Of a stretch of DNA of 64,000 bases, positions 1 to 64,000 are shown piece after piece. The position numbers were made by a program, and so were the translations under genes. Where the stretch lies: positions 4,670,895 to 4,734,894 of the forward strand of contig NZ_JHEG04000001.1 of NCBI RefSeq assembly GCF_000760695.4, written 5' to 3'. The stretch comes from Tolypothrix bouteillei VB521301. Its GTDB lineage: Bacteria > Cyanobacteriota > Cyanobacteriia > Cyanobacteriales > Nostocaceae. Each line of letters starts with the position of its first letter. Within the stretch, counting starts at the first letter, position 1. The notes below the pieces were generated by a model, which ran no database searches, had not been told where the DNA came from, and saw only the letters and a program-made list of their open reading frames with translations.

Positions 1-371
1 GTCAGCTAGAAGATATGTCAATGAGCGAGATTAAAGCGTTCTTGCACGAGCAAGTGAGGATTGCTTACGACCTTAAAGAAGCTCAAATTGACCAAATTCA
101 GCCCGGATTGATGCGTCAAGCGGAACGATTCTTTATTTTACAAAGAATCGATACTTTGTGGCGCGAACACTTGCAGCAAATGGATGCTTTACGTGAATCT
201 GTAGGATTGCGAGGTTACGGTCAGAAAGATCCGTTGATTGAGTACAAGAGTGAGGGTTACGAGTTGTTCCTGGATATGATGGTTAACATTCGCCGAGATG
301 TTGTTTACTCCTTATTCATGTTCCAACCACAACCTCAGCCAATGATGCAAACATCTTCAGAGATGGTGTAG
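1..371 (+). CDS. secA: SecA preprotein translocase ATPase, C-terminal part (5' end outside window)
   Basis: The reading frame is open from the window edge (first full codon at base 3) and ends at TAG 369-371, so only the last 123 or so residues are present. They match the C-terminal helical scaffold of SecA: the run [20 protein letters not shown] followed by [19 protein letters not shown] is a family signature. SecA is the ATPase motor that pushes preproteins through SecYEG at the plasma and thylakoid membranes. The tail is short and Gln/Pro/Met-rich (QPQPQPMMQ) and lacks the Cys-rich zinc-binding end of E. coli SecA, as is usual in cyanobacteria. The ATPase domains lie upstream of the window. 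Confidence 0.95.
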
Positions 372-423
372 AAATAAACACCAACTCATTCTAACTTCCA
401 CCTTCATTACCCTACCCCTCTCG

Positions 424-444
424 TTCCCAGGCTGAGCCTGGGAA
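424..444. repeat. Palindromic intergenic repeat (TTCCCAGGCT / AGCCTGGGAA)
   Basis: A perfect 10-bp inverted repeat around one base, in the 244-bp gap between secA and the methyltransferase gene. A relative (TCCCAGGT/ACCTGGGA followed by ATGC) lies at 38596-38614. It may act as a bidirectional hairpin after secA, but there is no T-tract, so I call it a dispersed repeat rather than a terminator. Nothing else is evident between 372 and 615. Confidence 0.6.
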
Positions 445-615
445 TGCCATTTTTATGAAGCTTTGAACTCCATGCCAAACCACATGGCGATTTGATAGGT
501 TGGTTATGGAATTACAAAATTGCCACTCTAGATGTCAGACTGGGCGATAATCCTACTGTGCGTTTGGATTGAGACAATCAACATTTATAGCAAGTTTGCA
601 TGAGAACAGCAAGTC

Positions 616-1386
616 ATGACACTAGACCAAGTAAAAATTATCTTAGTTGAGCCATCTGGACCTATGAATGTGGGATCGGTGGCGCGAGTTATGAAAAATT
701 TTGGCTTTCATCATCTAGTGTTAGTCAATCCTCAATGCGATCCGCTTTCACTCGAAGCACTGCACATGGCAGTTCATGCCAAAGATATTTTACACTCATC
801 TCAATCTGTAGCAACTCTACCAGAAGCTTTACAGGGATGTCAGCGAGCGATCGCAACAACTGCTCGCGTTAGGGACTGGGGAACGCCCATGGAAAATCCC
901 CGCACGGCATTACCTTGGTTGCTTGAAAACCCACAACATTCAGCAGCACTAATCTTTGGTAGAGAAGATCGGGGTTTGAGCAATGAGGAACTGAACTACG
1001 CTCAAAGATTTGTTCGCATTCCTACAAGTTCCACTTATCCATCCCTCAACTTAGCAACTGCTGTTTCTCTATGCTGCTACGAATTAGCAACATTTTATAC
1101 TGAAAACCTAAAAAATATGGAAAACAAACAACTTATCGCATCAGAAAATGCCTTGGATGATGACCTTGCTGCTTTGGATGTTGTAGAAACGTATTACCAA
1201 GAACTCGAATCCCTTCTCCTCAAGATTGGTTATCTTTATGCCCATACATCATCAAGTCGCATGGAAAAGTTTCGACAATTGTACAATCGGGCTCGACTAC
1301 AAACTAAAGAAGTTGCAATGTTGCGAGGTATTTTACGACAGGTAGAATGGGCTATTAGGAACCTTTATAACCGCGAAGAATCATAA
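616..1386 (+). CDS. trmJ: tRNA 2'-O-methyltransferase, TrmJ/SpoU (SPOUT) family
   Basis: This 256-residue SPOUT methyltransferase shows all three family motifs: NVGSVAR near residue 20 (motif 1), IFGREDRGLS near residue 115 (motif 2) and the knot segment YPSLNLATAVSLCCYEL near residue 140 (motif 3). The C-terminal helical extension (about residues 170-256) is typical of TrmJ, which methylates the ribose at position 32 of several tRNAs using SAM. Length fits the family. The ATG at 616 has no strong ribosome-binding site. TrmJ is the best subgroup, but the exact target nucleotide cannot be told from sequence. Confidence 0.85.
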   Translation: MTLDQVKIILVEPSGPMNVGSVARVMKNFGFHHLVLVNPQCDPLSLEALHMAVHAKDILHSSQSVATLPEALQGCQRAIATTARVRDWGTPMENPRTALPWLLENPQHSAALIFGREDRGLSNEELNYAQRFVRIPTSSTYPSLNLATAVSLCCYELATFYTENLKNMENKQLIASENALDDDLAALDVVETYYQELESLLLKIGYLYAHTSSSRMEKFRQLYNRARLQTKEVAMLRGILRQVEWAIRNLYNREES

Positions 1387-1528
1387 TTCATGATGTTTGG
1401 GAGACTGACTCGTAAAAAAAATCTTTTTTGCTTGGAATTAGGGATTAGTATGTAATTGCAAGCCTGCTGTAGTGTTTACCTTTTATAAAAGCCAATTATA
1501 ATATAAAATCTTATCATTATTATATATT

Positions 1529-3130
1529 ATGAATACAAGAACTCGTATAAAAGTTATCCCACAGCGTCAGTCTTCGAGCCGTCGTCCCGATTTACGAAAA
1601 GTCCAAAAGCTACCACAGAATAAGGAAGCATTACGCAACCAACAACGCCCGCCTCAGAAAAAACAAACATCGACACGTGTAAAAGTAATTTCACCACTAC
1701 AACCTACTCCTTTACCTAGAAGACAACCAAGGGGAGTCGCTCCACCCCAGCACTCTGCTACTTTTAAAGGGAGAATTCCTCCATATAACCCCAACGTTGT
1801 ACCGTTAAAAACTGTCAGAGTGCAAAAGCATCCGGTGATGAAACAATCTTCTCGAAAAACGCGGTTAAAGCCGATGGCAAGAACAATTTTGTATGCCATA
1901 CGGTTGTTAATTGTGGGAGTCGGGATAGGTGCGATCGTAGGTACTGTTTTATCTGTGTTAGACCCCGCTAATCGTCTCGCTACACCACCAGACTCATCAT
2001 CCAATACAACCGTTGAACAACAAGCGCAGTCCCAGCCAACACCAACAGTAACTCCCACACCGACAGTTTCTGGAGTGTCCTTATCCCAAGAAAATATTCC
2101 CTTAAAATCAGCTATACAAAGTTTGGCAGCATCAACTCCAAATCTCACACCGGGAGTTTTCTTGGTTGATTTGGACAACGGTAGTTATGTGGATTTGAAT
2201 GGGGCTGCTAGTTTTGCGTCTGCTAGCACAATTAAAATTCCAATTCTGGTTGCTTTCTTTCAAGATGTCGATGCACAAAAAATACGTCTTGATGAAAGCT
2301 TAACTATGGAAAAGGAAGTGGTAGCAGGCGGTTCTGGGAATATGCAGTACAAACCAGTAGGAACCCAGTTTACAGCGCTTGAAGTAGCTACGAAAATGAT
2401 GACAATCAGTGATAACACAGCAACAAATATGCTGATTGCTCGATTGGGTGGTATTGATGCGCTAAATCAACGATTTCAAAGTTGGGGTTTGACAACAACT
2501 GCGATTCGCAATCTTTTACCGGATTTGGGAGGTACAAACACAACCAGTCCCAAAGAGTTAGGTACTTTGATGGCAATGGTTGGTAAAGGAAATTTAGTGA
2601 GTATGAGATCTCGCGATCGCATATTGGATATTATGCGCCGGACTGTGAGAAATCAACTGCTACCAGCTGGTTTAGGACCGGGAGCGACCATTGCCCATAA
2701 AACTGGTAATATTGGGACAATACTGGGAGATGCAGGGCTAGTGGATGTGCCAAGTGGCAAGCGTTATGTTGTTGCTGTAATGGTGCAACGTCCCCGGAAC
2801 GATCCTGGTGCAGAAAAACTTATTGTATCCATTTCTCGCGTTGCTTACGAACAGCTCAGCCAAAGTTTTCCCGTTCCTCACAATACGGGAAATAGCATAC
2901 CAACCACTACCTATCAACAGCCACCAGTTATAAGTCCGCCACCAGCCATAAATCAACCGTTCTCTAATGGCATGAGCAACACTTTACCTCCAACTGGATA
3001 CCAACCTCCACTGATGAATCCACCATTACCTAATGGTATAGGTACAAACGTACCGCCAACGGGTTATCAAGCACCTGCGATCGCTCCACAAGTAGCACCG
3101 CAATATTACTACAATCCATACCAAAGATAA
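1529..3130 (+). CDS. Membrane-anchored serine hydrolase, class A beta-lactamase/PBP fold
   Basis: This is a 533-residue protein. A basic, proline-rich N-terminus (1-115) precedes one transmembrane helix (about 119-143), so the catalytic domain should face the periplasm. Penicillin-interacting motifs are clear: SxxK at S233-K236, SDN at 294-296 and KTG at 391-393. The glutamate that deacylates class A beta-lactamases (ExxLN) is not evident in the matching stretch around 325-345. It is therefore more likely a peptidoglycan-acting or regulatory serine hydrolase than an antibiotic-degrading enzyme. The tail (about 445-533) is Pro/Asn/Tyr-rich with loosely repeated PPTGYQ/PPLPNG units, perhaps a wall-interaction region. 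It is followed 13 bp later by psb28-2. Confidence 0.8.
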   Translation: MNTRTRIKVIPQRQSSSRRPDLRKVQKLPQNKEALRNQQRPPQKKQTSTRVKVISPLQPTPLPRRQPRGVAPPQHSATFKGRIPPYNPNVVPLKTVRVQKHPVMKQSSRKTRLKPMARTILYAIRLLIVGVGIGAIVGTVLSVLDPANRLATPPDSSSNTTVEQQAQSQPTPTVTPTPTVSGVSLSQENIPLKSAIQSLAASTPNLTPGVFLVDLDNGSYVDLNGAASFASASTIKIPILVAFFQDVDAQKIRLDESLTMEKEVVAGGSGNMQYKPVGTQFTALEVATKMMTISDNTATNMLIARLGGIDALNQRFQSWGLTTTAIRNLLPDLGGTNTTSPKELGTLMAMVGKGNLVSMRSRDRILDIMRRTVRNQLLPAGLGPGATIAHKTGNIGTILGDAGLVDVPSGKRYVVAVMVQRPRNDPGAEKLIVSISRVAYEQLSQSFPVPHNTGNSIPTTTYQQPPVISPPPAINQPFSNGMSNTLPPTGYQPPLMNPPLPNGIGTNVPPTGYQAPAIAPQVAPQYYYNPYQR

Positions 3131-3143
3131 GTTTTCCAATTCC

Positions 3144-3512
3144 ATGACATCTAAAACACCGTCAATTCAATTTTTTGCTGGCATTTTTGAAGAACTGAAC
3201 AATGTCAGCCTGCGTCGTAACCTTCGTTCTGGTAACCGCATTATTGTTATGCTTTTTAAGCAAGTGAAAGCTTTGAACGGATTTAATAGCTTCACAAAAC
3301 AATCTTTGAATTCAATGCTATTAACTGATGAAGAAGGAGAAATTCGTGTCACACCTTCTTCAACTCAATTCATTTTTGGAGGTGCAGAAGGAGATGAATT
3401 GCAGAGAGTAGAGTGTAAATTTGAAATCGAGCAAGAAGACCAATGGCAAAGATTCATGCGTTTTATGCAGCGATATGCTGAGGCAAATGGTTTGGCATAT
3501 GGAGAATCATAA
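3144..3512 (+). CDS. psb28-2: Photosystem II assembly factor Psb28-2
   Basis: This 122-residue protein has the Psb28 signatures LTDEEGEIR in the middle and QRFMRFMQRYAEANGLAYG at the C-terminus. Psb28 proteins bind the cytoplasmic face of PSII assembly intermediates (the CP47 side) and protect them during biogenesis and repair. The start SIQFFAGIFEELNNVSLRRN and the SSTQFIFGG segment resemble the second paralogue class (Psb28-2) rather than Psb28-1; that subclass call is from memory of the family. It starts 13 bp after the serine hydrolase stop, so the two may be co-transcribed. Confidence 0.85.
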   Translation: MTSKTPSIQFFAGIFEELNNVSLRRNLRSGNRIIVMLFKQVKALNGFNSFTKQSLNSMLLTDEEGEIRVTPSSTQFIFGGAEGDELQRVECKFEIEQEDQWQRFMRFMQRYAEANGLAYGES

Positions 3513-3575
3513 ATGACTGGAAAGTCTTAATTCATACTTGCCATGTCATTAGAAATCGCACAGCGATAGCTACAA

Positions 3576-3637
3576 CGGGGGGCTTTGAGTCCCCCATGAA
3601 GTAAGGATAAGAGGAAAGGGGATGCTCCCCAGAGAAG
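3576..3637. repeat. Two adjacent GC-rich hairpins (possible mobile-element end or terminator)
   Basis: GGGGG/CCCCC around CTTTGAGT, then GGGG/CCCC around ATGCT, lie in the 205-bp gap between the convergent psb28-2 and dprA genes. Hairpins like these occur at cyanobacterial IS200/IS605 ends, but no transposase is nearby. A small open frame on the minus strand here (61 codons) shows no family resemblance, and I do not call it. Confidence 0.35.
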
Positions 3638-3717
3638 CTTTGTTTGTATAGTAACAATTTATTTCGCTTAAGTCTTTTAAAACATCTCTTAGCGTTTGTG
3701 GAGAAATTCCTACGCAA

Positions 3718-4839
3718 TTAACAGCGTTGATACCGCATCCCTGGAAGTTGTGAAACTAGACCCATTAATTCTAACTCGAGTAAAGCGCCCGATACCAATC
3801 CAGCAGCCATACCAGATTGTTGAACAATCAAATCAAATGATAACGCTTCTGAAGAAAGTACCTTCATAACGTGTTGAAGTTCTGGAGATAAATCGGGTAA
3901 AGTCAATTGCTCTGGTGAAGAGACTGCTGCAACAGAATCAAGTTCTGGTATTGCTCCTAACATTTTGAGGAGTTCGTCTAATTCTCTAAGAATGGGAACA
4001 GCGCCTTGAGCGATCAGTTTTAAACATCCTTGGGAAGGATAGTCATCTAACCTTCCTGGTAATGCGTAAATATCTCGCCCAAATTCATTGGCATAACTAG
4101 CAGTAATCAAAGCACCCGATTTGATTGGTGCTTCCATCACTAACACGGCGCGACTCAAACCGGCTATGATTCGATTGCGACGGGGAAAGTGAGTGCGATC
4201 GGGGGGAGTTTTTGAGGGATATTCGCTCAGAACTAATCCATTCAGCAAAATCTGTTTGTAAAGTTCTTTATTTTTAGATGGATAAACAACATCTACCCCC
4301 GTACCGAGGACTGCTATTGTACGTCCTCCTGCTTTAAGAGTAGCGCTGTGGCTTTCAGTATCAATTCCGTCTGCTAAACCAGACACAACCGTAAAACCAT
4401 TTTTAGCTAAAGCCACACTAATTTGACGAGTCCAACGCAAACCGTACTCTGAAGGTTGGCGCGTTCCAACAATACCAACTGTTGGTTTGTGTCCGATATT
4501 TTCTAGTAAATCAACTTCGCCGCGATAGTACAAAATAGGGGGTGGGCTGGGGATCTCTAGCAGCAACCGAGGATACTCTGGATCGGCTGGTGTCCAAAAA
4601 TGAGGGTTTTGCTGTTGATGTTGTTGGAGAAATTGTTCTGGGTGCAAACGCGATCGCTGTTGTAAAACCTTAGATAGTGTTTGAAAACCAAAACCCTCTA
4701 CCTCTTTCAACTGAGTTGAGGTTGCGTCCCAAGCTGCTGCTAGCGTACCAAAATGCTGTTGCAACCTTCCTAACAAAATAGGACCGACTCCAGAAATTTG
4801 CGACCAAGCGACCCAATACGCACGTTCTTGTTCCACCAA
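3718..4839 (-). CDS. dprA: DNA-processing protein DprA (Smf), natural transformation
   Basis: This 373-residue DprA loads RecA onto incoming single-stranded DNA during transformation. An N-terminal helix-hairpin-helix-like region (about 1-60) is followed by the extended Rossmann core: VGIVGTRQPSEYG at 121-133, a GTGVDVVYP segment near 180, FPRRNRIIAGLS at 218-229 and the KSGALITA/YALPGR run. A C-terminal winged helix spans about 310-373. The first codon is TTG (4839) or GTG (4836); an AAGGA stretch about 7 bases before the TTG supports TTG. Cyanobacteria that take up DNA usually keep this gene. Confidence 0.93.
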   Translation of the reverse strand: MVEQERAYWVAWSQISGVGPILLGRLQQHFGTLAAAWDATSTQLKEVEGFGFQTLSKVLQQRSRLHPEQFLQQHQQQNPHFWTPADPEYPRLLLEIPSPPPILYYRGEVDLLENIGHKPTVGIVGTRQPSEYGLRWTRQISVALAKNGFTVVSGLADGIDTESHSATLKAGGRTIAVLGTGVDVVYPSKNKELYKQILLNGLVLSEYPSKTPPDRTHFPRRNRIIAGLSRAVLVMEAPIKSGALITASYANEFGRDIYALPGRLDDYPSQGCLKLIAQGAVPILRELDELLKMLGAIPELDSVAAVSSPEQLTLPDLSPELQHVMKVLSSEALSFDLIVQQSGMAAGLVSGALLELELMGLVSQLPGMRYQRC

Positions 4840-4890
4840 TTGCCCATCCTTATCGTCTTTGGGTTTATTGTTCCCAAATTTCAGAACTGC

Positions 4891-5619
4891 CTAAGGATAA
4901 AAACCGGGAGTTTTTAACCTACGGCGTTGCATCTGTGTGAGGTCGGGGTAATCGTCGGGGTTATAGTAATATCTTGCCCATGCGCTCGAATACGGAGAGT
5001 ATTTGTAGAATAGCGTCCGGCGTTCGTGTTGTCCTTTCCAGGGCATAGTACCGTGAGTTAGGGCTTCGGTAAAGATAATCGCTGTTCCTGCTTTTCCAGA
5101 AATTTCTTGCGTACAAGAAAGCGGATTTTCTAAATTTTCCCATTCTTTAAGTAAAGGGAAATTGCTTTTATGGCTACCTGGAATACACCCAAATCCTCCT
5201 GCGCCCTGCGGTACGTCTGTGAGGCTGTAGGCGACTGCAACCAAGCCGTTGTGCATTCTTCCATCTTTATAAAAGTAGTATTGACAGGGATCGTAGGGAG
5301 TCCCACCACCGTGTAGTATGCTGCCAATTGGTCCGGTACCTTGGCGAATAATGTGAACGTAATCGTGGTCTAGGCGAAAATTAGCTCCAAGTAGCTCGTC
5401 AAGATAAGGAGTGATTCGAGGATTGTCAATGAGACTGCGAAACGGTACACCCCAACTTAGCAAGCTATCAAAACGAACCCACTCTTTTCCGCGTCGATCT
5501 ATACAAGCAATTTGCGGATCTAAAAGAGCATTGATAGCTGTTATCTCTGCTGGAGTTAAAGCATTTTCCAGCACAATAAATCCTTGCAAATCAAACAAGT
5601 AACGTTCTAACTCTGTCAA
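4891..5619 (-). CDS. Phytanoyl-CoA dioxygenase (PhyH) family Fe(II)/2-oxoglutarate oxygenase
   Basis: This 242-residue protein has the cupin-type PhyH layout. LHGGG (H103) is a candidate first iron ligand, GGFGCIPGSHKSNF (141-154) is the family hallmark, LTHGTMPW (H189) is the distal histidine and the HERR motif (R201) probably binds 2-oxoglutarate. A canonical HxD pair is not obvious, so the acidic ligand is uncertain. The start is a TTG, the only plausible in-frame initiator after the upstream stop. Substrate unknown: the family hydroxylates lipids, amino acids and secondary metabolites. It stands alone, 51 bp after dprA is read in. Confidence 0.75.
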   Translation of the reverse strand: MTELERYLFDLQGFIVLENALTPAEITAINALLDPQIACIDRRGKEWVRFDSLLSWGVPFRSLIDNPRITPYLDELLGANFRLDHDYVHIIRQGTGPIGSILHGGGTPYDPCQYYFYKDGRMHNGLVAVAYSLTDVPQGAGGFGCIPGSHKSNFPLLKEWENLENPLSCTQEISGKAGTAIIFTEALTHGTMPWKGQHERRTLFYKYSPYSSAWARYYYNPDDYPDLTQMQRRRLKTPGFYP

Positions 5620-5807
5620 ATCAACACCTATTGCTAATCACCTGAAATAGTATATAAGAATCCTAAATGATTTATAAAAAATTTAAGTAGGGTGGGCAAT
5701 ACTCATCAAAAGCTTTTAGTGTGCATTTCCACCCCAGGTATGCCTTACATTGCAAAAATCAAGAGGATTCTTATAGCAATTATGAAATCATATATATTGA
5801 TTCAAAA

Positions 5808-6458
5808 TTACGTTGCTTGCCGAGTCTTTAAATACTCAAATACGGACTTATCTCCAATATCGGGAGGAATTGCTTGCACTGCTTTGCGAACGGCAAACAC
5901 GACAAACAGAACTGCCCAAATTCCTAATAAAATTTTTTCCCATTGAGTTGGCAACACCCCTACCAAATGTCCCAACAAGAGTAAGGGAACTGTTGGTGTT
6001 AGTATTTTAGTCTCAAAGCGATTAAAGCAAAACGCTTCTTTAAAATAAATTCCTGTCAGTGCTGCAAAAGTAAATCCTATTCCCAGTAATGTTAATGGTT
6101 GAGTATAAACGGTGACAGCCAATGGTGCGCTATTATACAAAGCTAGTACTGTGGCGCTAACACTGCCAATTGCCCAAAAAACTTGTAAAAGTCTGTGTAA
6201 CAGTGTCATATAAATATGTATCATGAGTAAACTGACACCTAAAGCCAGACTGAAACAAACATATAAAGGTGTCAGTACTGGAAAAATCTCTGGGTTTTGG
6301 TTAAATATGACTAAAGCAGTACCTGTGGCAAAGCAGAGTGCAGCTACCATAAGTCCAGTACGGTAGACAATAACGCCCGTGCGATCGCTCTGATTAATCG
6401 TAAACTCTCCAAACTGACCTTGATAAATTTCCGGTGCAGATAAAGTTTGCTGAGCCAT
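5808..6458 (-). CDS. DUF2301 family integral membrane protein
   Basis: This 216-residue protein has a short soluble N-terminus (about 1-30, with NQSDRTGVIVYRTG) followed by about six or seven hydrophobic helices. The pattern matches the DUF2301 family found in cyanobacteria; its function is not known. ATG start at 6458. It is convergent with nothing close and is followed by a 188-bp AT-rich gap before the dioxygenase gene's 5' end at 5619. Confidence 0.7.
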   Translation of the reverse strand: MAQQTLSAPEIYQGQFGEFTINQSDRTGVIVYRTGLMVAALCFATGTALVIFNQNPEIFPVLTPLYVCFSLALGVSLLMIHIYMTLLHRLLQVFWAIGSVSATVLALYNSAPLAVTVYTQPLTLLGIGFTFAALTGIYFKEAFCFNRFETKILTPTVPLLLLGHLVGVLPTQWEKILLGIWAVLFVVFAVRKAVQAIPPDIGDKSVFEYLKTRQAT

Positions 6459-6549
6459 AGCAATTGAAATCCGAAATTTTTAAGAACTGCTAATCATCCC
6501 TATGCTATTTTATCCCCGTGTCCCCGTCTTGAGGATGCAATTTCATCCT

Positions 6550-7323
6550 TCATTCAAAATAAACTCTCAGACGATCTCCTAAGGCTATGTGCAATTGCGA
6601 TCGCGCATTCCCATTGTTAACAGCAATCTCCACCCACCCATGACTGCCAATAAGTGCGATCGCTTCACCCACTTTAACATCGCTATAAGTTTCATACTTG
6701 GGAATAGTGATTCCCGCAACTTCTATATTCCAGTTCTTTCCCAGCACATCAGTCCCAGGAATGTTAGTCACTAAGTTACCGAAACGGTCAATATATTGAA
6801 TGCTACCAGTTATACCAGTTTCCGTTACTATAGAATTAGCAATATCTAATTCTACTAGAGTAGCGGGGTCGATTGATTCGCCCAACTGTTTGAGGGGAAC
6901 GCCACAAGCAAGATAAGCGGCTACTGGTGCAAAAATATCCCTCCCGTGGAAAGTACTGCTGGGTTGAGGGGTTCTCCAATACTTGGGGTTCGTTAGTTCT
7001 ACGGCTGCAATTGCCGTACTTTCACTCAAAACTCCACCAAATATTCCGTTATCGGGTCCCACCAGGTAACCTTTAGCAAATTCTACTGCGATCGCTCGTC
7101 GCGTACTGCCTACGCCAGGATCGACAACAGCTAGATGCACTGTGCCTGGTGGAAAATAAAGGTACGCATCCATTAAGCAGAACCGAGCAGCCGCAACATC
7201 CTGCGGTGGAACTTCATGAGTCAAGTCTACTACTGTAAGTTTTGGGTTGATTTGGGCAATCACTCCCTTCATCGCCCCAACGTAAACATCACGGGTTCCA
7301 AAATCGGTAAGCAAGGTCAGCAT
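6550..7323 (-). CDS. SAM hydroxide adenosyltransferase (fluorinase/chlorinase superfamily, DUF62)
   Basis: This 257-residue enzyme has the family start LTLLTDFGTRDVYVGAMKG, the VVDPGVGSTRRAI segment (Asp and Arg of the catalytic triad), VGPDNGIF, and FHGRDIFAPVAA (triad His). Members of this type use hydroxide, not halide, to split SAM to adenosine and methionine. I place the start at the ATG at 7323; the frame stays open to an upstream ATG-like start at 7344, but the family begins at MLTLL. The divergent pirA promoter lies immediately upstream. Confidence 0.87.
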   Translation of the reverse strand: MLTLLTDFGTRDVYVGAMKGVIAQINPKLTVVDLTHEVPPQDVAAARFCLMDAYLYFPPGTVHLAVVDPGVGSTRRAIAVEFAKGYLVGPDNGIFGGVLSESTAIAAVELTNPKYWRTPQPSSTFHGRDIFAPVAAYLACGVPLKQLGESIDPATLVELDIANSIVTETGITGSIQYIDRFGNLVTNIPGTDVLGKNWNIEVAGITIPKYETYSDVKVGEAIALIGSHGWVEIAVNNGNARSQLHIALGDRLRVYFE

Positions 7324-7388
7324 GGGGTTGTAAACCTTCCACAAGAAGATATTGCCGCTTAATAATATATATTAAGTTTATTTTTTCT

Positions 7389-7419
7389 GTAGCGAAAGTT
7401 ACGAAAAATTTGCTATGTT
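7389..7419 (+). promoter_or_regulatory. NtcA-type operator GTAN8TAC with -10-like TATGTT, upstream of pirA
   Basis: GTA-GCGAAAGT-TAC at 7389-7402 is a perfect NtcA consensus, and TATGTT at 7414-7419 fits a TAN3T -10 element. The spacing between them is 11 bases, about half that of NtcA-activated promoters, so NtcA bound here would cover the -35 region and repress. PirA genes are reported to be repressed by NtcA during nitrogen limitation, which agrees. Confidence 0.6.
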
Positions 7420-7467
7420 AGGAAAGTTAGACATTTGATGGAGAAATTTAAGAGGCACATTGTTAAA

Positions 7468-7623
7468 ATGAGCAGGAACAGATTGGAATCGGTAAAACAA
7501 GCACGCGAAACACACAGACTCAATATTAAAAGAACCTTAGAACATCGCCTAAAAGTAGCTAGAGAAAAAGGTGATGAAAATTTAGTTCGCCAATTAGAAG
7601 CTGAAATGAACTATTTCAGTTAA
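7468..7623 (+). CDS. pirA: PirA-like PII-interacting regulator of arginine synthesis
   Basis: From ATG 7468 this is a 51-residue basic helical peptide (RNRLESVKQARETHRLNIKR then LEHRLKVAREKGDENLVRQLEAE). AAGAGG lies 12 bases upstream of this ATG, and 51 residues is the length of the known PirA, so I prefer it to the in-frame TTG 7435 or ATG 7438. PirA binds PII (GlnB) and relieves PII activation of N-acetylglutamate kinase, tuning arginine and cyanophycin synthesis. The NtcA box upstream fits that role. Identification is from pattern memory, not a search. It ends just before a clear terminator. Confidence 0.65.
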   Translation: MSRNRLESVKQARETHRLNIKRTLEHRLKVAREKGDENLVRQLEAEMNYFS

Positions 7624-7666
7624 AAATAAAGTTTTATTGTTCTAGTTCATAGTTTTGTTGTGTGTT

Positions 7667-7696
7667 AACCCGCTTTGGCGGGTTTTCGTGTTTTTA
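7667..7696 (+). terminator. Rho-independent terminator after pirA
   Basis: Stem AACCCGC/GCGGGTT with loop TTTG (7667-7684), followed by a T-rich run to 7696. Confidence 0.85.
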
Positions 7697-7726
7697 ACAG
7701 CGATGGTGGCACTGTCAATTTCATAA

Positions 7727-7760
7727 AAAAAGGCGCTACCCTAACTTGAGAGTAGCGCTT
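7727..7760 (-). terminator. Terminator after the STAS-domain gene
   Basis: GCGCTAC at 7733-7739 pairs with GTAGCGC at 7752-7758. Read on the minus strand it is followed by a run of seven T, and it lies 46 bp after the STAS gene stop. Confidence 0.8.
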
Positions 7761-7805
7761 TTATTCTTAAATGATACTTTTGCCTTCTTCAATTAGTTTG
7801 TACTT

Positions 7806-8135
7806 CTAAGCACTTGTGAATGCAGATTCATCTTCGTATATCTCAAACAGCCTATCTAGCTGAGTCAGTTCCAAGATTATTTTGAGTGCAGGCGATACAG
7901 AACAAAGACTTAAGCGCCGTCCCATACGTTGAGACAATTTTAATGCAGAGACTAATGCTAAAACTCCAGAACTATCTACAGATTCTACTTTACCCAAATC
8001 CAATAGCAAAATAGAACAGTCAGTTTGTGTTAACAGTGTTGTCAATTTGCGTTCAAACTCCAATGCATTTGCACTAACAATAGAACCATTCGGTCTGATG
8101 ACTGTCATGTTTGGATTTAAAAGTGTGCTTTGCAT
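7806..8135 (-). CDS. STAS-domain anti-sigma factor antagonist
   Basis: This 109-residue single STAS domain has the SpoIIAA-type motif VDSSG at 53-57; S55 is the likely phosphorylated serine. Such proteins bind anti-sigma kinases, or other partners, in phosphorylation-dependent partner switching. It lies 185 bp downstream of the phosphoglycosyltransferase gene on the same strand. Some cyanobacterial exopolysaccharide and motility loci use STAS/HpsU-type switches, so a role in controlling the neighbouring polysaccharide locus is possible but only an inference from position. Confidence 0.85.
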   Translation of the reverse strand: MQSTLLNPNMTVIRPNGSIVSANALEFERKLTTLLTQTDCSILLLDLGKVESVDSSGVLALVSALKLSQRMGRRLSLCSVSPALKIILELTQLDRLFEIYEDESAFTSA

Positions 8136-8320
8136 GATTTAGCTCTAATGTGTCAAATAGTCCAAGTCTTAATAAAAGGTAAGTAGGTCAACCAAAAAGG
8201 GAGAGGACAAAAGGATGAAGAGCGTTATTGGTATTGATTTTTGATAGTTCAACAAAACTTCTGTCCTCGAACCTGTTAGCTCTCAGCAATTAGCGACAAG
8301 TTACGATCGCCAACTACTAC

Positions 8321-9745
8321 CTAATAAGCACCTGTTTTGTTCAAAACAACCTGTACTGTTTGTAGCAAAATCTTCAAGTCCAGCCACAGCGACCAGTTCT
8401 CAATGTACGAAATATCCAATTTGACAGCGTCTTCAAAGTTATCAATATTGGAACGACCGGAAACTTGCCACAGCCCTGTAATACCGGGTAAGACTTCTTG
8501 TCTGAGAAAATGCTTTGTTTGGAACTTTTCGACATCTCTGATGGGTAAAGGGCGAGGACCAACTAAACTCATCTCTCCTAATACAACATTAAACAGTTGT
8601 GGTAATTCGTCTAAACTATAGCGGCGTAAAAACTTACCAATTCTGGTGATCCGAGGGTCATTTTTAACTTTAAACAGAACACCGTCTTTGACTTCGTTCT
8701 TAGCCTCTAAAGCGGCTTGTAACTTTTCCGCATTGACAACCATGGTGCGGAATTTCCAAATTTTGAATTTTTGACCGTGCAATCCAATTCTGTCCTGTTT
8801 AAAAAAGATTGGTCCGGGAGAATCTAATTTAATGAGTACTGCAAGGGATAAGTACACGGGTGAAAACAGGAGTATGAGAATAATTGATGAACACAAGTCA
8901 AAACATCTTTTTACCCAGAACTCACTACCCGTGATAAATGGTGCTGGAATTGTTACAAAAGGAACTTCACCAATCATCCAGAAATAAGATTTAGAAGGAA
9001 GAACTCCGGCTTCAGTTGGGATAATTCGGATAGTAATGCCGGCTGTGTAAAAATGCCAACAGACATACAGACGTTTTTTGATAGCATCCCAAGAGACAAA
9101 GACTTCTTCAACGCCCAGACTGCGAAGATATTCTAAAGTTGTGTCACGGTTGCTTCTGTCCAAACAGTTTGGGTTAGCGACACCAACAACCGTGTAACAA
9201 TCCTCTTTCTCTATCAGCCTGATGTTTCTTTCTTTCTCATCAGAATCAGTGATTAGGAAAACTGTATGGCGGACAACTCCTTTTTTCCGCAATAAGGTAG
9301 TAGTCGTATCAACAAGGAAACGACCGGCACATAAGAAGGTTACTGAGAATAACCAAAAGAGCAAAAAGGTGGATCGAGAAATATAACTACTTGGTTCGTA
9401 AAGAAAGGCAATGAAGAGAAGGAATATATCGGCTAGGGAAACTGCTTTGATCAGACGGGGATAATTTCGACGATTGTACCCCGAGCGGTATAATCCCTGT
9501 GCGGTGATAATTCCTAATTGAACAAATAGAGTTAGCAGTAAGAAAGAAGATTTCTCTGTCCAAGGAGAGTTTACAGGTGTGCCATAAAATACTGCAACTT
9601 TCCATGCTATGGTTAAAAACACAGCATCTAGTAGTACTAGCGTTAAGACACGCAAAAATTTTGTTGCAAATCCTTTTTGAATTCTTGCGCCTCGACCTGA
9701 CCTTAAATCTGGTTTGAACCCGACAACTGACAATTTGTAAGTCAT
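8321..9745 (-). CDS. Initiating sugar-phosphate transferase (polyprenyl glycosylphosphotransferase, WbaP/WcaJ type)
   Basis: This is a 474-residue protein. Several N-terminal membrane helices (about 30-150) and a nucleotide-binding-like middle lead to a C-terminal Bac_transf domain from about 275, with the re-entrant helix then LDSPGPIFFKQDRIG, KIWKFRTM, RRYSLDELPQLFNV and GPRPLP, and the end segment PGITGLWQVSGR. It transfers a sugar-1-phosphate from a UDP-sugar to undecaprenyl phosphate, the first step of Wzx/Wzy polysaccharide assembly. It is the last gene of the minus-strand exopolysaccharide locus and separated by 139 bp from the xylanase gene. Confidence 0.92.
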   Translation of the reverse strand: MTYKLSVVGFKPDLRSGRGARIQKGFATKFLRVLTLVLLDAVFLTIAWKVAVFYGTPVNSPWTEKSSFLLLTLFVQLGIITAQGLYRSGYNRRNYPRLIKAVSLADIFLLFIAFLYEPSSYISRSTFLLFWLFSVTFLCAGRFLVDTTTTLLRKKGVVRHTVFLITDSDEKERNIRLIEKEDCYTVVGVANPNCLDRSNRDTTLEYLRSLGVEEVFVSWDAIKKRLYVCWHFYTAGITIRIIPTEAGVLPSKSYFWMIGEVPFVTIPAPFITGSEFWVKRCFDLCSSIILILLFSPVYLSLAVLIKLDSPGPIFFKQDRIGLHGQKFKIWKFRTMVVNAEKLQAALEAKNEVKDGVLFKVKNDPRITRIGKFLRRYSLDELPQLFNVVLGEMSLVGPRPLPIRDVEKFQTKHFLRQEVLPGITGLWQVSGRSNIDNFEDAVKLDISYIENWSLWLDLKILLQTVQVVLNKTGAY

Positions 9746-9884
9746 CTTAACTGCACCTATTATTTGCTATGATGTTCTTTACTCTTTGCTTGGTAGATAA
9801 GAATTCGCGAGATTAACGAGGAAGGAATCGGACGAATTCGAGTTCAAATGGATGACTTTACGGCTTGACTTATAAAAACTATCT

Positions 9885-11051
9885 TTATCGCTTTGGAGCT
9901 CGGTCAAACGCTCTTGCTATTGCGTTCCAAGCTAATTTGCGTTGGAAGTTAACATCCAGTGGTAAAGGACGCACTGGTTGACCATCGGAACGTGGCAGAA
10001 AATATGCGTGCCATGTATATCGATCGCTCAGCCCCCAGGTTAAGACTGCAATCACGGCTTTCTCATCTAGCACTACTGAAAGATAGTCTTCATAGAGACT
10101 GGCAACCATGCGATCCCGAACTGTAGAATCTGCTGGCAGCTGTTGGTCTATTACGTCTAGTTCAGTAATCAGTATTTTTAAACCGAGACTGGCTACATCA
10201 GAGAGAAAAGCTCGCAGCTTTTGAGGGTTAAAGGCTTTTTCATGAGCCATTAAGTGAGACTGAATACCGAGAGCATGAATCGGTGTACCCTTTTTTAAAA
10301 GATTCTCTAAGAGCTTTAAAGTTGCCTTTCTCCTAGCCTCGTGTTTGGGTATATCGTACTCAATCCATGTCTCATTATACACTAACATAGCTTTTGGGTC
10401 AGCCGCCGCCGTTGCCCGATAGGCTAGTTCAATATAACTCGGCCCTAAAAAATCGAGCCATGGAGAACTCTGCAAACCATCAGACCTACCATCTTCTGGA
10501 TCTATCGCTTCGTTAACCACGTCCCAAGAATGCATCTTACCTGCATAGCGCTTAGAGACAGTTGTGATATGGTCTACCAAAATTTTCTCTGCGTTTTGGC
10601 GGTTAACAGTCTCTTTGAACCATATAGGTATGTCTTGGTTCCATACTAAAGTATGTCCTCTATAAAGAATACCACGATTGCGTGCAAATGCAGCTAACCA
10701 ATCTGCTCTAGCGAAGTCATACTTATCGGGAGCAGGACGGAGTTGAGACCATTTGAGAGCGTTTTCCGGCACTATCATGCCGCAATCTCTAGTAAAACTA
10801 GCACTAAAGGATGCATTGGATTGAAAAAAATCGGGTTCGACTGCTGCTCCATAAATAATCCCCTTTGAAGCAGCACGTTGTTTCAAAGAATTTTGTCCAA
10901 CCACTTTAAAGTCTCTTTTTGGATTGTAAAGAGCTTGGACTTGGTTGTTCGTATTAACTATTTTTCCTGCTGTCACGGCAGCTGAGCTGGCTAAACCTGA
11001 GAATCCCAGGAATATGAAATGACGCCTGCTGAGAGGAAATTTTGGATACAT
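9885..11051 (-). CDS. Glycoside hydrolase family 10 endo-1,4-beta-xylanase, Tat-exported
   Basis: From ATG 11051 the protein has 388 residues and begins with a twin-arginine-type signal (SRRHFIFLGFSG then a hydrophobic Ala-rich stretch). The GH10 barrel shows GHTLVWNQDIPIW, WDVVNEAI (acid/base Glu about 181) and ILITELDVID (nucleophile Glu about 297). It should cleave beta-1,4-xylan or mixed xylose-containing chains outside the cytoplasmic membrane. An alternative GTG start at 11102 overlaps the upstream stop as GTGA, implying translational coupling; neither start has a good ribosome site. Its place among glycosyltransferases suggests action on the cell's own polymer. Confidence 0.9.
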   Translation of the reverse strand: MYPKFPLSRRHFIFLGFSGLASSAAVTAGKIVNTNNQVQALYNPKRDFKVVGQNSLKQRAASKGIIYGAAVEPDFFQSNASFSASFTRDCGMIVPENALKWSQLRPAPDKYDFARADWLAAFARNRGILYRGHTLVWNQDIPIWFKETVNRQNAEKILVDHITTVSKRYAGKMHSWDVVNEAIDPEDGRSDGLQSSPWLDFLGPSYIELAYRATAAADPKAMLVYNETWIEYDIPKHEARRKATLKLLENLLKKGTPIHALGIQSHLMAHEKAFNPQKLRAFLSDVASLGLKILITELDVIDQQLPADSTVRDRMVASLYEDYLSVVLDEKAVIAVLTWGLSDRYTWHAYFLPRSDGQPVRPLPLDVNFQRKLAWNAIARAFDRAPKR

Positions 11052-11098
11052 GCACGATTGATAGGTAATACAATTGGTTACTGATGATTCGTCATCGG

Positions 11099-11878
11099 TC
11101 ACTGATTGCTAGTTACAGGTCCAAGTAGGTCAATAAATTTCTGCCGCAACAGCCGATAGAAAAATAACGAATTGCCTACTAAATATCTTTTCCAAAGACG
11201 ACGCGGTTCGGTAACGAATCTTGTCAACCATTCAAATCCAGAGTTGGTTAGCCACTGAGGACCGCGATAGACAGTGTTTGTATAGAAATCGAGGCATGCA
11301 CCAAGAGGTAAGAAAACTTTTGCATCGATTCGATCCATGTTGTCTACGAGCCAACGTTCTTGTAATGGCATTCCGAAACCCACATACAAGATTCCCGGTT
11401 TAAATTCATTAATCTTCTGAATCACAATATCGTTATCACGACTGGACTTATCAAAATAGCCGTGATGTCCTTGTACTTTAAGATTGGGTGCGATCGCCGT
11501 TAACTTAGAAATTGCCTTATCTACAACTCCAGGCTTTCCTGCTAGAAGGAAGAGAGAGACATTGTTTCTTTCACAAGCTAACGCCAAGCTTTCTATATAG
11601 TCCGGACAAGTCATGCGATGCCTGGATTCCACAGAGTATCCAAAAAATTTTGCTGCTAGCAGTACACCGAACCCATCACAGAAAACCACATCAGCTTTAT
11701 TTAAGAAGTTGCGATACCAAGGCAGTTCGCAGGCAAAGTTCATGGCTCTGATATTTACATTCCCTACAACCGTCTTCTCTCGGGTTTTCGCCGCCTCAAC
11801 GACATAAGATATCAACTGACAAGCTGTGAGCTTGTGAAACCGAGTTTTCAGTATTGTAATTTCTTCAAATGATGGCAT
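11099..11878 (-). CDS. WecG/TagA/CpsF family glycosyltransferase
   Basis: This 259-residue GT26 protein has VVFCDGFGVLLAAKFFG, LFLLAGKPG, and ILYVGFGMPLQERWLVDN, with the C-terminal WLTNSGFEWLTRFVTEPRRLWKRY block that tethers the family to the membrane. Relatives add ManNAc, ManNAcA or similar sugars to a lipid-linked acceptor. AAGGGG lies 8 bases before the ATG. The stop overlaps the GTG alternative start of the GH10 gene. A paralogue sits at 15225-16040; two such genes in one locus suggests two different acceptor steps. Confidence 0.9.
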   Translation of the reverse strand: MPSFEEITILKTRFHKLTACQLISYVVEAAKTREKTVVGNVNIRAMNFACELPWYRNFLNKADVVFCDGFGVLLAAKFFGYSVESRHRMTCPDYIESLALACERNNVSLFLLAGKPGVVDKAISKLTAIAPNLKVQGHHGYFDKSSRDNDIVIQKINEFKPGILYVGFGMPLQERWLVDNMDRIDAKVFLPLGACLDFYTNTVYRGPQWLTNSGFEWLTRFVTEPRRLWKRYLVGNSLFFYRLLRQKFIDLLGPVTSNQ

Positions 11879-12282
11879 AATTACACCCCTTACCTCTTTA
11901 AACGAACAAGCTAAATGCTCTTAAGTCATTACAAAATTTGTATATATCAATACTTTTTTCGATAAATGTTTGTTTTTCATAAACTCACACACACTTTCAT
12001 GAAATTTTTGTTAACCTCTCCTTGATATGTGAGCATATCGCAGTTGAAATAACAAAGCAACTAAATTTTATATCAAATATTCAAATTACAACTTCACAAT
12101 ATCTTTGAAAAAGTGAGTGAAGATCGATGTTATCTTGTCCTGAATTTTCTCTAGCGATCCAACTGTTTCTGCTTAAGATTCTAACCAATAGTCAGAAATG
12201 TAATAAAAGTAATATTAGTGAGATTTGTGTGTTTTTAATTATTTGATAGATCTAATAGAAAAGTATACGTTTTCATATATTT
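11879..12282. other. AT-rich intergenic region without a recognisable gene
   Basis: About 400 bp upstream of the first WecG-type gene. No open frame of note in either strand, no RNA gene recognised. It probably contains that gene's promoter, but I cannot place one with confidence. Confidence 0.5.
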
Positions 12283-12594
12283 TAACGCTCTTCCATCACT
12301 CTGGGGAAAGAAAAAATGAAGGCAACTTTTAAACCTCATACAGCACTTGGATTTGAAGCTTTATTTTCTAACATTATGAGGAAAATCATGTTTTTTGCCT
12401 AAAAGTCCTGTGTAGCAAGGATTATCAAAAAAGGCAGGAGGCAGGAGGCATTTATGGAATGCTGGCTCCGCCCTCTGCCTTGTCTTCGTGCCATTGGGTT
12501 TGAATCCCCAACGAAAGTGTTCCTTCTGCCCTCTGCCCTCTGCCTCCTGCCTTCTTCAATTATTTTTTCTCTAGCGAGAGTGATGGAACGTTAA
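12283..12594. mobile_element. Foldback/MITE-like element of about 310 bp with nested inverted repeats
   Basis: The left end TAACGCTCTTCCATCACTCT (12283-12302) is matched in inverse orientation by AGAGTGATGGAACGTTA at the right end (about 12577-12593). The match continues inwards with A-rich AGAAAAAAT and GAAGGCA stretches. Inside, AAGGCAGGAGGCAG at 12431 on is inverse to the CTGCCTCCTGCCTT run ending at 12553, which belongs to the heptamer STRR type of repeat common in Nostocales. No coding capacity. The left arm has a 3-5-base difference, so the element is degenerate; no clear target-site duplication seen. Confidence 0.5.
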
Positions 12595-12687
12595 TTTAGC
12601 GGTCATCATTTTATCTCATTTATCCCACTTACATGACTTATCTTTCCTTGGGTTATGTTGGATAAAATGAGGAAAGGACTTTAGATC

Positions 12688-12791
12688 TTATACCATTTCA
12701 CGAAATGCCTGATACAAATGATTGGTCTCTAATTCTTTCCCCCTGCCCCCCACTGCTTATTTGTATCAACCTTAGAGTAAAACGGTATTAG
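12688..12791. mobile_element. Short foldback element of about 100 bp abutting the GT61 gene stop
   Basis: The left arm (from TTATACCATTT through GATACAAATGA, 12688-12722) is inverse to the right arm (TTATTTGTATC through AACGGTATTA, about 12758-12790). The non-symmetrical middle is rich in C. The right tip reads TAATACCG on the minus strand, and its TAA is the stop codon of the GT61 gene, so insertion may have reset that gene's end. No coding content. Confidence 0.55.
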
Positions 12792-14107
12792 GCTATATGG
12801 AAACTCTCAAGCGATCGATTATTTTCATAATATCTTTCTGCTGTGGCTACAAGTGTTTGCAGAGCGTCAACGTTTACTATTATGTCTGTATCCCGACGGC
12901 GAAAATCCATGCTCGGAGGCTTGCACTTCAAGAAACCATACCGAAAACCCAGTTCTTTTGCTAGGTAAACAAAAGTATCATCCACAAAGAACGAGCTAAA
13001 TAATTCGATGACAGTCAAATTTTCTGCAAAAATCATATTTGTGAGGCCAGCACCCTGAGGACCAACAACTATTTTGGCTTGTGAAAAGAGTCGTACCTCA
13101 TCTGCAAAGCTTAAGTCTTCAAGTACATAAGCAACAAACCCGAATGGCTTTAATGCATCTATGACTTCGTTTTCATTAATGATTCGACGACCTACTGCCT
13201 TCCGTCGCGAAATCAATATATAAGGTGAAAAATTAAGTTTGTCAGTTTCGAGCGCAGGCAGATTACCGAGTGTGCGTTGGCGAAGCCAAGAACAAGCTTT
13301 AGGAGATACGTGAAGTGCCGGAGAACGCCGAAAAGATGGGACTAACAATCGGTTCACTTTCATTCTTGACCCATTCCAAGGAATCCAGTCTTTTGACTGA
13401 TATCCTAAAAGTTTTAGAGACTCTATTTGCCATGCAGAGGGATTTGATTCAACGATCAAAGTAGGCTTGATACCAGTCTTTTCTTGATAAAGCTCTAAGC
13501 TTTCCAGTCGTGCTAAGCAGTCTACTATCCAGTGATAGTAATTTCTACTCCAACCATTTATTAATGAACAGGCTACATCTAATTGAGGAGGATTGCCTTT
13601 GGATAAGAACTTTGACGCTAAAGCTTGTAAAGGTATGCATTCCTCTATTGGTAAATCTTCTTTTAAAGAGGAAGTTTGAGATAATGATGTACCAAATATT
13701 GTAGAAACTGGGACAGATGTTTCCAAAATAATATTTCTATTTTTGTCAAATCCTAGGGCAGTGGGACCAGCCAGTTCAGCATTATCTACTTCACATAAAA
13801 AAAATTCATCTTTTCTGCTTTTCTCAGGAATTTCATCAATAAATATCCCCGAATAGCCATGTTCATTTAAATTGTAAGGTTTCATACATGAAATTAATTC
13901 CTCTGATTGAAACTGAATTGTGTGGTATTGCTCTGTATTGTTGATTAACTCATGTCTCGTTACTATCTTAAACTTTAGGATTTTTTTTAAAAATAGAAGA
14001 ATTGGTCGCCTGAGTAGAAAACTGTATTTGCTTTTACTCCGGTTAAGTATGAGATATAAAGTATGCAAAACTTTAATTTTTTTAAGATTGGAAACTAAAA
14101 ATGTCAT
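12788..14107 (-). CDS. Glycosyltransferase family 61 (DUF563) protein
   Basis: A GT61-type transferase of 439 residues from ATG 14107, chosen because AGGAG lies 8 bases upstream. Longer starts at 14152 and 14341 lack a ribosome site and add residues unlike the family. Recognisable parts are INGWSRNYYHWIVDCLARLE (GT61 hallmark NYYHW), the ILISRRKAVGRRIINE block, and VVGPQGAGLTNMIFA (nucleotide-sugar binding). Bacterial members are thought to add xylose, GlcNAc or other residues to polysaccharides, and plant relatives are xylosyl/arabinosyltransferases, which would fit a locus with a xylanase. The last codons border a foldback repeat. Confidence 0.85.
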   Translation of the reverse strand: MTFLVSNLKKIKVLHTLYLILNRSKSKYSFLLRRPILLFLKKILKFKIVTRHELINNTEQYHTIQFQSEELISCMKPYNLNEHGYSGIFIDEIPEKSRKDEFFLCEVDNAELAGPTALGFDKNRNIILETSVPVSTIFGTSLSQTSSLKEDLPIEECIPLQALASKFLSKGNPPQLDVACSLINGWSRNYYHWIVDCLARLESLELYQEKTGIKPTLIVESNPSAWQIESLKLLGYQSKDWIPWNGSRMKVNRLLVPSFRRSPALHVSPKACSWLRQRTLGNLPALETDKLNFSPYILISRRKAVGRRIINENEVIDALKPFGFVAYVLEDLSFADEVRLFSQAKIVVGPQGAGLTNMIFAENLTVIELFSSFFVDDTFVYLAKELGFRYGFLKCKPPSMDFRRRDTDIIVNVDALQTLVATAERYYENNRSLESFHIA

Positions 14108-14341
14108 TTTAAATCTCCTGACAAATTTTTTTAATAAGCCGATCGCTGTCATAGGATGTGAGTTACGACCGCATACAAAACTGCTCGTTCTTCTAAGAAG
14201 AGTACTGATATTAAAGTAATTTTTCCGTATCCTAAAATTATTTACGATCGGAGTGTGAGCATGGCACACGAACAGAAAAATCGATAATTTTAGAACCGAA
14301 ATGAAGTAAGTTGTGTCGCTAACTCCCACCTGTGTTCTCAA

Positions 14342-14991
14342 TCAACAAATATTTTCTGCTATTTCTAGCCTGTGACTAAAGATAGTTATAAGGCTACAAA
14401 ATTTCTGCCTCAATACTTCTTATTTATCAATTAAAATTTTCTCTTTGATGCACCGACACCACCAATTGTTCCATCTTGCACCATGATGGCTGAACTTTTC
14501 TGGAAACTTTTCAAGTTATCGGTAGAGTTTTTTATTGGTGTTTTACAAAATGTAGGTTACTCTATCTGAAAATACACTTCTCCTTTTACAAAGAGGTGTC
14601 AATCCAGTAACAAAACTGTGACGTTATTCACGACCTGTTAGAGGCTTCAATATTACTGAAATAGGTTAAGATGAGTTATATTGATTAACAAGCAATGTAG
14701 CTCTTAAATCTTCAGTGGAATTTTCCCCCTTAGCTTTGTGCCAATACTAAAGTTAAGAGGAGTTATGATTTGAAGTGAGTTATTTGTTATCAACCCATAT
14801 GTGCTTTCATGAATGGGGAAAAATCCGCGCAGCTTTAAATTAATAAAATCTGCTGGACAATATTATAGTTCCTTGAATCTTTGGTAAAGCTTATTTAAAA
14901 ATAGGAGCGTTGTACTAAAAATCAAGAATATAAATGTGATAATACATAGAGAAGCTGCATAAAGCGCGATCGCCCATGCTCATTGTGAGCC
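14342..14991. other. Intergenic region without a recognisable gene
   Basis: About 650 bp, AT-rich, no convincing open frame, RNA gene or repeat. The true upstream region of the GT61 gene begins at 14108; the gap up to the WD40 remnant may carry promoters for it. Confidence 0.5.
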
Positions 14992-15190
14992 TCATTGTCT
15001 GCGATCGCACCACTGTAACAACAACTGCAGTCTCACGACTTTGAATTTGCAAAGTGATAAATTAAATATTGCGAGCAAGTCAAGTGTCAAATAGCTTGAA
15101 TAACTACTCAAAAACTGCCAAATTTTAAGAGTAGCGTCATCGCTACCACTAGCTAAAGTTCTGCCGTATGAGCTAAACACAACTAACTGA
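14992..15190 (-). pseudogene. WD40-repeat remnant
   Basis: On the minus strand just below 15190 the sequence reads IQLVVFSSYGRTLASGSDDATLKIW, almost a complete WD40 blade (consensus: hydrophobic-FSPDGRTLASGSDD-T-KIW). A stop codon lies directly upstream and the following residues (to 14992) do not continue as a blade, so only one repeat survives. WD40 repeat proteins are abundant in filamentous cyanobacteria. Two HIP1 octamers lie nearby at about 14967 and 15002. I read it as the end of a deleted gene, not a functional peptide. Confidence 0.6.
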
Positions 15191-15224
15191 ATTCAGGGTA
15201 TCAGAATTACCAATGGGGGCTCAA

Positions 15225-16040
15225 TTAAAGAACTTTGGTCTCTGCGTCATTACCGAGGTTAACCATCTCATATTGCTTCATGGCAGACCATGGATTCTTA
15301 TAAATTTGAAAACGTTGTTGTAACACTAGCCACAAGAATGGAATAGCATCGTACAAATACCTCTTCCACAGTCGTTTGGGTTCGCATGAAAGCCTATAAA
15401 GCCACTCTAGTCCTACTTCAGTCATCCACTTTGGAGCTCGGTTTATATTGCCGGCTTCAAAGTTGATAGTTGCACCAATAGCTAAAAAAGTTTTAATGTT
15501 GTTTAACTGATGCCTGTATTTAGAAATCCACAGTTCTTGCTTGGGAGCACCCATACCAATAGCTAAGACGGTAGCTTCTGAGGAGTTAATAAGCTCAACA
15601 ATTTTTTGGCACTCATCCTCATTTTTCTCAAAGCCAAAGCTAGGAGAGTACGTGGCAATAACAATATTACGACCTACTTTTGAATTAATTTTTTGCTGAG
15701 CCTTTTTTGCAACATTTTCAAATCCTCCTAGTAAAAAAATCTTGACTTTTTCATCATTTTTGTAGTAGTTATAGAAAGCAGGAAACAAATCAGAACCAGA
15801 AATTTTTTCTTGAATAGGGGTTCCTAAAAATCTAGAAACATACATTATGATTTGGCTATCACAAACTCTATAATCTGCTTCTTGATAGACATCATAGAAA
15901 TCTTTATTTCTATGTAATTTCATAATGTGATCTACGTTTGGAGTAAACACAATACCACCAAGCTTCAGGTTTTTTAAAAGTTCTGACATGGTAATATTAT
16001 GTATATTTATACCTAAGAAATGAACTTTATTTGGACTCAT
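15225..16040 (-). CDS. WecG/TagA/CpsF family glycosyltransferase (second copy)
   Basis: A 271-residue GT26 enzyme from ATG 16040; an upstream TTG at 16094 would add 18 Lys/Phe-rich residues unlike the family. It shows GIVFTPNVDHIMKLHRN, DYRVCDSQ, IFLLGGFENVA, VLAIGMGAPKQELWISKYR and the C-terminal WMTEVGLEWLYRLSCEPKRLWKRY block. The sequence differs enough from the 11099-11878 paralogue that a recent duplication is unlikely. Likely adds one residue to the lipid-linked repeat unit. It lies 58 bp after the GH74 stop and is probably co-transcribed with it. Confidence 0.9.
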   Translation of the reverse strand: MSPNKVHFLGINIHNITMSELLKNLKLGGIVFTPNVDHIMKLHRNKDFYDVYQEADYRVCDSQIIMYVSRFLGTPIQEKISGSDLFPAFYNYYKNDEKVKIFLLGGFENVAKKAQQKINSKVGRNIVIATYSPSFGFEKNEDECQKIVELINSSEATVLAIGMGAPKQELWISKYRHQLNNIKTFLAIGATINFEAGNINRAPKWMTEVGLEWLYRLSCEPKRLWKRYLYDAIPFLWLVLQQRFQIYKNPWSAMKQYEMVNLGNDAETKVL

Positions 16041-16098
16041 GGATAATTTTTCAAAACAAAAAAAGAATGGAATTTTGCGTTTTTTTGATTCCAATTAT

Positions 16099-18273
16099 TT
16101 AGCGATTTCCATAGTAAATTCCTCTGCCATTAGTACCAATAAAAACTAAGCCAAATTCCTGCTTACTTGCCTCCATAACATTTGGAGAATTGCCAATAGG
16201 TTTGGTGCGATCGCCAATTCTCTTCCATGTTTTTCCTCTGTCTAAAGAGCGGAAGATTCCTTGACCCATCTCATCTATTTCCCCATACAAGTAGAGCGCC
16301 GGGACTTTACTCCCTGGCTGAGGTTTACCCAAAGCAAACAAATGCGCTCTTTTTACCATTGGAAGACGAGAAAAAGTTTGACCGCCGTTAGTTGAGTGGA
16401 AAAGTCCTTGCTCGTCCATTCCAAGCCATAATTCCCCTTTGACTCCAGGAGATGCTTTTAAAGAGTGCCAATTTGTATGAGGAATGGATGATGAAACCAC
16501 ATCAAAAGATGCACCTCCATTAGTGCTGCGATAGAGTTTGCTGTTGTCATAGTAGTAAAAGGTCATGCCATCGACTGTGTCTGCAACCAAAGGCTGAAGC
16601 CAGTTCCAAGGTCCACTAAAGCCCTTTGGTAATCCAGAAATTTGTTTCCAAGAATTGCCTCCATCAGTAGTCCGCAGTGGTTGTCTGTCACTCACGGTGA
16701 CAATCATAAGGTTTGCATCGGTTGCAGACATAGCTATACGTGTTGGCAGAGTATTTTGTGGAAAAGAGCCAAACTGCTTCCAAGTCAAACCACCATCATC
16801 TGAAGTTGCACCTGAATAAGTGTTATTAAATCGGTTACCACCCACACGTGCCATTCTTTTTGGATTGACTTCGGAATAAGCGATGCTGTAAGTGTCTTGA
16901 AATGCAGGTCCTCTCGCGCCAAAATTTTTTGATGGGTAATTATCTAATCCTTGGTTGTGGTAAAAACCATCTACATCTGCCACTCCACTTAATAGTAATG
17001 CCCCAGAAGGAGGTGATACCAAAGCAAAAGTAACCAATTCTTCATGCCCTGTCTGATAATTTGTCCAAACGACTGGTTTAGTGTTGGTGTTTTCTGTCTG
17101 CCAAATACCGTACCAATCAGTTAGCCAAACTCGACTAGCAACGTGAGGATCGAATTCAATAGCAGCCACCGAACCGTGGGAAATCATATCTTCATTCCAC
17201 CAGGGGACTGTATTGTTGGCTTTGCGTTTTTGCTCTTGCCATATCCTCCCGCCATCTGATGAATGGTAAATTTTGGTTCCCTTATCTACAAATGTAGAAA
17301 CCAGAATCTCTTGGAAATTATTTGGGTTAAGAGTGATACCATTAAAAGCAAGTTTGCTGTTAAAGGGTGTGATATTATTCCAAGAGCCGTTCTTTAATTG
17401 GCTAACACCAGAACTATGGGTAACATACAAAATATCTGAACTTGCGATCGCAATACGATTAACTTTTGATGGGCTATTTGCTATTTTAGTCCAACTCTTT
17501 CCAGTATCAGTTGACTTATAGATTGCATCTTCATAAGCAACAGCATAAACTGTACCAGATTTGTATTTGCTAAACACAACAGCAGTAATACCAATACCCT
17601 TTTTTAACTTTCCTGGGAACGATTGTACGTTTGCCCAAGTCTTACCACCATCTAAAGATTTCCACAGCCCATCTTGTCTTGAACCAAAAAAGAGAGCTTG
17701 AGAATTAAATGGATCGACAGCCAGTCTTTCTCCCGCCCATCTGATGTCATCATTTCCCCCCATTTTTAAGTCTAAATTTAGCTTTGTCCAAGTCTTTCCT
17801 TTATCTGTGGATTTGAAGATAGTTCCTTTGTACTGCCACCAATCACTTGTATATTTCCCTACAGCAATGTAAACAATATTTGGGTTATTTGGGTCAAGCG
17901 CTAAAGCTTCTCCTCCATAGTAATTGTTTTGAACAAGTGAAAATTGTTCGGTAAGAGGTATCCAACTTCTAGATGCAGAATTCCAACGATAAAAACCCCC
18001 AACGTCGGTTTTGATATACACTAAATCTCTTTCTTTAGGGTGTAGGTAAATACCAGTCACGTAACCACCGCCCCCCAATGATACGTTCTTTGTACCTAAA
18101 ATCGTGTTTTGTTTATAGATTTTGGAATTAGCTACACTGACTTTTGGAGAGATAAGGTTAATGATGGCATTGTGAGATTTAACTTGTTGAACCCCTACTG
18201 CAACTATTAGAATAATACCTGCAAGAATAATAACTTTATTGAAAGTGCGGTTTTGCCAAATCGGGAAACGCAT
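16099..18273 (-). CDS. Glycoside hydrolase family 74-like (xyloglucanase type) secreted/membrane-anchored beta-propeller enzyme
   Basis: This 724-residue protein has an N-terminal signal-anchor helix (12-28) and two seven-bladed-propeller halves. GGGGYVTGIYLHPKERD and YIKTDVGGFYRW (D90) match the start of the GH74 fold, AGERLAVDP and GLWKSLDGGKTW follow, and VADVDGFYHNQGL (about 431-443) supplies the second catalytic Asp candidate. Many Asp-box motifs (SxDxGxTW) recur along the chain. GH74 enzymes cut beta-1,4-glucan backbones carrying xylose. In this position a role in trimming the exopolysaccharide is plausible; substrate is unproven. Confidence 0.85.
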   Translation of the reverse strand: MRFPIWQNRTFNKVIILAGIILIVAVGVQQVKSHNAIINLISPKVSVANSKIYKQNTILGTKNVSLGGGGYVTGIYLHPKERDLVYIKTDVGGFYRWNSASRSWIPLTEQFSLVQNNYYGGEALALDPNNPNIVYIAVGKYTSDWWQYKGTIFKSTDKGKTWTKLNLDLKMGGNDDIRWAGERLAVDPFNSQALFFGSRQDGLWKSLDGGKTWANVQSFPGKLKKGIGITAVVFSKYKSGTVYAVAYEDAIYKSTDTGKSWTKIANSPSKVNRIAIASSDILYVTHSSGVSQLKNGSWNNITPFNSKLAFNGITLNPNNFQEILVSTFVDKGTKIYHSSDGGRIWQEQKRKANNTVPWWNEDMISHGSVAAIEFDPHVASRVWLTDWYGIWQTENTNTKPVVWTNYQTGHEELVTFALVSPPSGALLLSGVADVDGFYHNQGLDNYPSKNFGARGPAFQDTYSIAYSEVNPKRMARVGGNRFNNTYSGATSDDGGLTWKQFGSFPQNTLPTRIAMSATDANLMIVTVSDRQPLRTTDGGNSWKQISGLPKGFSGPWNWLQPLVADTVDGMTFYYYDNSKLYRSTNGGASFDVVSSSIPHTNWHSLKASPGVKGELWLGMDEQGLFHSTNGGQTFSRLPMVKRAHLFALGKPQPGSKVPALYLYGEIDEMGQGIFRSLDRGKTWKRIGDRTKPIGNSPNVMEASKQEFGLVFIGTNGRGIYYGNR

Positions 18274-18346
18274 TTTTAAAACAAGAAGAGACTACAGAGT
18301 AATAGATGCCTAATTGTTCACCTTTGATGGGTGATGGAAATCTAAA

Positions 18347-19375
18347 TCAGGCTTCTATTGTTCGATCTTTAAGAAGGCGCTGTTTTTGCAGAATTCCTGC
18401 TATCTTTCGAGCCGATACCTCCAGCTTCTTGGACAAAGATCCAGGCAAAAGCCAAATTAAATAAGCAGCTGCTCCAGTGATTAATGTACGTCGCGGTTCC
18501 TCGAGCAAAATACGCCAGTACGTAAATATGGATTGGTTCCACATTTTTACAGATTCCGCACCTGCTTGCAAAGTTACAGCTCTGCGAGCTAAGTATCTTA
18601 GATGATAAGATATAGCAGGTTTCTCCCATAAAACTACCTGCTCTGGTGCATAAGAACGAACTTTTTCAATCAGCTTTTTCCAAGATTCTAACTTTTTATT
18701 CAGATTCGCTGATAAGCCGTTAGAATTCACTCGATAAAGTGTCAAAACTTGAGGAATTCCCTCTAGTTTCCACTTTGTTTGAATAGCGATTCGCAACCAG
18801 CATTCCACATCTTCTGATTCGCGAAAATTTTCATCAAAATAACAATTTTCTATTGAACCATAACGTTCATCTAAAAATTTAATTTCCTCAAAGACTTCTC
18901 GGCGAAACACGGCTGCTGAACCATTTCCAATAGGGGTACGACAAAATAAATCTAATGGTGTAATATCTTTTAATTTAGACATTTGATATAAACCCCAAGG
19001 CTTACCTTTTTCATCAATAAATGCAGAGCAACTAAAACTTACACCTACATCAAGAGAAGATTCTAAATGAGCAATATGCTTTTCTATCTTGTCTGGTAAC
19101 CACAAATCATCGGCATCTAAAAAAGCCAAATACTGACCTTGAGCATGACGAATACCCGTGTTTCGCGCTCCAGCTAATCCTCGATTTTTTTGATGGATTA
19201 TTTTTATTTGAGAATTATTAAACTGTTTGCAAATTTCTGTACTTCGATCTGGAGACTCATCATCAATAATCAATATCTCCAGATTTTTATAAGTTTGTTC
19301 AAGCACGGAATCTAGAGTATTTTTTATATACTTCTCCGCACCATAAACGGGAATAATGACAGAAACTAATTTCAT
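18347..19375 (-). CDS. Glycosyltransferase family 2
   Basis: This 342-residue GT2 has SVIIPVYGAEKYIKNTLDSV (nucleotide-binding fold), LIIDDESPD, GLAGARNTGI and FLDADDLWLP (DxD-like metal site), plus a GNGSAAVFRREV acceptor-side motif and a C-terminal helical tail with a hydrophobic segment (WRILLEEPRRTLITGAAAYLIWLLPG) suggesting membrane association. It is a close paralogue of 19606-20631, sharing the whole domain order and most motifs. It probably adds one sugar of the repeat unit. Confidence 0.9.
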   Translation of the reverse strand: MKLVSVIIPVYGAEKYIKNTLDSVLEQTYKNLEILIIDDESPDRSTEICKQFNNSQIKIIHQKNRGLAGARNTGIRHAQGQYLAFLDADDLWLPDKIEKHIAHLESSLDVGVSFSCSAFIDEKGKPWGLYQMSKLKDITPLDLFCRTPIGNGSAAVFRREVFEEIKFLDERYGSIENCYFDENFRESEDVECWLRIAIQTKWKLEGIPQVLTLYRVNSNGLSANLNKKLESWKKLIEKVRSYAPEQVVLWEKPAISYHLRYLARRAVTLQAGAESVKMWNQSIFTYWRILLEEPRRTLITGAAAYLIWLLPGSLSKKLEVSARKIAGILQKQRLLKDRTIEA

Positions 19376-19428
19376 AGAATTACAGTCCTTATTAGTTGTA
19401 ATATAGCAATCCTATTTGAGATCCAAAC

Positions 19429-19473
19429 AAGGAAGACAAGGTAGACAAGGAAGACAAGGAAGACAAGGAAGAG
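19429..19473 (+). repeat. Five tandem 9-bp repeats (AAGGAAGAC)
   Basis: Five consecutive 9-mers (four AAGGAAGAC-like with one AAGGTAGAC, the last ending in G) sit between two paralogous GT2 genes. Such short tandem repeats are common in Nostocales intergenic DNA. Confidence 0.85.
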
Positions 19474-19605
19474 GTGTTTGTAAATCATTTAGAACTGCTA
19501 TAGATACAGTTTAGTTATGATTGGTATCCTCTCATGGGAAACCCGATTGTATCAAAACCAAGTTTCTCTATTTAAATAAAAATTCAAGAGAATTGTATGA
19601 AATAA

Positions 19606-20631
19606 TCATTGACCCATCTGGTTTTGCAAAACAGGAAACTTTTTCATAGATTTTTTAATAGAAGAAATCAATTCCTCCAAACGACAGTAAATAACCTGCG
19701 GTACTAACCAAAGCACATAAGCGGCTACTAATGTTAAGAGTGTACGTCGGGGTTGCTCGGTGATAATACGCCAGTCCATCCAAATAGCGCGATGTATCAT
19801 TTGAATAGCTAACAAGTTATCTTTTCGACGAACTGCACTTCTTGCTAAATAGCGTAAATTATAAGCTCGAAGCAAATTTTCCCATTTAGATATTATTTCT
19901 GGAGCGTAAGACCGAATTTTTTCAATCAACTTTTCTGTATACTCCAATTGCTTGAAAAGATTTGCCGAAAGCCCTCCTGCATTAACGCGATAAAGTGTTA
20001 ATTTTTCAGGTATACCTTCCAACTGCCAGTTCGTTTGAATTGCAACTCGAATCCAAAATTCAATGTCTTCTGCTTGGCGAAATTGCTCATCAAAATAAAA
20101 GTCTTCGCTCGTACCATCAATGCTATCTTGATATTTTATTTCTTCTAAAACTTCCCGACGAACTACCGCAGATGAGCCATTTCCAACAACATTTTCACGC
20201 AGTAAATCAGCCAGTGTAATTTGCTTGAGCTTTGGATTCTGAGAAGTTCCCAAAAATTCCCCTTGTTCGTTAATAAAATCAGAAGCACTATAGCTAATTC
20301 CTATTTTAGGATTAGTTTCTAAATGCTCAATATGCTTCTCTAACTTTTGTGGTAACCATAAGTCATCCCCATCTAAAAAAGCTATAAAGTCTCCTGTCGC
20401 ATGACGGATTCCAGTGTTTCTTGCTCCTGCTAATCCGCGATTTTTCTGGTGAATAATTCTAATTCTAGAATCTGTAAACTGCTGACAAATCTCTATACTC
20501 CTATCTGGTGAACTATCATCTACAATAATAATTTCTAGAGCGTCGTGTGTTTGCAATAGAACTGATTCGATCGCCTCCCCTATGTATTTTTCAACTCCAT
20601 AAACAGGAATAATAACAGAAATTTTTTTCAT
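19606..20631 (-). CDS. Glycosyltransferase family 2 (paralogue of the 18347-19375 gene)
   Basis: A GT2 of 341 residues from ATG 20631, which overlaps the upstream GT14-like stop as ATGA (translational coupling); a TTG at 20646 is an alternative. It shares with its neighbour SVIIPVYGVEKYI, IIVDDSSPDRSIEICQQF, QKNRGLAGARNTGIRHA, FLDGDDLWLPQKLEKHI, GNGSSAVVRREV and the tail EQPRRTLLTLVAAYVLWLVP. The two copies lie in tandem and point the same way, implying duplication followed by divergence of donor or acceptor specificity. Confidence 0.9.
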   Translation of the reverse strand: MKKISVIIPVYGVEKYIGEAIESVLLQTHDALEIIIVDDSSPDRSIEICQQFTDSRIRIIHQKNRGLAGARNTGIRHATGDFIAFLDGDDLWLPQKLEKHIEHLETNPKIGISYSASDFINEQGEFLGTSQNPKLKQITLADLLRENVVGNGSSAVVRREVLEEIKYQDSIDGTSEDFYFDEQFRQAEDIEFWIRVAIQTNWQLEGIPEKLTLYRVNAGGLSANLFKQLEYTEKLIEKIRSYAPEIISKWENLLRAYNLRYLARSAVRRKDNLLAIQMIHRAIWMDWRIITEQPRRTLLTLVAAYVLWLVPQVIYCRLEELISSIKKSMKKFPVLQNQMGQ

Positions 20632-21596
20632 GATCTTGTATGACAACTACTTAGCTCATTTATCGTATTTTGAGATATCCAATAGTCAAGCTTATCTAAA
20701 ATTTGTCGATCGTGTGACATATCGAATTTTCTAGCAAAGTGAAAATCTCCTCCAATTAATCTTGAATAATCTTCAGTAGATAATATATTGGGATGACCAA
20801 GATGGCTATTGCTCCAATTAACATAGCGCTTGCTATTATTACAAATATTAAATAAATCGCTATTGATTAAAACAGTTTGTATAAAAGATTCTTCAGGAAG
20901 ACAAGTTTGTCGGTAATATTCTACTAAATCAGTATTTTTTTGACAAAAATCATACAGATATTGAATGCATTTTTGCGAAAGAGTGTGGTAGTAACCTCCT
21001 GTATAACATTGAAATTTTTCATTAAAAGGAGATGGAATATGACGAACTCCTATAAGAAGACCATAAGCAGAACTGATTTTGAGATAGGACTGAAAATTAT
21101 TGATTGCTACTCGAGGAATTTTGATTATGGCACGTTGCCAACGTGATAGCGATACGCCAAGTGACCGGTATTTATAGAGATAGCGTTCAGTCGATTCTCG
21201 AATACTTAAAGGATTTGTTATAGAATGCATTTTATAGTATTCTAAAAACCCATCATATTTAGTTTCATGCAGAAATTTTTCTATCTCAGGTATTGGTTGT
21301 GTTGGATAGTCTTGACCGGAAATGTTAACCAGCCAATCGAATTCTATTTGATTGTTGAAAATCCAATGAATTGCATCTAAATAGCCTTGCATTATAGAAA
21401 AATCACCACGACTTCGGGGACAGTGAAGAATTTCAAGGTTAGAGAAACAGCGCAGTGATTCTGTGTCTAGCTGAGTGCATTGAAAGTTATGACTAATTAA
21501 TACAAAGGATTCAGGGCTTGATTGTTTAATCGTCTTCACTAGCCTAACGATCTGTTCTGAGTTAGTATGCGATTGAATAAAATATAAAATTTTCAT
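20628..21596 (-). CDS. Core-2/I-branching-type beta-1,6-N-acetylglucosaminyltransferase-like (GT14)
   Basis: This 322-residue protein shows the bacterial GT14/Core-2 pattern: CPRSRGDFSIMQGYLDAIHW, DWLVNISGQDYPTQP and LPEESFIQTVL, with a YVNWSNSHLGHPNIL motif toward the end. Eukaryotic relatives make branched O- and N-glycans; bacterial ones sit in capsule loci and may add branching or terminal residues. Sequence support for the family is good, donor sugar unknown. It overlaps the downstream GT2 gene by four bases. Confidence 0.83.
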   Translation of the reverse strand: MKILYFIQSHTNSEQIVRLVKTIKQSSPESFVLISHNFQCTQLDTESLRCFSNLEILHCPRSRGDFSIMQGYLDAIHWIFNNQIEFDWLVNISGQDYPTQPIPEIEKFLHETKYDGFLEYYKMHSITNPLSIRESTERYLYKYRSLGVSLSRWQRAIIKIPRVAINNFQSYLKISSAYGLLIGVRHIPSPFNEKFQCYTGGYYHTLSQKCIQYLYDFCQKNTDLVEYYRQTCLPEESFIQTVLINSDLFNICNNSKRYVNWSNSHLGHPNILSTEDYSRLIGGDFHFARKFDMSHDRQILDKLDYWISQNTINELSSCHTRS

Positions 21597-21663
21597 AAAA
21601 AATCTCTTTCTTTGTAGTTAAACTTCAGGCAATAAATTTGAGAAAATTATTATTTTGGTAAGA

Positions 21664-22701
21664 TTACGCTCCAGGCAATGTTCCTGAGAAAAACTGTTTT
21701 TTAAAAGCTCCAGCTACAGCCATAATTGGTAGACTCAATAAAGTAGAAATAACTTTTAGTGACAGGCTACAGATAAGGGCTTCTCTAATTTGACTTTTTG
21801 CTGTTAATATGTCACCTCGACTTAAAGCTCGTCGAGCAATTAATAAACCCCAAAGAGCAGCTTTTTCGGTTGCTTTTTTTGATAAATTATCTGCAACTTC
21901 GTTGGGAAGATAAGACTTAGAAATTTCAATGGCTTTACGCAACTCAATAAGATTTTGACCCGACTGAAATGATGCACGACTGTCCGCACCAGAGTGTTCT
22001 CGATAATATGCTAAAGTTTCTGGCTCATACCACACGGAAAAATAAGCAGAAATTCTCTTCCACATTTCCCAGTCGTTACAGTGAGGTAATTGAGAATTAT
22101 ATCCTCCTAATTTTTCATAAACGTTACGTCTAACCGCGATCGCAGGCGGCTGAAGTTGTTGCTCTACAGCTATCCGCTCTACCCAATTAGAAATAATACC
22201 TGGTGTGCTCTTTTGGTAAGGAGGTAAATAACGATAGCGATTGTTTTCATCTACATGAGCATAGTGACAAAAAGCAGCTCCAATTTCCGGGCATTGCTCA
22301 AAAGCCTTTTCTAAACGGTTGTAAAATCCTGGTAAAACTAAATCGTCGTCGTGCAAAATATGAACTAGATGTCCGCGAGATCTTCTAATACAAGTATTAA
22401 AATTCCCAACTAAACCCACATTATAAGGTTGTCTAAAAAAAGAAATTCGATTTTTACCTACCCTCTCAACTACTTTTTCTGGCTCGCCGCTTGTCGAGCA
22501 GTTATCAATAACCTCGATTTGCATTTCCTCAGGGCTGGGAGCTTGTTGAAGAATACTTTGTAATGTTTGCTCTAAATACTCTGTACGGTTATAAGTCGGA
22601 ATCATTACTGACCATTTTGGTCTATCGATTCCTTGGGGAACTGGCTCAATCTCAAAAGAATAAGAGCCTAAATTTTGAGAGATTTGTTGAACAAGTGCCA
22701 T
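21664..22701 (-). CDS. Glycosyltransferase family 2
   Basis: A GT2 of 345 residues from ATG 22701; the open frame reaches TTG 22818 but the extra 39 residues look unlike the family. The chain has WSVMIPTYNRTEYLEQTLQS, IEVIDNCSTSGEPEKVV, NVGLVGNFNTCIRRSRG and HILHDDDLVLPGFY (metal/nucleotide site), then NDWEMWKRISAYF. Differs from the two GT2 paralogues nearby, so it adds a different residue. No strong ribosome site at either start. Confidence 0.85.
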   Translation of the reverse strand: MALVQQISQNLGSYSFEIEPVPQGIDRPKWSVMIPTYNRTEYLEQTLQSILQQAPSPEEMQIEVIDNCSTSGEPEKVVERVGKNRISFFRQPYNVGLVGNFNTCIRRSRGHLVHILHDDDLVLPGFYNRLEKAFEQCPEIGAAFCHYAHVDENNRYRYLPPYQKSTPGIISNWVERIAVEQQLQPPAIAVRRNVYEKLGGYNSQLPHCNDWEMWKRISAYFSVWYEPETLAYYREHSGADSRASFQSGQNLIELRKAIEISKSYLPNEVADNLSKKATEKAALWGLLIARRALSRGDILTAKSQIREALICSLSLKVISTLLSLPIMAVAGAFKKQFFSGTLPGA

Positions 22702-23069
22702 AGAGATTAGGGAGGACAAAATTTTTGAAAGATACGTAGTAATACTCACCCCAATACTGCAACAGTTCAAAAATTTTTTATGAAAACAAGCACCTAATGC
22801 AGGGTTGCAAAAAAGCAAAACCTAGATAGTCTTGATGTGGACCCTACACTGATTTGAAATTAACGATGTCCGTAAAAATTTTATAACTTGAGATTTTAAA
22901 AGAGGTTGCCATGACTAATTTTTAGAGGCAGATGCAGAGTTAGTTCCTCTTTTTTCAATTGTATTTTTTTTCTTTATAAGAACTATCTTAGTACAAGAAG
23001 ATCTTTACTTTATAAAGTTTTAAATAAAGTTTATGTATTTTTTATGAAACAAAGAAGCCAATGTCTCAA

Positions 23070-25673
23070 CTACTTTTTATCAAACACGTACTTATTTGCC
23101 CAAATAGTAAATATAGGAATGGCTATTACGTGAGTTATAAGTACCGATGCTGCTACCCAAAGAATACCAAATTTCAAAGCGATCGCTAAAGCAAGTGCAA
23201 ACACTAAAGTAAAAATAATATTCCAGTAAGCACTGATTTGCCCTTTGTCTACAGCAATCAACAGTGTAGATGCAGCTTCTGCAAATGGACGTGGAATAGC
23301 TGACAGACAAATTAGAACTAATATTGGAACTGCTTCTACCCACTTTTGACCGAAAATAATTGGTACATAAAATTGAGCCAAAAATGATTGTAGCAAAATT
23401 AGAGGAATGACGATTGAAGCAATAGTTTTTAGGCTGTGATAGTATTTTTCTTGAAGATTTTTTAAGTCCGTCCGTACTGCACATAGGTAGGGATACAATG
23501 ATGAAACAAATGCACTGATAACATTCATACCGATCCCAAGCCCTGCATTAAAGGCAAAATAGTAAATCCCTAATTCTTTAACTCCTAAAAAACTTCCTAC
23601 TAATAAATAATCTAAGTTGGCTCTGAATTTGTTCAGAAGTTCAACAATTAAAATATTTTTTCCAAATGAAATAATTTCTTGCCAACGATAAAGGGTAAAG
23701 GATTTCTTAAATCGCCAATTATTGTTTTTCCGAAGAATAAATACCCAGACAAGAGAGGATGACCAAAAAGGGATAACAACAGACCAAATACCCATACCCA
23801 TTAGAGCCAAGCCCACAGTCATAGTGTTTCCCACCAATGACTGAACTGCATTACAAGTAGCAATAACGCTGAGTTTATTCTCTCTACCAATAAATGCACC
23901 TTGAACTTCAAAAAGAGGTATAAATAAATAAACGGTGCCAAGAACACAGATAGGTAAAATAAGGTTTTTATCGTGATAGACAAACGCAACAAGAACACCA
24001 ATAATGCATTGAATAACACACAGACTGCTGCATAGAATCCAACTCAAGCAGTAAGCCGTGTCACACAAAACATCCAATTCTTCTTTTTCAGCTTGAACTA
24101 GTTTAGCGCCAATGCCAGACTTTTGAACGAAAACAGATGCCAAATCGTAGGTTGTCATGATAATTGCAAGTAAACCATAATCATAAGTGGTAAATACTCG
24201 CGCTAAAGTCACTGTTGTACCCAGGCGGAACACGCGGTTGAGTAACTCAGCTCCACCAAGCCAACCCATGTTCTGAGTAAATTTGTTAAATAATATTTGC
24301 TTTAATCGAGTAAATAATGTCCCTTTAGCTGTATTTAACAAAGTAGCGAAAACCTGGTTGCCTGTTTGCGGTATAAGATTTTCTTGGCTTATATCTATGG
24401 CTGGATTTAAGGTTTTGGGAACTTTTATACCTTGTTGTAATGCAATACCAAAGATGACCAATCCCGGCCAATAAACATAAGCAAGAGCATCTACATTTTC
24501 ACCAAATGTAAAAAATAACAGTATTAAAAATACACTTAATCCTGTTTTTCCTATTTGGCTTTCTTGAGCTTTAATTAGCAGTGTTATCAAACTGGTAACA
24601 AAGGCAATGATTATGGCAACTGTACCAACTATTCCATTTATATATAACAGACCAAACCATGTATGATGGGAACCTATAGGCATTTCTGCTACAAGTTTTG
24701 GTCCTTTAGGAGGAGTAATTCCATGACCCCAAATAGGAGCATCATCCCACCATCGCTGTAATGCCAAACGTCCCAGTAATTCCCTAACCCTTGAAGACTG
24801 TGCTCTAGCACTTTTAAAGCTGTCTTTTAAATCTTGAACGAACTGAATCAGATTGTAACTGAATATAGCTGAGACGAAACTTGTTAATCCGGTTAAAATC
24901 TGCAAGTAAGGGCGTGTAAAATTGATTGCATACCAAGTTAAGAAAGGAACGGTCGGTAAAGCGATCGCTGCTAGCCTTGAAAGAGAACTGATAATCATGG
25001 CGATCGCTCCAATCATGCCTAAAACTCGCCATTTTTTGTTCGCTTCTTCATTGGCAAGTACTAAATACACATTTCCTACCAATCCAAGAGCAGGAGCCCA
25101 CGGCGTGAATAATGTTAATCGTACTTGACCACCATTTTCTGGATCGATAAGGTGTAGATACACGTCATAGTATATTTGACCTCCACCAGAAATACTTTTC
25201 AAAGGAGAGGTATAAAGAGGAGACGGAAAATTTAAGACATTTGCTAGGTAACAAATGGGAACTAAAATCAGACTTTGCAAACAAACAATACAAACTGCTC
25301 TATAAATCAGTTGGGGTCTAATCTTTAGACATCCTATTAAGGGAAATATGGCTAAAAGTCCCCAACCTCTTGCCCAATTAATTGAAGTAAAAATAAGTTG
25401 TTGAAGTCCTAAATTCCAATCATTGTGATTGACAATTAAGGTTAATTCGATAATTAATACAGCAAAAATCCATATCCATATTGGATAGGAAATAATGATT
25501 TTTTCTTCTGATGGTGTTTGCTCGCTTTGCGTCCAAAGCTTTCTAATAATGTAGAGTGTAAGAATCCATGGAATGAAAGGGATAATGGTATACTGCAATC
25601 CCATAAAGTAGATTGCGTAAGTTCCTATTATCGAATACCAAATTAATCTTTCCGGAAAATTTTCAGGTTTCAT
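23070..25673 (-). CDS. Fused O-antigen-polymerase-like (Wzy) and flippase (Wzx, MOP superfamily) protein
   Basis: One uninterrupted frame of 867 residues (ATG 25673, AAGAG before it; GTG 25676 also possible). Residues about 1-415 are a multi-helix Wzy/O-antigen-ligase-like half with the periplasmic motif SHHTWFGLLYINGIVG (336-351). Residues about 465-867 are a polysaccharide-exporter half, starting NMGWLGGAELLNRVFRLG and VFTTYDYGLLAI, typical of flippases. A hydrophilic linker (about 417-465) joins them. Wzx flips the lipid-linked unit and Wzy polymerises it; these normally are separate genes. No frameshift or stop is seen between halves. Confidence 0.85.
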   Translation of the reverse strand: MKPENFPERLIWYSIIGTYAIYFMGLQYTIIPFIPWILTLYIIRKLWTQSEQTPSEEKIIISYPIWIWIFAVLIIELTLIVNHNDWNLGLQQLIFTSINWARGWGLLAIFPLIGCLKIRPQLIYRAVCIVCLQSLILVPICYLANVLNFPSPLYTSPLKSISGGGQIYYDVYLHLIDPENGGQVRLTLFTPWAPALGLVGNVYLVLANEEANKKWRVLGMIGAIAMIISSLSRLAAIALPTVPFLTWYAINFTRPYLQILTGLTSFVSAIFSYNLIQFVQDLKDSFKSARAQSSRVRELLGRLALQRWWDDAPIWGHGITPPKGPKLVAEMPIGSHHTWFGLLYINGIVGTVAIIIAFVTSLITLLIKAQESQIGKTGLSVFLILLFFTFGENVDALAYVYWPGLVIFGIALQQGIKVPKTLNPAIDISQENLIPQTGNQVFATLLNTAKGTLFTRLKQILFNKFTQNMGWLGGAELLNRVFRLGTTVTLARVFTTYDYGLLAIIMTTYDLASVFVQKSGIGAKLVQAEKEELDVLCDTAYCLSWILCSSLCVIQCIIGVLVAFVYHDKNLILPICVLGTVYLFIPLFEVQGAFIGRENKLSVIATCNAVQSLVGNTMTVGLALMGMGIWSVVIPFWSSSLVWVFILRKNNNWRFKKSFTLYRWQEIISFGKNILIVELLNKFRANLDYLLVGSFLGVKELGIYYFAFNAGLGIGMNVISAFVSSLYPYLCAVRTDLKNLQEKYYHSLKTIASIVIPLILLQSFLAQFYVPIIFGQKWVEAVPILVLICLSAIPRPFAEAASTLLIAVDKGQISAYWNIIFTLVFALALAIALKFGILWVAASVLITHVIAIPIFTIWANKYVFDKK

Positions 25674-25698
25674 CACTCTTGATTTTCAGACTTTGACT

Positions 25699-27150
25699 TT
25701 AACGTTCCTTAAGTGAATAATAGGAAAAACTCCGTTGAGATCTTTGCCCCATTGTGATAATTCCACTGGTTAAGAAAATAGAACTTACTAAAGTTCCCAA
25801 CAAAACTATTTCCTTTGTTGGTCCAGCAGGTTTATCTGGTATACTTGGGTCTCCCATAATTTGGACTGGAGGATAAGAATTAGAAATACTGGATTTAGCA
25901 AGATCTAATCGAGCAATAGTAGATGAGAAAACAGCCTCTGCAACTTGCACCTCACGGTTCAAATCTTCAATAGTTGCTTGCTTTGCTGATAGTACTTTTA
26001 ACCGACGCTCAAGTTCAAGGATTTCTCGATCCAACGTCCTGACTTGTGCTTCTAGACCCTGAGTTTCTACAGCTGCGCTCACAAGTTGTTCGGAGAAAGT
26101 AGTTCGTTTAGAACCACTTGTATCGGCGTTTCCAAAAGTGAGCCTATCTACATCTGCCAAAGTCAAAGGGCGTTTTAAAACTATCCTTGCTCGATTCAAA
26201 AGAGCTTCTTCAGATGTCGCAACTTCTGCTTTTTGCGTTAAAGATACTGGATGATTGGGTAAAAACTTAGCATTCAAAGAAATTAACTTACTTTTTGCAT
26301 CATTATAAGCAAGTAGATATTTTTGAAAGAGTGTATCTGCTTGAAGAGAAAAAGCATCTGATGCATCTTGGGAGGATAAACCAAGATTACCAGACAGTTG
26401 TAACAATCGAGCTTTTTCCTCTTGTGCTTTAGCTATTGTCTCAGCACGTTGCTTGCGTAACGTTTCGATATTAACTGCTAAATTTTTGATCTGTTCATCT
26501 GAACTTACACCAGACTGAGATCTGTAGTTGGAAAGCCTGTCTTGAGAAATTTTGAGTTTTCGTCTCAAATCATCAATTCCCTTTTGCAAACGTGTATTCT
26601 GTTGACCAATCTCATCTCTTCTAAGTTTATTAAGCTTAATTTCTAAAGCATGAAATAAAGCGACAGATTTTTTATGGGCTTCTTGTGGGCTAGACCCTTG
26701 CAGGGTAAACTGCATCATTGTTGTGTTATCTATAATCTTAATTTTGGGTTTGCCAAATTCAACTACTGACATATTTGAAGCTCGTGCTGCTGCTTTTAAG
26801 ACTTCTTCACTGATAGCAATAGTTTTATAATTTTCTCTCGGATCGTAAGTTGTTGCAGAATAAGCAGAAGATTCTTGGGAAACAGCTTGACCAATGTTGG
26901 GTAGGTTAATGTTAGAACTAACACCGGAATTAGCAATGTTTAACGACCACTCGCTTACATATACAGTTTTTGCTTTCACCACATAAAATAATGCTGCTAT
27001 CCAGATAGCTGCATTGACAAAAACAATAGTTAAAGCGTACTTTGCCCAAATGTTTTTAAATGGTATGGGTTTTGTTTCCACTTCGGAAGAAGGTATGTAT
27101 TTAGAACTCACTATCTTGTCACTGCTCCTAAACCAGATAAATGGATTCAC
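25699..27150 (-). CDS. Wzz/GumC-type chain-length determinant, no kinase domain
   Basis: This 483-residue protein has an N-terminal membrane helix (about 38-60), a long coiled-coil periplasmic region (about 170-270 and 355-415) and a C-terminal helix (about 447-470) after the proline-rich PDPSIPDKPAGPTKE-like stretch typical of PCP proteins. It lacks a cytoplasmic BY-kinase. It regulates polymer length and export with the Wzy-Wzx fusion just downstream (26 bp). GTG is the apparent start (27150); no strong ribosome site is seen, so the start is uncertain. Confidence 0.85.
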   Translation of the reverse strand: MNPFIWFRSSDKIVSSKYIPSSEVETKPIPFKNIWAKYALTIVFVNAAIWIAALFYVVKAKTVYVSEWSLNIANSGVSSNINLPNIGQAVSQESSAYSATTYDPRENYKTIAISEEVLKAAARASNMSVVEFGKPKIKIIDNTTMMQFTLQGSSPQEAHKKSVALFHALEIKLNKLRRDEIGQQNTRLQKGIDDLRRKLKISQDRLSNYRSQSGVSSDEQIKNLAVNIETLRKQRAETIAKAQEEKARLLQLSGNLGLSSQDASDAFSLQADTLFQKYLLAYNDAKSKLISLNAKFLPNHPVSLTQKAEVATSEEALLNRARIVLKRPLTLADVDRLTFGNADTSGSKRTTFSEQLVSAAVETQGLEAQVRTLDREILELERRLKVLSAKQATIEDLNREVQVAEAVFSSTIARLDLAKSSISNSYPPVQIMGDPSIPDKPAGPTKEIVLLGTLVSSIFLTSGIITMGQRSQRSFSYYSLKER

Positions 27151-28313
27151 AGTCAGTATTACTTATCAATAGTAAAAATGACAAAGTATTAAGTCTCATG
27201 GAAAAATCTTTACGACTGCCTCACAATTGAATTGGTAACAAAAAGTAGTTACTGCTTTTGTAACTAGCTCGTCTCTTTGAACGTTTTCGGTTTCGGTTAC
27301 ACCTTCTCTACAATTTGACGTATTCATCAATAAACAGTACACGCAACTAGACGGTGTTGCGTTGGAGGAACTGAGATCCATACGAGCCTCACAGCCTAAT
27401 TCCTTAGGTAAAAATCAAGCTTTTTGATTGCAGTTAGATATTGAAATAGCTAATAAGGTTCTGTAGTTCCATACGCAAGCTCACTCTTAAAGAGCGGTAA
27501 AAAAATTAGTTCTTGAAAAAACAAAATTCAATTTTTCCGTGTAGCTATAAAAGACAGTTAAACGTGGAGAACACCCAGTTTTTTACCTGACACCTGGTTA
27601 ATGCAATAATCGCTCTGTCTATAGAGACTCTCTAGGTAGCATGCACTTCTTGGCTTCCATAGAGCCATTGCCGCTAATCCTTAACACTTTCTACGTGATT
27701 TCTAGTCAACTGTGGTAGATACGTCACTCAAAATGAATGTTAGATTAAAAACACTGATTTTACGTAGACTCTCAGTGTTTTACTTTTCACTCTAACAATA
27801 ATATCATGTCTCGTTAAATACTGCATAATTAAAAAAAATTTATGAAAGAATAGAAAAAAATTGGCAGTAGTGTCATTGCTATAGGAACTTTGTTTGATTG
27901 ATGAAATACGTGTATTGTTCATTGTCCATTACATAAGACTTTTGGTGGGCAATGAACAATACTTAAATTTTTTATAAATGATGTAGGCTTGCTGTAATTA
28001 GTACAAGATTTACACTTAACGAGCCAAAATCTGTAAAACTTTTAATTTTTTTAAAAGTTTATGTATATTATCCGGACAAAAGCAAACCATACAGATGAGA
28101 CACTTGCCCCAGTGATAAGCCAAGCCATGTCCTGTCTTTAAAATAGAGGTTAAGGAGGGCTGAGGGTGATTCATTACAAGGTTTGTATCCTCATGATTAG
28201 CTCAATGGAAAAATCCCCCTATTTCCTCTTTTTCAGGAAACTTAAGAGGGATTTAAATCTTTTGAGTTTTCAAAAGAATTGGTAGGCTTTCTGAATGGTG
28301 CTATTCAAATTAC
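27151..28313. other. 1.16-kb intergenic region, promoter side of the exopolysaccharide locus
   Basis: No convincing gene. One minus-strand frame (27196-27381, 61 codons, with GTGAGG a few bases before its ATG and five Cys) could be a small peptide but resembles no family I know. A hairpin at 27912-27962 (GTATTGTTCATTG inverse to CAATGAACAATAC) is the main structure. The locus promoter should lie just above 27150. Confidence 0.5.
27912..27962. repeat. Inverted repeat hairpin
   Basis: GTATTGTTCATTG at 27912 is inverse to CAATGAACAATAC ending at 27962, with about 19 bases between. No T-tract, so the role is unknown. Confidence 0.6.
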
Positions 28314-30098
28314 TTATGACTTAGGCTTGAAAGTTGAAGCAACGTGCAACTCTTTAAGCTGCTTGGCATCAACTGTTGAAGGTGCATCTGTTAACAAGCA
28401 ACGTGCTTGTTGCGTTTTTGGAAAAGCAATCACATCTCGAATGGATTCCTCTTTAGAAAGTAACATCACCAAGCGATCTAAACCATAAGCAATTCCACCA
28501 TGGGGTGGAGTCCCGTATTCAAACGCATCTAACAGAAAGCCAAACTTATTGTGAGCTTCCTCCGGAGAAAGCCCGATAGCCTCAAAAACTTGCTCCTGCA
28601 CTTCGCGTTGATAGATTCGCAAGCTACCACCACCAACTTCAAAACCGTTCAATACCAAGTCGTATGCTTGTGCTCGTGCAGTTTTTAAATCGCTGAGATC
28701 GTTTGGATTGGGTGCAGTGAATGGGTGATGTAATGCTTCTAAACGTTTTTCATCAGCATTCCATTCAAACATGGGGAATTCTGTAATCCACAGCAAGTTA
28801 ATTTTCTCTGGGTCTATCAGTTTAAATTCTCGAGCGATCGCTTGCCTCAATCTGTCTAAGGTTTTATTGACAGTGATAGTATCACCTGCACCAAACAACA
28901 ATAAGTGACCTGGTTTTGCGTTTGTACGACGTAAAAGTTCTTGTTTTTGTTCCTCTGTCAAGTTAGTTTTGATGGCGTTAATTGTGTCGATATCACCATC
29001 TTCTCTGACTCGAATGTAAGCTAAACCTTGAGCACCTGCATCAGCTGCTTCTTTAAAGACGTCACCGCCCGGTTTAATACGTACATTGGAGATGGTATCT
29101 CCATTAGGAATAGGCAGAATTTTGACAACTCCACCATTTGCAACAGCATCCTTAAAAACTTTAAAACCACAGTCTGTCAAAATATCAGAGACATTAACAA
29201 GTTCTAAACCGTACCTTGTATCTGGTTTATCACTACCGTAGCGTTCCATCGCCTCTGCATAAGTCAAACGTGGGAAGGGACGTTGTAACTCAAAGTTTTT
29301 AACTGTTTTGAAGATATGACAAACTAACTTTTCGTTGAGTTCGATAATTTCCTCATGGGACATAAAGCTCATCTCCATGTCCAACTGAGTAAATTCCGGT
29401 TGTCTGTCAGCACGTAAGTCTTCATCTCGGAAGCAACGAGCAATTTGATAGTATCTGTCAAATCCAGATACCATTAATAATTGTTTAAAAAGTTGGGGTG
29501 ATTGTGGCAAAGCAAACCATTCGCCTGGATTAGCCCGACTTGGTACAAGATAATCTCGCGCACCTTCAGGCGTAGAACGAGTCAGCACGGGAGTTTCGAT
29601 TTCTACAAAACCTTCTACATCTTCCAAATAACGGCGAATGGCTTTCACAATTTGATGCCGCAATTGTAAGTTATTTGCCATGCGATCGCGCCGCAAATCT
29701 AAGTAACGATACTTCAGCCTGAGTTCTTCCCTTACCGGATCTGCATCTGCGGTAGAAACTTGAAAAGGAAGTTGTTTGCGGACAGCATTAAGCAGTTTAA
29801 TATTATCGGCGTAAATTTCAACTTCGCCTGTGGGGATGCGAGGGTTTAGAGATTCTTCGGGACGTTGCGTAACCCTTCCCGTAATTTCAACAACATACTC
29901 ATTTCTTAGAGCGGTCGCTTCTTTGTAGGAATTGGGAGTACGCTGAGGGTCGCTAACAATTTGAACTGTCCCACTGCGATCGCGTAAATCTATAAATATC
30001 ACGCTCCCATGATCGCGGCGACGGTCTACCCATCCATACAAGGTAACAGTTTCTCCAATATGTTCTTGTCGGAGTTCGCCGCAATAGTAAGTTCGCAT
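28314..30098 (-). CDS. aspS: Aspartyl-tRNA synthetase
   Basis: This 594-residue class II synthetase charges tRNA-Asp (in cyanobacteria possibly also tRNA-Asn). N-terminal OB fold ([21 protein letters not shown] segment), motif 2 with [18 protein letters not shown], a bacterial GAD insert, and motif 3 [13 protein letters not shown] at the end. Length and layout are typical of bacterial AspRS. ATG start. It stands apart from the next genes, about 166 bp from the 30265 gene. Confidence 0.97.
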
Positions 30099-30211
30099 AA
30101 TTAATTCTTGTCTACAGAGCTAGAGAGTCAAAACTAATATTAAAGCTTTTCCATTATCTAGCATCTATAGCAATTCTACGCATTCCACTTCCAGAAAAAT
30201 CTTTTGTCTCA

Positions 30212-30236
30212 TAGCACGGGCATCTTGCCCGTGCTA
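30212..30236. repeat. Palindromic repeat (TAGCACGGGC / GCCCGTGCTA)
   Basis: A perfect 10-bp inverted repeat with a 5-base loop, 29 bp after the 30265 gene's stop on the minus strand. It may act as a terminator for that gene although the T-run is poor (loosely TTTTGTC on one side). The same motif is widespread in Nostocales genomes. Confidence 0.6.
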
Positions 30237-30264
30237 CACTTTCAGAGGAAATCTCCAGAAACCA

Positions 30265-30669
30265 TTAAGAACGAGGGCGAGGAGCATTAAAAGCATCCCA
30301 TGCGGCTTTTGCTGCATCTTGGAAACGATCGCCAAGTTCGGCAAACTGTTTCCAAAACTCGTACCAGTTTTTCTCAACTTCCTGCTGAAGGATTGTAAAT
30401 GCGTTTTCAATGCGATCGCGTTCTATGAGTGTTTCACCTTCAATTGCTTCTCTTGCGCGACGGACTGCATCTAAAAAAGTTTCCCGAGTGAGAGTTCCTG
30501 CAGATTCTGCTTCTGCTTGGGCGCGTCTTCTGAGTGCTTCAATCAGTGCTTTGGTTTCGTGCTTAATTTCATCAGTTTCCCCCGCCATCTCGGTTTCTAC
30601 CATTTCATTGGTTTGAGGGCTAACTTGTACCACAACTACGTTTTCTTCACCGTTTGCATTGTATGTCAT
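30265..30669 (-). CDS. Conserved hypothetical cyanobacterial protein (helical, soluble)
   Basis: A 134-residue mostly alpha-helical protein with no signal or membrane helix. It has an acidic N-terminus (about 1-35) and a Trp/Phe-rich end (EKNWYEFWKQFAELGDRFQDAAKAAWDAF). I do not recognise a named family. An excellent ribosome site (AAGGAGG 7-8 bases before the ATG) supports it as a real, well-expressed gene. It lies between aspS and htpX on the same strand; no functional link evident. Confidence 0.65.
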   Translation of the reverse strand: MTYNANGEENVVVVQVSPQTNEMVETEMAGETDEIKHETKALIEALRRRAQAEAESAGTLTRETFLDAVRRAREAIEGETLIERDRIENAFTILQQEVEKNWYEFWKQFAELGDRFQDAAKAAWDAFNAPRPRS

Positions 30670-30763
30670 TGGTTTGCCTCCTTGGTAAGGATTGTAGGAA
30701 TAGGGTCAGAGATTGAGGATTGAGAAGAAATTTCCCAATCGCCAGTTGCTAATCCCCAATCCC

Positions 30764-31651
30764 TTAACGAAATGAAAATTCAGAACTTCTAGATGTTGGT
30801 TGTTGTTCTAACTTTAGCAAAGCTTCTACTCTTGCTTCAGTCGGCGGGTGAGAAGAGAACAAGCTGCTGAGGAACTGTCCGGAAAACCCGTTGGTAATTA
30901 ACAGTGGTTCAAAAGCGGGATTGGCATTCAGTGGTAATTCCCTAGCTGTGGCTTCCAAACGTTGTAATGCACGGGCTAAAGCACGAGGATTACCTGTGAG
31001 TCGTGCAGAACCAGCATCGGCTGCAAACTCCCGCGTCCGCGATATTGCTAATTGAACGATCGTTGCAGAAATGGGAGCAAGCAGTACTGTTAATAGTAAA
31101 CCTATAGGATTGGGGCTGTTGTCGCGATCGCTCCTTTGATACGGTGCATACCAAACGCTATAACTGACTATTTGGGCTAGAAACGAGATAGCCCCTGCAA
31201 TTGTAGCAGCGACGGCTTGTGTGAGGGTGTCACGATTGGCGACGTGAGTTAATTCGTGTGCAATAACACCTTCGAGTTCATCTTCTGGAAGTAAATTTAA
31301 AATTCCTTCTGTCACTGCGACTGCAGCGTGCTCTGGATCGCGCCCCGTAGCGAAAGCATTGGCTGCTGGGCTGGGAACTATGTATATTCTCGGTACAGGT
31401 AGGTTAGCGCGATCGCACAATCGCTGCACCATGCGGTACAAGCCTGGTGCTTCTTGTGCTGACACGGGCTGAGCGCGGTATGCGGCTAAAGCAATCTTAT
31501 CTGATTGATACCATGACAATAAGTTTGTTACTGCTGCGATCGCAATCCCCATAACTATGCCACTGGTTCCGCCTATAATCCAGTAGCTTATAGTAATTAG
31601 AATTGCACTTAATAAAGCCAATAAAGCAGCAGTCTTAAATTGATTTTTCAT
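30764..31651 (-). CDS. htpX: M48 family zinc metalloprotease, HtpX type
   Basis: This 295-residue membrane protease has two N-terminal helices (about 9-45), the zinc site HELTH (132-136) in EGVIAHELTHVANRD, the third ligand region SRTREFAADAGSARLTG, and two more helices between. HtpX degrades damaged membrane proteins at the cytoplasmic face. AGGAGACC lies before the ATG. C-terminal residues are Ser/Arg-rich. Homologues are often duplicated in cyanobacteria, so paralogue assignment is open. Confidence 0.9.
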   Translation of the reverse strand: MKNQFKTAALLALLSAILITISYWIIGGTSGIVMGIAIAAVTNLLSWYQSDKIALAAYRAQPVSAQEAPGLYRMVQRLCDRANLPVPRIYIVPSPAANAFATGRDPEHAAVAVTEGILNLLPEDELEGVIAHELTHVANRDTLTQAVAATIAGAISFLAQIVSYSVWYAPYQRSDRDNSPNPIGLLLTVLLAPISATIVQLAISRTREFAADAGSARLTGNPRALARALQRLEATARELPLNANPAFEPLLITNGFSGQFLSSLFSSHPPTEARVEALLKLEQQPTSRSSEFSFR

Positions 31652-32157
31652 GCTTTGGTCTCCTTAATAATGCTGAACTTTCAAGTCCATAGCTTGTTAG
31701 TAAAAGCATTACTTAAACCACACACCCAATCTATCAACCCCACCATAGATTTTAAAGGGAGAAATTAACTCCTGTATGGTACGGTTTTCCCTCTGCATCT
31801 TTCATACTTCATATTTCCTACTTCCTACTTCTTCCTTAAGATTGATTTAGCTTAGGTATAGAAAGTAATCTTCGCTCTAAAAGTAGGAAAAGCTAGAAAA
31901 GTGTTTTCAATTGACTCTTAGTTTTAATAAATGTACGTAAAGTAGGAAAATTAAAGCAGTCAATCAAAAAATAGCTAAAAAATAGTATTATTTATCTAAA
32001 GATTAATAACAAGACTGGATTCTATTATCATAGAAAAAATATATACAATGGTTCTTGAAGAGGAAATTTTTCAATTGAACGGCGTATTTGGCGCAGTATT
32101 ACTCATCACCTAGTAGAGTTTCTACCTCCAGGGTTAATATCTCCGAGGACAAATCTA
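31652..32157. other. Intergenic region with short tandem TTCCTACTTC repeats
   Basis: Divergent promoters for htpX and the 32158 gene must lie here. Near 31800-31835 the pattern CTTCATATTTCCTACTTCCTACTTC repeats in part (short-sequence tandem). Nothing else recognised. Confidence 0.45.
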
Positions 32158-33009
32158 ATGGCACAGAATATAAACAAAACAGGGTTGTTGCAGAAGGTTA
32201 TTAAAAGCTTGCAGGAAGTGGCAGATTTTATTTTCAGTCCTTGGATGCATCGTGCATATGTTAAATCACTGCACAGACGAGTCGAATACCTAGAGCGAAA
32301 AGTCTATGAAGGTGTACCAAATACAGAAGAACGCCTAGAAGTGCTAATTCAGCATTGGCAAAACCAGTTTGACTTACTGCAAAATCAAGCCAAAACTCAG
32401 TTAGATAAGCTTGTAGAATATGACTTGCACCAGCAAGTCCTAGAAATCCTCAAGGAACAAACGCATATTATTATCCAAACAATAAAACCCAATATAGAAG
32501 ATTTGGTATGCGAGATTGAGAAGAAAAAGCATTTAGACGATAAAGAAACAGAAGCAGACCTTCAAGCAAAACAACACAAGTTGCAAGAATCTTTAACACA
32601 AATTCAACACTTGAATGATTTGCTACCACATATAGAAGCACAGACAGCAGCTAGTCTAGAAGCTGGACATTGGCTGCTAGCGATTAGAGAAGACTTAGCA
32701 CAAGACTTGGCAAAAGAGTTATTGGGTAGGCAAAATTCTCAGATAAAAGTGTTCCGCACTCAGTTGAGTAGATACCTAAAGCTCCTTGGTAGTTGTCTGG
32801 AAAATGGTATTGAACCTCGTTTGTTGTATCAAGGAATTATCAGCCACGAGCAACCATCACCTGAGATCTACCTAGAAGCATTTAATCTCATTAAAAATCG
32901 ATACATTCCAGAGTGGGAATACTCATCCCACGTTTCCAAAAAAGCAGCTGAGGAATTGAAGAAGTATTTCAATTACTTGACTGACTATCTAGTCACAGTT
33001 TTGCTATGA
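32158..33009 (+). CDS. Hypothetical coiled-coil protein
   Basis: This 283-residue soluble protein has a Trp-containing N-terminal segment (FIFSPWMHRAYVKSLHRRVEYLERK) and long amphipathic helices rich in Gln, Lys and Glu (about 60-185), predicted to coil, then a more globular tail. GAGGA precedes the ATG by about 9 bases. I recognise no family. Upstream of the crcB remnant; nothing ties the two. Confidence 0.6.
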   Translation: MAQNINKTGLLQKVIKSLQEVADFIFSPWMHRAYVKSLHRRVEYLERKVYEGVPNTEERLEVLIQHWQNQFDLLQNQAKTQLDKLVEYDLHQQVLEILKEQTHIIIQTIKPNIEDLVCEIEKKKHLDDKETEADLQAKQHKLQESLTQIQHLNDLLPHIEAQTAASLEAGHWLLAIREDLAQDLAKELLGRQNSQIKVFRTQLSRYLKLLGSCLENGIEPRLLYQGIISHEQPSPEIYLEAFNLIKNRYIPEWEYSSHVSKKAAEELKKYFNYLTDYLVTVLL

Positions 33010-33085
33010 ACTGAAACATCCACATTCACAGGCGCTAACTCAATAGGTTACAAAACCTTAACCTTCGCAATCTCATTGCTGTCAA

Positions 33086-33208
33086 GATACGATCGCTTTA
33101 TGGAATCGTGGCAATTTGTTAAAAGTTAGTTCCTATTGGGCAGGCAGTGCAATACTGGGAATTGTCAGCGTTCAGTTAGGAACAGTTTTAGCCAGATTGT
33201 GGAGGTAA
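33086..33208 (+). pseudogene. crcB: CrcB fluoride-channel remnant (last 40 residues only)
   Basis: In frame from 33086 to TAA 33206-33208 the peptide reads DTIALWNRGNLLKVSSYWAG then SAILGIVSVQLGTVLARLW, the C-terminal helix of CrcB/Fluc. Upstream (33010-33085) the frame breaks up and no start is seen, so most of the gene is gone. The neighbour DUF190 gene is a known companion of crcB. Confidence 0.65.
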
Positions 33209-33217
33209 AAAGTTGTT

Positions 33218-33565
33218 ATGGCAGCTTGGAAACAACTCACAATATATATAGGCAAATCAGATCGTTGGTACGGTCAGCCACTGTACACAGCTTTAGTTGG
33301 ACTTGCCAGAAAGCGGGGAATAGTTGGTGCAACAGTAACGCAAGCAATAACAGGGTTTGGAAAACAAACCTCTTGTCAAACTTGTGAACTTTGGGAGTTG
33401 TCCTCTGATATACCGATTGTGGTAACCATGATAGACCGAGAGGATGCTCTTGATGAGATATTACCATATATTAAAGAAATGGTCAGGGATGGGCTAGTCA
33501 CTCTTCAAAACGTTGAAGTTATGCACCACGCACCGCTTCCATCCGGTTATCGCAAGTTTAATTGA
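33218..33565 (+). CDS. DUF190 family protein
   Basis: This 115-residue protein has the DUF190 start KQLTIYIGKSDRWYGQPLY, GLARKRGIVGATVTQAITGFGK, and IPIVVTMIDREDALDEILPYI. The fold is PII-like (ferredoxin-like) and members are often next to crcB, hence assumed to relate to fluoride resistance. GGAGG (33201-33205) overlaps the crcB remnant and is 12 bases before the ATG. The gene outlived its apparent channel partner here. Confidence 0.85.
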   Translation: MAAWKQLTIYIGKSDRWYGQPLYTALVGLARKRGIVGATVTQAITGFGKQTSCQTCELWELSSDIPIVVTMIDREDALDEILPYIKEMVRDGLVTLQNVEVMHHAPLPSGYRKFN

Positions 33566-33629
33566 GTGCTACTTGCTTTAAGTATTACAATGAGCAAGTT
33601 AGAAATGTGCTCCACTCACTTTAAAACTA

Positions 33630-33848
33630 ATGACTATTTCTAAAGTAGAAGTCAAGCAGTTACTAGAACGATTAATTTTTGAGGATACACCTTCTCAAGA
33701 ATGGGTGCAGGATGTTTGGGAATTCAGCCCAACACTGGGAGACAGTGCAGCAAAGTTACTAGAAGTATATGAAGCATTAATTGATTGCTGCTCGGAAGAG
33801 CAGTTGGATAATTTGCTGCAAAGCTACTATCAGCAACGTCTTGGATAA
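33630..33848 (+). CDS. Small hypothetical acidic protein
   Basis: This 72-residue helical protein contains DTPSQEWVQDVWEF and ends LQSYYQQRLG. I do not recognise it. ATG start, in a stretch with plausible codon use and no competing frame. No nearby partner except DUF190 upstream (64 bp). Confidence 0.5.
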   Translation: MTISKVEVKQLLERLIFEDTPSQEWVQDVWEFSPTLGDSAAKLLEVYEALIDCCSEEQLDNLLQSYYQQRLG

Positions 33849-33948
33849 ATTACACTGACTTGCAGAAGGCTACAGGTTCTATTAGTGGGCAAAAAATAGT
33901 TCACAAATTAAGGCGTCAAACACTCCTTAATTTTACAAACAACAGTTG

Positions 33949-34010
33949 GAGAGGTGGCAGAGTGGTTGAATGAGTGCTTCCTAAAGTCCGTGTAGTAAGC
34001 GTTTCAGGAA
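33949..34010 (+). pseudogene. Truncated tRNA-Ser-like sequence (5' part)
   Basis: Starts with GGAGAGGTGGCAGAGTGG then TTGAATG, identical in 24 of 25 bases to the acceptor and D-arm of the intact tRNA-Ser(CGA) at 35128. A degenerate anticodon-arm-like stretch follows (TTCCTAAAG with GTCCG). The T-arm and 3' acceptor strand are missing, so it cannot fold into a functional tRNA. Confidence 0.6.
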
Positions 34011-34059
34011 TTTTTAGGAGTGAACCAGATGTGGGGCTAGTATCTTAAGTAAAAAAAAT

Positions 34060-34356
34060 CTATCGATCCACATTAGCTAATTCAATTCGTACTTGCATAC
34101 CAACAGCCTTAGCAGCACGCCCGATAGTGTCCAAGGTTACTGACACATTATCTGGATCTAAAAGTCTGTCGAGAGATGACCTACTAGTATTCATAAGCTT
34201 TGCCATCTCAACTTTGGATATGTTCTTTTCTTTCATTGCTTGTTGTAATTGCCAAGCAATCACCCGTTTTATTACAACCAGGTTAATCTCTTCAAGAGTG
34301 CCTTCTTCTTCTAGAAGATCGTCAAGAGACGAACCGACATAAGGATTATTACTCAT
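34060..34356 (-). CDS. HigA-type antitoxin, helix-turn-helix
   Basis: This 98-residue protein has an acidic N-terminus (toxin-binding type) and an HTH with SKVEMAKLMNTSRSSLDRLLD and VTLDTIGRAAKAVGMQVRIEL (XRE/Fis-like antitoxin family). It overlaps the toxin stop by four bases (ATGA). It should neutralise the upstream Gp49-like toxin and autorepress the operon. This toxin-first order is typical for HigBA. Confidence 0.85.
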   Translation of the reverse strand: MSNNPYVGSSLDDLLEEEGTLEEINLVVIKRVIAWQLQQAMKEKNISKVEMAKLMNTSRSSLDRLLDPDNVSVTLDTIGRAAKAVGMQVRIELANVDR

Positions 34357-34700
34357 CCATTCATCTCCAAATCTTTTTTACGCTCTAAAGCTAAATTCAA
34401 CTCTTTAGGTGGTGTTTTCTGAGTTTTTTTGATAAACCCATGAAGCAAAATCATTTCTTCTGCATAAATACAGAAGAAAACACGCGCTATCCCTTGAGGT
34501 AAATTAGTGCGAATTTCATATAATCCATCCCCCATGGGACGACAAACTGGCATTCCAATGGGAAAACCAAATTCAACTGTCTTGATATCAACACCAATTA
34601 AGTATCTGGCATCTTTATCTAGGTTTTTTAACCAATCACGAACTGGCTCGTTACCATTTTCGTTTTTATAAAATCTTGCTGGGACTCGTTTTTCTTCCAT
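34353..34700 (-). CDS. HigB/Gp49-like toxin of a toxin-antitoxin pair
   Basis: A RelE-superfamily toxin of 115 residues from ATG 34700; a TTG nine bases earlier is also in frame. It shows EPVRDWLKNLDKDARYLIG, MPVCRPMGDGLYEIRTNLPQGIARVFFCIYAE and ILLHGFIKKTQKTPPKELNLA, the Gp49-like (DUF891) pattern. Such toxins usually cleave mRNA in ribosome-bound or free form. It lies in a small accessory patch between two tRNA-Ser copies. Confidence 0.88.
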   Translation of the reverse strand: MEEKRVPARFYKNENGNEPVRDWLKNLDKDARYLIGVDIKTVEFGFPIGMPVCRPMGDGLYEIRTNLPQGIARVFFCIYAEEMILLHGFIKKTQKTPPKELNLALERKKDLEMNG

Positions 34701-35127
34701 GTGTACCAAATCAAGTTAAAAGTGTTGCCATTCAAAAAAGTTGGAACTGTACTTTTCGATCGGCTACAACAAGATAACTCGACTTGATGCACCTAATGTA
34801 CCTTTTTTGGTGCATAACGTCAACACTGAATTGAAAACATAATATCCTTTTTGTCAACGTATATTAGTGGACCGGCGCTCTAGCGAACGGTACAACCAAA
34901 GAGGTAAGATCTCACCTTATGTATGAGTAAAAATGCTTTAGCAGAAATGTGGATGGGTAGCAGTAACCTAGCCGGGGGCGATCGTACTTGTTGTTTTTTG
35001 ATACTTTTTAGGATAGGATAGATGCTGTATTTTTAATCTCGTGCTAATTTAAGAAAAAAGGCGTTTCACTAACCTCGCCCTATAGGGATGAGTTTTAATT
35101 TGCAGTTAGAGCCTTAATATATTTTTT
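34701..35127. other. Intergenic region between the toxin gene and tRNA-Ser
   Basis: No gene recognised. A small hairpin (TGCACC...GGTGCA near 34789-34815) may mark the toxin-antitoxin promoter region. AT-rich otherwise. Confidence 0.4.
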
Positions 35128-35212
35128 GGAGAGGTGGCAGAGCGGTTGAATGCGGCGCACTCGAAATGCGTTTTAGGGTGACCTAACGGGGGTTCGAATC
35201 CCCCCCTCTCCG
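35128..35212 (+). tRNA. tRNA-Ser(CGA)
   Basis: The acceptor stem is GGAGAGG (35128-35134) with CCTCTCC (35205-35211), discriminator G at 35212. The anticodon loop CTCGAAA gives anticodon CGA, the variable arm is long (about 18 bases) as in tRNA-Ser, and the T-arm has GGTTCGAATCC. CCA is not encoded, usual in cyanobacteria. Confidence 0.95.
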
Positions 35213-35632
35213 TTTTAATATCTGTAAAACTTTCAGCAACGCTTACCTTTGTAGAAACGGTTGCATTGTTTGAATTGGTTGAATAAATGGTTGAATTTGT
35301 AAAACTTATTTAATAAATTCCATAACATAAAAATAATTTAATACCGTCGCCTGTCATGACTCATACCATTTGGCGTCGCTCGCAAGTGACGTAAATTCTG
35401 TAGAGACACATTGTTGGAAGTGTCTCTACACCCTCAAATTGTGTCATCCTTTTCATCAGCAGCAGACTGGTGCTACATCTCAGTTGGCGAGCCTGCTTTT
35501 ACCTTCTAAAAAAAGTTTTTAGCGATCGCAGCATACCCTGCATAAATCAAATCGGTCAGACATATGAACCGGTAGGAGCAAGAAAAACAAAAATTGCTCT
35601 CATAAAAATTCACTACCTACCGGGAGAGATCG
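35213..35632. other. Intergenic region before the GFADF peptide gene
   Basis: Holds the palindromic repeat at 35399-35430 and a HIP1 site near 35524. An overlapping frame at 35470-35652 is not convincing. The promoter of the peptide gene must lie here. Confidence 0.45.
35399..35430. repeat. Inverted repeat TGTAGAGACAC / GTGTCTCTACA
   Basis: 11-bp perfect stem with a 10-base loop, a class of repeat (TAGAGAC) very common in Nostocales intergenic regions. Confidence 0.75.
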
Positions 35633-35989
35633 ATGATTTTTTTACGTTCTAAATCTAGCCATTTTGCTTTGTTGGTGAGCTTGACTTTAGCAAGTTCGAT
35701 TATTAGCACTGTTGCTAGGGCAGAGTCAAATCCTTTTATTTCCAAAAACACCGTAAGTCAACCTAGCATTCAGAAAATTAACAATCCTATTATCCGCGAT
35801 AAAATTGATATTTTTACTCCAGGCAAAATCAATGGTGCCGATCAATTTAAAGAAGGATTTGCCGACTTTAAAGAAAAACCAGGTTTTGCTGATTTTACCA
35901 AACCTGTTGATAAATCGAGCATTGCAGACCCATCTATTATACAGCGTCCGTCCGCAGTTGATACATTCAAACAAATTCAAACTCGTTAA
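35633..35989 (+). CDS. Candidate RiPP precursor with signal peptide and two GFADF repeats
   Basis: This 118-residue protein has a Sec-like N-terminus (residues 1-30, hydrophobic LLVSLTLASSIISTV then ARA^ES) and a polar remainder. GFADF occurs twice, at 75-79 and 84-88, within KEGFADFKEKPGFADFTKP. An aromatic-X-Asp triplet is the kind of site crosslinked by three-residue cyclophane-forming radical SAM enzymes, and a radical SAM/SPASM gene follows 101 bp later. GGGAGAG precedes the ATG. Leaders resembling signal peptides are known for GRRM-type precursors. Precursor status is an inference from gene context and motif. Confidence 0.6.
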   Translation: MIFLRSKSSHFALLVSLTLASSIISTVARAESNPFISKNTVSQPSIQKINNPIIRDKIDIFTPGKINGADQFKEGFADFKEKPGFADFTKPVDKSSIADPSIIQRPSAVDTFKQIQTR

Positions 35990-36041
35990 GTTTGAATATT
36001 TTTCAAGGTAATTCTAATTTCAGTCAGACTTAGTTAACTTT

Positions 36042-36070
36042 GTAAAGACGTTTTGGCAAAACGTCTTTAC
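36042..36070 (+). terminator. Strong hairpin between peptide gene and radical SAM gene (attenuator-like)
   Basis: GTAAAGACGTTTT/AAAACGTCTTTAC, a 13-bp perfect stem with loop GGC. No long T-run follows, so it may be a processing/stability hairpin or partial attenuator rather than a full terminator. Confidence 0.55.
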
Positions 36071-36090
36071 CTTACTCATAGGTAATTATC

Positions 36091-37275
36091 ATGATACAGG
36101 AAACAAAAAAAGTTCAATTTGTTGTCAAAACATCCAAACATTGTAACCTGAGATGTCGCTACTGTTATGAATACGCAGAGTTAGCCAACAAACAAGCGAT
36201 CGCACTAGCTCAAATACAGCAAATGTTTACCAATATTGCTAGTTACTATCAACATTTAGATTTTGATATTGAAATTGAGTTTGTCTGGCATGGTGGAGAA
36301 CCATTACTACAAAAACCTGATTTTTACTGGCAAGTGTTCGAGCTACAAAAACAGATATTTCAGTTTGACAATATTCGAGTTAGAAATGGCGTACAAACAA
36401 ATTTGACATTATTAGACTCACAACGCATAAAACTTTTAAAAGAAGGATTCGATGGTGTAGGAGTTTCAATAGATCTATTTGGAGGATTGCGAGTTTACCA
36501 AACAGGTATTGAATCCCAAAATAAGGTTTTAGAAAACATAGATAAACTGACAAATGCCGGGATTGATTTTGGTTGTATCAGCGTCCTCACCAAGCAAAAC
36601 TTAGAGTTTATTCCAGAAATATACAATTTTTATCGACAAATGAATCTATCTGCAAGAATATTACCTTTATTTAAAGGTTCATTTGAAAATCAACATCAAG
36701 GTTTTGAGATTACTGCATATGAAGTCTTAGAAGCTTATAAAAAACTAGTAGATTTATGGCTAGCAGATGAAAAATTGGTTTGGATATCTCCAATTTATGA
36801 AGCAATTAAGCAGGTAGTTCATCACTACACGCCCAATGCTCCAACAAGTTTCTATGATAAAGGTGAATGGGAGTCAATTTATATTGTTGATGTTGATGGA
36901 GAAGTCTACAGCTATGCAGATGCTTACTTAATAAGCCATACGCACGGAAATATCTTTAATCAACCCCTCGGCGCATTAATTAAGAGTTCTCAGCACCACA
37001 AAATAGTTATCGAAGCAGAAGAAAGACTTCAAGAAACTTGCAGTCAATGTAAATTTTTCGGTAGTTGTAGCGGTTATCCAATCGCCGAAGGAAATCGACA
37101 ATATAATGAGATGAATTCAGACGGTTCGATTAAGTGTATTGTTGATAAAGGAATTCGACAATATATTGAGTATCGTCTGTTTGAAATGGGAATTATCGAT
37201 CTAGATAGAGGATATGTAAAATTGGAACGATTGGATCTCAATCGCCAAAGTTCGCCCAGTTTAGCTTATATTTAG
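36091..37275 (+). CDS. Radical SAM/SPASM peptide maturase
   Basis: This 394-residue enzyme has the CxxxCxxC cluster motif C18-C22-C25 in KHCNLRCRYCYEY, a TIM-barrel with EFVWHGGEPLL and NGVQTNLTLL, and a C-terminal SPASM region with C317, C320, C326 and C349 for auxiliary iron-sulfur clusters. The layout matches the RiPP maturases that install C-C crosslinks (such as GrrM- and cyclophane-type enzymes). It follows the GFADF peptide gene, its likely substrate. A short extra tail (about 373-394) is Leu/Asn/Ser-rich. No transporter or protease gene is adjacent. Confidence 0.85.
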   Translation: MIQETKKVQFVVKTSKHCNLRCRYCYEYAELANKQAIALAQIQQMFTNIASYYQHLDFDIEIEFVWHGGEPLLQKPDFYWQVFELQKQIFQFDNIRVRNGVQTNLTLLDSQRIKLLKEGFDGVGVSIDLFGGLRVYQTGIESQNKVLENIDKLTNAGIDFGCISVLTKQNLEFIPEIYNFYRQMNLSARILPLFKGSFENQHQGFEITAYEVLEAYKKLVDLWLADEKLVWISPIYEAIKQVVHHYTPNAPTSFYDKGEWESIYIVDVDGEVYSYADAYLISHTHGNIFNQPLGALIKSSQHHKIVIEAEERLQETCSQCKFFGSCSGYPIAEGNRQYNEMNSDGSIKCIVDKGIRQYIEYRLFEMGIIDLDRGYVKLERLDLNRQSSPSLAYI

Positions 37276-37364
37276 ATGTTTAGCATTGTCAACTTGAATG
37301 TATTTTCCTATTAAAAGTTGCCTTTTTCAAGATATACTAGCGCCATATTTCGAGGAGTGCAACT

Positions 37365-38531
37365 ATGGTGAGCCAGCGTTTGGGCAAACTGTGGTCGTTT
37401 GGCTTTATCAGTTTGTGTTTCTGCTTGGGTATTAGTATAGGATTATTCATTCGCTTTGGACAGTTACAGCGATCGCAAGCTGCAACTACATCCACAGATA
37501 CATTGCCAGTTCCTTTCTCTGTACCCGAATTTCCAACCTCAGATACCATAACAATCCAAGCAGTTGGAGACATTATTCCAGGAACAAACTATCCTAACTA
37601 CAGGTTACCAAGCGATCGCAACCAACTGCTGCCACAATCTGTACGAGCGTATTTGCAAAGAGCAGACATTTTATTTGGTAACTTTGAAACTAGCTTAACC
37701 AACTACCCCTACAGCGCCAAAGACATCAGCCGGGGACAAGTATTTGCCTTTCGTTCCCCACCCTCCTACGCTCAACTGTTTGCTGATGTTGGATTTGATG
37801 TTATGAACATAGCCAACAATCATGCACGAGATTTTGGTTTCATAGGGTTCCGAGACACAGTCAAGCACCTTAAAGAGGTTGGCATAGACACATTAGGACA
37901 TAAAAATCAAATTCTTGTATTAGAACTTGATAATATTCGAGTGGCAATGATTGGGTTTGCTCCCTACGAACATTACAATTCCATTCACGACCTAGATACA
38001 GCCAAAGCACTCGTAGAAGAAGCTAAAAGAAATGCCAACATAGTCATTGTGTCAATGCATGCAGGAGCCGAGGGCACCAGTGCATTAAACGTCAAAAACA
38101 AAACCGAGTATTTCTATGGAGAAAATCGAGGAAATTCCATCAAGTTTGCGAGAACAATGATTGATGCAGGAGCAGATTTAGTTCTCGGACACGGTCCCCA
38201 CGTTCCGCGAGCAATGGAAATCTATAATGATAAACTCATTGCATACTCTTTAGGAAATTTTTTGGGATATCGAACGCTATCCACAGTAGCCCAAACAGGG
38301 TACTCAATGATTTTAGAAGTTAAGCTTAATTCTCAGGGAAATTTGGTAGGAAGTAAAATTATCCCCGTTCGTTTAGATCGGCAAGGAATTCCCCGCATCG
38401 ATCAACGCTTCCATACAGTAGGACTTTTACGTCATTTAATTAGTAAAGATTTTCCCAACCAACAAGTCAAAATTAATAAGAAAGGCGAAATTGTTTTAGA
38501 AGATAGCAATTTAGTTGCCGAAAAAGAATAA
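37365..38531 (+). CDS. CapA family (poly-gamma-glutamate capsule biosynthesis-like) metallophosphatase-fold protein
   Basis: This 388-residue protein has an N-terminal membrane anchor (about 13-30), then the PGA_cap pattern: AVGDIIPG, LFGNFETSLT, ANNHARDFG, VSMHAGAEG and VLGHGPHVPRAMEIYNDKLIAYSLGNF. Members bind metal in a calcineurin-like fold. In Bacillus CapA helps transport poly-gamma-glutamate; in cyanobacteria its target is unknown. GAGGAG precedes the ATG. No capBC partners are next to it. Confidence 0.88.
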   Translation: MVSQRLGKLWSFGFISLCFCLGISIGLFIRFGQLQRSQAATTSTDTLPVPFSVPEFPTSDTITIQAVGDIIPGTNYPNYRLPSDRNQLLPQSVRAYLQRADILFGNFETSLTNYPYSAKDISRGQVFAFRSPPSYAQLFADVGFDVMNIANNHARDFGFIGFRDTVKHLKEVGIDTLGHKNQILVLELDNIRVAMIGFAPYEHYNSIHDLDTAKALVEEAKRNANIVIVSMHAGAEGTSALNVKNKTEYFYGENRGNSIKFARTMIDAGADLVLGHGPHVPRAMEIYNDKLIAYSLGNFLGYRTLSTVAQTGYSMILEVKLNSQGNLVGSKIIPVRLDRQGIPRIDQRFHTVGLLRHLISKDFPNQQVKINKKGEIVLEDSNLVAEKE

Positions 38532-38595
38532 ATTGGTTGAAAATCGGACAGGCGAGAACGCCCATCCCACATCCCTAGGTTCCTTGTTTTCTCGC

Positions 38596-38614
38596 TCCCA
38601 GGTTCTACCTGGGA
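38596..38614. repeat. Palindromic intergenic repeat (TCCCAGGT / ACCTGGGA)
   Basis: Same family as the repeat at 424-444, followed by ATGCACATTT and a second short inversion (GAGGCTCTGCCTC). Lies between convergent capA-like and larE genes. Confidence 0.65.
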
Positions 38615-38670
38615 ATGCACATTTCGAGGCTCTGCCTCAACTTCGTGTCAGGCGTGGGGCTTCTGACCGA

Positions 38671-39495
38671 TTATGCCCGTTGTACAATCTCTCGATTTAA
38701 AACCTGATTGAGCTTTCCACTGCGAAAACCTTCCAAATCAAGAGTAACGAATAGAAAACCAAATCCCTGAAAAGTAGAAACGAGTGACTGCAAATCTGTC
38801 TTAGCGACAAAGTCTTTAATTTCTTCTGGTGGCAATTCTATCCGTGCTATATCTCCTTGAGATCGAACTCGCAAGCTGTTGTAACCTAGCTTTCTTAAAT
38901 ATATTTCTGCCCTCCCGACTCGTTGCAGCTTGGCTACAGTGATCTCTTCACCGTAGGGAAAGCGAGAACTAAGACAAGGTTGTGCGGGTTTATCCCACCA
39001 AGGTAAACCAAGTTCTTGGGAAAGTTGCCGCACTTGGGCTTTTGTCATACCAACTTCTGCTAGAGGAGAACGTGCGCCTCTTTCCTTTGCAGCCTGAATT
39101 CCCGGACGGTAATCACGTAAATCATCAGCATTCACACCATCTACCACATAAGGATATCCCAATGCAGTCGCAAGGGGCTTGAGTGTATCGTGCAGTTCGC
39201 TTTTACAAAAATAGCATCGGTTAATTGGGTTAGAAGTATAGTCGGGATTTTCCATTTCGCGTGTTTGAACAATTCTATGACTAATCCCAATAGTTGCCGC
39301 TTGAATTTTAGCGTCCTCCAACTCCTCCGGTAACAGCGAAGGGGAAACTGCTGTGACAGCTAAAGCACGTTCACCCAAAACATCACACGCAACCTTAGCG
39401 ACCAAAGTACTATCAACCCCCCCAGAGTAGGCAATTAATGCCTTATCCATCTCTAGAAAGATGCTTTTTAGTGTTTCAAGTTTTTCTGCAAGCAT
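38671..39495 (-). CDS. larE: LarE-type ATP-dependent sacrificial sulfur transferase
   Basis: A protein of 274 residues from ATG 39495; the longer frame to 39615 adds 40 residues unlike the family. PP-loop SGGVDS (24-29), NRCYFCKSEL (about 92-101), and PCLSSRFPYG with C174, corresponding to the sulfur-donating cysteine of LarE. LarE sulfurates the pyridinium cofactor for nickel-pincer enzymes such as lactate racemase. larB/larC are not in the window, so the partner gene must be elsewhere or another sulfuration role applies. Confidence 0.87.
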   Translation of the reverse strand: MLAEKLETLKSIFLEMDKALIAYSGGVDSTLVAKVACDVLGERALAVTAVSPSLLPEELEDAKIQAATIGISHRIVQTREMENPDYTSNPINRCYFCKSELHDTLKPLATALGYPYVVDGVNADDLRDYRPGIQAAKERGARSPLAEVGMTKAQVRQLSQELGLPWWDKPAQPCLSSRFPYGEEITVAKLQRVGRAEIYLRKLGYNSLRVRSQGDIARIELPPEEIKDFVAKTDLQSLVSTFQGFGFLFVTLDLEGFRSGKLNQVLNREIVQRA

Positions 39496-39730
39496 TTTAG
39501 TCAACAACCCCCATAGTAGCACCCAATCAATTTCATTGTAGAAGGGTATCGAAGGGAATGAGAGGTCAGGTGGATACCGACCACAAATATTGCGCGGTGG
39601 GTGGTGCCAACCCAATAAAAATCAATAATTTTAGATAGCCAAAGGGAGTAGTTATCTCCGCTTTTGCACAAATCAGGTAATATTCTCTAGATACTCCGAA
39701 TCAGTAGTTGGAGGAGTTTGTGACAAAATT

Positions 39731-40600
39731 ATGAATTTACAATTTGCTCAATTGATTGTTAATGGTATTGCTGTGGGAAGTATTATTGCTTTAGCAGCAG
39801 TTGGACTAACGCTAACTCTGGGAATTTTACGGTTATCTAACTTTGCTCATGGTGATTTTTTGACTTTAGGAGCTTACTTAACATTTGTACTGAATACATT
39901 ATTTAAGCTGAATATTTGGTTATCTATGGTAATAGCAGCAATTGGTACAGTTGCTGCAATGCTTTTAGCGGAAAAGCTGCTGTGGTCGAGAATGCGCTCT
40001 ATCCGTGCGAGTTCTACAACATTCATTATTATTTCCATTGGGTTAGCATTATTTATCCGCAATGGTATTATCTTTATCTGGGGCGGAAGTAACAAAAATT
40101 ACGATTTGCCTGTTAGTTCTGCTATGGATGTTGGTGGTTTAAAAATACCCCCCAATCAACTGTTGGTTTTTGTTTTGGCTATAGTGGTTATTTTGGTGTT
40201 GCACTACGTTCTGCAAAATACCAAAATTGGTAAAGCAATGCGAGCAGTTGCTGACGATTTAGACTTAGCTAGGGTCTCTGGTATTAATGTTGACCAAGTG
40301 ATTCTGTGGACTTGGACGATCGCTGGTAGCCTAACATCTCTCGGTGGTAGTATGTACGGCTTAATTACAGCCGTGCGTCCAAATATGGGGTGGTTTTTAA
40401 TCTTACCCTTATTTGCAGCGGTTATTTTAGGAGGTATTGGCAATCCTTATGGTGCGATCGCAGCTGCTTTTATCATCGGTATTGCTCAAGAAGCTAGCAC
40501 GCCTCTACTTGGTTCTCAGTACAAACAAGGTGTCGCATTATTTATCATGATTTTGGTGCTGCTTGTTCGTCCCAAAGGATTATTCAAAGGAACGATATAA
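39731..40600 (+). CDS. Branched-chain amino acid ABC transporter permease, LivH type
   Basis: This 289-residue protein has about eight hydrophobic helices with GIAVGSIIALAAVGLTLTLGILRLSNFAHGDF at the start (LivH hallmark with NFAHG), and AVADDLDLARVSGINVDQV, the cytoplasmic coupling segment to the ATPase. Other transporter genes (binding protein, second permease, ATPases) are not in the window, so in Nostoc-type neutral amino acid (Nat) systems it could be natD; this symbol is not asserted. Followed by a strong inverted repeat. Confidence 0.87.
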   Translation: MNLQFAQLIVNGIAVGSIIALAAVGLTLTLGILRLSNFAHGDFLTLGAYLTFVLNTLFKLNIWLSMVIAAIGTVAAMLLAEKLLWSRMRSIRASSTTFIIISIGLALFIRNGIIFIWGGSNKNYDLPVSSAMDVGGLKIPPNQLLVFVLAIVVILVLHYVLQNTKIGKAMRAVADDLDLARVSGINVDQVILWTWTIAGSLTSLGGSMYGLITAVRPNMGWFLILPLFAAVILGGIGNPYGAIAAAFIIGIAQEASTPLLGSQYKQGVALFIMILVLLVRPKGLFKGTI

Positions 40601-40674
40601 AAGGGATTGGAGATTGGAGATTGTAAATGAGCTAATCAATACCCAATTGCTCATCCCCAATTTCCAATCCCTTT
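40600..40674. terminator. Bidirectional hairpin between the permease gene and psaX
   Basis: AAAGGGATTGGAGATTGG is inverse to CCAATTTCCAATCCCTTT, about 37 bases apart, between convergent genes (both end here). A related repeat lies near 30697-30770. Confidence 0.6.
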
Positions 40675-40690
40675 CATCTACTTGAACGTC

Positions 40691-40837
40691 TTACACTAGA
40701 ATATGAAAATAAAAGGCAGCGACAAGAAAGTTAATTGCTAACAGTAGTACAGCCCAACCTGTGCGGAAGGGGTAAGGCGCTGTAGCTCCAGTTTTAGCAA
40801 CGTCTTCGCCTACTTTTTTCTTACCTTCATTAGCCAT
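40691..40837 (-). CDS. psaX: Photosystem I subunit PsaX
   Basis: A 48-residue protein too short for the usual ORF threshold. The end YPFRTGWAVLLLAINFLVAA then FYFHILV closely matches PsaX of thermophilic cyanobacteria (FRTFWAVLLLAINFLVAAYYF). It is one membrane helix, with a longer Lys/Glu-rich N-terminus (about 1-20). PsaX sits on the outer edge of PSI near PsaB and binds a chlorophyll. AGGAGA lies 10 bases before the ATG. Stop TAA at 40691-40693. Confidence 0.88.
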   Translation of the reverse strand: MANEGKKKVGEDVAKTGATAPYPFRTGWAVLLLAINFLVAAFYFHILV

Positions 40838-40927
40838 CGCATTCTCTCCTAATTTAAAGACTTATTAACAGATACCAAATATCTGTCATATTTAGCAAAA
40901 TTCGTTAGAAATATTTGTCAGACGCTG

Positions 40928-41830
40928 TTAATTGTCTCCCGCATGATAGGAACTGCGAACTAAAGGTCCGGAACGAACATGGCTAAATCCCATATCTTGA
41001 GCGACTTTGCCTAATTCATCAAACTCTTCTGGTGTCCAATACTTTTGTACTGGCAAATGTTCTAAAGACGGACGCATATACTGACCGATAGTTATACGAT
41101 CGCATCCCACTTTACGCAAATCCACCATCGTTTCAATAATTTCCTCTCTCGTTTCCCCGTGTCCTAGCATCAATCCTGATTTTGTAGGAATGATAGGGTC
41201 AATGTCTTTAACCACTTGCAGGACAAAAAGCGAGCGATCGTATTTCGCCCCCCGACGTACTGGTCCTTGTAAACGTCGTACTGTTTCAATGTTGTGATTG
41301 TAACAGGCTGGTTTGGCTTGCACTATTGTCTTGATGCGATCGCGCTGACCTTCCTCACCAGCACCCACACCACCCCAAAAATCTGGTGTCAGTACTTCGA
41401 TTTGAGTTTCTGGGTTCATTTGGCGAATCGTCTCCATCGTCTTCACAAAGTGACCCGCCCCTTGGTCTGGTAAATCGTCACGAGCAACAGAAGTCAGCAC
41501 CACGTAACGCAATTCTAAGAGCTGCACTGCTTCTGCAACCTTTTGAGGTTCCTCCAAGTCAACAGGCATTGGTGCGTGACCTTTATCCACTTGACAAAAA
41601 GCACAAGATCTAGTGCAGGTAGGCCCCATAAGTAAAAAAGTAGCAGTTTGTTGGGCGTAACACTCACCCCGATTCGGGCAGCGTCCTTCTTCGCAAATGG
41701 TGTGAATTTGACGTTGCCTGATAATCCGTTGTACCGTTGAGAGTTCGCTAGCTTTACCAATCGGGCGGCGCAACCATGAAGGCATTGCCATAATTTCAGT
41801 TTTAATTTGAGATGGCTCTAAAGCAGTCAT
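40928..41830 (-). CDS. lipA: Lipoyl synthase
   Basis: This 300-residue radical SAM enzyme inserts two sulfurs into octanoyl groups of lipoyl-dependent proteins. It has both clusters: auxiliary C46, C51 and C57 ([13 protein letters not shown]) and radical SAM C72, C76 and C79 (CTRSCAFC). [10 protein letters not shown] and [14 protein letters not shown] are also typical. It is one gene upstream of psaX on the same strand; no functional link is evident. Confidence 0.96.
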
Positions 41831-42161
41831 AAATCATTCAAAATTTTGCTAAACGCAGTTGCCTGAGGCGATTTTTGAGAAAAATTGTACCTCTATAGGG
41901 GCGCAAGACCTCCATATTCCTACAATAGGTTACTGATTCATTCGTCGGTAATTTATTTTCAGAAAATCACCTAAGTATTACTTTGCCACAATCACAGAGT
42001 TAAGACCGCTGTTTGTTACGTATGACACTTCAAGTATTGTCACTTCTATCGGAAATTACTCTCCCCCGATCCAGAGATATGTTGGGTATAGTGGGAGAAT
42101 TCTTGACGCCCAAGGGCGCAACTACCATATAAACCTAAAGTTTCTATTAGAGCAAACAGTC
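41831..42161. other. Intergenic region upstream of the response regulator
   Basis: 331 bp without a gene. A short stem near 42050-42100 (TCTCCCCC...GTGGGAGA) and CGCCCAAGGGCG at 42111-42122 may be part of the regulator's leader. Divergent promoters for lipA and the regulator must lie here. Confidence 0.45.
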
Positions 42162-42800
42162 GTGACAAGTAACAAAATTTTAGTTATCGATGACACTACA
42201 GTTGTCAGGGTAAAAGTACGAGAAATGTTACCACCAGGAAACTTCCAAGTTTTGGAAGCAAAAGATGGTGTAGAGGGATTGAATTTAATTCGTCAGGAAA
42301 AACTGAGCCTGATTATGCTAGATTTCCTACTTCCTAAGAAAAATGGCTGGGAAGTGTTTCAAGAGCTCCAAGCCAATAGTGATTTGAGGAAGATTCCTTT
42401 AGTCATCATGTCTGGTCGTAAAGAAGAGGTGACGGAGAAAATCCCCGAACCTTTTGAATATTTTGAGTTTCTTGGAAAACCTTTTGACCAAAAGCAACTC
42501 ATTGGCGCAATCAAGTCCGCCATGACCAAGGCTAAACAACCACGTCCCGAACCAGCCCAGGTAGCAGTCGCAGCCACCTCCAACGGAGTCGCAGCTACCT
42601 CCAATGGAGTCGCAGCTACTTCCAATGGAGTCGCAGCTACTTCTAATGGAACCAGTGCAGTTACCTCTACTGAGTCTGGGTCTTCGGCTGCAGAAATCCA
42701 AGCATTAAATGAAAAAATTGCCAAAATGCAGGCAGAAATTGATGCTTTGAAAAAACAACTCAATCAAGTTGTAACTTTTATCAAACAAAAAGTTAAATAG
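42162..42800 (+). CDS. Response regulator with Ala/Thr/Ser/Asn repeat linker and C-terminal coiled coil
   Basis: This 212-residue protein starts at GTG. A receiver domain (about 4-125) has ILVIDDTTVV, MLDFLLPKKNGWEVF (phospho-Asp near 51), VIMSGRK and FLGKPF. Residues about 136-163 are four tandem VAATSNG units encoded by 21-bp repeats. The end (about 177-212) is a Leu/Glu/Lys coiled coil. There is no output DNA-binding domain. Likely it dimerises through the coil and signals by protein contact. Confidence 0.87.
   Translation: MTSNKILVIDDTTVVRVKVREMLPPGNFQVLEAKDGVEGLNLIRQEKLSLIMLDFLLPKKNGWEVFQELQANSDLRKIPLVIMSGRKEEVTEKIPEPFEYFEFLGKPFDQKQLIGAIKSAMTKAKQPRPEPAQVAVAATSNGVAATSNGVAATSNGVAATSNGTSAVTSTESGSSAAEIQALNEKIAKMQAEIDALKKQLNQVVTFIKQKVK
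42567..42650 (+). repeat. Four in-frame 21-bp tandem repeats encoding VAATSNG
   Basis: Four units of GTCGCAGCTACCTCCAATGG(A) with small synonymous changes, inside the response regulator linker. Confidence 0.95.
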
Positions 42801-43341
42801 CGATCGGTATCGTGAGGATATGTCTCTAACGCTGTACTTAACATAGAGTACGGCGTTTAGATTTTTGTTGACTAACTCACTGGGCTAAAGCCACAGAGAT
42901 TCTTTTCGGACATCATGCATACAGACAAGAGCCTACGGTGGTCAAAGCACCATCTAGACTGTCTTCCCAATTCTCAAACTGGGTTCGAGTTTACTTGAAC
43001 CGTTTGACACTTTTACAGTTTCCTTTCGGGTCGTGTCTGTCAATCACCGCCTTGGAACTACTGAATTCGGTGGTACTTGTGCAAAATTAAATATACATTG
43101 CTGAACGCTATACCCTTGATTTAGCAAAGCCAAGAGTGAAAGATAAATATATAAATTAATGTATATAACTACTGACTGGATCTCAGACCACACAGTCAGT
43201 TAAGTTCTAAGACAGCGGGGTTAATAATTATTAAGTTTTTCAAAAAAACGCAAAAATACTACTTTCGGCTCGTGACATGATACAAAGACTGTGCTTCTGG
43301 GAATACTAAATTAGAAGTATATTATCCAGAGCATAATGTAG
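42801..43341. other. Intergenic region holding an orphan IS-like end
   Basis: 541 bp. The portion 42870-43080 resembles a transposon end (separate entry). The remainder up to the kinase start is AT-rich and lacks genes; the kinase promoter is probably in 43090-43340. Confidence 0.5.
42870..43080 (-). mobile_element. Orphan IS200/IS605-family right-end-like sequence (possible omega-RNA scaffold relic)
   Basis: Read on the minus strand it ends AAGAATCTCTGTGGCTTTAG-CCCAGTGAG, like the ends of IS605-type elements (AGAATCCCCGTGGCTTTAGCC...), preceded by GCATGATGTCCGAAAAG and a GGCGGTGATTGACAGACACG stretch as found after tnpB genes. No TnpB or TnpA frame remains. Judgement is from memory of such ends; a search is needed. 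Confidence 0.4.
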
Positions 43342-46300
43342 ATGTTGATACAGCTAGATACAATTTTTGCTATTCCTGGCTATCGCATAACTCAACAAAT
43401 TTACTCGGGAAGCAAAACCCTGGTTTATCAAGGTATTCGGGAAAAAGACCAACAATCGGTTATCTTAAAACTGATGCGGAATGAATACCCAACCTTTCAT
43501 GAAATTGCTCAGTTTCGCAAACAGTATGCGATCGCTAAAAATCTCAATTGTGCGGGTATTGTCAAACCCTATAGTTTGGAAAGCTATCGCAACAGTTATG
43601 TTTTGATTCTGGAAGACTTTGGCGGTATTTCCTTAAAAGAATATATCACTCGTGTAGAAACTACCCAGACAGCGTTTCTACAACAATTTTTTCACATAGC
43701 TGTTCAAATTGCCTCTACCCTTCACGAATTACACTGTCATCGCATCATTCATAAAGACATTAAACCTGCTAATATTCTTATTAATCCCACAACATATGAA
43801 GTTAAACTGACAGACTTTAGTATTGCTAGTCTCTTACCGAAAGAAATTCAACAACTGACAAATCCCAATTTTTTAGAAGGGACTCTCGCTTACATTTCTC
43901 CAGAACAAACAGGAAGAATGAACCGTGGGATTGACTACCGTAGCGATTTCTATTCCCTTGGCGTCACATTTTTTGAACTCCTGACCGGACAGTTACCCTT
44001 CACAACAAACGATTCCATGGAGTTGGTGCATTGTCATATTGCCAAACAACCACCCAAAGCTAATTCTTTAAATTCTAATATTCCCTTAACTATATCAGAG
44101 ATCATCAGCAAGCTCATGGCAAAAAATGCTGAAGATCGCTATCACAGTGCTTTCGGGTTAAAACACGATTTAGAGATATGCAAGCAGCAGTGGCAAGAAA
44201 CTGGAAATATTATACCCTTTCAGTTGGGAGAACAGGATATTTCCGAGTATTTTTTGATTCCTGAAAAACTCTACGGTCGTCAACAGGAAGTAGAAACTTT
44301 ACTTGCGGCTTTTGAGCGAGTCACGGGTGGTAAATCTGAAATAGTTTTGGTTGCAGGTTCATCTGGTATTGGTAAGACAGCTGTTGTCAACGAAGTTCAC
44401 AAACCAATTGTTCGTCAGCGCAGTTACTTTATTAAAGGTAAGTTCGATCAATTTCAACGCGATATTCCTTTATCGGGATTTTTACAAGCTTTTCAAGATT
44501 TAATTAGGCAGTTGTTAAGCGAACCTGAGCCCGTTCTTCAACAATGGAAATCTAAAATCTTATCAGCATTAGGCGAACAGGCTCAAGTAATTGTTGATGT
44601 TATTCCCAAACTAGAAGTCATTATTGGACGTCAGCCATCAGTCACTGAACTCTCTGGAACTGCTGCTCAAAATCGTTTAAATTTACTATTCCAGAGATTC
44701 ATTAATGTCTTCACAACAAAAGAACATCCTTTGGTTATCTTTCTGGATGACTTACAATGGGCAGATACAACTTCGTTAAAATTTATTCATTTATTAAGCA
44801 GTAAAAATACTGCTTTGGAAGAGCGAACTAAATACTTCAATCAAGAAAAACAAACTATACCTGAGGGAGCTTTTTTACTTATAGGTGCATATCGAGATAA
44901 TGAAGTCTCTCAAATGCATCCCCTGTCTGTTACTCTCAATGAAATAGAGAAGACAGGAATTTTAATAAATAAAATTAATTTAAAAGAATTAAATTATAAC
45001 AGTTTAATAAATTTAATTTGTGATACGCTCAATTGTCAAGAAGCTCTATCTATTCCTCTCACAAAGATTGTATTGACGAAAACAAAAGGCAATCCTTTTT
45101 TTACTCATCAATTTCTGAAGTACTTACATGATGAATCCATATTAAAATTTGATTTTTCTCATCGTCTTTGGCAGTACAACATTAATGAAGTTAAAGCCAT
45201 AGCTCTTACAGATGACGTTGTAGAATTTATGGCACTTCAACTAGAGAAGTTGCCAAGCAAAACTCAAGCAGTCTTAAAACTTGCTGCGTGTATAGGTAAC
45301 GAATTTGATTTAAGAACTCTTGCTATTATCTATGAAAAATCTGAAGTCGATACAGCAGCGGATTTATGGCAATCGTTACTTGATGGTCTTGTTTTACCTG
45401 AAACTGGTTATCAGTTATTAGTTGATGACAGCGAACTTTCATCAATTCCTAACGATGGTTATCAAAAGTATAAATTTGTACACGATCGGGTACAGCAAGC
45501 AGCCTATTCTCTCATTCCCAACAATTACAAACAGTCAATTCATTTAAAAATTGGGCAATTGTTACTTAGCAGTTTTTCTGTCGAAGAAAGAAAAGAAAAG
45601 ATTTTTATTTTAGTCAATCAGTTTAATGTAGCAGCAGAACTGCTAGTCGATCCAAGCGAGCGCGATCGACTGTCACAAATGAATTCGATCGCTGGTCGCA
45701 AAGCTTTAGCATCAACAGCTTACGTAGCTGCTGTTAAATATTTAACTACCAGCATTCAATTACTACCAAGCGATACCTGGAAAACCAATTATGATTTTAC
45801 TCTTGCTTTGTATGAAACAGCCGCAGAAGCAGCATACCTAAGCGGTAACTTTGAACTAGCAGAGCAATTGATAGAAGTGGTATTGATACGAGCAAAAACC
45901 CTATTAGAGCGAACAAAAGTTTATGAAATTAAGATTCAGGCTGTTGGAGCACAGAGTAAACCGCTACCAGCAATCGATGTTGCACTGGGGTTTTTAAAAC
46001 TTTTGGGCATTGAGTTTCCAGAGAGCCCCAACCAAACAGATATTCAAGCAGAAATGGCAGAACTTACATCAAATTTAGCTGGCAGACGTATAGAGGACTT
46101 AATCGATTACCCAGAGATGACGGAACCTCATGCACTAGCTGCTATGCGTATTTTATCTAGTGTAACGAGTTTTGCCTATCAAGCTATACCTGAGTTGTTT
46201 CCTTTACTCGTATTTAAACAAATCAATCTCTCACTTAAGTATGGCACTTCTCCTTTGTCTGCCCTTGTTTATGTTCGTTACGGAATAATACTTTGTGGAG

Positions 46301-48981
46301 TTGTGGGAGACATAGAGTTTGGCTATAGATTGGGCAAACTCTCTTTAGATCTGTTGGTTAGATTCCAGGTTAAAGATACCATATCACAGGTTCTTATGGG
46401 GTTTAATGGAACTATCAGACTTTGGAAAGAGCATATTCGAGAAATATTGCCCTCTCTTTTAGAAATTTATTCTATTAGTTTAGAAACAGGAAGTTTAGAA
46501 TATGGAGCTTATGCTCTTTATTGTTACTCCTTCTATGCATATTTTATGGGTGGAGAACTTTCACTGCTCAAGCAGCAAATAGAAAATCACAGCCATGCTC
46601 TTGAGTCAACCAATCAGATAATGGTGTTAAATTGGAATAATATCTACCTGCAAAGTGTCTTAAATTTATTAAATAAGCAAGAAAATCCATTTGAGTTAAT
46701 AGGTGAGGCTTATAATGAAAAAGAAATGATAACATATCATCAGCAAGCCAATGACAGCCTTGGTCTTGTGCATTTGTATTTATGCAAGCTTCAGCTGTGT
46801 TATTTACTAGCTGATTACAATAAGGCAGTTGAAAATGCTGTTAATGTCGAGAAGTATATAGAAGTGGCAGTTGGGCATTTAGTTGTTACTGAATTTCATT
46901 TCTACGATTCTCTGGCACATCTAGCAGTTTATCCTAATGCTGAGAAAATAGAACAAGCAAAAATTCTGGAAAAGGTATCTGTTAATCAAGAAAAAATGCA
47001 GAAATGGGCATACCATGCCCCTATGAATTATTTGCATAAATTTTATTTAGTAGAAGCAGAGCGATGTAGAGTTCTGGGTCAATATCTTGAAGCTGTAAAT
47101 AGTTACGAGCAAGCAATTACCCTTGCTCAAGAAAATGAGTATGTACATGAAGCGGCTCTAGCCAGCGAATTGACTGGTAAGTTTTATCTGGAGTGGGGCA
47201 AACTTAAAATTGCCAAAATTTACATAATAGATGCTTATTATGACTATATCCGTTGGGGCTCAAAAGCTAAAGTTGAGGATTTGGAAAAGCGTTATGCTCA
47301 ATTCCTTGCTACAATTCTTCAACAAGGAAAACTCAACACCGAACCAGCAACGAATAGCTCTAGTGAAAGTCGCACATCCTTATCTACGAGTGGCTCCAAT
47401 CAAACTGTCCTTGGGTCAAATAGCAGTATTTCCGATTCTTTAGATTTGGCATCTGTTGTAAAAGCTTCAATTGCTCTGTCTGGAGCAATTGAACTCGAGC
47501 AGTTGCTGTCTACTTTAATGGAAGTGGTGATGGAGAATGCTGGAGCTTCTAAGTGTGCTCTCATTTTAAGTGAAGGCGATGCTCCCTCTGGGAGCCGCCC
47601 AAAGGGCGATCGCTTAGCAACGGACGTGCATCTGATAGTTTCTGCGGTCAGTTCAAATTCAACAAGTGCGCGGATCGACACAGCATTTCCCTCAATCGGT
47701 CTCGAATCAAGCAATGATGTTCCCGTGACTTTAATTAACTACGTCAAGCGAACACAGGAAATCGCAGTCATTGGTGATTTAAAAGATAAACCAGTTTTAG
47801 GTACTGATAGCTACATTCTTCGCGAGCAACCCAAAAGTCTCTTGTGTATCCCGATTATCAACCAAGGTAAGTTACTGGGTATTCTTTATCTAGAAAATCA
47901 TTTAACAGCAGAAGCATTTACACGCGATCGCATAGAACTTCTCAAACTTATTACCACTCAAGCAGCAATTTCTCTAGAAAATGCCATACTCTACCAGAAT
48001 TTGGCACGAGTTAACGAGCGATTGGAAGAATACAACCGTACTTTAGAAGAAAAAGTGTCAGAGAGAACTCGGGAAATTAATGAAAAAAATCAGCATCTGA
48101 AGAAAGCTTTAGAAGAGTTACAAAATACCCAAACTCAATTAATTCAAAGTGAAAAAATGTCTTCTTTAGGGCAAATGGTAGCGGGAATTGCTCATGAAAT
48201 TAATAATCCCATTAATTTTATTCATGGCAATATTAATTACGCTACAGAATACGTAGAATCTTTATTTGATTTAATTACTATATATCAGCAAGAATTCTCA
48301 GATTCTTCCACTCTTGCTCGGGAAAAAGCTATTGAAATTGATTTGGATTTTATAGAAGAAGATTTGCCCAAGCTTTTAGATTCCATGAAGGTGGGAACCT
48401 CGCGTATTCGGAATATTGTCTTAGGCTTACGCAACTTCTCTCGTTTGGATGAAGCCGAAATGAAACCTGTTGATATTCATGAGGGTATCGATAACACTTT
48501 GATGATTCTGCACCATCGATTTAAGGTAAAAGGCACGCTAGGCGATCGCTTTGAGATAGAAGTTATCAAAGAATACAGTCAGCTGCCTTTAGTTGAGTGC
48601 TACCCCGGCCAGCTCAATCAGGTATTTATGAATATTATTGCCAATGCGATCGATGCTCTACACGATTGCGCTGAAGCTCAGGGTATACGTTTGTGCGACG
48701 GCTACAAACCAACAATTCGCATTCGGACTGAACTTGCAAACAACGATCGCGTCTCGGTTCGGATTGCTGACAATGGTGCTGGGATACCTGAAGATGTGAG
48801 TCAGAAAGTCTTCGATCCATTTTTTACCACTAAATCAGTTGGTAGCGGTACGGGCTTGGGATTATCAATTAGCTATCAGATTGTTGTGGATAAACATAAA
48901 GGTAGTCTCACTTACAATTCCATACGCGGTGAGGGAACAGAGTTTGTAGTCCAAATTCCGCTAACACAGTCACATAACTAG
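43342..48981 (+). CDS. Trifunctional Ser/Thr kinase - AAA ATPase - GAF - sensor histidine kinase
   Basis: A 1879-residue single frame. Kinase domain about 10-275: invariant Lys K43, HKDIKPANIL (D139) and DFS (D158) instead of DFG. A MalT/STAND-like AAA region has P-loop GSSGIGKT (339-346) and FLDDLQWAD Walker B. Helical repeats follow (about 650-1345), then GAF (about 1380-1555), a coiled coil and a histidine kinase with H1618 (AGIAHEINNP), IIANAIDAL, DNGAGIP and GTGLGLSI. This type is abundant in filamentous cyanobacteria, usually with unknown inputs. An embedded palindromic repeat lies within the GAF coding part. Confidence 0.95.
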   Translation: MLIQLDTIFAIPGYRITQQIYSGSKTLVYQGIREKDQQSVILKLMRNEYPTFHEIAQFRKQYAIAKNLNCAGIVKPYSLESYRNSYVLILEDFGGISLKEYITRVETTQTAFLQQFFHIAVQIASTLHELHCHRIIHKDIKPANILINPTTYEVKLTDFSIASLLPKEIQQLTNPNFLEGTLAYISPEQTGRMNRGIDYRSDFYSLGVTFFELLTGQLPFTTNDSMELVHCHIAKQPPKANSLNSNIPLTISEIISKLMAKNAEDRYHSAFGLKHDLEICKQQWQETGNIIPFQLGEQDISEYFLIPEKLYGRQQEVETLLAAFERVTGGKSEIVLVAGSSGIGKTAVVNEVHKPIVRQRSYFIKGKFDQFQRDIPLSGFLQAFQDLIRQLLSEPEPVLQQWKSKILSALGEQAQVIVDVIPKLEVIIGRQPSVTELSGTAAQNRLNLLFQRFINVFTTKEHPLVIFLDDLQWADTTSLKFIHLLSSKNTALEERTKYFNQEKQTIPEGAFLLIGAYRDNEVSQMHPLSVTLNEIEKTGILINKINLKELNYNSLINLICDTLNCQEALSIPLTKIVLTKTKGNPFFTHQFLKYLHDESILKFDFSHRLWQYNINEVKAIALTDDVVEFMALQLEKLPSKTQAVLKLAACIGNEFDLRTLAIIYEKSEVDTAADLWQSLLDGLVLPETGYQLLVDDSELSSIPNDGYQKYKFVHDRVQQAAYSLIPNNYKQSIHLKIGQLLLSSFSVEERKEKIFILVNQFNVAAELLVDPSERDRLSQMNSIAGRKALASTAYVAAVKYLTTSIQLLPSDTWKTNYDFTLALYETAAEAAYLSGNFELAEQLIEVVLIRAKTLLERTKVYEIKIQAVGAQSKPLPAIDVALGFLKLLGIEFPESPNQTDIQAEMAELTSNLAGRRIEDLIDYPEMTEPHALAAMRILSSVTSFAYQAIPELFPLLVFKQINLSLKYGTSPLSALVYVRYGIILCGVVGDIEFGYRLGKLSLDLLVRFQVKDTISQVLMGFNGTIRLWKEHIREILPSLLEIYSISLETGSLEYGAYALYCYSFYAYFMGGELSLLKQQIENHSHALESTNQIMVLNWNNIYLQSVLNLLNKQENPFELIGEAYNEKEMITYHQQANDSLGLVHLYLCKLQLCYLLADYNKAVENAVNVEKYIEVAVGHLVVTEFHFYDSLAHLAVYPNAEKIEQAKILEKVSVNQEKMQKWAYHAPMNYLHKFYLVEAERCRVLGQYLEAVNSYEQAITLAQENEYVHEAALASELTGKFYLEWGKLKIAKIYIIDAYYDYIRWGSKAKVEDLEKRYAQFLATILQQGKLNTEPATNSSSESRTSLSTSGSNQTVLGSNSSISDSLDLASVVKASIALSGAIELEQLLSTLMEVVMENAGASKCALILSEGDAPSGSRPKGDRLATDVHLIVSAVSSNSTSARIDTAFPSIGLESSNDVPVTLINYVKRTQEIAVIGDLKDKPVLGTDSYILREQPKSLLCIPIINQGKLLGILYLENHLTAEAFTRDRIELLKLITTQAAISLENAILYQNLARVNERLEEYNRTLEEKVSERTREINEKNQHLKKALEELQNTQTQLIQSEKMSSLGQMVAGIAHEINNPINFIHGNINYATEYVESLFDLITIYQQEFSDSSTLAREKAIEIDLDFIEEDLPKLLDSMKVGTSRIRNIVLGLRNFSRLDEAEMKPVDIHEGIDNTLMILHHRFKVKGTLGDRFEIEVIKEYSQLPLVECYPGQLNQVFMNIIANAIDALHDCAEAQGIRLCDGYKPTIRIRTELANNDRVSVRIADNGAGIPEDVSQKVFDPFFTTKSVGSGTGLGLSISYQIVVDKHKGSLTYNSIRGEGTEFVVQIPLTQSHN
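47576..47613 (+). repeat. Palindromic repeat inside the GAF-domain coding region
   Basis: GCTCCC-TCT-GGGAGC followed by CGCCC-AAA-GGGCG then GCGATCGC-like GCGATCGC (HIP1). It encodes the loop DAPSGSRPKGDRLATD, which looks inserted relative to typical GAF sequences. Confidence 0.7.
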
Positions 48982-49026
48982 CAAATAGGTCAGTGTTAAA
49001 AATTGTCGTCATGATAAGGACTAGTA

Positions 49027-49059
49027 GTAGTAGGCGAGCACTCAGTACCCACCTACTAC
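49027..49059. repeat. Hairpin GTAGTAGG / CCTACTAC between convergent genes
   Basis: 8-bp stem in the 96-bp gap after the kinase gene and before the P450 stop. No T-tract; possible weak terminator. Confidence 0.5.
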
Positions 49060-49077
49060 CGCAAACATTATTTGATA

Positions 49078-50418
49078 TCAATGCTGTGAGGCAAGACGGC
49101 GAAACTTAACCTTAAGACCGTCATAAGGATATGGTGTGGGAAACTGAACGAAATTTAAATTTTGTCCCGATACCAGTTCCCACTCATACTCGCGTAGCAA
49201 CATTGCTGTCAATAGTTTCATTTCTAACTTAGCAAACTCCTTACCGGGGCATTCTCGTAACCCACCGCCAAAAGGTAAATAACCAAATGGTTTTGCTTTA
49301 TCCTCAGCCCTTTCTGGCGCAAAACGTCCTGGGTCAAAACACTCCGGTTGTGTATAGACAGAAGTGTCTTGATGACTTCTTTTAAATAAGTAAACGACAG
49401 TCCAATCTTGGGGAACGCGATAACCGTTGACTTCAAATTCCTTCGTGACTCTGCGGAAACCAAAAGCACCAGGGGGATTAACTCGCAAAACCTCTTTAAG
49501 AACTTGGTCCAGATAGTTCATCTGCTTTAAACGTTCTACTGTTAGCGGTTCCTCCAACCCCAACTGTCGTTGTTCTGCACGAGCATTGGCTAAAACTTCC
49601 GGAAACTGTGCTAGAAACAGACACATTGATGTCAGCGTTGATGCTGCTGTATCGTGACCTCCAAATAGAAACGTTAAGACTTGTTCTTTCACTTCTTGCA
49701 AACTTAACTTATTCCCATCTTCGTCTTGCGCTTGCAACAGCATCCCCAAAAGATCTTGACCGGGATGTGATTGCTGCTGACGCTCTCGGACAATTTCCTC
49801 AATGCGTATCAGTAGTTGCTTGCGACTGTGTAATGCTCGACCAAACTTAGTCCAAGGTAAAGGTATTGGTACTGAGAATAGACCATCTCCCCACTTCTCA
49901 AACAATTTACTGAAATGGTCATCGTTAGAAGTATCCAAACTTATGAGAAACTTGCAAGCAACATCAAGAGAGAATTTGCTCAGTTCTGGGAACCAGTTGA
50001 ATGTACCCATGCGTTCCCATTTGTCTAAATAACTGCGGGAGATACTTTCTATACTGGAAAAGGACTGTTCTATGATTTTTGGTTGGAAAACTTTATGGAA
50101 AATCTTGCGTCGATTTTGGTGCTCGTTACCTGTTTGGATAAGTAAAGACCCCGACCCTAGCAACGCCCTGGTACATTCAGGCCATCTACTAGCAAGATGC
50201 ATTTTTTCCTGGGTAAACAATTGGCGATTGGCATCTGCTCCCATTGTAACAACTGTAGGATGCCCAAACAAATTGGTTTTGAAAATAAATCCGTATTGCT
50301 TCTGTCGCTTTTCCAGATAATCTGGATCGCACAGAAAGTTTAGCGTTTCACCAAGTAACGGTAGACCAAAGTTACCAGGAGGTAAAGGTAGCGATTGCTG
50401 GCTAATAGTTGCTGTCAT
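49078..50418 (-). CDS. Cytochrome P450 (CYP120-like)
   Basis: This 446-residue P450 starts LPLPPGNFGLPLLGE (proline-rich hinge). It has an I-helix FLFGGHDTAASTLTS, K-helix EVLRVNPP (ExxR), and heme loop PFGGGLRECPGKEFAK with axial C390. It resembles the cyanobacterial CYP120 group that oxidises retinoid- or isoprenoid-like substrates. It follows the terpene synthase gene by 13 bp, so it very likely oxidises the terpene product. Electrons would come from ferredoxin. ATG start. Confidence 0.93.
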   Translation of the reverse strand: MTATISQQSLPLPPGNFGLPLLGETLNFLCDPDYLEKRQKQYGFIFKTNLFGHPTVVTMGADANRQLFTQEKMHLASRWPECTRALLGSGSLLIQTGNEHQNRRKIFHKVFQPKIIEQSFSSIESISRSYLDKWERMGTFNWFPELSKFSLDVACKFLISLDTSNDDHFSKLFEKWGDGLFSVPIPLPWTKFGRALHSRKQLLIRIEEIVRERQQQSHPGQDLLGMLLQAQDEDGNKLSLQEVKEQVLTFLFGGHDTAASTLTSMCLFLAQFPEVLANARAEQRQLGLEEPLTVERLKQMNYLDQVLKEVLRVNPPGAFGFRRVTKEFEVNGYRVPQDWTVVYLFKRSHQDTSVYTQPECFDPGRFAPERAEDKAKPFGYLPFGGGLRECPGKEFAKLEMKLLTAMLLREYEWELVSGQNLNFVQFPTPYPYDGLKVKFRRLASQH

Positions 50419-50431
50419 TATTTTACCTATC

Positions 50432-51400
50432 TTAGTATTTAACTGGTTCTAACATTTCGACACTTTGATAGCGATCGGTATAAGAATACCAATCGAGATT
50501 GCCGCGTATCCAAGCATGCATTATGGATATATATTGCGTCAATTCACTATCTAACTCGTTGCCAAAAACTGGTACACAGGCTTCCAAGCTTGTCAGAGAT
50601 TTCATCTCTCGATCGTGCATAATAACGGCGCGATCGAGAGAGTTTTCTAAAGAAAGTTGTTGCTGATAGTGCAGTACTAAGACTATGTTGTGGACATCAC
50701 CACTTGCCATTTCTCTAGAGGCTGAAAAGATATCATTACACCAAGCAAGAACGTTAATTGTCATTAGTTTGAGCTTGTCTACAAAATAATGATTTCTCCA
50801 AAAATCACTCAGCATAAAGTTATTGCAAAATTCACTCACTGTCAGGAAAAGATTTCCGCCTACACTGCATCTGCGTATCATCATATAAGCGTCAATGTCA
50901 GGCACAATGTTCTGTGCGCGGACTGCTGCTTCTTCAACACATCCTTGAAAGTATTCTTCAAAGCAAAGGAGGAAGTGACGAAACCATTGCATGCTCGCTT
51001 TTTGAAACGTCCTCTGTCGCAAATCGTGTAAGGCGTGAGTTAGAGGTATATCATTCTTGGTTGGTTCCGCTCCATTTAAGATTTCCATAAATCTTTTGTG
51101 ATACACCTTTAGAGCTTCAGGTTGTTTTTTCAACTCTGAGAGATCGCATTGATCGTCCCAAATAAATACCCAACTTAACCAATCGTTTCCAATTTTTAAT
51201 TCTTCTAACTCACAGTTTGGATAGGCTCGTGCAGCTAGTAAAAAGAATTTTGACTTAGAAAACCGACGATAAGTTGATTCCTTTGCCAGTAAATTGAAGC
51301 GCAATACCCATTCTAAAGAAGAATCTTCCAAAACATCAACATATTTATTGATTTGAGATGGAAAAGGACAGTGTAATTTAGGAAAAGTTAATTGAGTCAT
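50432..51400 (-). CDS. Class I terpene synthase (sesquiterpene-type)
   Basis: A protein of 322 residues from ATG 51400, chosen because GAGAGG lies five bases upstream; the frame extends further to 51433 without a good site. Metal-binding motifs are clear: DDQCD (82-86) and the NSE triad N222, S226, E230 in CNDIFSASREMASGD, with an RRCSVGG segment carrying a pyrophosphate-sensing Arg and a C-terminal RY pair. Bacterial enzymes of this shape cyclise farnesyl (or geranyl) diphosphate. Together with the P450 it forms a two-gene terpenoid cassette. Confidence 0.93.
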   Translation of the reverse strand: MTQLTFPKLHCPFPSQINKYVDVLEDSSLEWVLRFNLLAKESTYRRFSKSKFFLLAARAYPNCELEELKIGNDWLSWVFIWDDQCDLSELKKQPEALKVYHKRFMEILNGAEPTKNDIPLTHALHDLRQRTFQKASMQWFRHFLLCFEEYFQGCVEEAAVRAQNIVPDIDAYMMIRRCSVGGNLFLTVSEFCNNFMLSDFWRNHYFVDKLKLMTINVLAWCNDIFSASREMASGDVHNIVLVLHYQQQLSLENSLDRAVIMHDREMKSLTSLEACVPVFGNELDSELTQYISIMHAWIRGNLDWYSYTDRYQSVEMLEPVKY

Positions 51401-51513
51401 AATACCTCTCTCAGTGACAGAAACGCAAGACAAATAGACCCAACCTGAAGTCAGTGGGCTGAAATAGAAACTGTAAGTGGTAGCTAATTTCTCCTAACTA
51501 CCCCTGCCGATAA

Positions 51514-51741
51514 GACTTACGCACTGTAGGCAGAAAAGAGTATGTGCATTAACGAATCTGCAACCTTAACAGGTTTGCGTTCAAGAAAAATTTACAAAAT
51601 CCTCACCAGGTTCTCACACTGCATATGTATGCTTGACATCAGAATTATCCTTAAAAAAATGAAGTCATGCATCTCAAAAACAGTTCAAACTGGAAAGTTG
51701 AATCAATGCACGTAAAACAGGTTTGATACAGTGCGTAAGTT
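51514..51741. mobile_element. MITE-like segment with inverted ends GACTTACGCACTGTA / TACAGTGCGTAAGT
   Basis: A 14-bp near-perfect inverted repeat 213 bases apart with no coding content between. Similar ends (TACAGTGCGTAAGTC) are frequent as terminal repeats in Nostocales, from memory. Lies upstream of the terpene synthase gene. Confidence 0.4.
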
Positions 51742-52514
51742 CTCAGCAAGTGGCTCATCGCGTTCTTACAAAGCAACTCACTGCTTTAAGTAACACGACA
51801 TTTTGGCCTCAGACATATCCTAATGAAGATTTACAAGAAGTAAATTTTTCTTTTGGAAGTCATGCCGAAAATAAAAGCCATTATTCTTTTGAACTAATAC
51901 TTGCAAATTGACGTTTCTTTAGGAAAGCAGCTAGAGCAAAACTATGTTCTTGCCAATCAATGCAATCTAATTTAAACATCGATTTCCTCAAGATTTTCCA
52001 TTTTTTGTTTTTTGAAGTAACAGTGGTTAATCCATAACACGTTATACAGAAATTGAACTTAAGATTCAGTCTGTATTTTGTGGTGTTTAAGATAATCACT
52101 GTTGCTTCAAAAACTTTCTTTTATATAATTTTTGTTTTTTTTAATATTTCTCACATCCGTACATTCCTATGTTTAAAAATTTAATCAAGACTCAGTAGAA
52201 TAGCGTATTTTCTCTTAGAAGTTATAAAGAAAATATAAAAAAATTATGAATACAGGATTTATTGACTGTAGAAAATACGTAAGGTTTTTGTTGTCAAGAC
52301 TAAAAACACGCATTTCTCTCAGTATTTTGTTAAAATTATTAGTTTTTTTCATTGTTTCTGGTTAAGTATATTTATTTAATTGTCAGGAAATAGTGATTAT
52401 CAAAGACTGCAAAATATATTTGCTTTTTCAAAAATTAAGAGAAATAACTTTACATGGTTTTTTAAAAATATAGATATCTTTAAAAGATGAGTAGAGCGTT
52501 GACACAATAAACAC

Positions 52515-52550
52515 ATGGCTAGAACAGGCATTACTGAGGTACAAATACTT
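52515..52550 (+). pseudogene. KfrA-like N-terminal fragment (weak)
   Basis: The first residues MARTGITEVQILA match the start of KfrA-type DNA-binding proteins, then the resemblance stops and the frame enters repeat-like sequence. May be a gene relic or chance. Confidence 0.2.
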
Positions 52551-52841
52551 GCTAATACGGAAATTGTGCGATCGCGCTTATTGGTCTGTTGCGAGTCTTT
52601 ATTTGAAGGCCGTCGCGATGAAAAAAGTTCACTACCAAGTATGAAACAAGCGTCTTTACCTTTTACTAAGCCACTTGCTGTAGCCTGTGGAACCCGCCCA
52701 CTACAGTGGCTCCTCTGCCATCTGCCATCTGCCTTTTTCCAGTCAGAAGTGAAGCGATTTGATAAACCACTACAGACGCTCCAGAGTTTAAAATAAGGTT
52801 AGGATGAACCAAAAAAGATAAATATAGAGCCTATTAACGCA

Positions 52842-55049
52842 ATGGAGTTAGCAGAAAATGATGATATAGAAGCATTTCTACTTGAGAGCTATGAAAATCT
52901 CGATCGAATTGAACGCGACATTATCGATCTAGAAAAAGCGTCCTCTCAAGGAGAAGCGCTAGTTCGCATTTATCGCTCGCTCCACACCTTAAAAGGGAAC
53001 TGTGGCTTTTTACCGTTTCCAAAGTTGGAATCACTAGCCCATGCGGGAGAGAGTTTGTTAAGTGCGCTACGCGATCGTCTAAAGCACTCGCCCTCTGGCG
53101 AGCGCAAGCTAGCGGTAACTCCTCAAATCGTTAGTATCTTACTCCAGACAGTTGACAGCATCCGGCAGATTCTTTCTCAAATAAAGACGACCAAGCATGA
53201 GGGCAACAACGATTACTCATCACTCATCAAGGCTTTAACTCAATTGCAGGAAACCGAACAAGCAGACACAGTGTCTGCATTACCTCACTCTGCTGTTAAG
53301 ACTCCAATACTACAGCAAAGTAAGTTTGTTGAGTCGAGTGATAGCGAACTTCCAGAAGTGTCAGCCCTAACTGCATCAGAATCTTCTCACATCCGAGTCA
53401 GCGTTTCTCTATTAGATCGGGTGATGAACTTAGTCGGAGAACTCGTTTTAGTCCGCAACCAAGTCCTCGGATTTTCAGACCAGTTTCAGGATAGTGCCTT
53501 TGATGCGACTTGCCAGCGCCTTAACCTAATTACAGCCCAGTTGCAGGAAGGGGTGATGAAAACTCGTCTACAGCCAATGAGTACCATTTGGCAAAAATTC
53601 CCTCGCGTGATTCGCGATTTGGCACTCGCCTCCGGGAAACAAGTTCAGGTAGAAATGGAAGGAGCAGATACGGAACTCGATAAAAGTATTGTAGAAGCCA
53701 TCAAGGACCCTTTGACTCACGTAGTCCGTAACTGCATCGATCATGGTATTGAGTTACCAGCAGAGCGGACCGCTTGTGGTAAATCAACCATAGGGCACAT
53801 ATTTTTGAGAGCTTTTTATGAAAGCGGTAAAGTCAATATTGAGATCGGCGATGACGGTCGCGGTCTCGACCCAGAACGACTCAAAGTGCGAGCGCAGCAG
53901 CTTGGTTTAATGAATGCCATACAGGCTGCGAGCGCAAGCGAGTCGGAAGCGATAAACTTAATTTTTTTACCAGGCTTCTCGACTAGCGATCGGGTAACCA
54001 ACCTTTCTGGGCGAGGGGTTGGTATGGATATTGTTAAGAGTAATATTGAGAAAATTAACGGCAGCATTGAAATTTACAGTCAACCGGGACAAGGAACGAC
54101 GTTTAAACTGAAGATTCCATTGACCTTGACAATTATCCCAGCATTAATTGTCACCTGTGGGGGCGATCGCTATGCTATTCCCCAAACGAGCCTGCAAGAG
54201 TTAGTTTGCTTAGAAGCAGAACAGGTACTTAATAGTATCGAGATGCTTTACGACGTTCCCGTGTATCGCTTGCGGGGCGATCTTGTACCACTGGTTTACT
54301 TAAATCAAGTGTTGCACATCAAAGACAAGGTTACTCATTTAGAAACACTGAGTCTGGTAATTGTCCAAGCTGAGAACTGTCGATTTGGTCTGTTCGTAGA
54401 CACCATTGAAGATATTCTAGAGATTGTCGTTAAACCTCTAGGAAAGCAGTTGCAGGCACTATCCCTATTTGCAGGCGCTACTATCCTTGGCGATGGCAAA
54501 GTAGCATTGATTGTAGATGTCGTCGGTTTGGCAAACCGGGCTGGTATAATCACGAAACAAAAGCATCTGTTGTCGGGCGATACAGTCGCAGAGAACCAAG
54601 ATCTGGTGAATCGCCAACAGATTTTACTATTTCAGGGTCCCCAAGGTACACGCATGGGTATTCCCCTAACAATAGCATTTCGGCTTGAAGAAATTCCTCG
54701 TTCCGCTGTGGAGAAAGTCGGAAATCATTATGTGGTGCAGTCTTACAATAGAATTTTGCCACTGATCGATCTGCATACTATATTTGGTGATGGCGAAGGA
54801 GCTTTTGCAAGTGAAGCAGATTCGCTTGCGCTCGTGATTGTCTCTCCCTACTCAGAACTGAGTGTCGGGCTAGTGGTCGATCGCATTCTTGATATAGTAG
54901 ACGAATCATTAACAATCAAAGGTATTCCTAGCAGACCGGGCGTTCTTTTGAGTGCTGTTATTCAAGGTCAAATTACAGAAATTCTTGACATTGAAACTGT
55001 GATTCGGATGTCCAACCCCTATTTACTGCAAACAACCAATCGTGGCTGA
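52842..55049 (+). CDS. cheA: Chemotaxis histidine kinase CheA with two CheW-like domains
   Basis: This 735-residue kinase: Hpt (about 1-110; phospho-His H48 in RSLHTLKGNCG), a short linker with no recognisable P2 CheY-binding domain, dimerisation (VSVSLLDRVMNLVGELVLVRNQV), HATPase (HVVRNCIDHGIE, DDGRGL, GRGVGMDIV) and CheW domains at about 460-590 and 600-730. It autophosphorylates and feeds CheY and CheB. Two CheW domains are unusual among CheAs. A HIP1-linked palindrome (53087-53102) adds SPSGERK-like residues inside Hpt. First gene of an eight-gene operon. Confidence 0.93.
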   Translation: MELAENDDIEAFLLESYENLDRIERDIIDLEKASSQGEALVRIYRSLHTLKGNCGFLPFPKLESLAHAGESLLSALRDRLKHSPSGERKLAVTPQIVSILLQTVDSIRQILSQIKTTKHEGNNDYSSLIKALTQLQETEQADTVSALPHSAVKTPILQQSKFVESSDSELPEVSALTASESSHIRVSVSLLDRVMNLVGELVLVRNQVLGFSDQFQDSAFDATCQRLNLITAQLQEGVMKTRLQPMSTIWQKFPRVIRDLALASGKQVQVEMEGADTELDKSIVEAIKDPLTHVVRNCIDHGIELPAERTACGKSTIGHIFLRAFYESGKVNIEIGDDGRGLDPERLKVRAQQLGLMNAIQAASASESEAINLIFLPGFSTSDRVTNLSGRGVGMDIVKSNIEKINGSIEIYSQPGQGTTFKLKIPLTLTIIPALIVTCGGDRYAIPQTSLQELVCLEAEQVLNSIEMLYDVPVYRLRGDLVPLVYLNQVLHIKDKVTHLETLSLVIVQAENCRFGLFVDTIEDILEIVVKPLGKQLQALSLFAGATILGDGKVALIVDVVGLANRAGIITKQKHLLSGDTVAENQDLVNRQQILLFQGPQGTRMGIPLTIAFRLEEIPRSAVEKVGNHYVVQSYNRILPLIDLHTIFGDGEGAFASEADSLALVIVSPYSELSVGLVVDRILDIVDESLTIKGIPSRPGVLLSAVIQGQITEILDIETVIRMSNPYLLQTTNRG
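53071..53120 (+). repeat. Palindromic repeat in the cheA Hpt coding region
   Basis: CTCGCC-CTCT-GGCGAG (53087-53102) follows GCGATCG at 53071 and precedes GCGCAAGC. It encodes an extra KHSPSGERKLA loop. A partial relative occurs at about 53930-53950 (GCGAGCGCAAGCGAG). Confidence 0.65.
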
Positions 55050-55485
55050 ACAAAAACTTTGCACTTTTTTTGTCAATGAAATTTACTTTGGCATTGATAT
55101 AAAGTATGTTCAAGAGGTGATTCGCTCCCAAGTGATGACTCACGTACCTTTAGCACCACCTGATATTTGTGGGCTCATTAACCTGCGAGGACAAATTTTG
55201 ACGGCGATCGATTTGCAGAGGCGATTGGAAATGGGCGAGTCGTTCATGCGCTCGACCGCTAAATTTGTAGATGAAGTTCAGGGATTTAATATTGTTGTAT
55301 GTTCGGAGGATGAAGAAGTTAGCTTGCTCGTTGATGAAGTTGGAGATGTCTTGGAATTTACAACAAAAACCTTTCAACCTCCACCCGCAACGCTAAAAGG
55401 TAAAATGCGTCAAATGCTAGCAGGAGCTTACCCACTCGAAGAGGGGTTTGTGCTAGTTCTAGACATCAAAAAAATTTTAAATTAA
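55042..55485 (+). CDS. cheW: CheW adaptor protein
   Basis: This 147-residue single CheW domain has [21 protein letters not shown] at the start, [21 protein letters not shown] (hallmark), and a [19 protein letters not shown] turn. Starts at GTG overlapping the cheA stop by 8 bases, so translation is coupled. It links the MCP to CheA. Confidence 0.93.
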
Positions 55486-55517
55486 CATTTAAAATCAGCA
55501 TAAAGGAGCGCTTGGTC

Positions 55518-56822
55518 ATGACTACAAATCGGGCTGGCAAAACAGCCAACTCTAAATCGCCTGCGATAAATAGTACGGATTCGGTAGATACCGAACGCAG
55601 TGCAACAAATGTACAACTGCAACCGTTACTAAAAGCCATGAAAGCAGCCCGAGACGGTGATTTTAGCGTGCGTTTACCAATCGAGAATAATGGTTTGGGT
55701 GAAATTGCGTCGGTTTTTAATGAATGGGTGAGTTTGAATCAAAGTTTTGTCAACCAAGTCGATCGCTTGGCATGCGATATCGGTATAGAAGGGAAGTTTG
55801 GTTCTCAGGCTGTTGTCAAAGGATCGAAAGGTTCTTGGAAAGAATCTCTTGACAACTTGAACCGGATGTCGTCACATCTAACAGCGCAGATTGAAAGTAT
55901 AAATGAAGTCACGCTTGCTGTTGCTCGAGGAAATTTGTCCGAGCAGCTTGAAGAACAGAATACTGGAGAGTTTAAGCAACTTACTGATAATGCCAATCAA
56001 ATGATTGGCAGCTTGAAATTTTCCATCAGTCAAATGGCAGAGGTTGCAACCGCAGTTGCTTCTTCCTCAGAAGAACTAACCGCAGTCAGTCAGGAAATGA
56101 CAGAGAACGTCAAACAAACATCAGAACAGGCAACTTCCGCGTCTGCCTCAGCAGAGCAGGTAAATCAAAATACCAGTACAATCGTGACTGCGGTAGAAGA
56201 GATGAATGCCAGCATTCGAGAAATTGCTAAAACTGTCGTCCAAGGAGCAAAGGTCGCAACTGATGCCGTAAAAACCGCCACTCGCACAAACCAGACAATT
56301 GACAAACTCGGTCAAAGTAGTGTTGAAATTGGCAAAGTCATTAGGGTAATTACTTCGATCGCCCAACAAACAAAGTTACTCGCACTCAATGCTACAATTG
56401 AAGCGGCAAGAGCGGGGGATGCAGGTAGGGGTTTTGCTGTCGTCGCCAACGAGGTGAAAGAACTAGCCAAACAAACGGCAAATGCTACCGAAGATATCAG
56501 TCAGCGAATTGAAGCAATTCAGACTGATACGAAAAGTGCTGTTGATGCGATCGCGCAAATTACGGACATTATCAACCAGATTAACGACCTGCAAAGCACG
56601 ATCGCGAGTGCTGTTGAGGAGCAAACAGTTACTACGAATGAAATTGCTCGCAATATTGCCGAAGTTGCCAAAGGAACATCGGATATTGCCAAAAATATTG
56701 GAATTGTGGCGCTCAACGCTCAAAGCACGACAGATGGAGCCAGCAATATGTCACAAGCAGCCATAGAGCTAGCTCGTATGGCATCAGATTTACAGAAAGT
56801 TGTCAACCAATTTAAGTATTAG
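55518..56822 (+). CDS. Soluble methyl-accepting chemotaxis protein (tandem HAMP-like + MA domain)
   Basis: A protein of 434 residues from ATG 55518 (AAGGAG nine bases before). No transmembrane segment or obvious ligand domain is visible; HAMP-like stretches at about 35-90 and 125-175 lead to the MA domain (about 180-434) with tip [20 protein letters not shown] and [16 protein letters not shown]. It should form cytoplasmic arrays with CheA/CheW and sense an internal or partner-delivered signal. No CheR-tethering pentapeptide is seen at the end (QFKY). Confidence 0.9.
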
Positions 56823-56837
56823 TTGGTTTTTATCATT

Positions 56838-57911
56838 ATGCCCAAGATTCGGGTGCTGGTTGTGGATGACTCAGTGGTTGTTCGCTCTCGAGTGAGTAAG
56901 ATTTTGTCTGGCGATCCAGAACTAGAAGTCGTAGGGATTGCAGCCAATGGTCGTATTGCCCTAGCTAAGATTCCCCATCTCAATCCGGAAGTTGTGCTTT
57001 TGGATGTCGAGATGCCAGAGATGAATGGTTTAGAAACCCTTGCTGCAATCCGACAAACTTATCCACATTTAGCGGTGATTATGTTCAGCGCCTCCACACG
57101 TACTGGAGCAAGCGCGACACTTGAAGCTCTGTCTTTAGGTGCATCGGATTACGTAACAAAACCAAGTAATTTAGGAAGTGTGGAGGCAACAAACCAATAT
57201 ATCCGTGAGGACTTAATTCCTAAAATCAAAGTACTTGGTGCCAGAACGACGCCCTTACTCGCGCCAATGACAATGACCCATCGAACTGTTCCTCCTGAAC
57301 GAACTCGGGTAGAGCCAGTTAATATTGTTGCAATTGGGGTTTCTACTGGAGGGCCTAATGCTCTGGCGACACTGCTTGGAGAGCTTCCATCCGATCTACC
57401 AGTTCCTATCCTGATCGTGCAACATATGCCGCCGATGTTTACAAAACTATTAGCGGAACGGTTATCCTCTAAGTGTCAAATCCGAGTGGATGAAGCGGTT
57501 CCTGGAGTCGTAGTAGAACCCGGACACGTGTGGATCGCACCGGGAAATTTTCACATGGTTGTGCAACGCGACAAAACTGTAGTGCGACTTGCCACCCCTC
57601 AGACACCCCCCGAAAATTCCTGTCGCCCTTCGGTTGATGTCCTCTTGCGTTCCGTTGCACAAGTCTATGGTGGTGGCGCGATCGCGGTTATACTAACGGG
57701 GATGGGACAAGATGGATTGCACGGCTGCCAATGTATCCGCGAAGCAGGAGGACAGGTGCTTGCACAAGACAAAGCAAGTAGCGTGGTGTGGGGAATGCCC
57801 GGTTTCGTTGTCAGTGCAGGGCTTGCCGATGGGGTTGTTCCTCTCGAGCAAATGGCGGCTGAAATCATGCGCCGAATTCGTCTCCATCAAGTTCCTATTT
57901 TAGGTACGTAG
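56838..57911 (+). CDS. cheB: Chemotaxis methylesterase CheB
   Basis: A protein of 357 residues from ATG 56838 (an upstream TTG is also in frame). Receiver domain with D56 (LLDVEMPEMNG), linker, and CheB domain with catalytic S169 (IGVSTGGPNAL), H196 (QHMPPMFTKL) and D292 (TGMGQDGL). It demethylates or deamidates the MCP when phosphorylated by CheA. Its presence with CheR shows adaptation chemistry. Confidence 0.95.
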   Translation: MPKIRVLVVDDSVVVRSRVSKILSGDPELEVVGIAANGRIALAKIPHLNPEVVLLDVEMPEMNGLETLAAIRQTYPHLAVIMFSASTRTGASATLEALSLGASDYVTKPSNLGSVEATNQYIREDLIPKIKVLGARTTPLLAPMTMTHRTVPPERTRVEPVNIVAIGVSTGGPNALATLLGELPSDLPVPILIVQHMPPMFTKLLAERLSSKCQIRVDEAVPGVVVEPGHVWIAPGNFHMVVQRDKTVVRLATPQTPPENSCRPSVDVLLRSVAQVYGGGAIAVILTGMGQDGLHGCQCIREAGGQVLAQDKASSVVWGMPGFVVSAGLADGVVPLEQMAAEIMRRIRLHQVPILGT

Positions 57912-57925
57912 TAATAAAGTAGGCT

Positions 57926-58750
57926 ATGGCTGTAAGTACCGCTGAATTTGACTATCTTCGTCAATTAGTATATAATCACTCGGCAGTTGTATTATATCCT
58001 GATAAAAGCTATTTAGCAGAGCTATATTTGCAGCCAATTGCAGAAGCGGCAGGATTTGCTTCAATTACCAATTTAGTCACTTACCTGCAGGCTCAGCCTT
58101 TCAGCAGCCTTCACATCCAAGCGGTAGAGGCACTCGTCACCAACGAAACCTCATTTTTTCGTGATGTTTATCCCTTTGAAGCACTGAACCATTTTGTGTT
58201 GCCAGAATTGATCGAAAACCGAGCCATTGAGCGATCGCTAAATATTTGGTGTGCTGCTTGTTCCAACGGGCAGGAACCTTATAGTATTGCCATGCTCATT
58301 CGCGAACATTTTCCCATGCTGAGCAATTGGTCTGTGCGGTTAATTGCTAGCGATTTTTCCACCAAGGTACTAGCACGAGCCCGTCAAGGATGTTACAACC
58401 AGCTTGAAATCAAGCGCGGGCTACCTCAACTCCTGCGCGAGAAATATTTTTATAAGCTTAACAGTCACTGGCAAATTAAGGAAGAAATCTCTGAGATGGT
58501 TGAGTTCCGTCAGATCAATCTCCTGCAATCGTGGTCATCCCTCCCTGAATTAGACATTATATTTTTACGCAATGTTTTAATCTATTTTGATATAGCAACT
58601 AAGAAAGCATTACTGAAAAAGATAAAGCAACAATTAAAACCAGACGGATTCCTATTTCTCGGTAGTGGTGAAACGATTATTAACTTGGATAAATCCTTCA
58701 ACCGCGTTCAATTTGATAAGAGTATTTGTTACCGATTACACAATGTGTAG
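57926..58750 (+). CDS. cheR: Chemotaxis methyltransferase CheR
   Basis: This 274-residue enzyme has a helical N-terminal domain and a SAM-binding domain: VTNETSFFRDVYPFEAL, IWCAACSNGQEPYSIAM, IASDFSTKVLARARQG, DIIFLRNVLIYFD and LFLGSGETI. Methylates glutamates in the MCP. It starts 14 bp after the cheB stop. Lacks a TPR domain. Confidence 0.95.
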   Translation: MAVSTAEFDYLRQLVYNHSAVVLYPDKSYLAELYLQPIAEAAGFASITNLVTYLQAQPFSSLHIQAVEALVTNETSFFRDVYPFEALNHFVLPELIENRAIERSLNIWCAACSNGQEPYSIAMLIREHFPMLSNWSVRLIASDFSTKVLARARQGCYNQLEIKRGLPQLLREKYFYKLNSHWQIKEEISEMVEFRQINLLQSWSSLPELDIIFLRNVLIYFDIATKKALLKKIKQQLKPDGFLFLGSGETIINLDKSFNRVQFDKSICYRLHNV

Positions 58751-58888
58751 AGCGGCACAAGTAACGATTCTACACCAGACCTATGCCTAACGGAATAGAA
58801 CCGCGAACGAGTTGGTATAAGGCTTCTAGCGAGCTAGCTAACATATAATCAATGATAATAATTGAAAAAATCAATAAGGGCAAAGCTG

Positions 58889-59254
58889 ATGGCATTGGTT
58901 CTAATTATCGACGATGCAGCGTTTTCTCGCAGAATGATCCGCAAGTTTTTGCAAGGTGATGGCTATGAAATCATTGAAGCAACTAATGGACGTGAAGGAT
59001 TAGAAATGGTTTACAACCACAAGCCCAACTGCGTATTAGCAGATCTTTTAATGCCAGATATGAATGGATTTGAATTTCTTGAGGCTTTACAAAAAGAAGG
59101 ATTAAAAATCCCCACAATTATCATCTCAGCTGATATCCAAGAAGGGTCGCGCAATCAAAGTTATAATTTAGGGGCAGTTAACTTTATTAACAAACCGCCC
59201 AAAGCAAATGAATTGCGAGAGGCGGTTCAGCAAGTTATTAATGTGAAGGAATAA
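58889..59254 (+). CDS. cheY: CheY-type response regulator
   Basis: A lone receiver domain of 121 residues from ATG 58889 (AAGGG eight bases before); the frame is open to TTG 58862. Acidic pocket IIDD (8-9), phospho-Asp D52 (ADLLMPDMNG), T/S switch IISAD and K-motif INKPPKA. Receives phosphate from CheA and carries the signal. Located 138 bp after cheR and 7 bp before cheC. Confidence 0.92.
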   Translation: MALVLIIDDAAFSRRMIRKFLQGDGYEIIEATNGREGLEMVYNHKPNCVLADLLMPDMNGFEFLEALQKEGLKIPTIIISADIQEGSRNQSYNLGAVNFINKPPKANELREAVQQVINVKE

Positions 59255-59261
59255 AGCTCCC

Positions 59262-59867
59262 ATGAATGTGACAGCAGATCAACTAGATGCCTTACAAGAA
59301 TTGATTAATATTGGCGTTGGTCGGGCAGCTAGTCTACTCAATGAGATGATAGAGGCTCACATTTGTTTGGAAATTCCGTTTGTAAAAGTTTTGACTGCTT
59401 CACAAGCCTATCAAGAATTGGCAACACGATTCGAGCATGATAGTTTGGCGGCTGTAAGACTGGGTTTTACTGGCTCGTTTTATGGTACGGCTGGCTTAAT
59501 TTTTCCAACTGAAAGCGCATCAACATTGGTTGCAGTCCTGACTAATGAAGAACCAGGTTCGGCTGACTTAGATGCCGTCAAAATTGGTACGCTGAGCGAA
59601 ATTGGCAATATTGTGATTAATGGGGTGATGGGTTCCATCGGCAATGTACTCAGGCAGCACCTGAATTACACGTTGCCTGTTTACTTAGAAGATACGATTG
59701 ATAATTTATTGTTATCTACAAATGTAAGTAACTCACAAATTATACTTGCACAAGCACGCTTCACAATTAAACAATTAGAAATTATTGGAGATATTATTTT
59801 AGTTTTTGAGGTCAGTACATTTGAGGCGTTAATTAATGTGATTGATGGGGAAATTGGAGTAGCTTAA
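59262..59867 (+). CDS. cheC: CheC-like CheY-P phosphatase
   Basis: This 201-residue protein has both CheC active-site repeats: E13-N16...P39 and E113-N116...P139 (ExxN with distant Pro), in LQELINIGVGRAASLLNEMI and LSEIGNIVINGVMGSIGNVL. CheC hydrolyses CheY-P and, with CheD, helps adapt the receptor. No cheD is nearby. It lies just after cheY, supporting phosphatase function on that regulator. Confidence 0.9.
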   Translation: MNVTADQLDALQELINIGVGRAASLLNEMIEAHICLEIPFVKVLTASQAYQELATRFEHDSLAAVRLGFTGSFYGTAGLIFPTESASTLVAVLTNEEPGSADLDAVKIGTLSEIGNIVINGVMGSIGNVLRQHLNYTLPVYLEDTIDNLLLSTNVSNSQIILAQARFTIKQLEIIGDIILVFEVSTFEALINVIDGEIGVA

Positions 59868-59923
59868 ACACAGAAGAAATATTAAATTTTGGAGCAGTAG
59901 AATATTAAAATCGGTCTGATGAA

Positions 59924-61549
59924 ATGAGAAAAGAAATTGAGCAAGCACAGGAAAAGTTTAGCCTTTTAGATCGAATTCCTTTGGGAAATTTTATATTGCA
60001 CTCAGATCGCACAGTGTTATTTTGGAACTGCTGCTTAGAGGAATGGACAAAAATTCCAAGAAGTAAGATTTTAGGAAATTCAATTTATGAATATTTTCCT
60101 CATCTAAATCAACCTCGTTACGCCAGTCGCTTGCACCAAATTTTTGAAGGTGGACCTCCTACAATCTTTTCTTCTCAATTGCATAAATATGTCATTCCCG
60201 TGCCTGTAGCACAGGATAAATATCGCATTCAACACACAACAGTAACAGCTGTACCTGCATTGTTCGGAGATGATTTTTATGCTCTTTTCTCAATTCAAGA
60301 TGTCACAGATTTAACGTTTCGAGTTCAGGAATATAGGAACTTGCGAGACCAAGCATTGGCTGTAGCGGAAGAACGCCAACGGGCAAAAGAAGTGGCAGAA
60401 ACAGCAAACCGCATCAAAGATGAATTTCTCGCCATAGTTTCTCACGAACTTCGTTCTCCTCTGAATCCTATTTTGGGTTGGGCAAAGCTCCTTAAAAAAC
60501 GTTCGTTGAATGAGGTTGCTAGCTTGCGTGCTATTGAAACCATCGAACGCAATGCCGAGCTACAGGTGCAATTGATTGACGATCTGTTAGATATTTCTCG
60601 CATTCTTCGGGGCAAACTCGCACTTAATTTAGAAATCGTGAATCTTACTTCTATTATTGAAGCGGCTTTAGAGACAGTGCGATTGGCAGCAGAAGCAAAA
60701 TCAATTCAAATGAATTTGAATTTAGACGCAAAAATTGGACGGGTAAAGGGTGATAGCAATCGTCTTCAACAAGTTATTTGGAATCTGCTTTCTAACGCAG
60801 TCAAATTCACACCCATTGGTGGCGAGGTAGAAGTCTACTTAGAACAAATTGGTTCTGAGGTACAAATCAGCGTCAGGGATACAGGTCAGGGTATTAGTTC
60901 TGAGTTTTTGCCACACGTATTTGAGTATTTCCGTCAAGCCGATAGTAGCATCACCCGCAGGTCAGGTGGACTGGGGCTGGGTTTGGCAATTGTACGCAAG
61001 CTTGTCGAGTTACATGGTGGTAGAGTTTGGGCAGAGAGCTTTGGCGAAGGACAAGGCGCGACATTTACAGTTTGTTTACCAGCGCTGCAACAAGGTCAGG
61101 AGTTGGTACGGAAAGATAACAACAAGGTTCTTAACAATTCGTATCCCTTCTCAATGCTCTGCAATCCCTTAGAAGGGATACGAGTGTTAGTTGTGGATGA
61201 TGAGGTTGATACACGCGAGTTTCTAGCCTTTCTATTGGAACAGCAGGGAGCAATTGTCACAACAGCGACATCAGCCCGTGAAGCACTTGCTGAAATAGCA
61301 AGGTCAAAACCAGATTTGCTGTTGAGCGATATAGGTATGCCAGAAGTTGATGGTTATTCTTTGATCCAGAAACTGCGATCGCTTAGCGCCAGTCAAGGAG
61401 GAAAAATTCCTGCCATCGCCCTCACTGCTTATGCTGGAGAAGCGACACAACAACAAGTTTTAACAGCCGGATTTCAATTGTATCTTGCTAAACCAGCGGA
61501 TCCTTCTAAATTGGTAACTGCAATTGCAGCACTCGTTCAAAAGTTTTAG
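59924..61549 (+). CDS. PAS-containing hybrid histidine kinase with C-terminal receiver
   Basis: This 541-residue protein: PAS domain (about 12-115), helix linker, HisKA with H174 (IVSHELRSPLNPILGWAKLL), ATPase with NLLSNAVKFTP, DTGQGIS and GGLGLGLAIV, and a receiver with D469 (LLSDIGMPEVDG) ending the chain. Likely phosphorelay partner of the che genes, possibly feeding its own receiver. No membrane helix. ATG start. Confidence 0.94.
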   Translation: MRKEIEQAQEKFSLLDRIPLGNFILHSDRTVLFWNCCLEEWTKIPRSKILGNSIYEYFPHLNQPRYASRLHQIFEGGPPTIFSSQLHKYVIPVPVAQDKYRIQHTTVTAVPALFGDDFYALFSIQDVTDLTFRVQEYRNLRDQALAVAEERQRAKEVAETANRIKDEFLAIVSHELRSPLNPILGWAKLLKKRSLNEVASLRAIETIERNAELQVQLIDDLLDISRILRGKLALNLEIVNLTSIIEAALETVRLAAEAKSIQMNLNLDAKIGRVKGDSNRLQQVIWNLLSNAVKFTPIGGEVEVYLEQIGSEVQISVRDTGQGISSEFLPHVFEYFRQADSSITRRSGGLGLGLAIVRKLVELHGGRVWAESFGEGQGATFTVCLPALQQGQELVRKDNNKVLNNSYPFSMLCNPLEGIRVLVVDDEVDTREFLAFLLEQQGAIVTTATSAREALAEIARSKPDLLLSDIGMPEVDGYSLIQKLRSLSASQGGKIPAIALTAYAGEATQQQVLTAGFQLYLAKPADPSKLVTAIAALVQKF

Positions 61550-61587
61550 TCAATAGAAGCCACTCCGGTTGGGAATGCAGACTGCAA

Positions 61588-61629
61588 GGCTCCGCCTCCC
61601 ATGGCAAATTGAGCATAGGAGGCGGAGCC
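61588..61629. repeat. Inverted repeat GGCTCCGCCTCC / GGAGGCGGAGCC
   Basis: 12-bp perfect stem with an 18-base loop, preceded by GGGAATGC as in the repeat near 424. Lies between convergent hybrid kinase and ndhB. Confidence 0.75.
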
Positions 61630-61726
61630 ACCGGATCGAGGTGAGGAGTCAGACCTATGATTCGCCAACAGCATCCTCGCAGAAGTTGGGAATCTAGACC
61701 GACAACTGACTCAAGCGTCAACTAAA

Positions 61727-63304
61727 TTACGGGTTGAGGCTAATAGAATTTTCCTCTACCAAGGTAGGGACAGTTTCCGCTTTCACAATTGGATGTGTGA
61801 TTGATTGCAAAATGGGAGTGTTAGCAACCGAATTGTTAGCCACCGTGAAGATGGGATTTGATAAAATTCCAATGACGGAAGTAGCAATTAACGTCGCAAT
61901 TAGTCCTACCTGTATCGGTCTGTAACCTGGTAGATTCCAACGCACCTCTGGATAATTCTTAACTGCGTCAGACATCTCATGAGGTTCCTTAACTACCATC
62001 ATTCTGACAACACGAATATAATAGTAGATGGAAACCACAGTAGTGATTAAGCCAAGTAAGACTAAACCGTACTGTCCGGCTTGCCAACCAGCCCAGAACA
62101 AGTAGATTTTACCGAAAAATCCGGCGAGTGGTGGGATACCACCAAGTGATAGTAAAGCAATACTCAATCCCAAAGTTAGAAGTGGGTCTTTCTGATACAA
62201 ACCAGAGTATTCTACGATTTGGTCTGTTCCTGTCCGTAAAGAGAATAGAATTACGCAGATGAAACCGCACAAATTCATGAACAGGTAAACAAACAGGTAA
62301 AAAATCATACTGGCATATCCAGCTTCAGTACCCGCTACCAAGCCAATCATGACAAATCCGGCTTGAGCAATGGAAGAATAAGCCAGCATCCGTTTCATAC
62401 TGGTTTGGGCAAGGGCAACCACATTACCCAAAATCATACTTAAAACGGCGAGGGCGGTAAAGACAAACTTCCATTCTTCGGTCACTAAGGGGAAGGCGCT
62501 TGTCAGCAGGCGAATAGCTAGGGCAAATCCAGCAGCTTTAGAACCAACGGATAAGAAAGCAATCACTGGAGTCGGTGCGCCTTCGTAAACGTCTGGTGTC
62601 CATTGGTGGAAGGGAGCGGCGGAAATTTTGAAACCAACTCCCGCAATGACAAACACCAAGGAAATGACCAAGCCCAGAGATTGACCAAATCCTGCTGTGG
62701 CAATTCCATTGGCGATCGCACTCAATTGTGTTTGTCCGCCGGATAAGCCATACAGTAGTGACACCCCATATAAAAACACTGCTGTGCTGGAAGCGCCAAT
62801 CAACAGGTATTTGAGTGCTGCTTCATTGGAACGGGGGTCTCGCTTGGTATAACCTGTAAGCAAATAAGAGGATATACTGAGGGTCTCTAGGGAGATGAAA
62901 ATCATCACTAGCTCGCTAGCCCCTGATAAAAACATTCCGCCAAGGGTAGCGGTTAGCAAAATCGCTATGAACTCGGCTATTGCAGTCCCGCTTTGTTCGA
63001 CATAGCGAATCGACATCAAAATTGTCACGGCAGCAGACAAAACGATGATACCGCGAAAGACGATACTGAGGTCGTCACTATTAAAAGCACCAAGAAAGGA
63101 AATGGGTTCTGTGTTATCCCATTGGAAATACAGGGCGACGACAGAAGTTAACAACCCCGCGATCGCTAGATATCCAATCGAGCGCGAGGATGTTCGCCCT
63201 GCAATCAAGTCAACAATCAAAACCCCCAAGAGGGTCAGAATGACAATTCCCTCTGGCAATATGGTTCCAGCATTTAACTGGGAAGCAAGATTAGCAAAAT
63301 CCAT
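61727..63304 (-). CDS. ndhB: NAD(P)H-quinone oxidoreductase subunit 2 (NDH-1, NdhB)
   Basis: This 525-residue membrane subunit has about 14 helices with [28 protein letters not shown] and [16 protein letters not shown], the key proton-channel signatures. NdhB is common to all cyanobacterial NDH-1 forms in respiration, cyclic electron flow and CO2 uptake. Length matches the family. Convergent with the hybrid kinase gene. Confidence 0.97.
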
Positions 63305-63441
63305 GAGCTATGTAGGTTTTGGTTATGAGACGTTGAGATCCTACTGTGTTCATTCTATTGAATCATTGCTATCGTTGCACCAACAGTTGTCAGCCTTTGT
63401 TAATTGGCTATGGATACCATTAAGTTAAATTATGTTTAAGT

Positions 63442-63684
63442 TTAAACAGATAGATAAAATGTGCTATCTTTCTCGTACAATTTGTGCTTGTTCCCTTTGA
63501 AGAAGGTAGCTGTGCTGGAGGCAGAGGAGTCACTGCGGTGGTGAGGCAACACGATCGTTTTGGGGTTTCCCCACGAGCGGATGGCTGAAAGGGTTTCACG
63601 GGCTACAGCACCTGGTGTGGCATGAAAAACTTCTACTTTGCCCTCTGGGTTGCCAACAGAAGAATTCCCCGTTCCCTTCTTCAT
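63442..63684 (-). CDS. Small hypothetical protein
   Basis: A protein of 80 residues from ATG 63684, with GGAAGG about nine bases upstream; the frame reaches further to 63771 without such a site. Contains EGKVEVFHATPGAVARETLSA, GNPKTIVLPHHRSDSS and a Lys-rich end. I recognise no family. Well-formed ribosome site argues for a real gene. Oriented like ndhB but 137 bp upstream. Confidence 0.45.
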   Translation of the reverse strand: MKKGTGNSSVGNPEGKVEVFHATPGAVARETLSAIRSWGNPKTIVLPHHRSDSSASSTATFFKGNKHKLYEKDSTFYLSV

Positions 63685-64000
63685 AACTTTTATTCCTTCC
63701 AATGGGATACAAATTTGAATAATGGCAATAGGCTTAATGTAGAACCTTGAGGGGGATTTTGAAAACAGCACTCGTCAAAGACGTCGATTATAAGTTAAAG
63801 ATTAAAATAACTGGAAATTCTAACCCCTGCTAAACCCGCCTCTCCCTTTGGGATCGGCTTTGCCAACAAGCAGGTCTGAAATTTCAACCCAAGCAGACGG
63901 TTTGTGTCAGGATTAGATCGCATAATCCCATAGCGTAACGTTAAGTTCTACCGATACGCTCTTCATAATTTCTTTCAATTGATTATTTAGGCGAACAGCT
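63685..64000. other. Right-end region without a recognisable gene
   Basis: About 316 bp to the window edge. The plus strand shows CTTTGGGATCGGCTTTGCC-type GC-rich text but no credible frame; a gene may begin beyond the window. Confidence 0.4.

Follow-up and report, generated by a model that had tools for sequence, protein, structure and literature searches.

A candidate triceptide-like radical SAM maturase and its GFADF-bearing precursor in Tolypothrix bouteillei

A two-gene unit of Tolypothrix bouteillei VB521301 probably encodes a triceptide-like RiPP maturase together with its Sec-exported precursor, in which F-A-D segments would be closed into three-residue cyclophanes (probability about 0.76, from sequence comparisons). 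The unit lies in a window of 64 kb, the whole stretch of DNA that was analysed (G000:C1:4670895-4734894 within a 9.9-Mb genome). It consists of a 118-aa precursor gene followed, after a gap of 101 bp, by the gene of a 394-aa radical SAM enzyme, both on the (+) strand (Table 1). An earlier description made from the letters alone, called here the sequence-only reading, had given the same coordinates for both ORFs and the same same-strand spacing, and had proposed a cyclophane-type RiPP system. This candidate assignment is supported by the pairing of the two genes at 21/21 intact loci and by the recurrence, in diverged cores, of a polar residue two places after an aromatic one (the +2 signature). 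The pair would extend the cyclophane-forming radical SAM enzymes by a clade for which no family model exists.

Table 1. Features of the gene pair, in positions of the window
Feature	Position	Strand	Remarks
5' leader stem	35569..35623	+	8-bp arms 35569-35576 and 35616-35623; inner 5-bp stem; just before the ribosome-binding site
Precursor gene	35633..35989	+	118 aa; cysteine-free
Predicted Sec-type signal peptide, residues 1-30	35633..35722	+	hydrophobic core from about residue 13; ends ARA↓E
F72-K-E, possible extra ring site	35846..35854	+	missing in P0006/P0007
F76-A-D, proposed ring 1	35858..35866	+	invariant 7/7; +2 signature
F79-K-E, possible ring	35867..35875	+	invariant 7/7
F85-A-D, proposed ring 2	35885..35893	+	invariant 7/7
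C-terminal SAVDTFKQI tail	35951..35977	+	common to Sec- and Nif11-leader precursors
Intergenic hairpin, 13-bp stem	36041..36071	+	between precursor and enzyme genes
Radical SAM maturase gene	36091..37275	+	394 aa; RRE domain not found
Radical SAM CxxxCxxC motif, C18/C22/C25	36142..36165	+	kept in 22/22 aligned clade enzymes
Auxiliary-cluster set C317/C320/C326...C349	37039..37137	+	one set only

The neighbouring genes of the pair are ordinary. A tRNA lies on the 5' side, and the 3' side carries, in order, PGA_cap, an NAD_synthase-like protein, a branched-chain amino acid permease and a radical SAM protein which looks like a lipoyl synthase. The sequence-only reading had remarked on the lack of a nearby transporter or protease; this holds for C39-type exporters over the 64-kb window, where none was found, and for proteases between positions 30 and 43 kb, where none was seen by eye. 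The named sources of relatives of both the precursor and the enzyme are Scytonema and Calothrix.

Re-reading of the translation places GFADF twice in the window precursor, at residues 75-79 and 84-88, as had been reported. The block GFADFKEKPGFADF is unchanged in the seven sequences found (7/7, the window's own counted), although the overall identity is as low as 43-46% for two of them, which argues that the repeat is beyond chance. Two further F-x-[DE] sites, F72-K-E and F79-K-E, were absent from the sequence-only reading, as were the conserved C-terminal tail, the intergenic hairpin and the paired 5' leader. Its pair of F-A-D sites stands, but the ring sites may number three or four. The leader, hydrophobic and ending ARA↓E, is signal-like both in sequence and in hydropathy, in keeping with the earlier description. 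The signal peptide was called from these two properties and from helix 7-30 of a single-sequence structure model (pLDDT 62, a low confidence; the model was used for the leader helix only), and they place the probable cleavage at ARA↓E, about residue 30. At the other end the precursor terminates in RPSAVDTFKQI, of which RPSAVDTF is conserved, its D varying. The SAVDTFKQI tail is possibly a recognition or sorting element.

A candidate precursor was found upstream of the enzyme, on the same strand and about 60-690 bp away, at 21/21 intact loci (22 enzymes). With the window precursor as sole query, 388 genomes of the order gave three core-covering matches at E <= 1e-4, and 3/3 adjoin an enzyme. 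A fourth match, in G384, belongs to a different family of small proteins that shares the leader, and the many weaker matches of this single-sequence search (E > 0.001) were treated as chance; diverged precursors, e.g., those of L078-L080, are beyond its reach. A precursor profile run over 192 genomes of the family gave 24 matches, of which nine are full length and adjoin enzymes and 15 are weak. All nine (or the same protein) are rows of that profile; having been used to build it, they cannot count as separate evidence for the pairing. The weak matches have E values from 1e-8 to 0.007; the 11 that were read form the single leader-sharing family just mentioned, the others being L101, L103, L105 and L107. 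The same 192 genomes hold ten intact enzymes, nine with a Sec-type precursor and one, the own-genome paralogue at C1:885919, with a Nif11-leader precursor. The sequence-only reading had proposed to compare the occurrence of the peptide and of the enzyme across genomes. Peptides apart from an enzyme were sought accordingly, and the profile detected no full-length precursor away from an enzyme in the 192 family genomes. No SAV-tail ORF was found at two degenerate enzymes, L077 (G380, a truncated gene of 234 aa) and L052 (G452, a fragment with a stop).

The precursor cores are diverse: they include GFADFKEKPGFADF, PKFGEAKPGTPFVNF, DNKPGWIEV, SWTDSWSDSWGE, GFRDAFRDSFKE and PFVRENGPSFVR and, on Nif11 leaders, PSFVDFSDEPLFVQV, GGPIFAQ and PSWVNQ. 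The +2 signature was counted in 19 representative cores out of 27 precursors. D, E, N, Q or R stands at +2 of Phe or Trp in 64/88 cases, for a background of 0.296 (binomial 8e-17), a p-value which, like the others of this analysis, treats the precursors as unrelated and concerns a residue set picked after viewing the cores, Arg being added last. Between offsets -5 and +6, all positions but +2 stay at p 0.17 or above for this set in the 19 cores. The proportion is 48/70 with one core per lineage and 44/64 when the window lineage is left out. D/E/N/Q alone occupies +2 in 50/88 cases, with marginal values at offsets -1 (p 0.05) and +6 (p 0.03), and at least one [FW]x[DENQ] is present in 19/19 representative cores, compared to a mean of 13.2 after shuffling (3/5000 shuffles equal the observed count). 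Gly/Pro is likewise in excess two places before Phe/Trp (p 2e-4), as is Lys/Arg three places before (p 0.002). Some cores hold aromatics outside the rule, in F-K-L, F-R-L and F-S-S / F-S-x.

Passages of PMC11002830 describe OscB and XncB as linking an aromatic residue (Trp or Phe) to the residue at i+2 (Asn, Asp or Arg) through the beta-carbon of the latter, and the +2 offset of the clade cores equals this geometry of characterised three-residue cyclophanes (aromatic i to beta-carbon of i+2). The sequence-only reading had placed the partner at the third residue after the aromatic, which that account corrects to i+2; its proposal that F-A-D fits is unaffected.

In the sister clade of the enzyme, the signature was examined in nine one-per-lineage precursors of 18 translated: it is present at 22/26 Trp, gives no signal for Phe alone (5/38 at +2), and none for D/E/N/Q at +2 when F and W are pooled (13/47). 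In the precursors of L063, L066, L050 and L051, a long conserved N-terminal part is followed by a short C-terminal segment with as many as five W-x-[DENQR] motifs. They may represent a second, unnamed cyclophane-like family.

Radical_SAM is the one Pfam model whose cut-off the window enzyme exceeds, SPASM and Fer4_12 being just under, and the Pfam domain scan found no RRE domain in it. Its cysteines C18/C22/C25 and C317/C320/C326/C349 had been assigned correctly by the sequence-only reading. With C162 they make eight, all kept in 22/22 clade enzymes; too few remain for a second set, so that only one four-cysteine auxiliary cluster is possible. GrrM and YhhB/FxsB-like references have an equally reduced auxiliary set, the first of the four cysteines being shifted in GrrM. 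C162 (window 36574-36576), a cysteine of the barrel, is invariant in the 22 clade enzymes and absent from five GrrM and YhhB/FxsB-like references. The other 21 clade enzymes are 49-89% identical to the window enzyme. In a 62-row tree, the window clade plus a 30-35%-identical sister clade is set apart from GrrM and YhhB-like enzymes with 100/100 support, on a split that sits on long branches and drew a long-branch warning from the tree program. No plasmid match to the enzyme was found at E 1e-50. P0104, a protein of 644 aa that is 48% identical to the maturase, ends in histidine-kinase domains (PF00512, PF02518).

When the NCBIfam scores of the window enzyme are considered (best 25 of 75 families), it passes the cut-off of no model. 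The top match, which is full length, is DynA NF041298 with 166.8 bits for a cut-off of 450; lower scores include those of the anaerobic sulfatase maturase TIGR03942 (134.7 vs 349.45), GrrM/OscB TIGR04261 (98.7 vs 310, with 25% identity to GrrM), AmcB (96.5 vs 425), YhhB (83.5 of 445), FxsB (59.5 of 370) and XyeB (42.9 of 450). The GrrA/OscA1 model TIGR04260 does not match the window precursor or the precursors of four relatives that were scanned, whereas two true GrrA peptides, taken as a control, match it at 116 and 121 bits. By this search of family models, which the sequence-only reading had proposed, the enzyme is not GrrM. The pair falls outside every named maturase family that was compared.

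The likeness to the GrrA/OscA1 system is nevertheless real. GrrA/OscA1 and GrrM/OscB are cyanobacterial, have a secretion-like leader, GFAN repeats that resemble GFADF and a reduced auxiliary cysteine set; the GrrA peptides found here indeed combine a hydrophobic leader with GFAN repeats, in agreement with what had been said of GRRM-type precursors. Unlike that system, the window enzyme falls in a separate clade and its precursor has no glycine-rich repeats. YhhB, FxsB, XyeB and AmcB are radical SAM enzymes with a related motif logic, according to passages of PMC11002830, and the YhhB/FxsB-like L118/L119, themselves under cut-off, have the same cysteine set as the window enzyme, which however scores far below the cut-offs of all four. 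The arrangement that serves to recognise triceptides, a precursor with aromatic-x-x motifs next to a radical SAM enzyme gene, was found at 21/21 intact loci. Kostenko et al. (2022), who mapped unexplored radical SAM RiPP clusters, described Aro-x-Asn peptides and a cluster which pairs a radical SAM enzyme with an Fe/alpha-ketoglutarate oxidase (passages of PMC9062424); the main-text part of that source contains 0 words beginning with cyanobacter, Nostoc or Calothrix. In the literature compared, which lies outside the primary triceptide studies, no description is tied to this enzyme clade.

In the proposed mechanism, binding of the precursor by the radical SAM enzyme would take place in the cytoplasm, independently of an RRE domain. 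The enzyme would attack the second residue after an aromatic one, removing a hydrogen from its beta-carbon. This carbon would then be bonded to the aromatic ring, giving a strained three-residue cyclophane with the loss of 2 H each time. The rings would span F76-A77-D78 and F85-A86-D87 and, possibly, F79-K-E and F72-K-E. The crosslinked precursor would leave by the general Sec route, the signal peptide being removed at about residue 30. We infer the type of bond, the choice of closing sites, Sec export and the order of the steps from the features described above, and the acidic or amide residue two places after an aromatic could instead be needed for binding, with no bond formed there.

A different radical SAM crosslink, such as an i to i+3 ring of the dynobactin type, a darobactin-type ether or a fused F-A-D-F ring, is rather unlikely. 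It would account for the top HMM score of DynA (among the best 25 of 75 families) and for the second Phe which the core F-A-D-F offers at i+3, but the enrichment of the residue set lies at +2 and is lacking at +3, and DynA and DarE score far under cut-off. The rings of dynobactin differ from three-residue cyclophanes in being larger, i to i+3. The enzyme class is also versatile enough for a modification without a crosslink, e.g., epimerisation or beta-hydroxylation of the D/E/N/Q/R residue, and a varying residue at a fixed place would suit hydrogen abstraction there. This would leave the constant aromatic two places earlier unexplained, and the characterised enzymes with this type of motif make cyclophanes (passages of PMC11002830), so that we consider it very improbable. 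A thioether reading (ranthipeptide or sactipeptide) was rejected: the absence of cysteine from the window precursor counts against such chemistry. A few precursors of relatives have one or two cysteines.

We give as small a chance as to a modification without a crosslink to the proposal that the aromatic-x-acid pattern is a docking or assembly motif and that the enzyme modifies the precursor elsewhere, e.g., in the SAVDTF tail. No other part of the precursors is shared as widely as the tail, which is present in 15/19 representatives and behind both leader types, but the four without it (4/19) nevertheless have the enzyme and the +2 motif. It is hardly conceivable, finally, that the enzyme is an anaerobic sulfatase maturase, or matures another protein, and that the peptide is a secreted protein which has nothing to do with it. 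Among solved structures an anSME is indeed the nearest (E 5e-20), and TIGR03942 is among the better scores. The SPASM domain of anaerobic sulfatase maturases holds two auxiliary clusters; the window enzyme has cysteines for one set only and misses the TIGR03942 cut-off, which led to the rejection of this assignment, and a peptide partner lies beside the gene, as at every intact locus.

Two types of leader are found in front of the cores at the 21 loci. In 16 the leader is hydrophobic and of Sec type, L113 having such a leader but no AxA-like site; in the other five (L069, L081, L082, L083 and L114) it is a Nif11 leader ending in GG, with Pfam Nif11 above cut-off in each. Exporters that contain a C39 peptidase domain lie downstream at L081 and L083, and the one at L081 also matches NHLM_micro_ABC1. 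Among the Sec-type loci, the check for such exporters, which at six loci covered no more than about 1.5 kb of flanking DNA, yielded one match: an ORF fragment of 25% identity that lies at the L072 edge, some 8.5 kb away from the enzyme. The window core can be aligned gap-free to the two Nif11 cores of L082 (p 0.0004 and 0/5000 shuffles) and also to the core of L073 (p 0.008); its alignments to L081 (p 0.51) and L069 (p 0.33) are not significant. L082, with its double-glycine leader, and the window, with its Sec leader, agree in core layout, with two aromatic sites nine residues apart and a Pro between them. The presence of this layout behind both leaders suggests that the enzyme may recognise its substrate outside the leader, in the core or in the C-terminal tail. 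The exchange of leaders around a constant core motif is a natural experiment on recognition by the enzyme.

At 11/21 loci, a predicted 2OG-Fe(II) oxygenase follows the radical SAM enzyme or is fused to it. This protein has no Pfam family and is a new candidate for an oxygenase partner; the window locus is without it. The loci may, at somewhat less than even odds, belong to one crosslinking family in which the ring module is kept while delivery is swapped, recognition does not involve the leader, and an ancestral oxygenase was lost in the window lineage. In that case the window would encode a cyclophane maturase that works independently of the leader, a useful tool for the production of constrained peptides. 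At L069 (11576-13714), two JmjC_2 domain proteins come after the own-genome paralogue and its 2OG-type companion (10647-11543), possibly making three oxygenases in one RiPP locus.

Hairpins of unrelated sequence occupy the gap between precursor and enzyme genes: z is -2.2 or lower in 15/17 loci tested (not in L073 and L112), the 17 being part of the 21 loci and the set having no control regions. In the window, the hairpin may set the ratio of precursor to enzyme. The fold of the 5' leader is common to four GFADF orthologues, with 90.4% of cells paired and two pairs changed on both sides; it is weakly supported as a conserved structure, as 66/500 shuffles equal this pairing and one alignment row is off by a column. 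About 85-100 bases before the start codon of the precursor, TGCATAAA occurs in 7/9 loci (window, in the region 35535-35623, L070, L071, L035, L074, L111 and L112; it is absent from L072 and L073). It is possibly a shared regulatory element.

The leader-sharing small proteins constitute a separate secreted family, read at 11 loci (L095-L100, L102, L104, L106, L109 and L110; e.g., L095 1225-1650). They have the same type of leader, an RRDTL segment and a GKESSDKGKDSSDKG-type core with two cysteines. A conserved ORF of about 262 aa and then a second ORF lie downstream at 6/6 loci inspected, and the proteins scanned from these loci gave no Pfam or NCBIfam match. As a guess, this layout resembles that of graspetides.

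A caspase-domain protein (Peptidase_C14) directly follows the maturase at L111 (2677-4161), L112 (1-1482) and L078 (4082-9151), where it continues with nSTAND1 and WD40 repeats. At L075, the upstream gene resembles a caspase-domain protein by eye.
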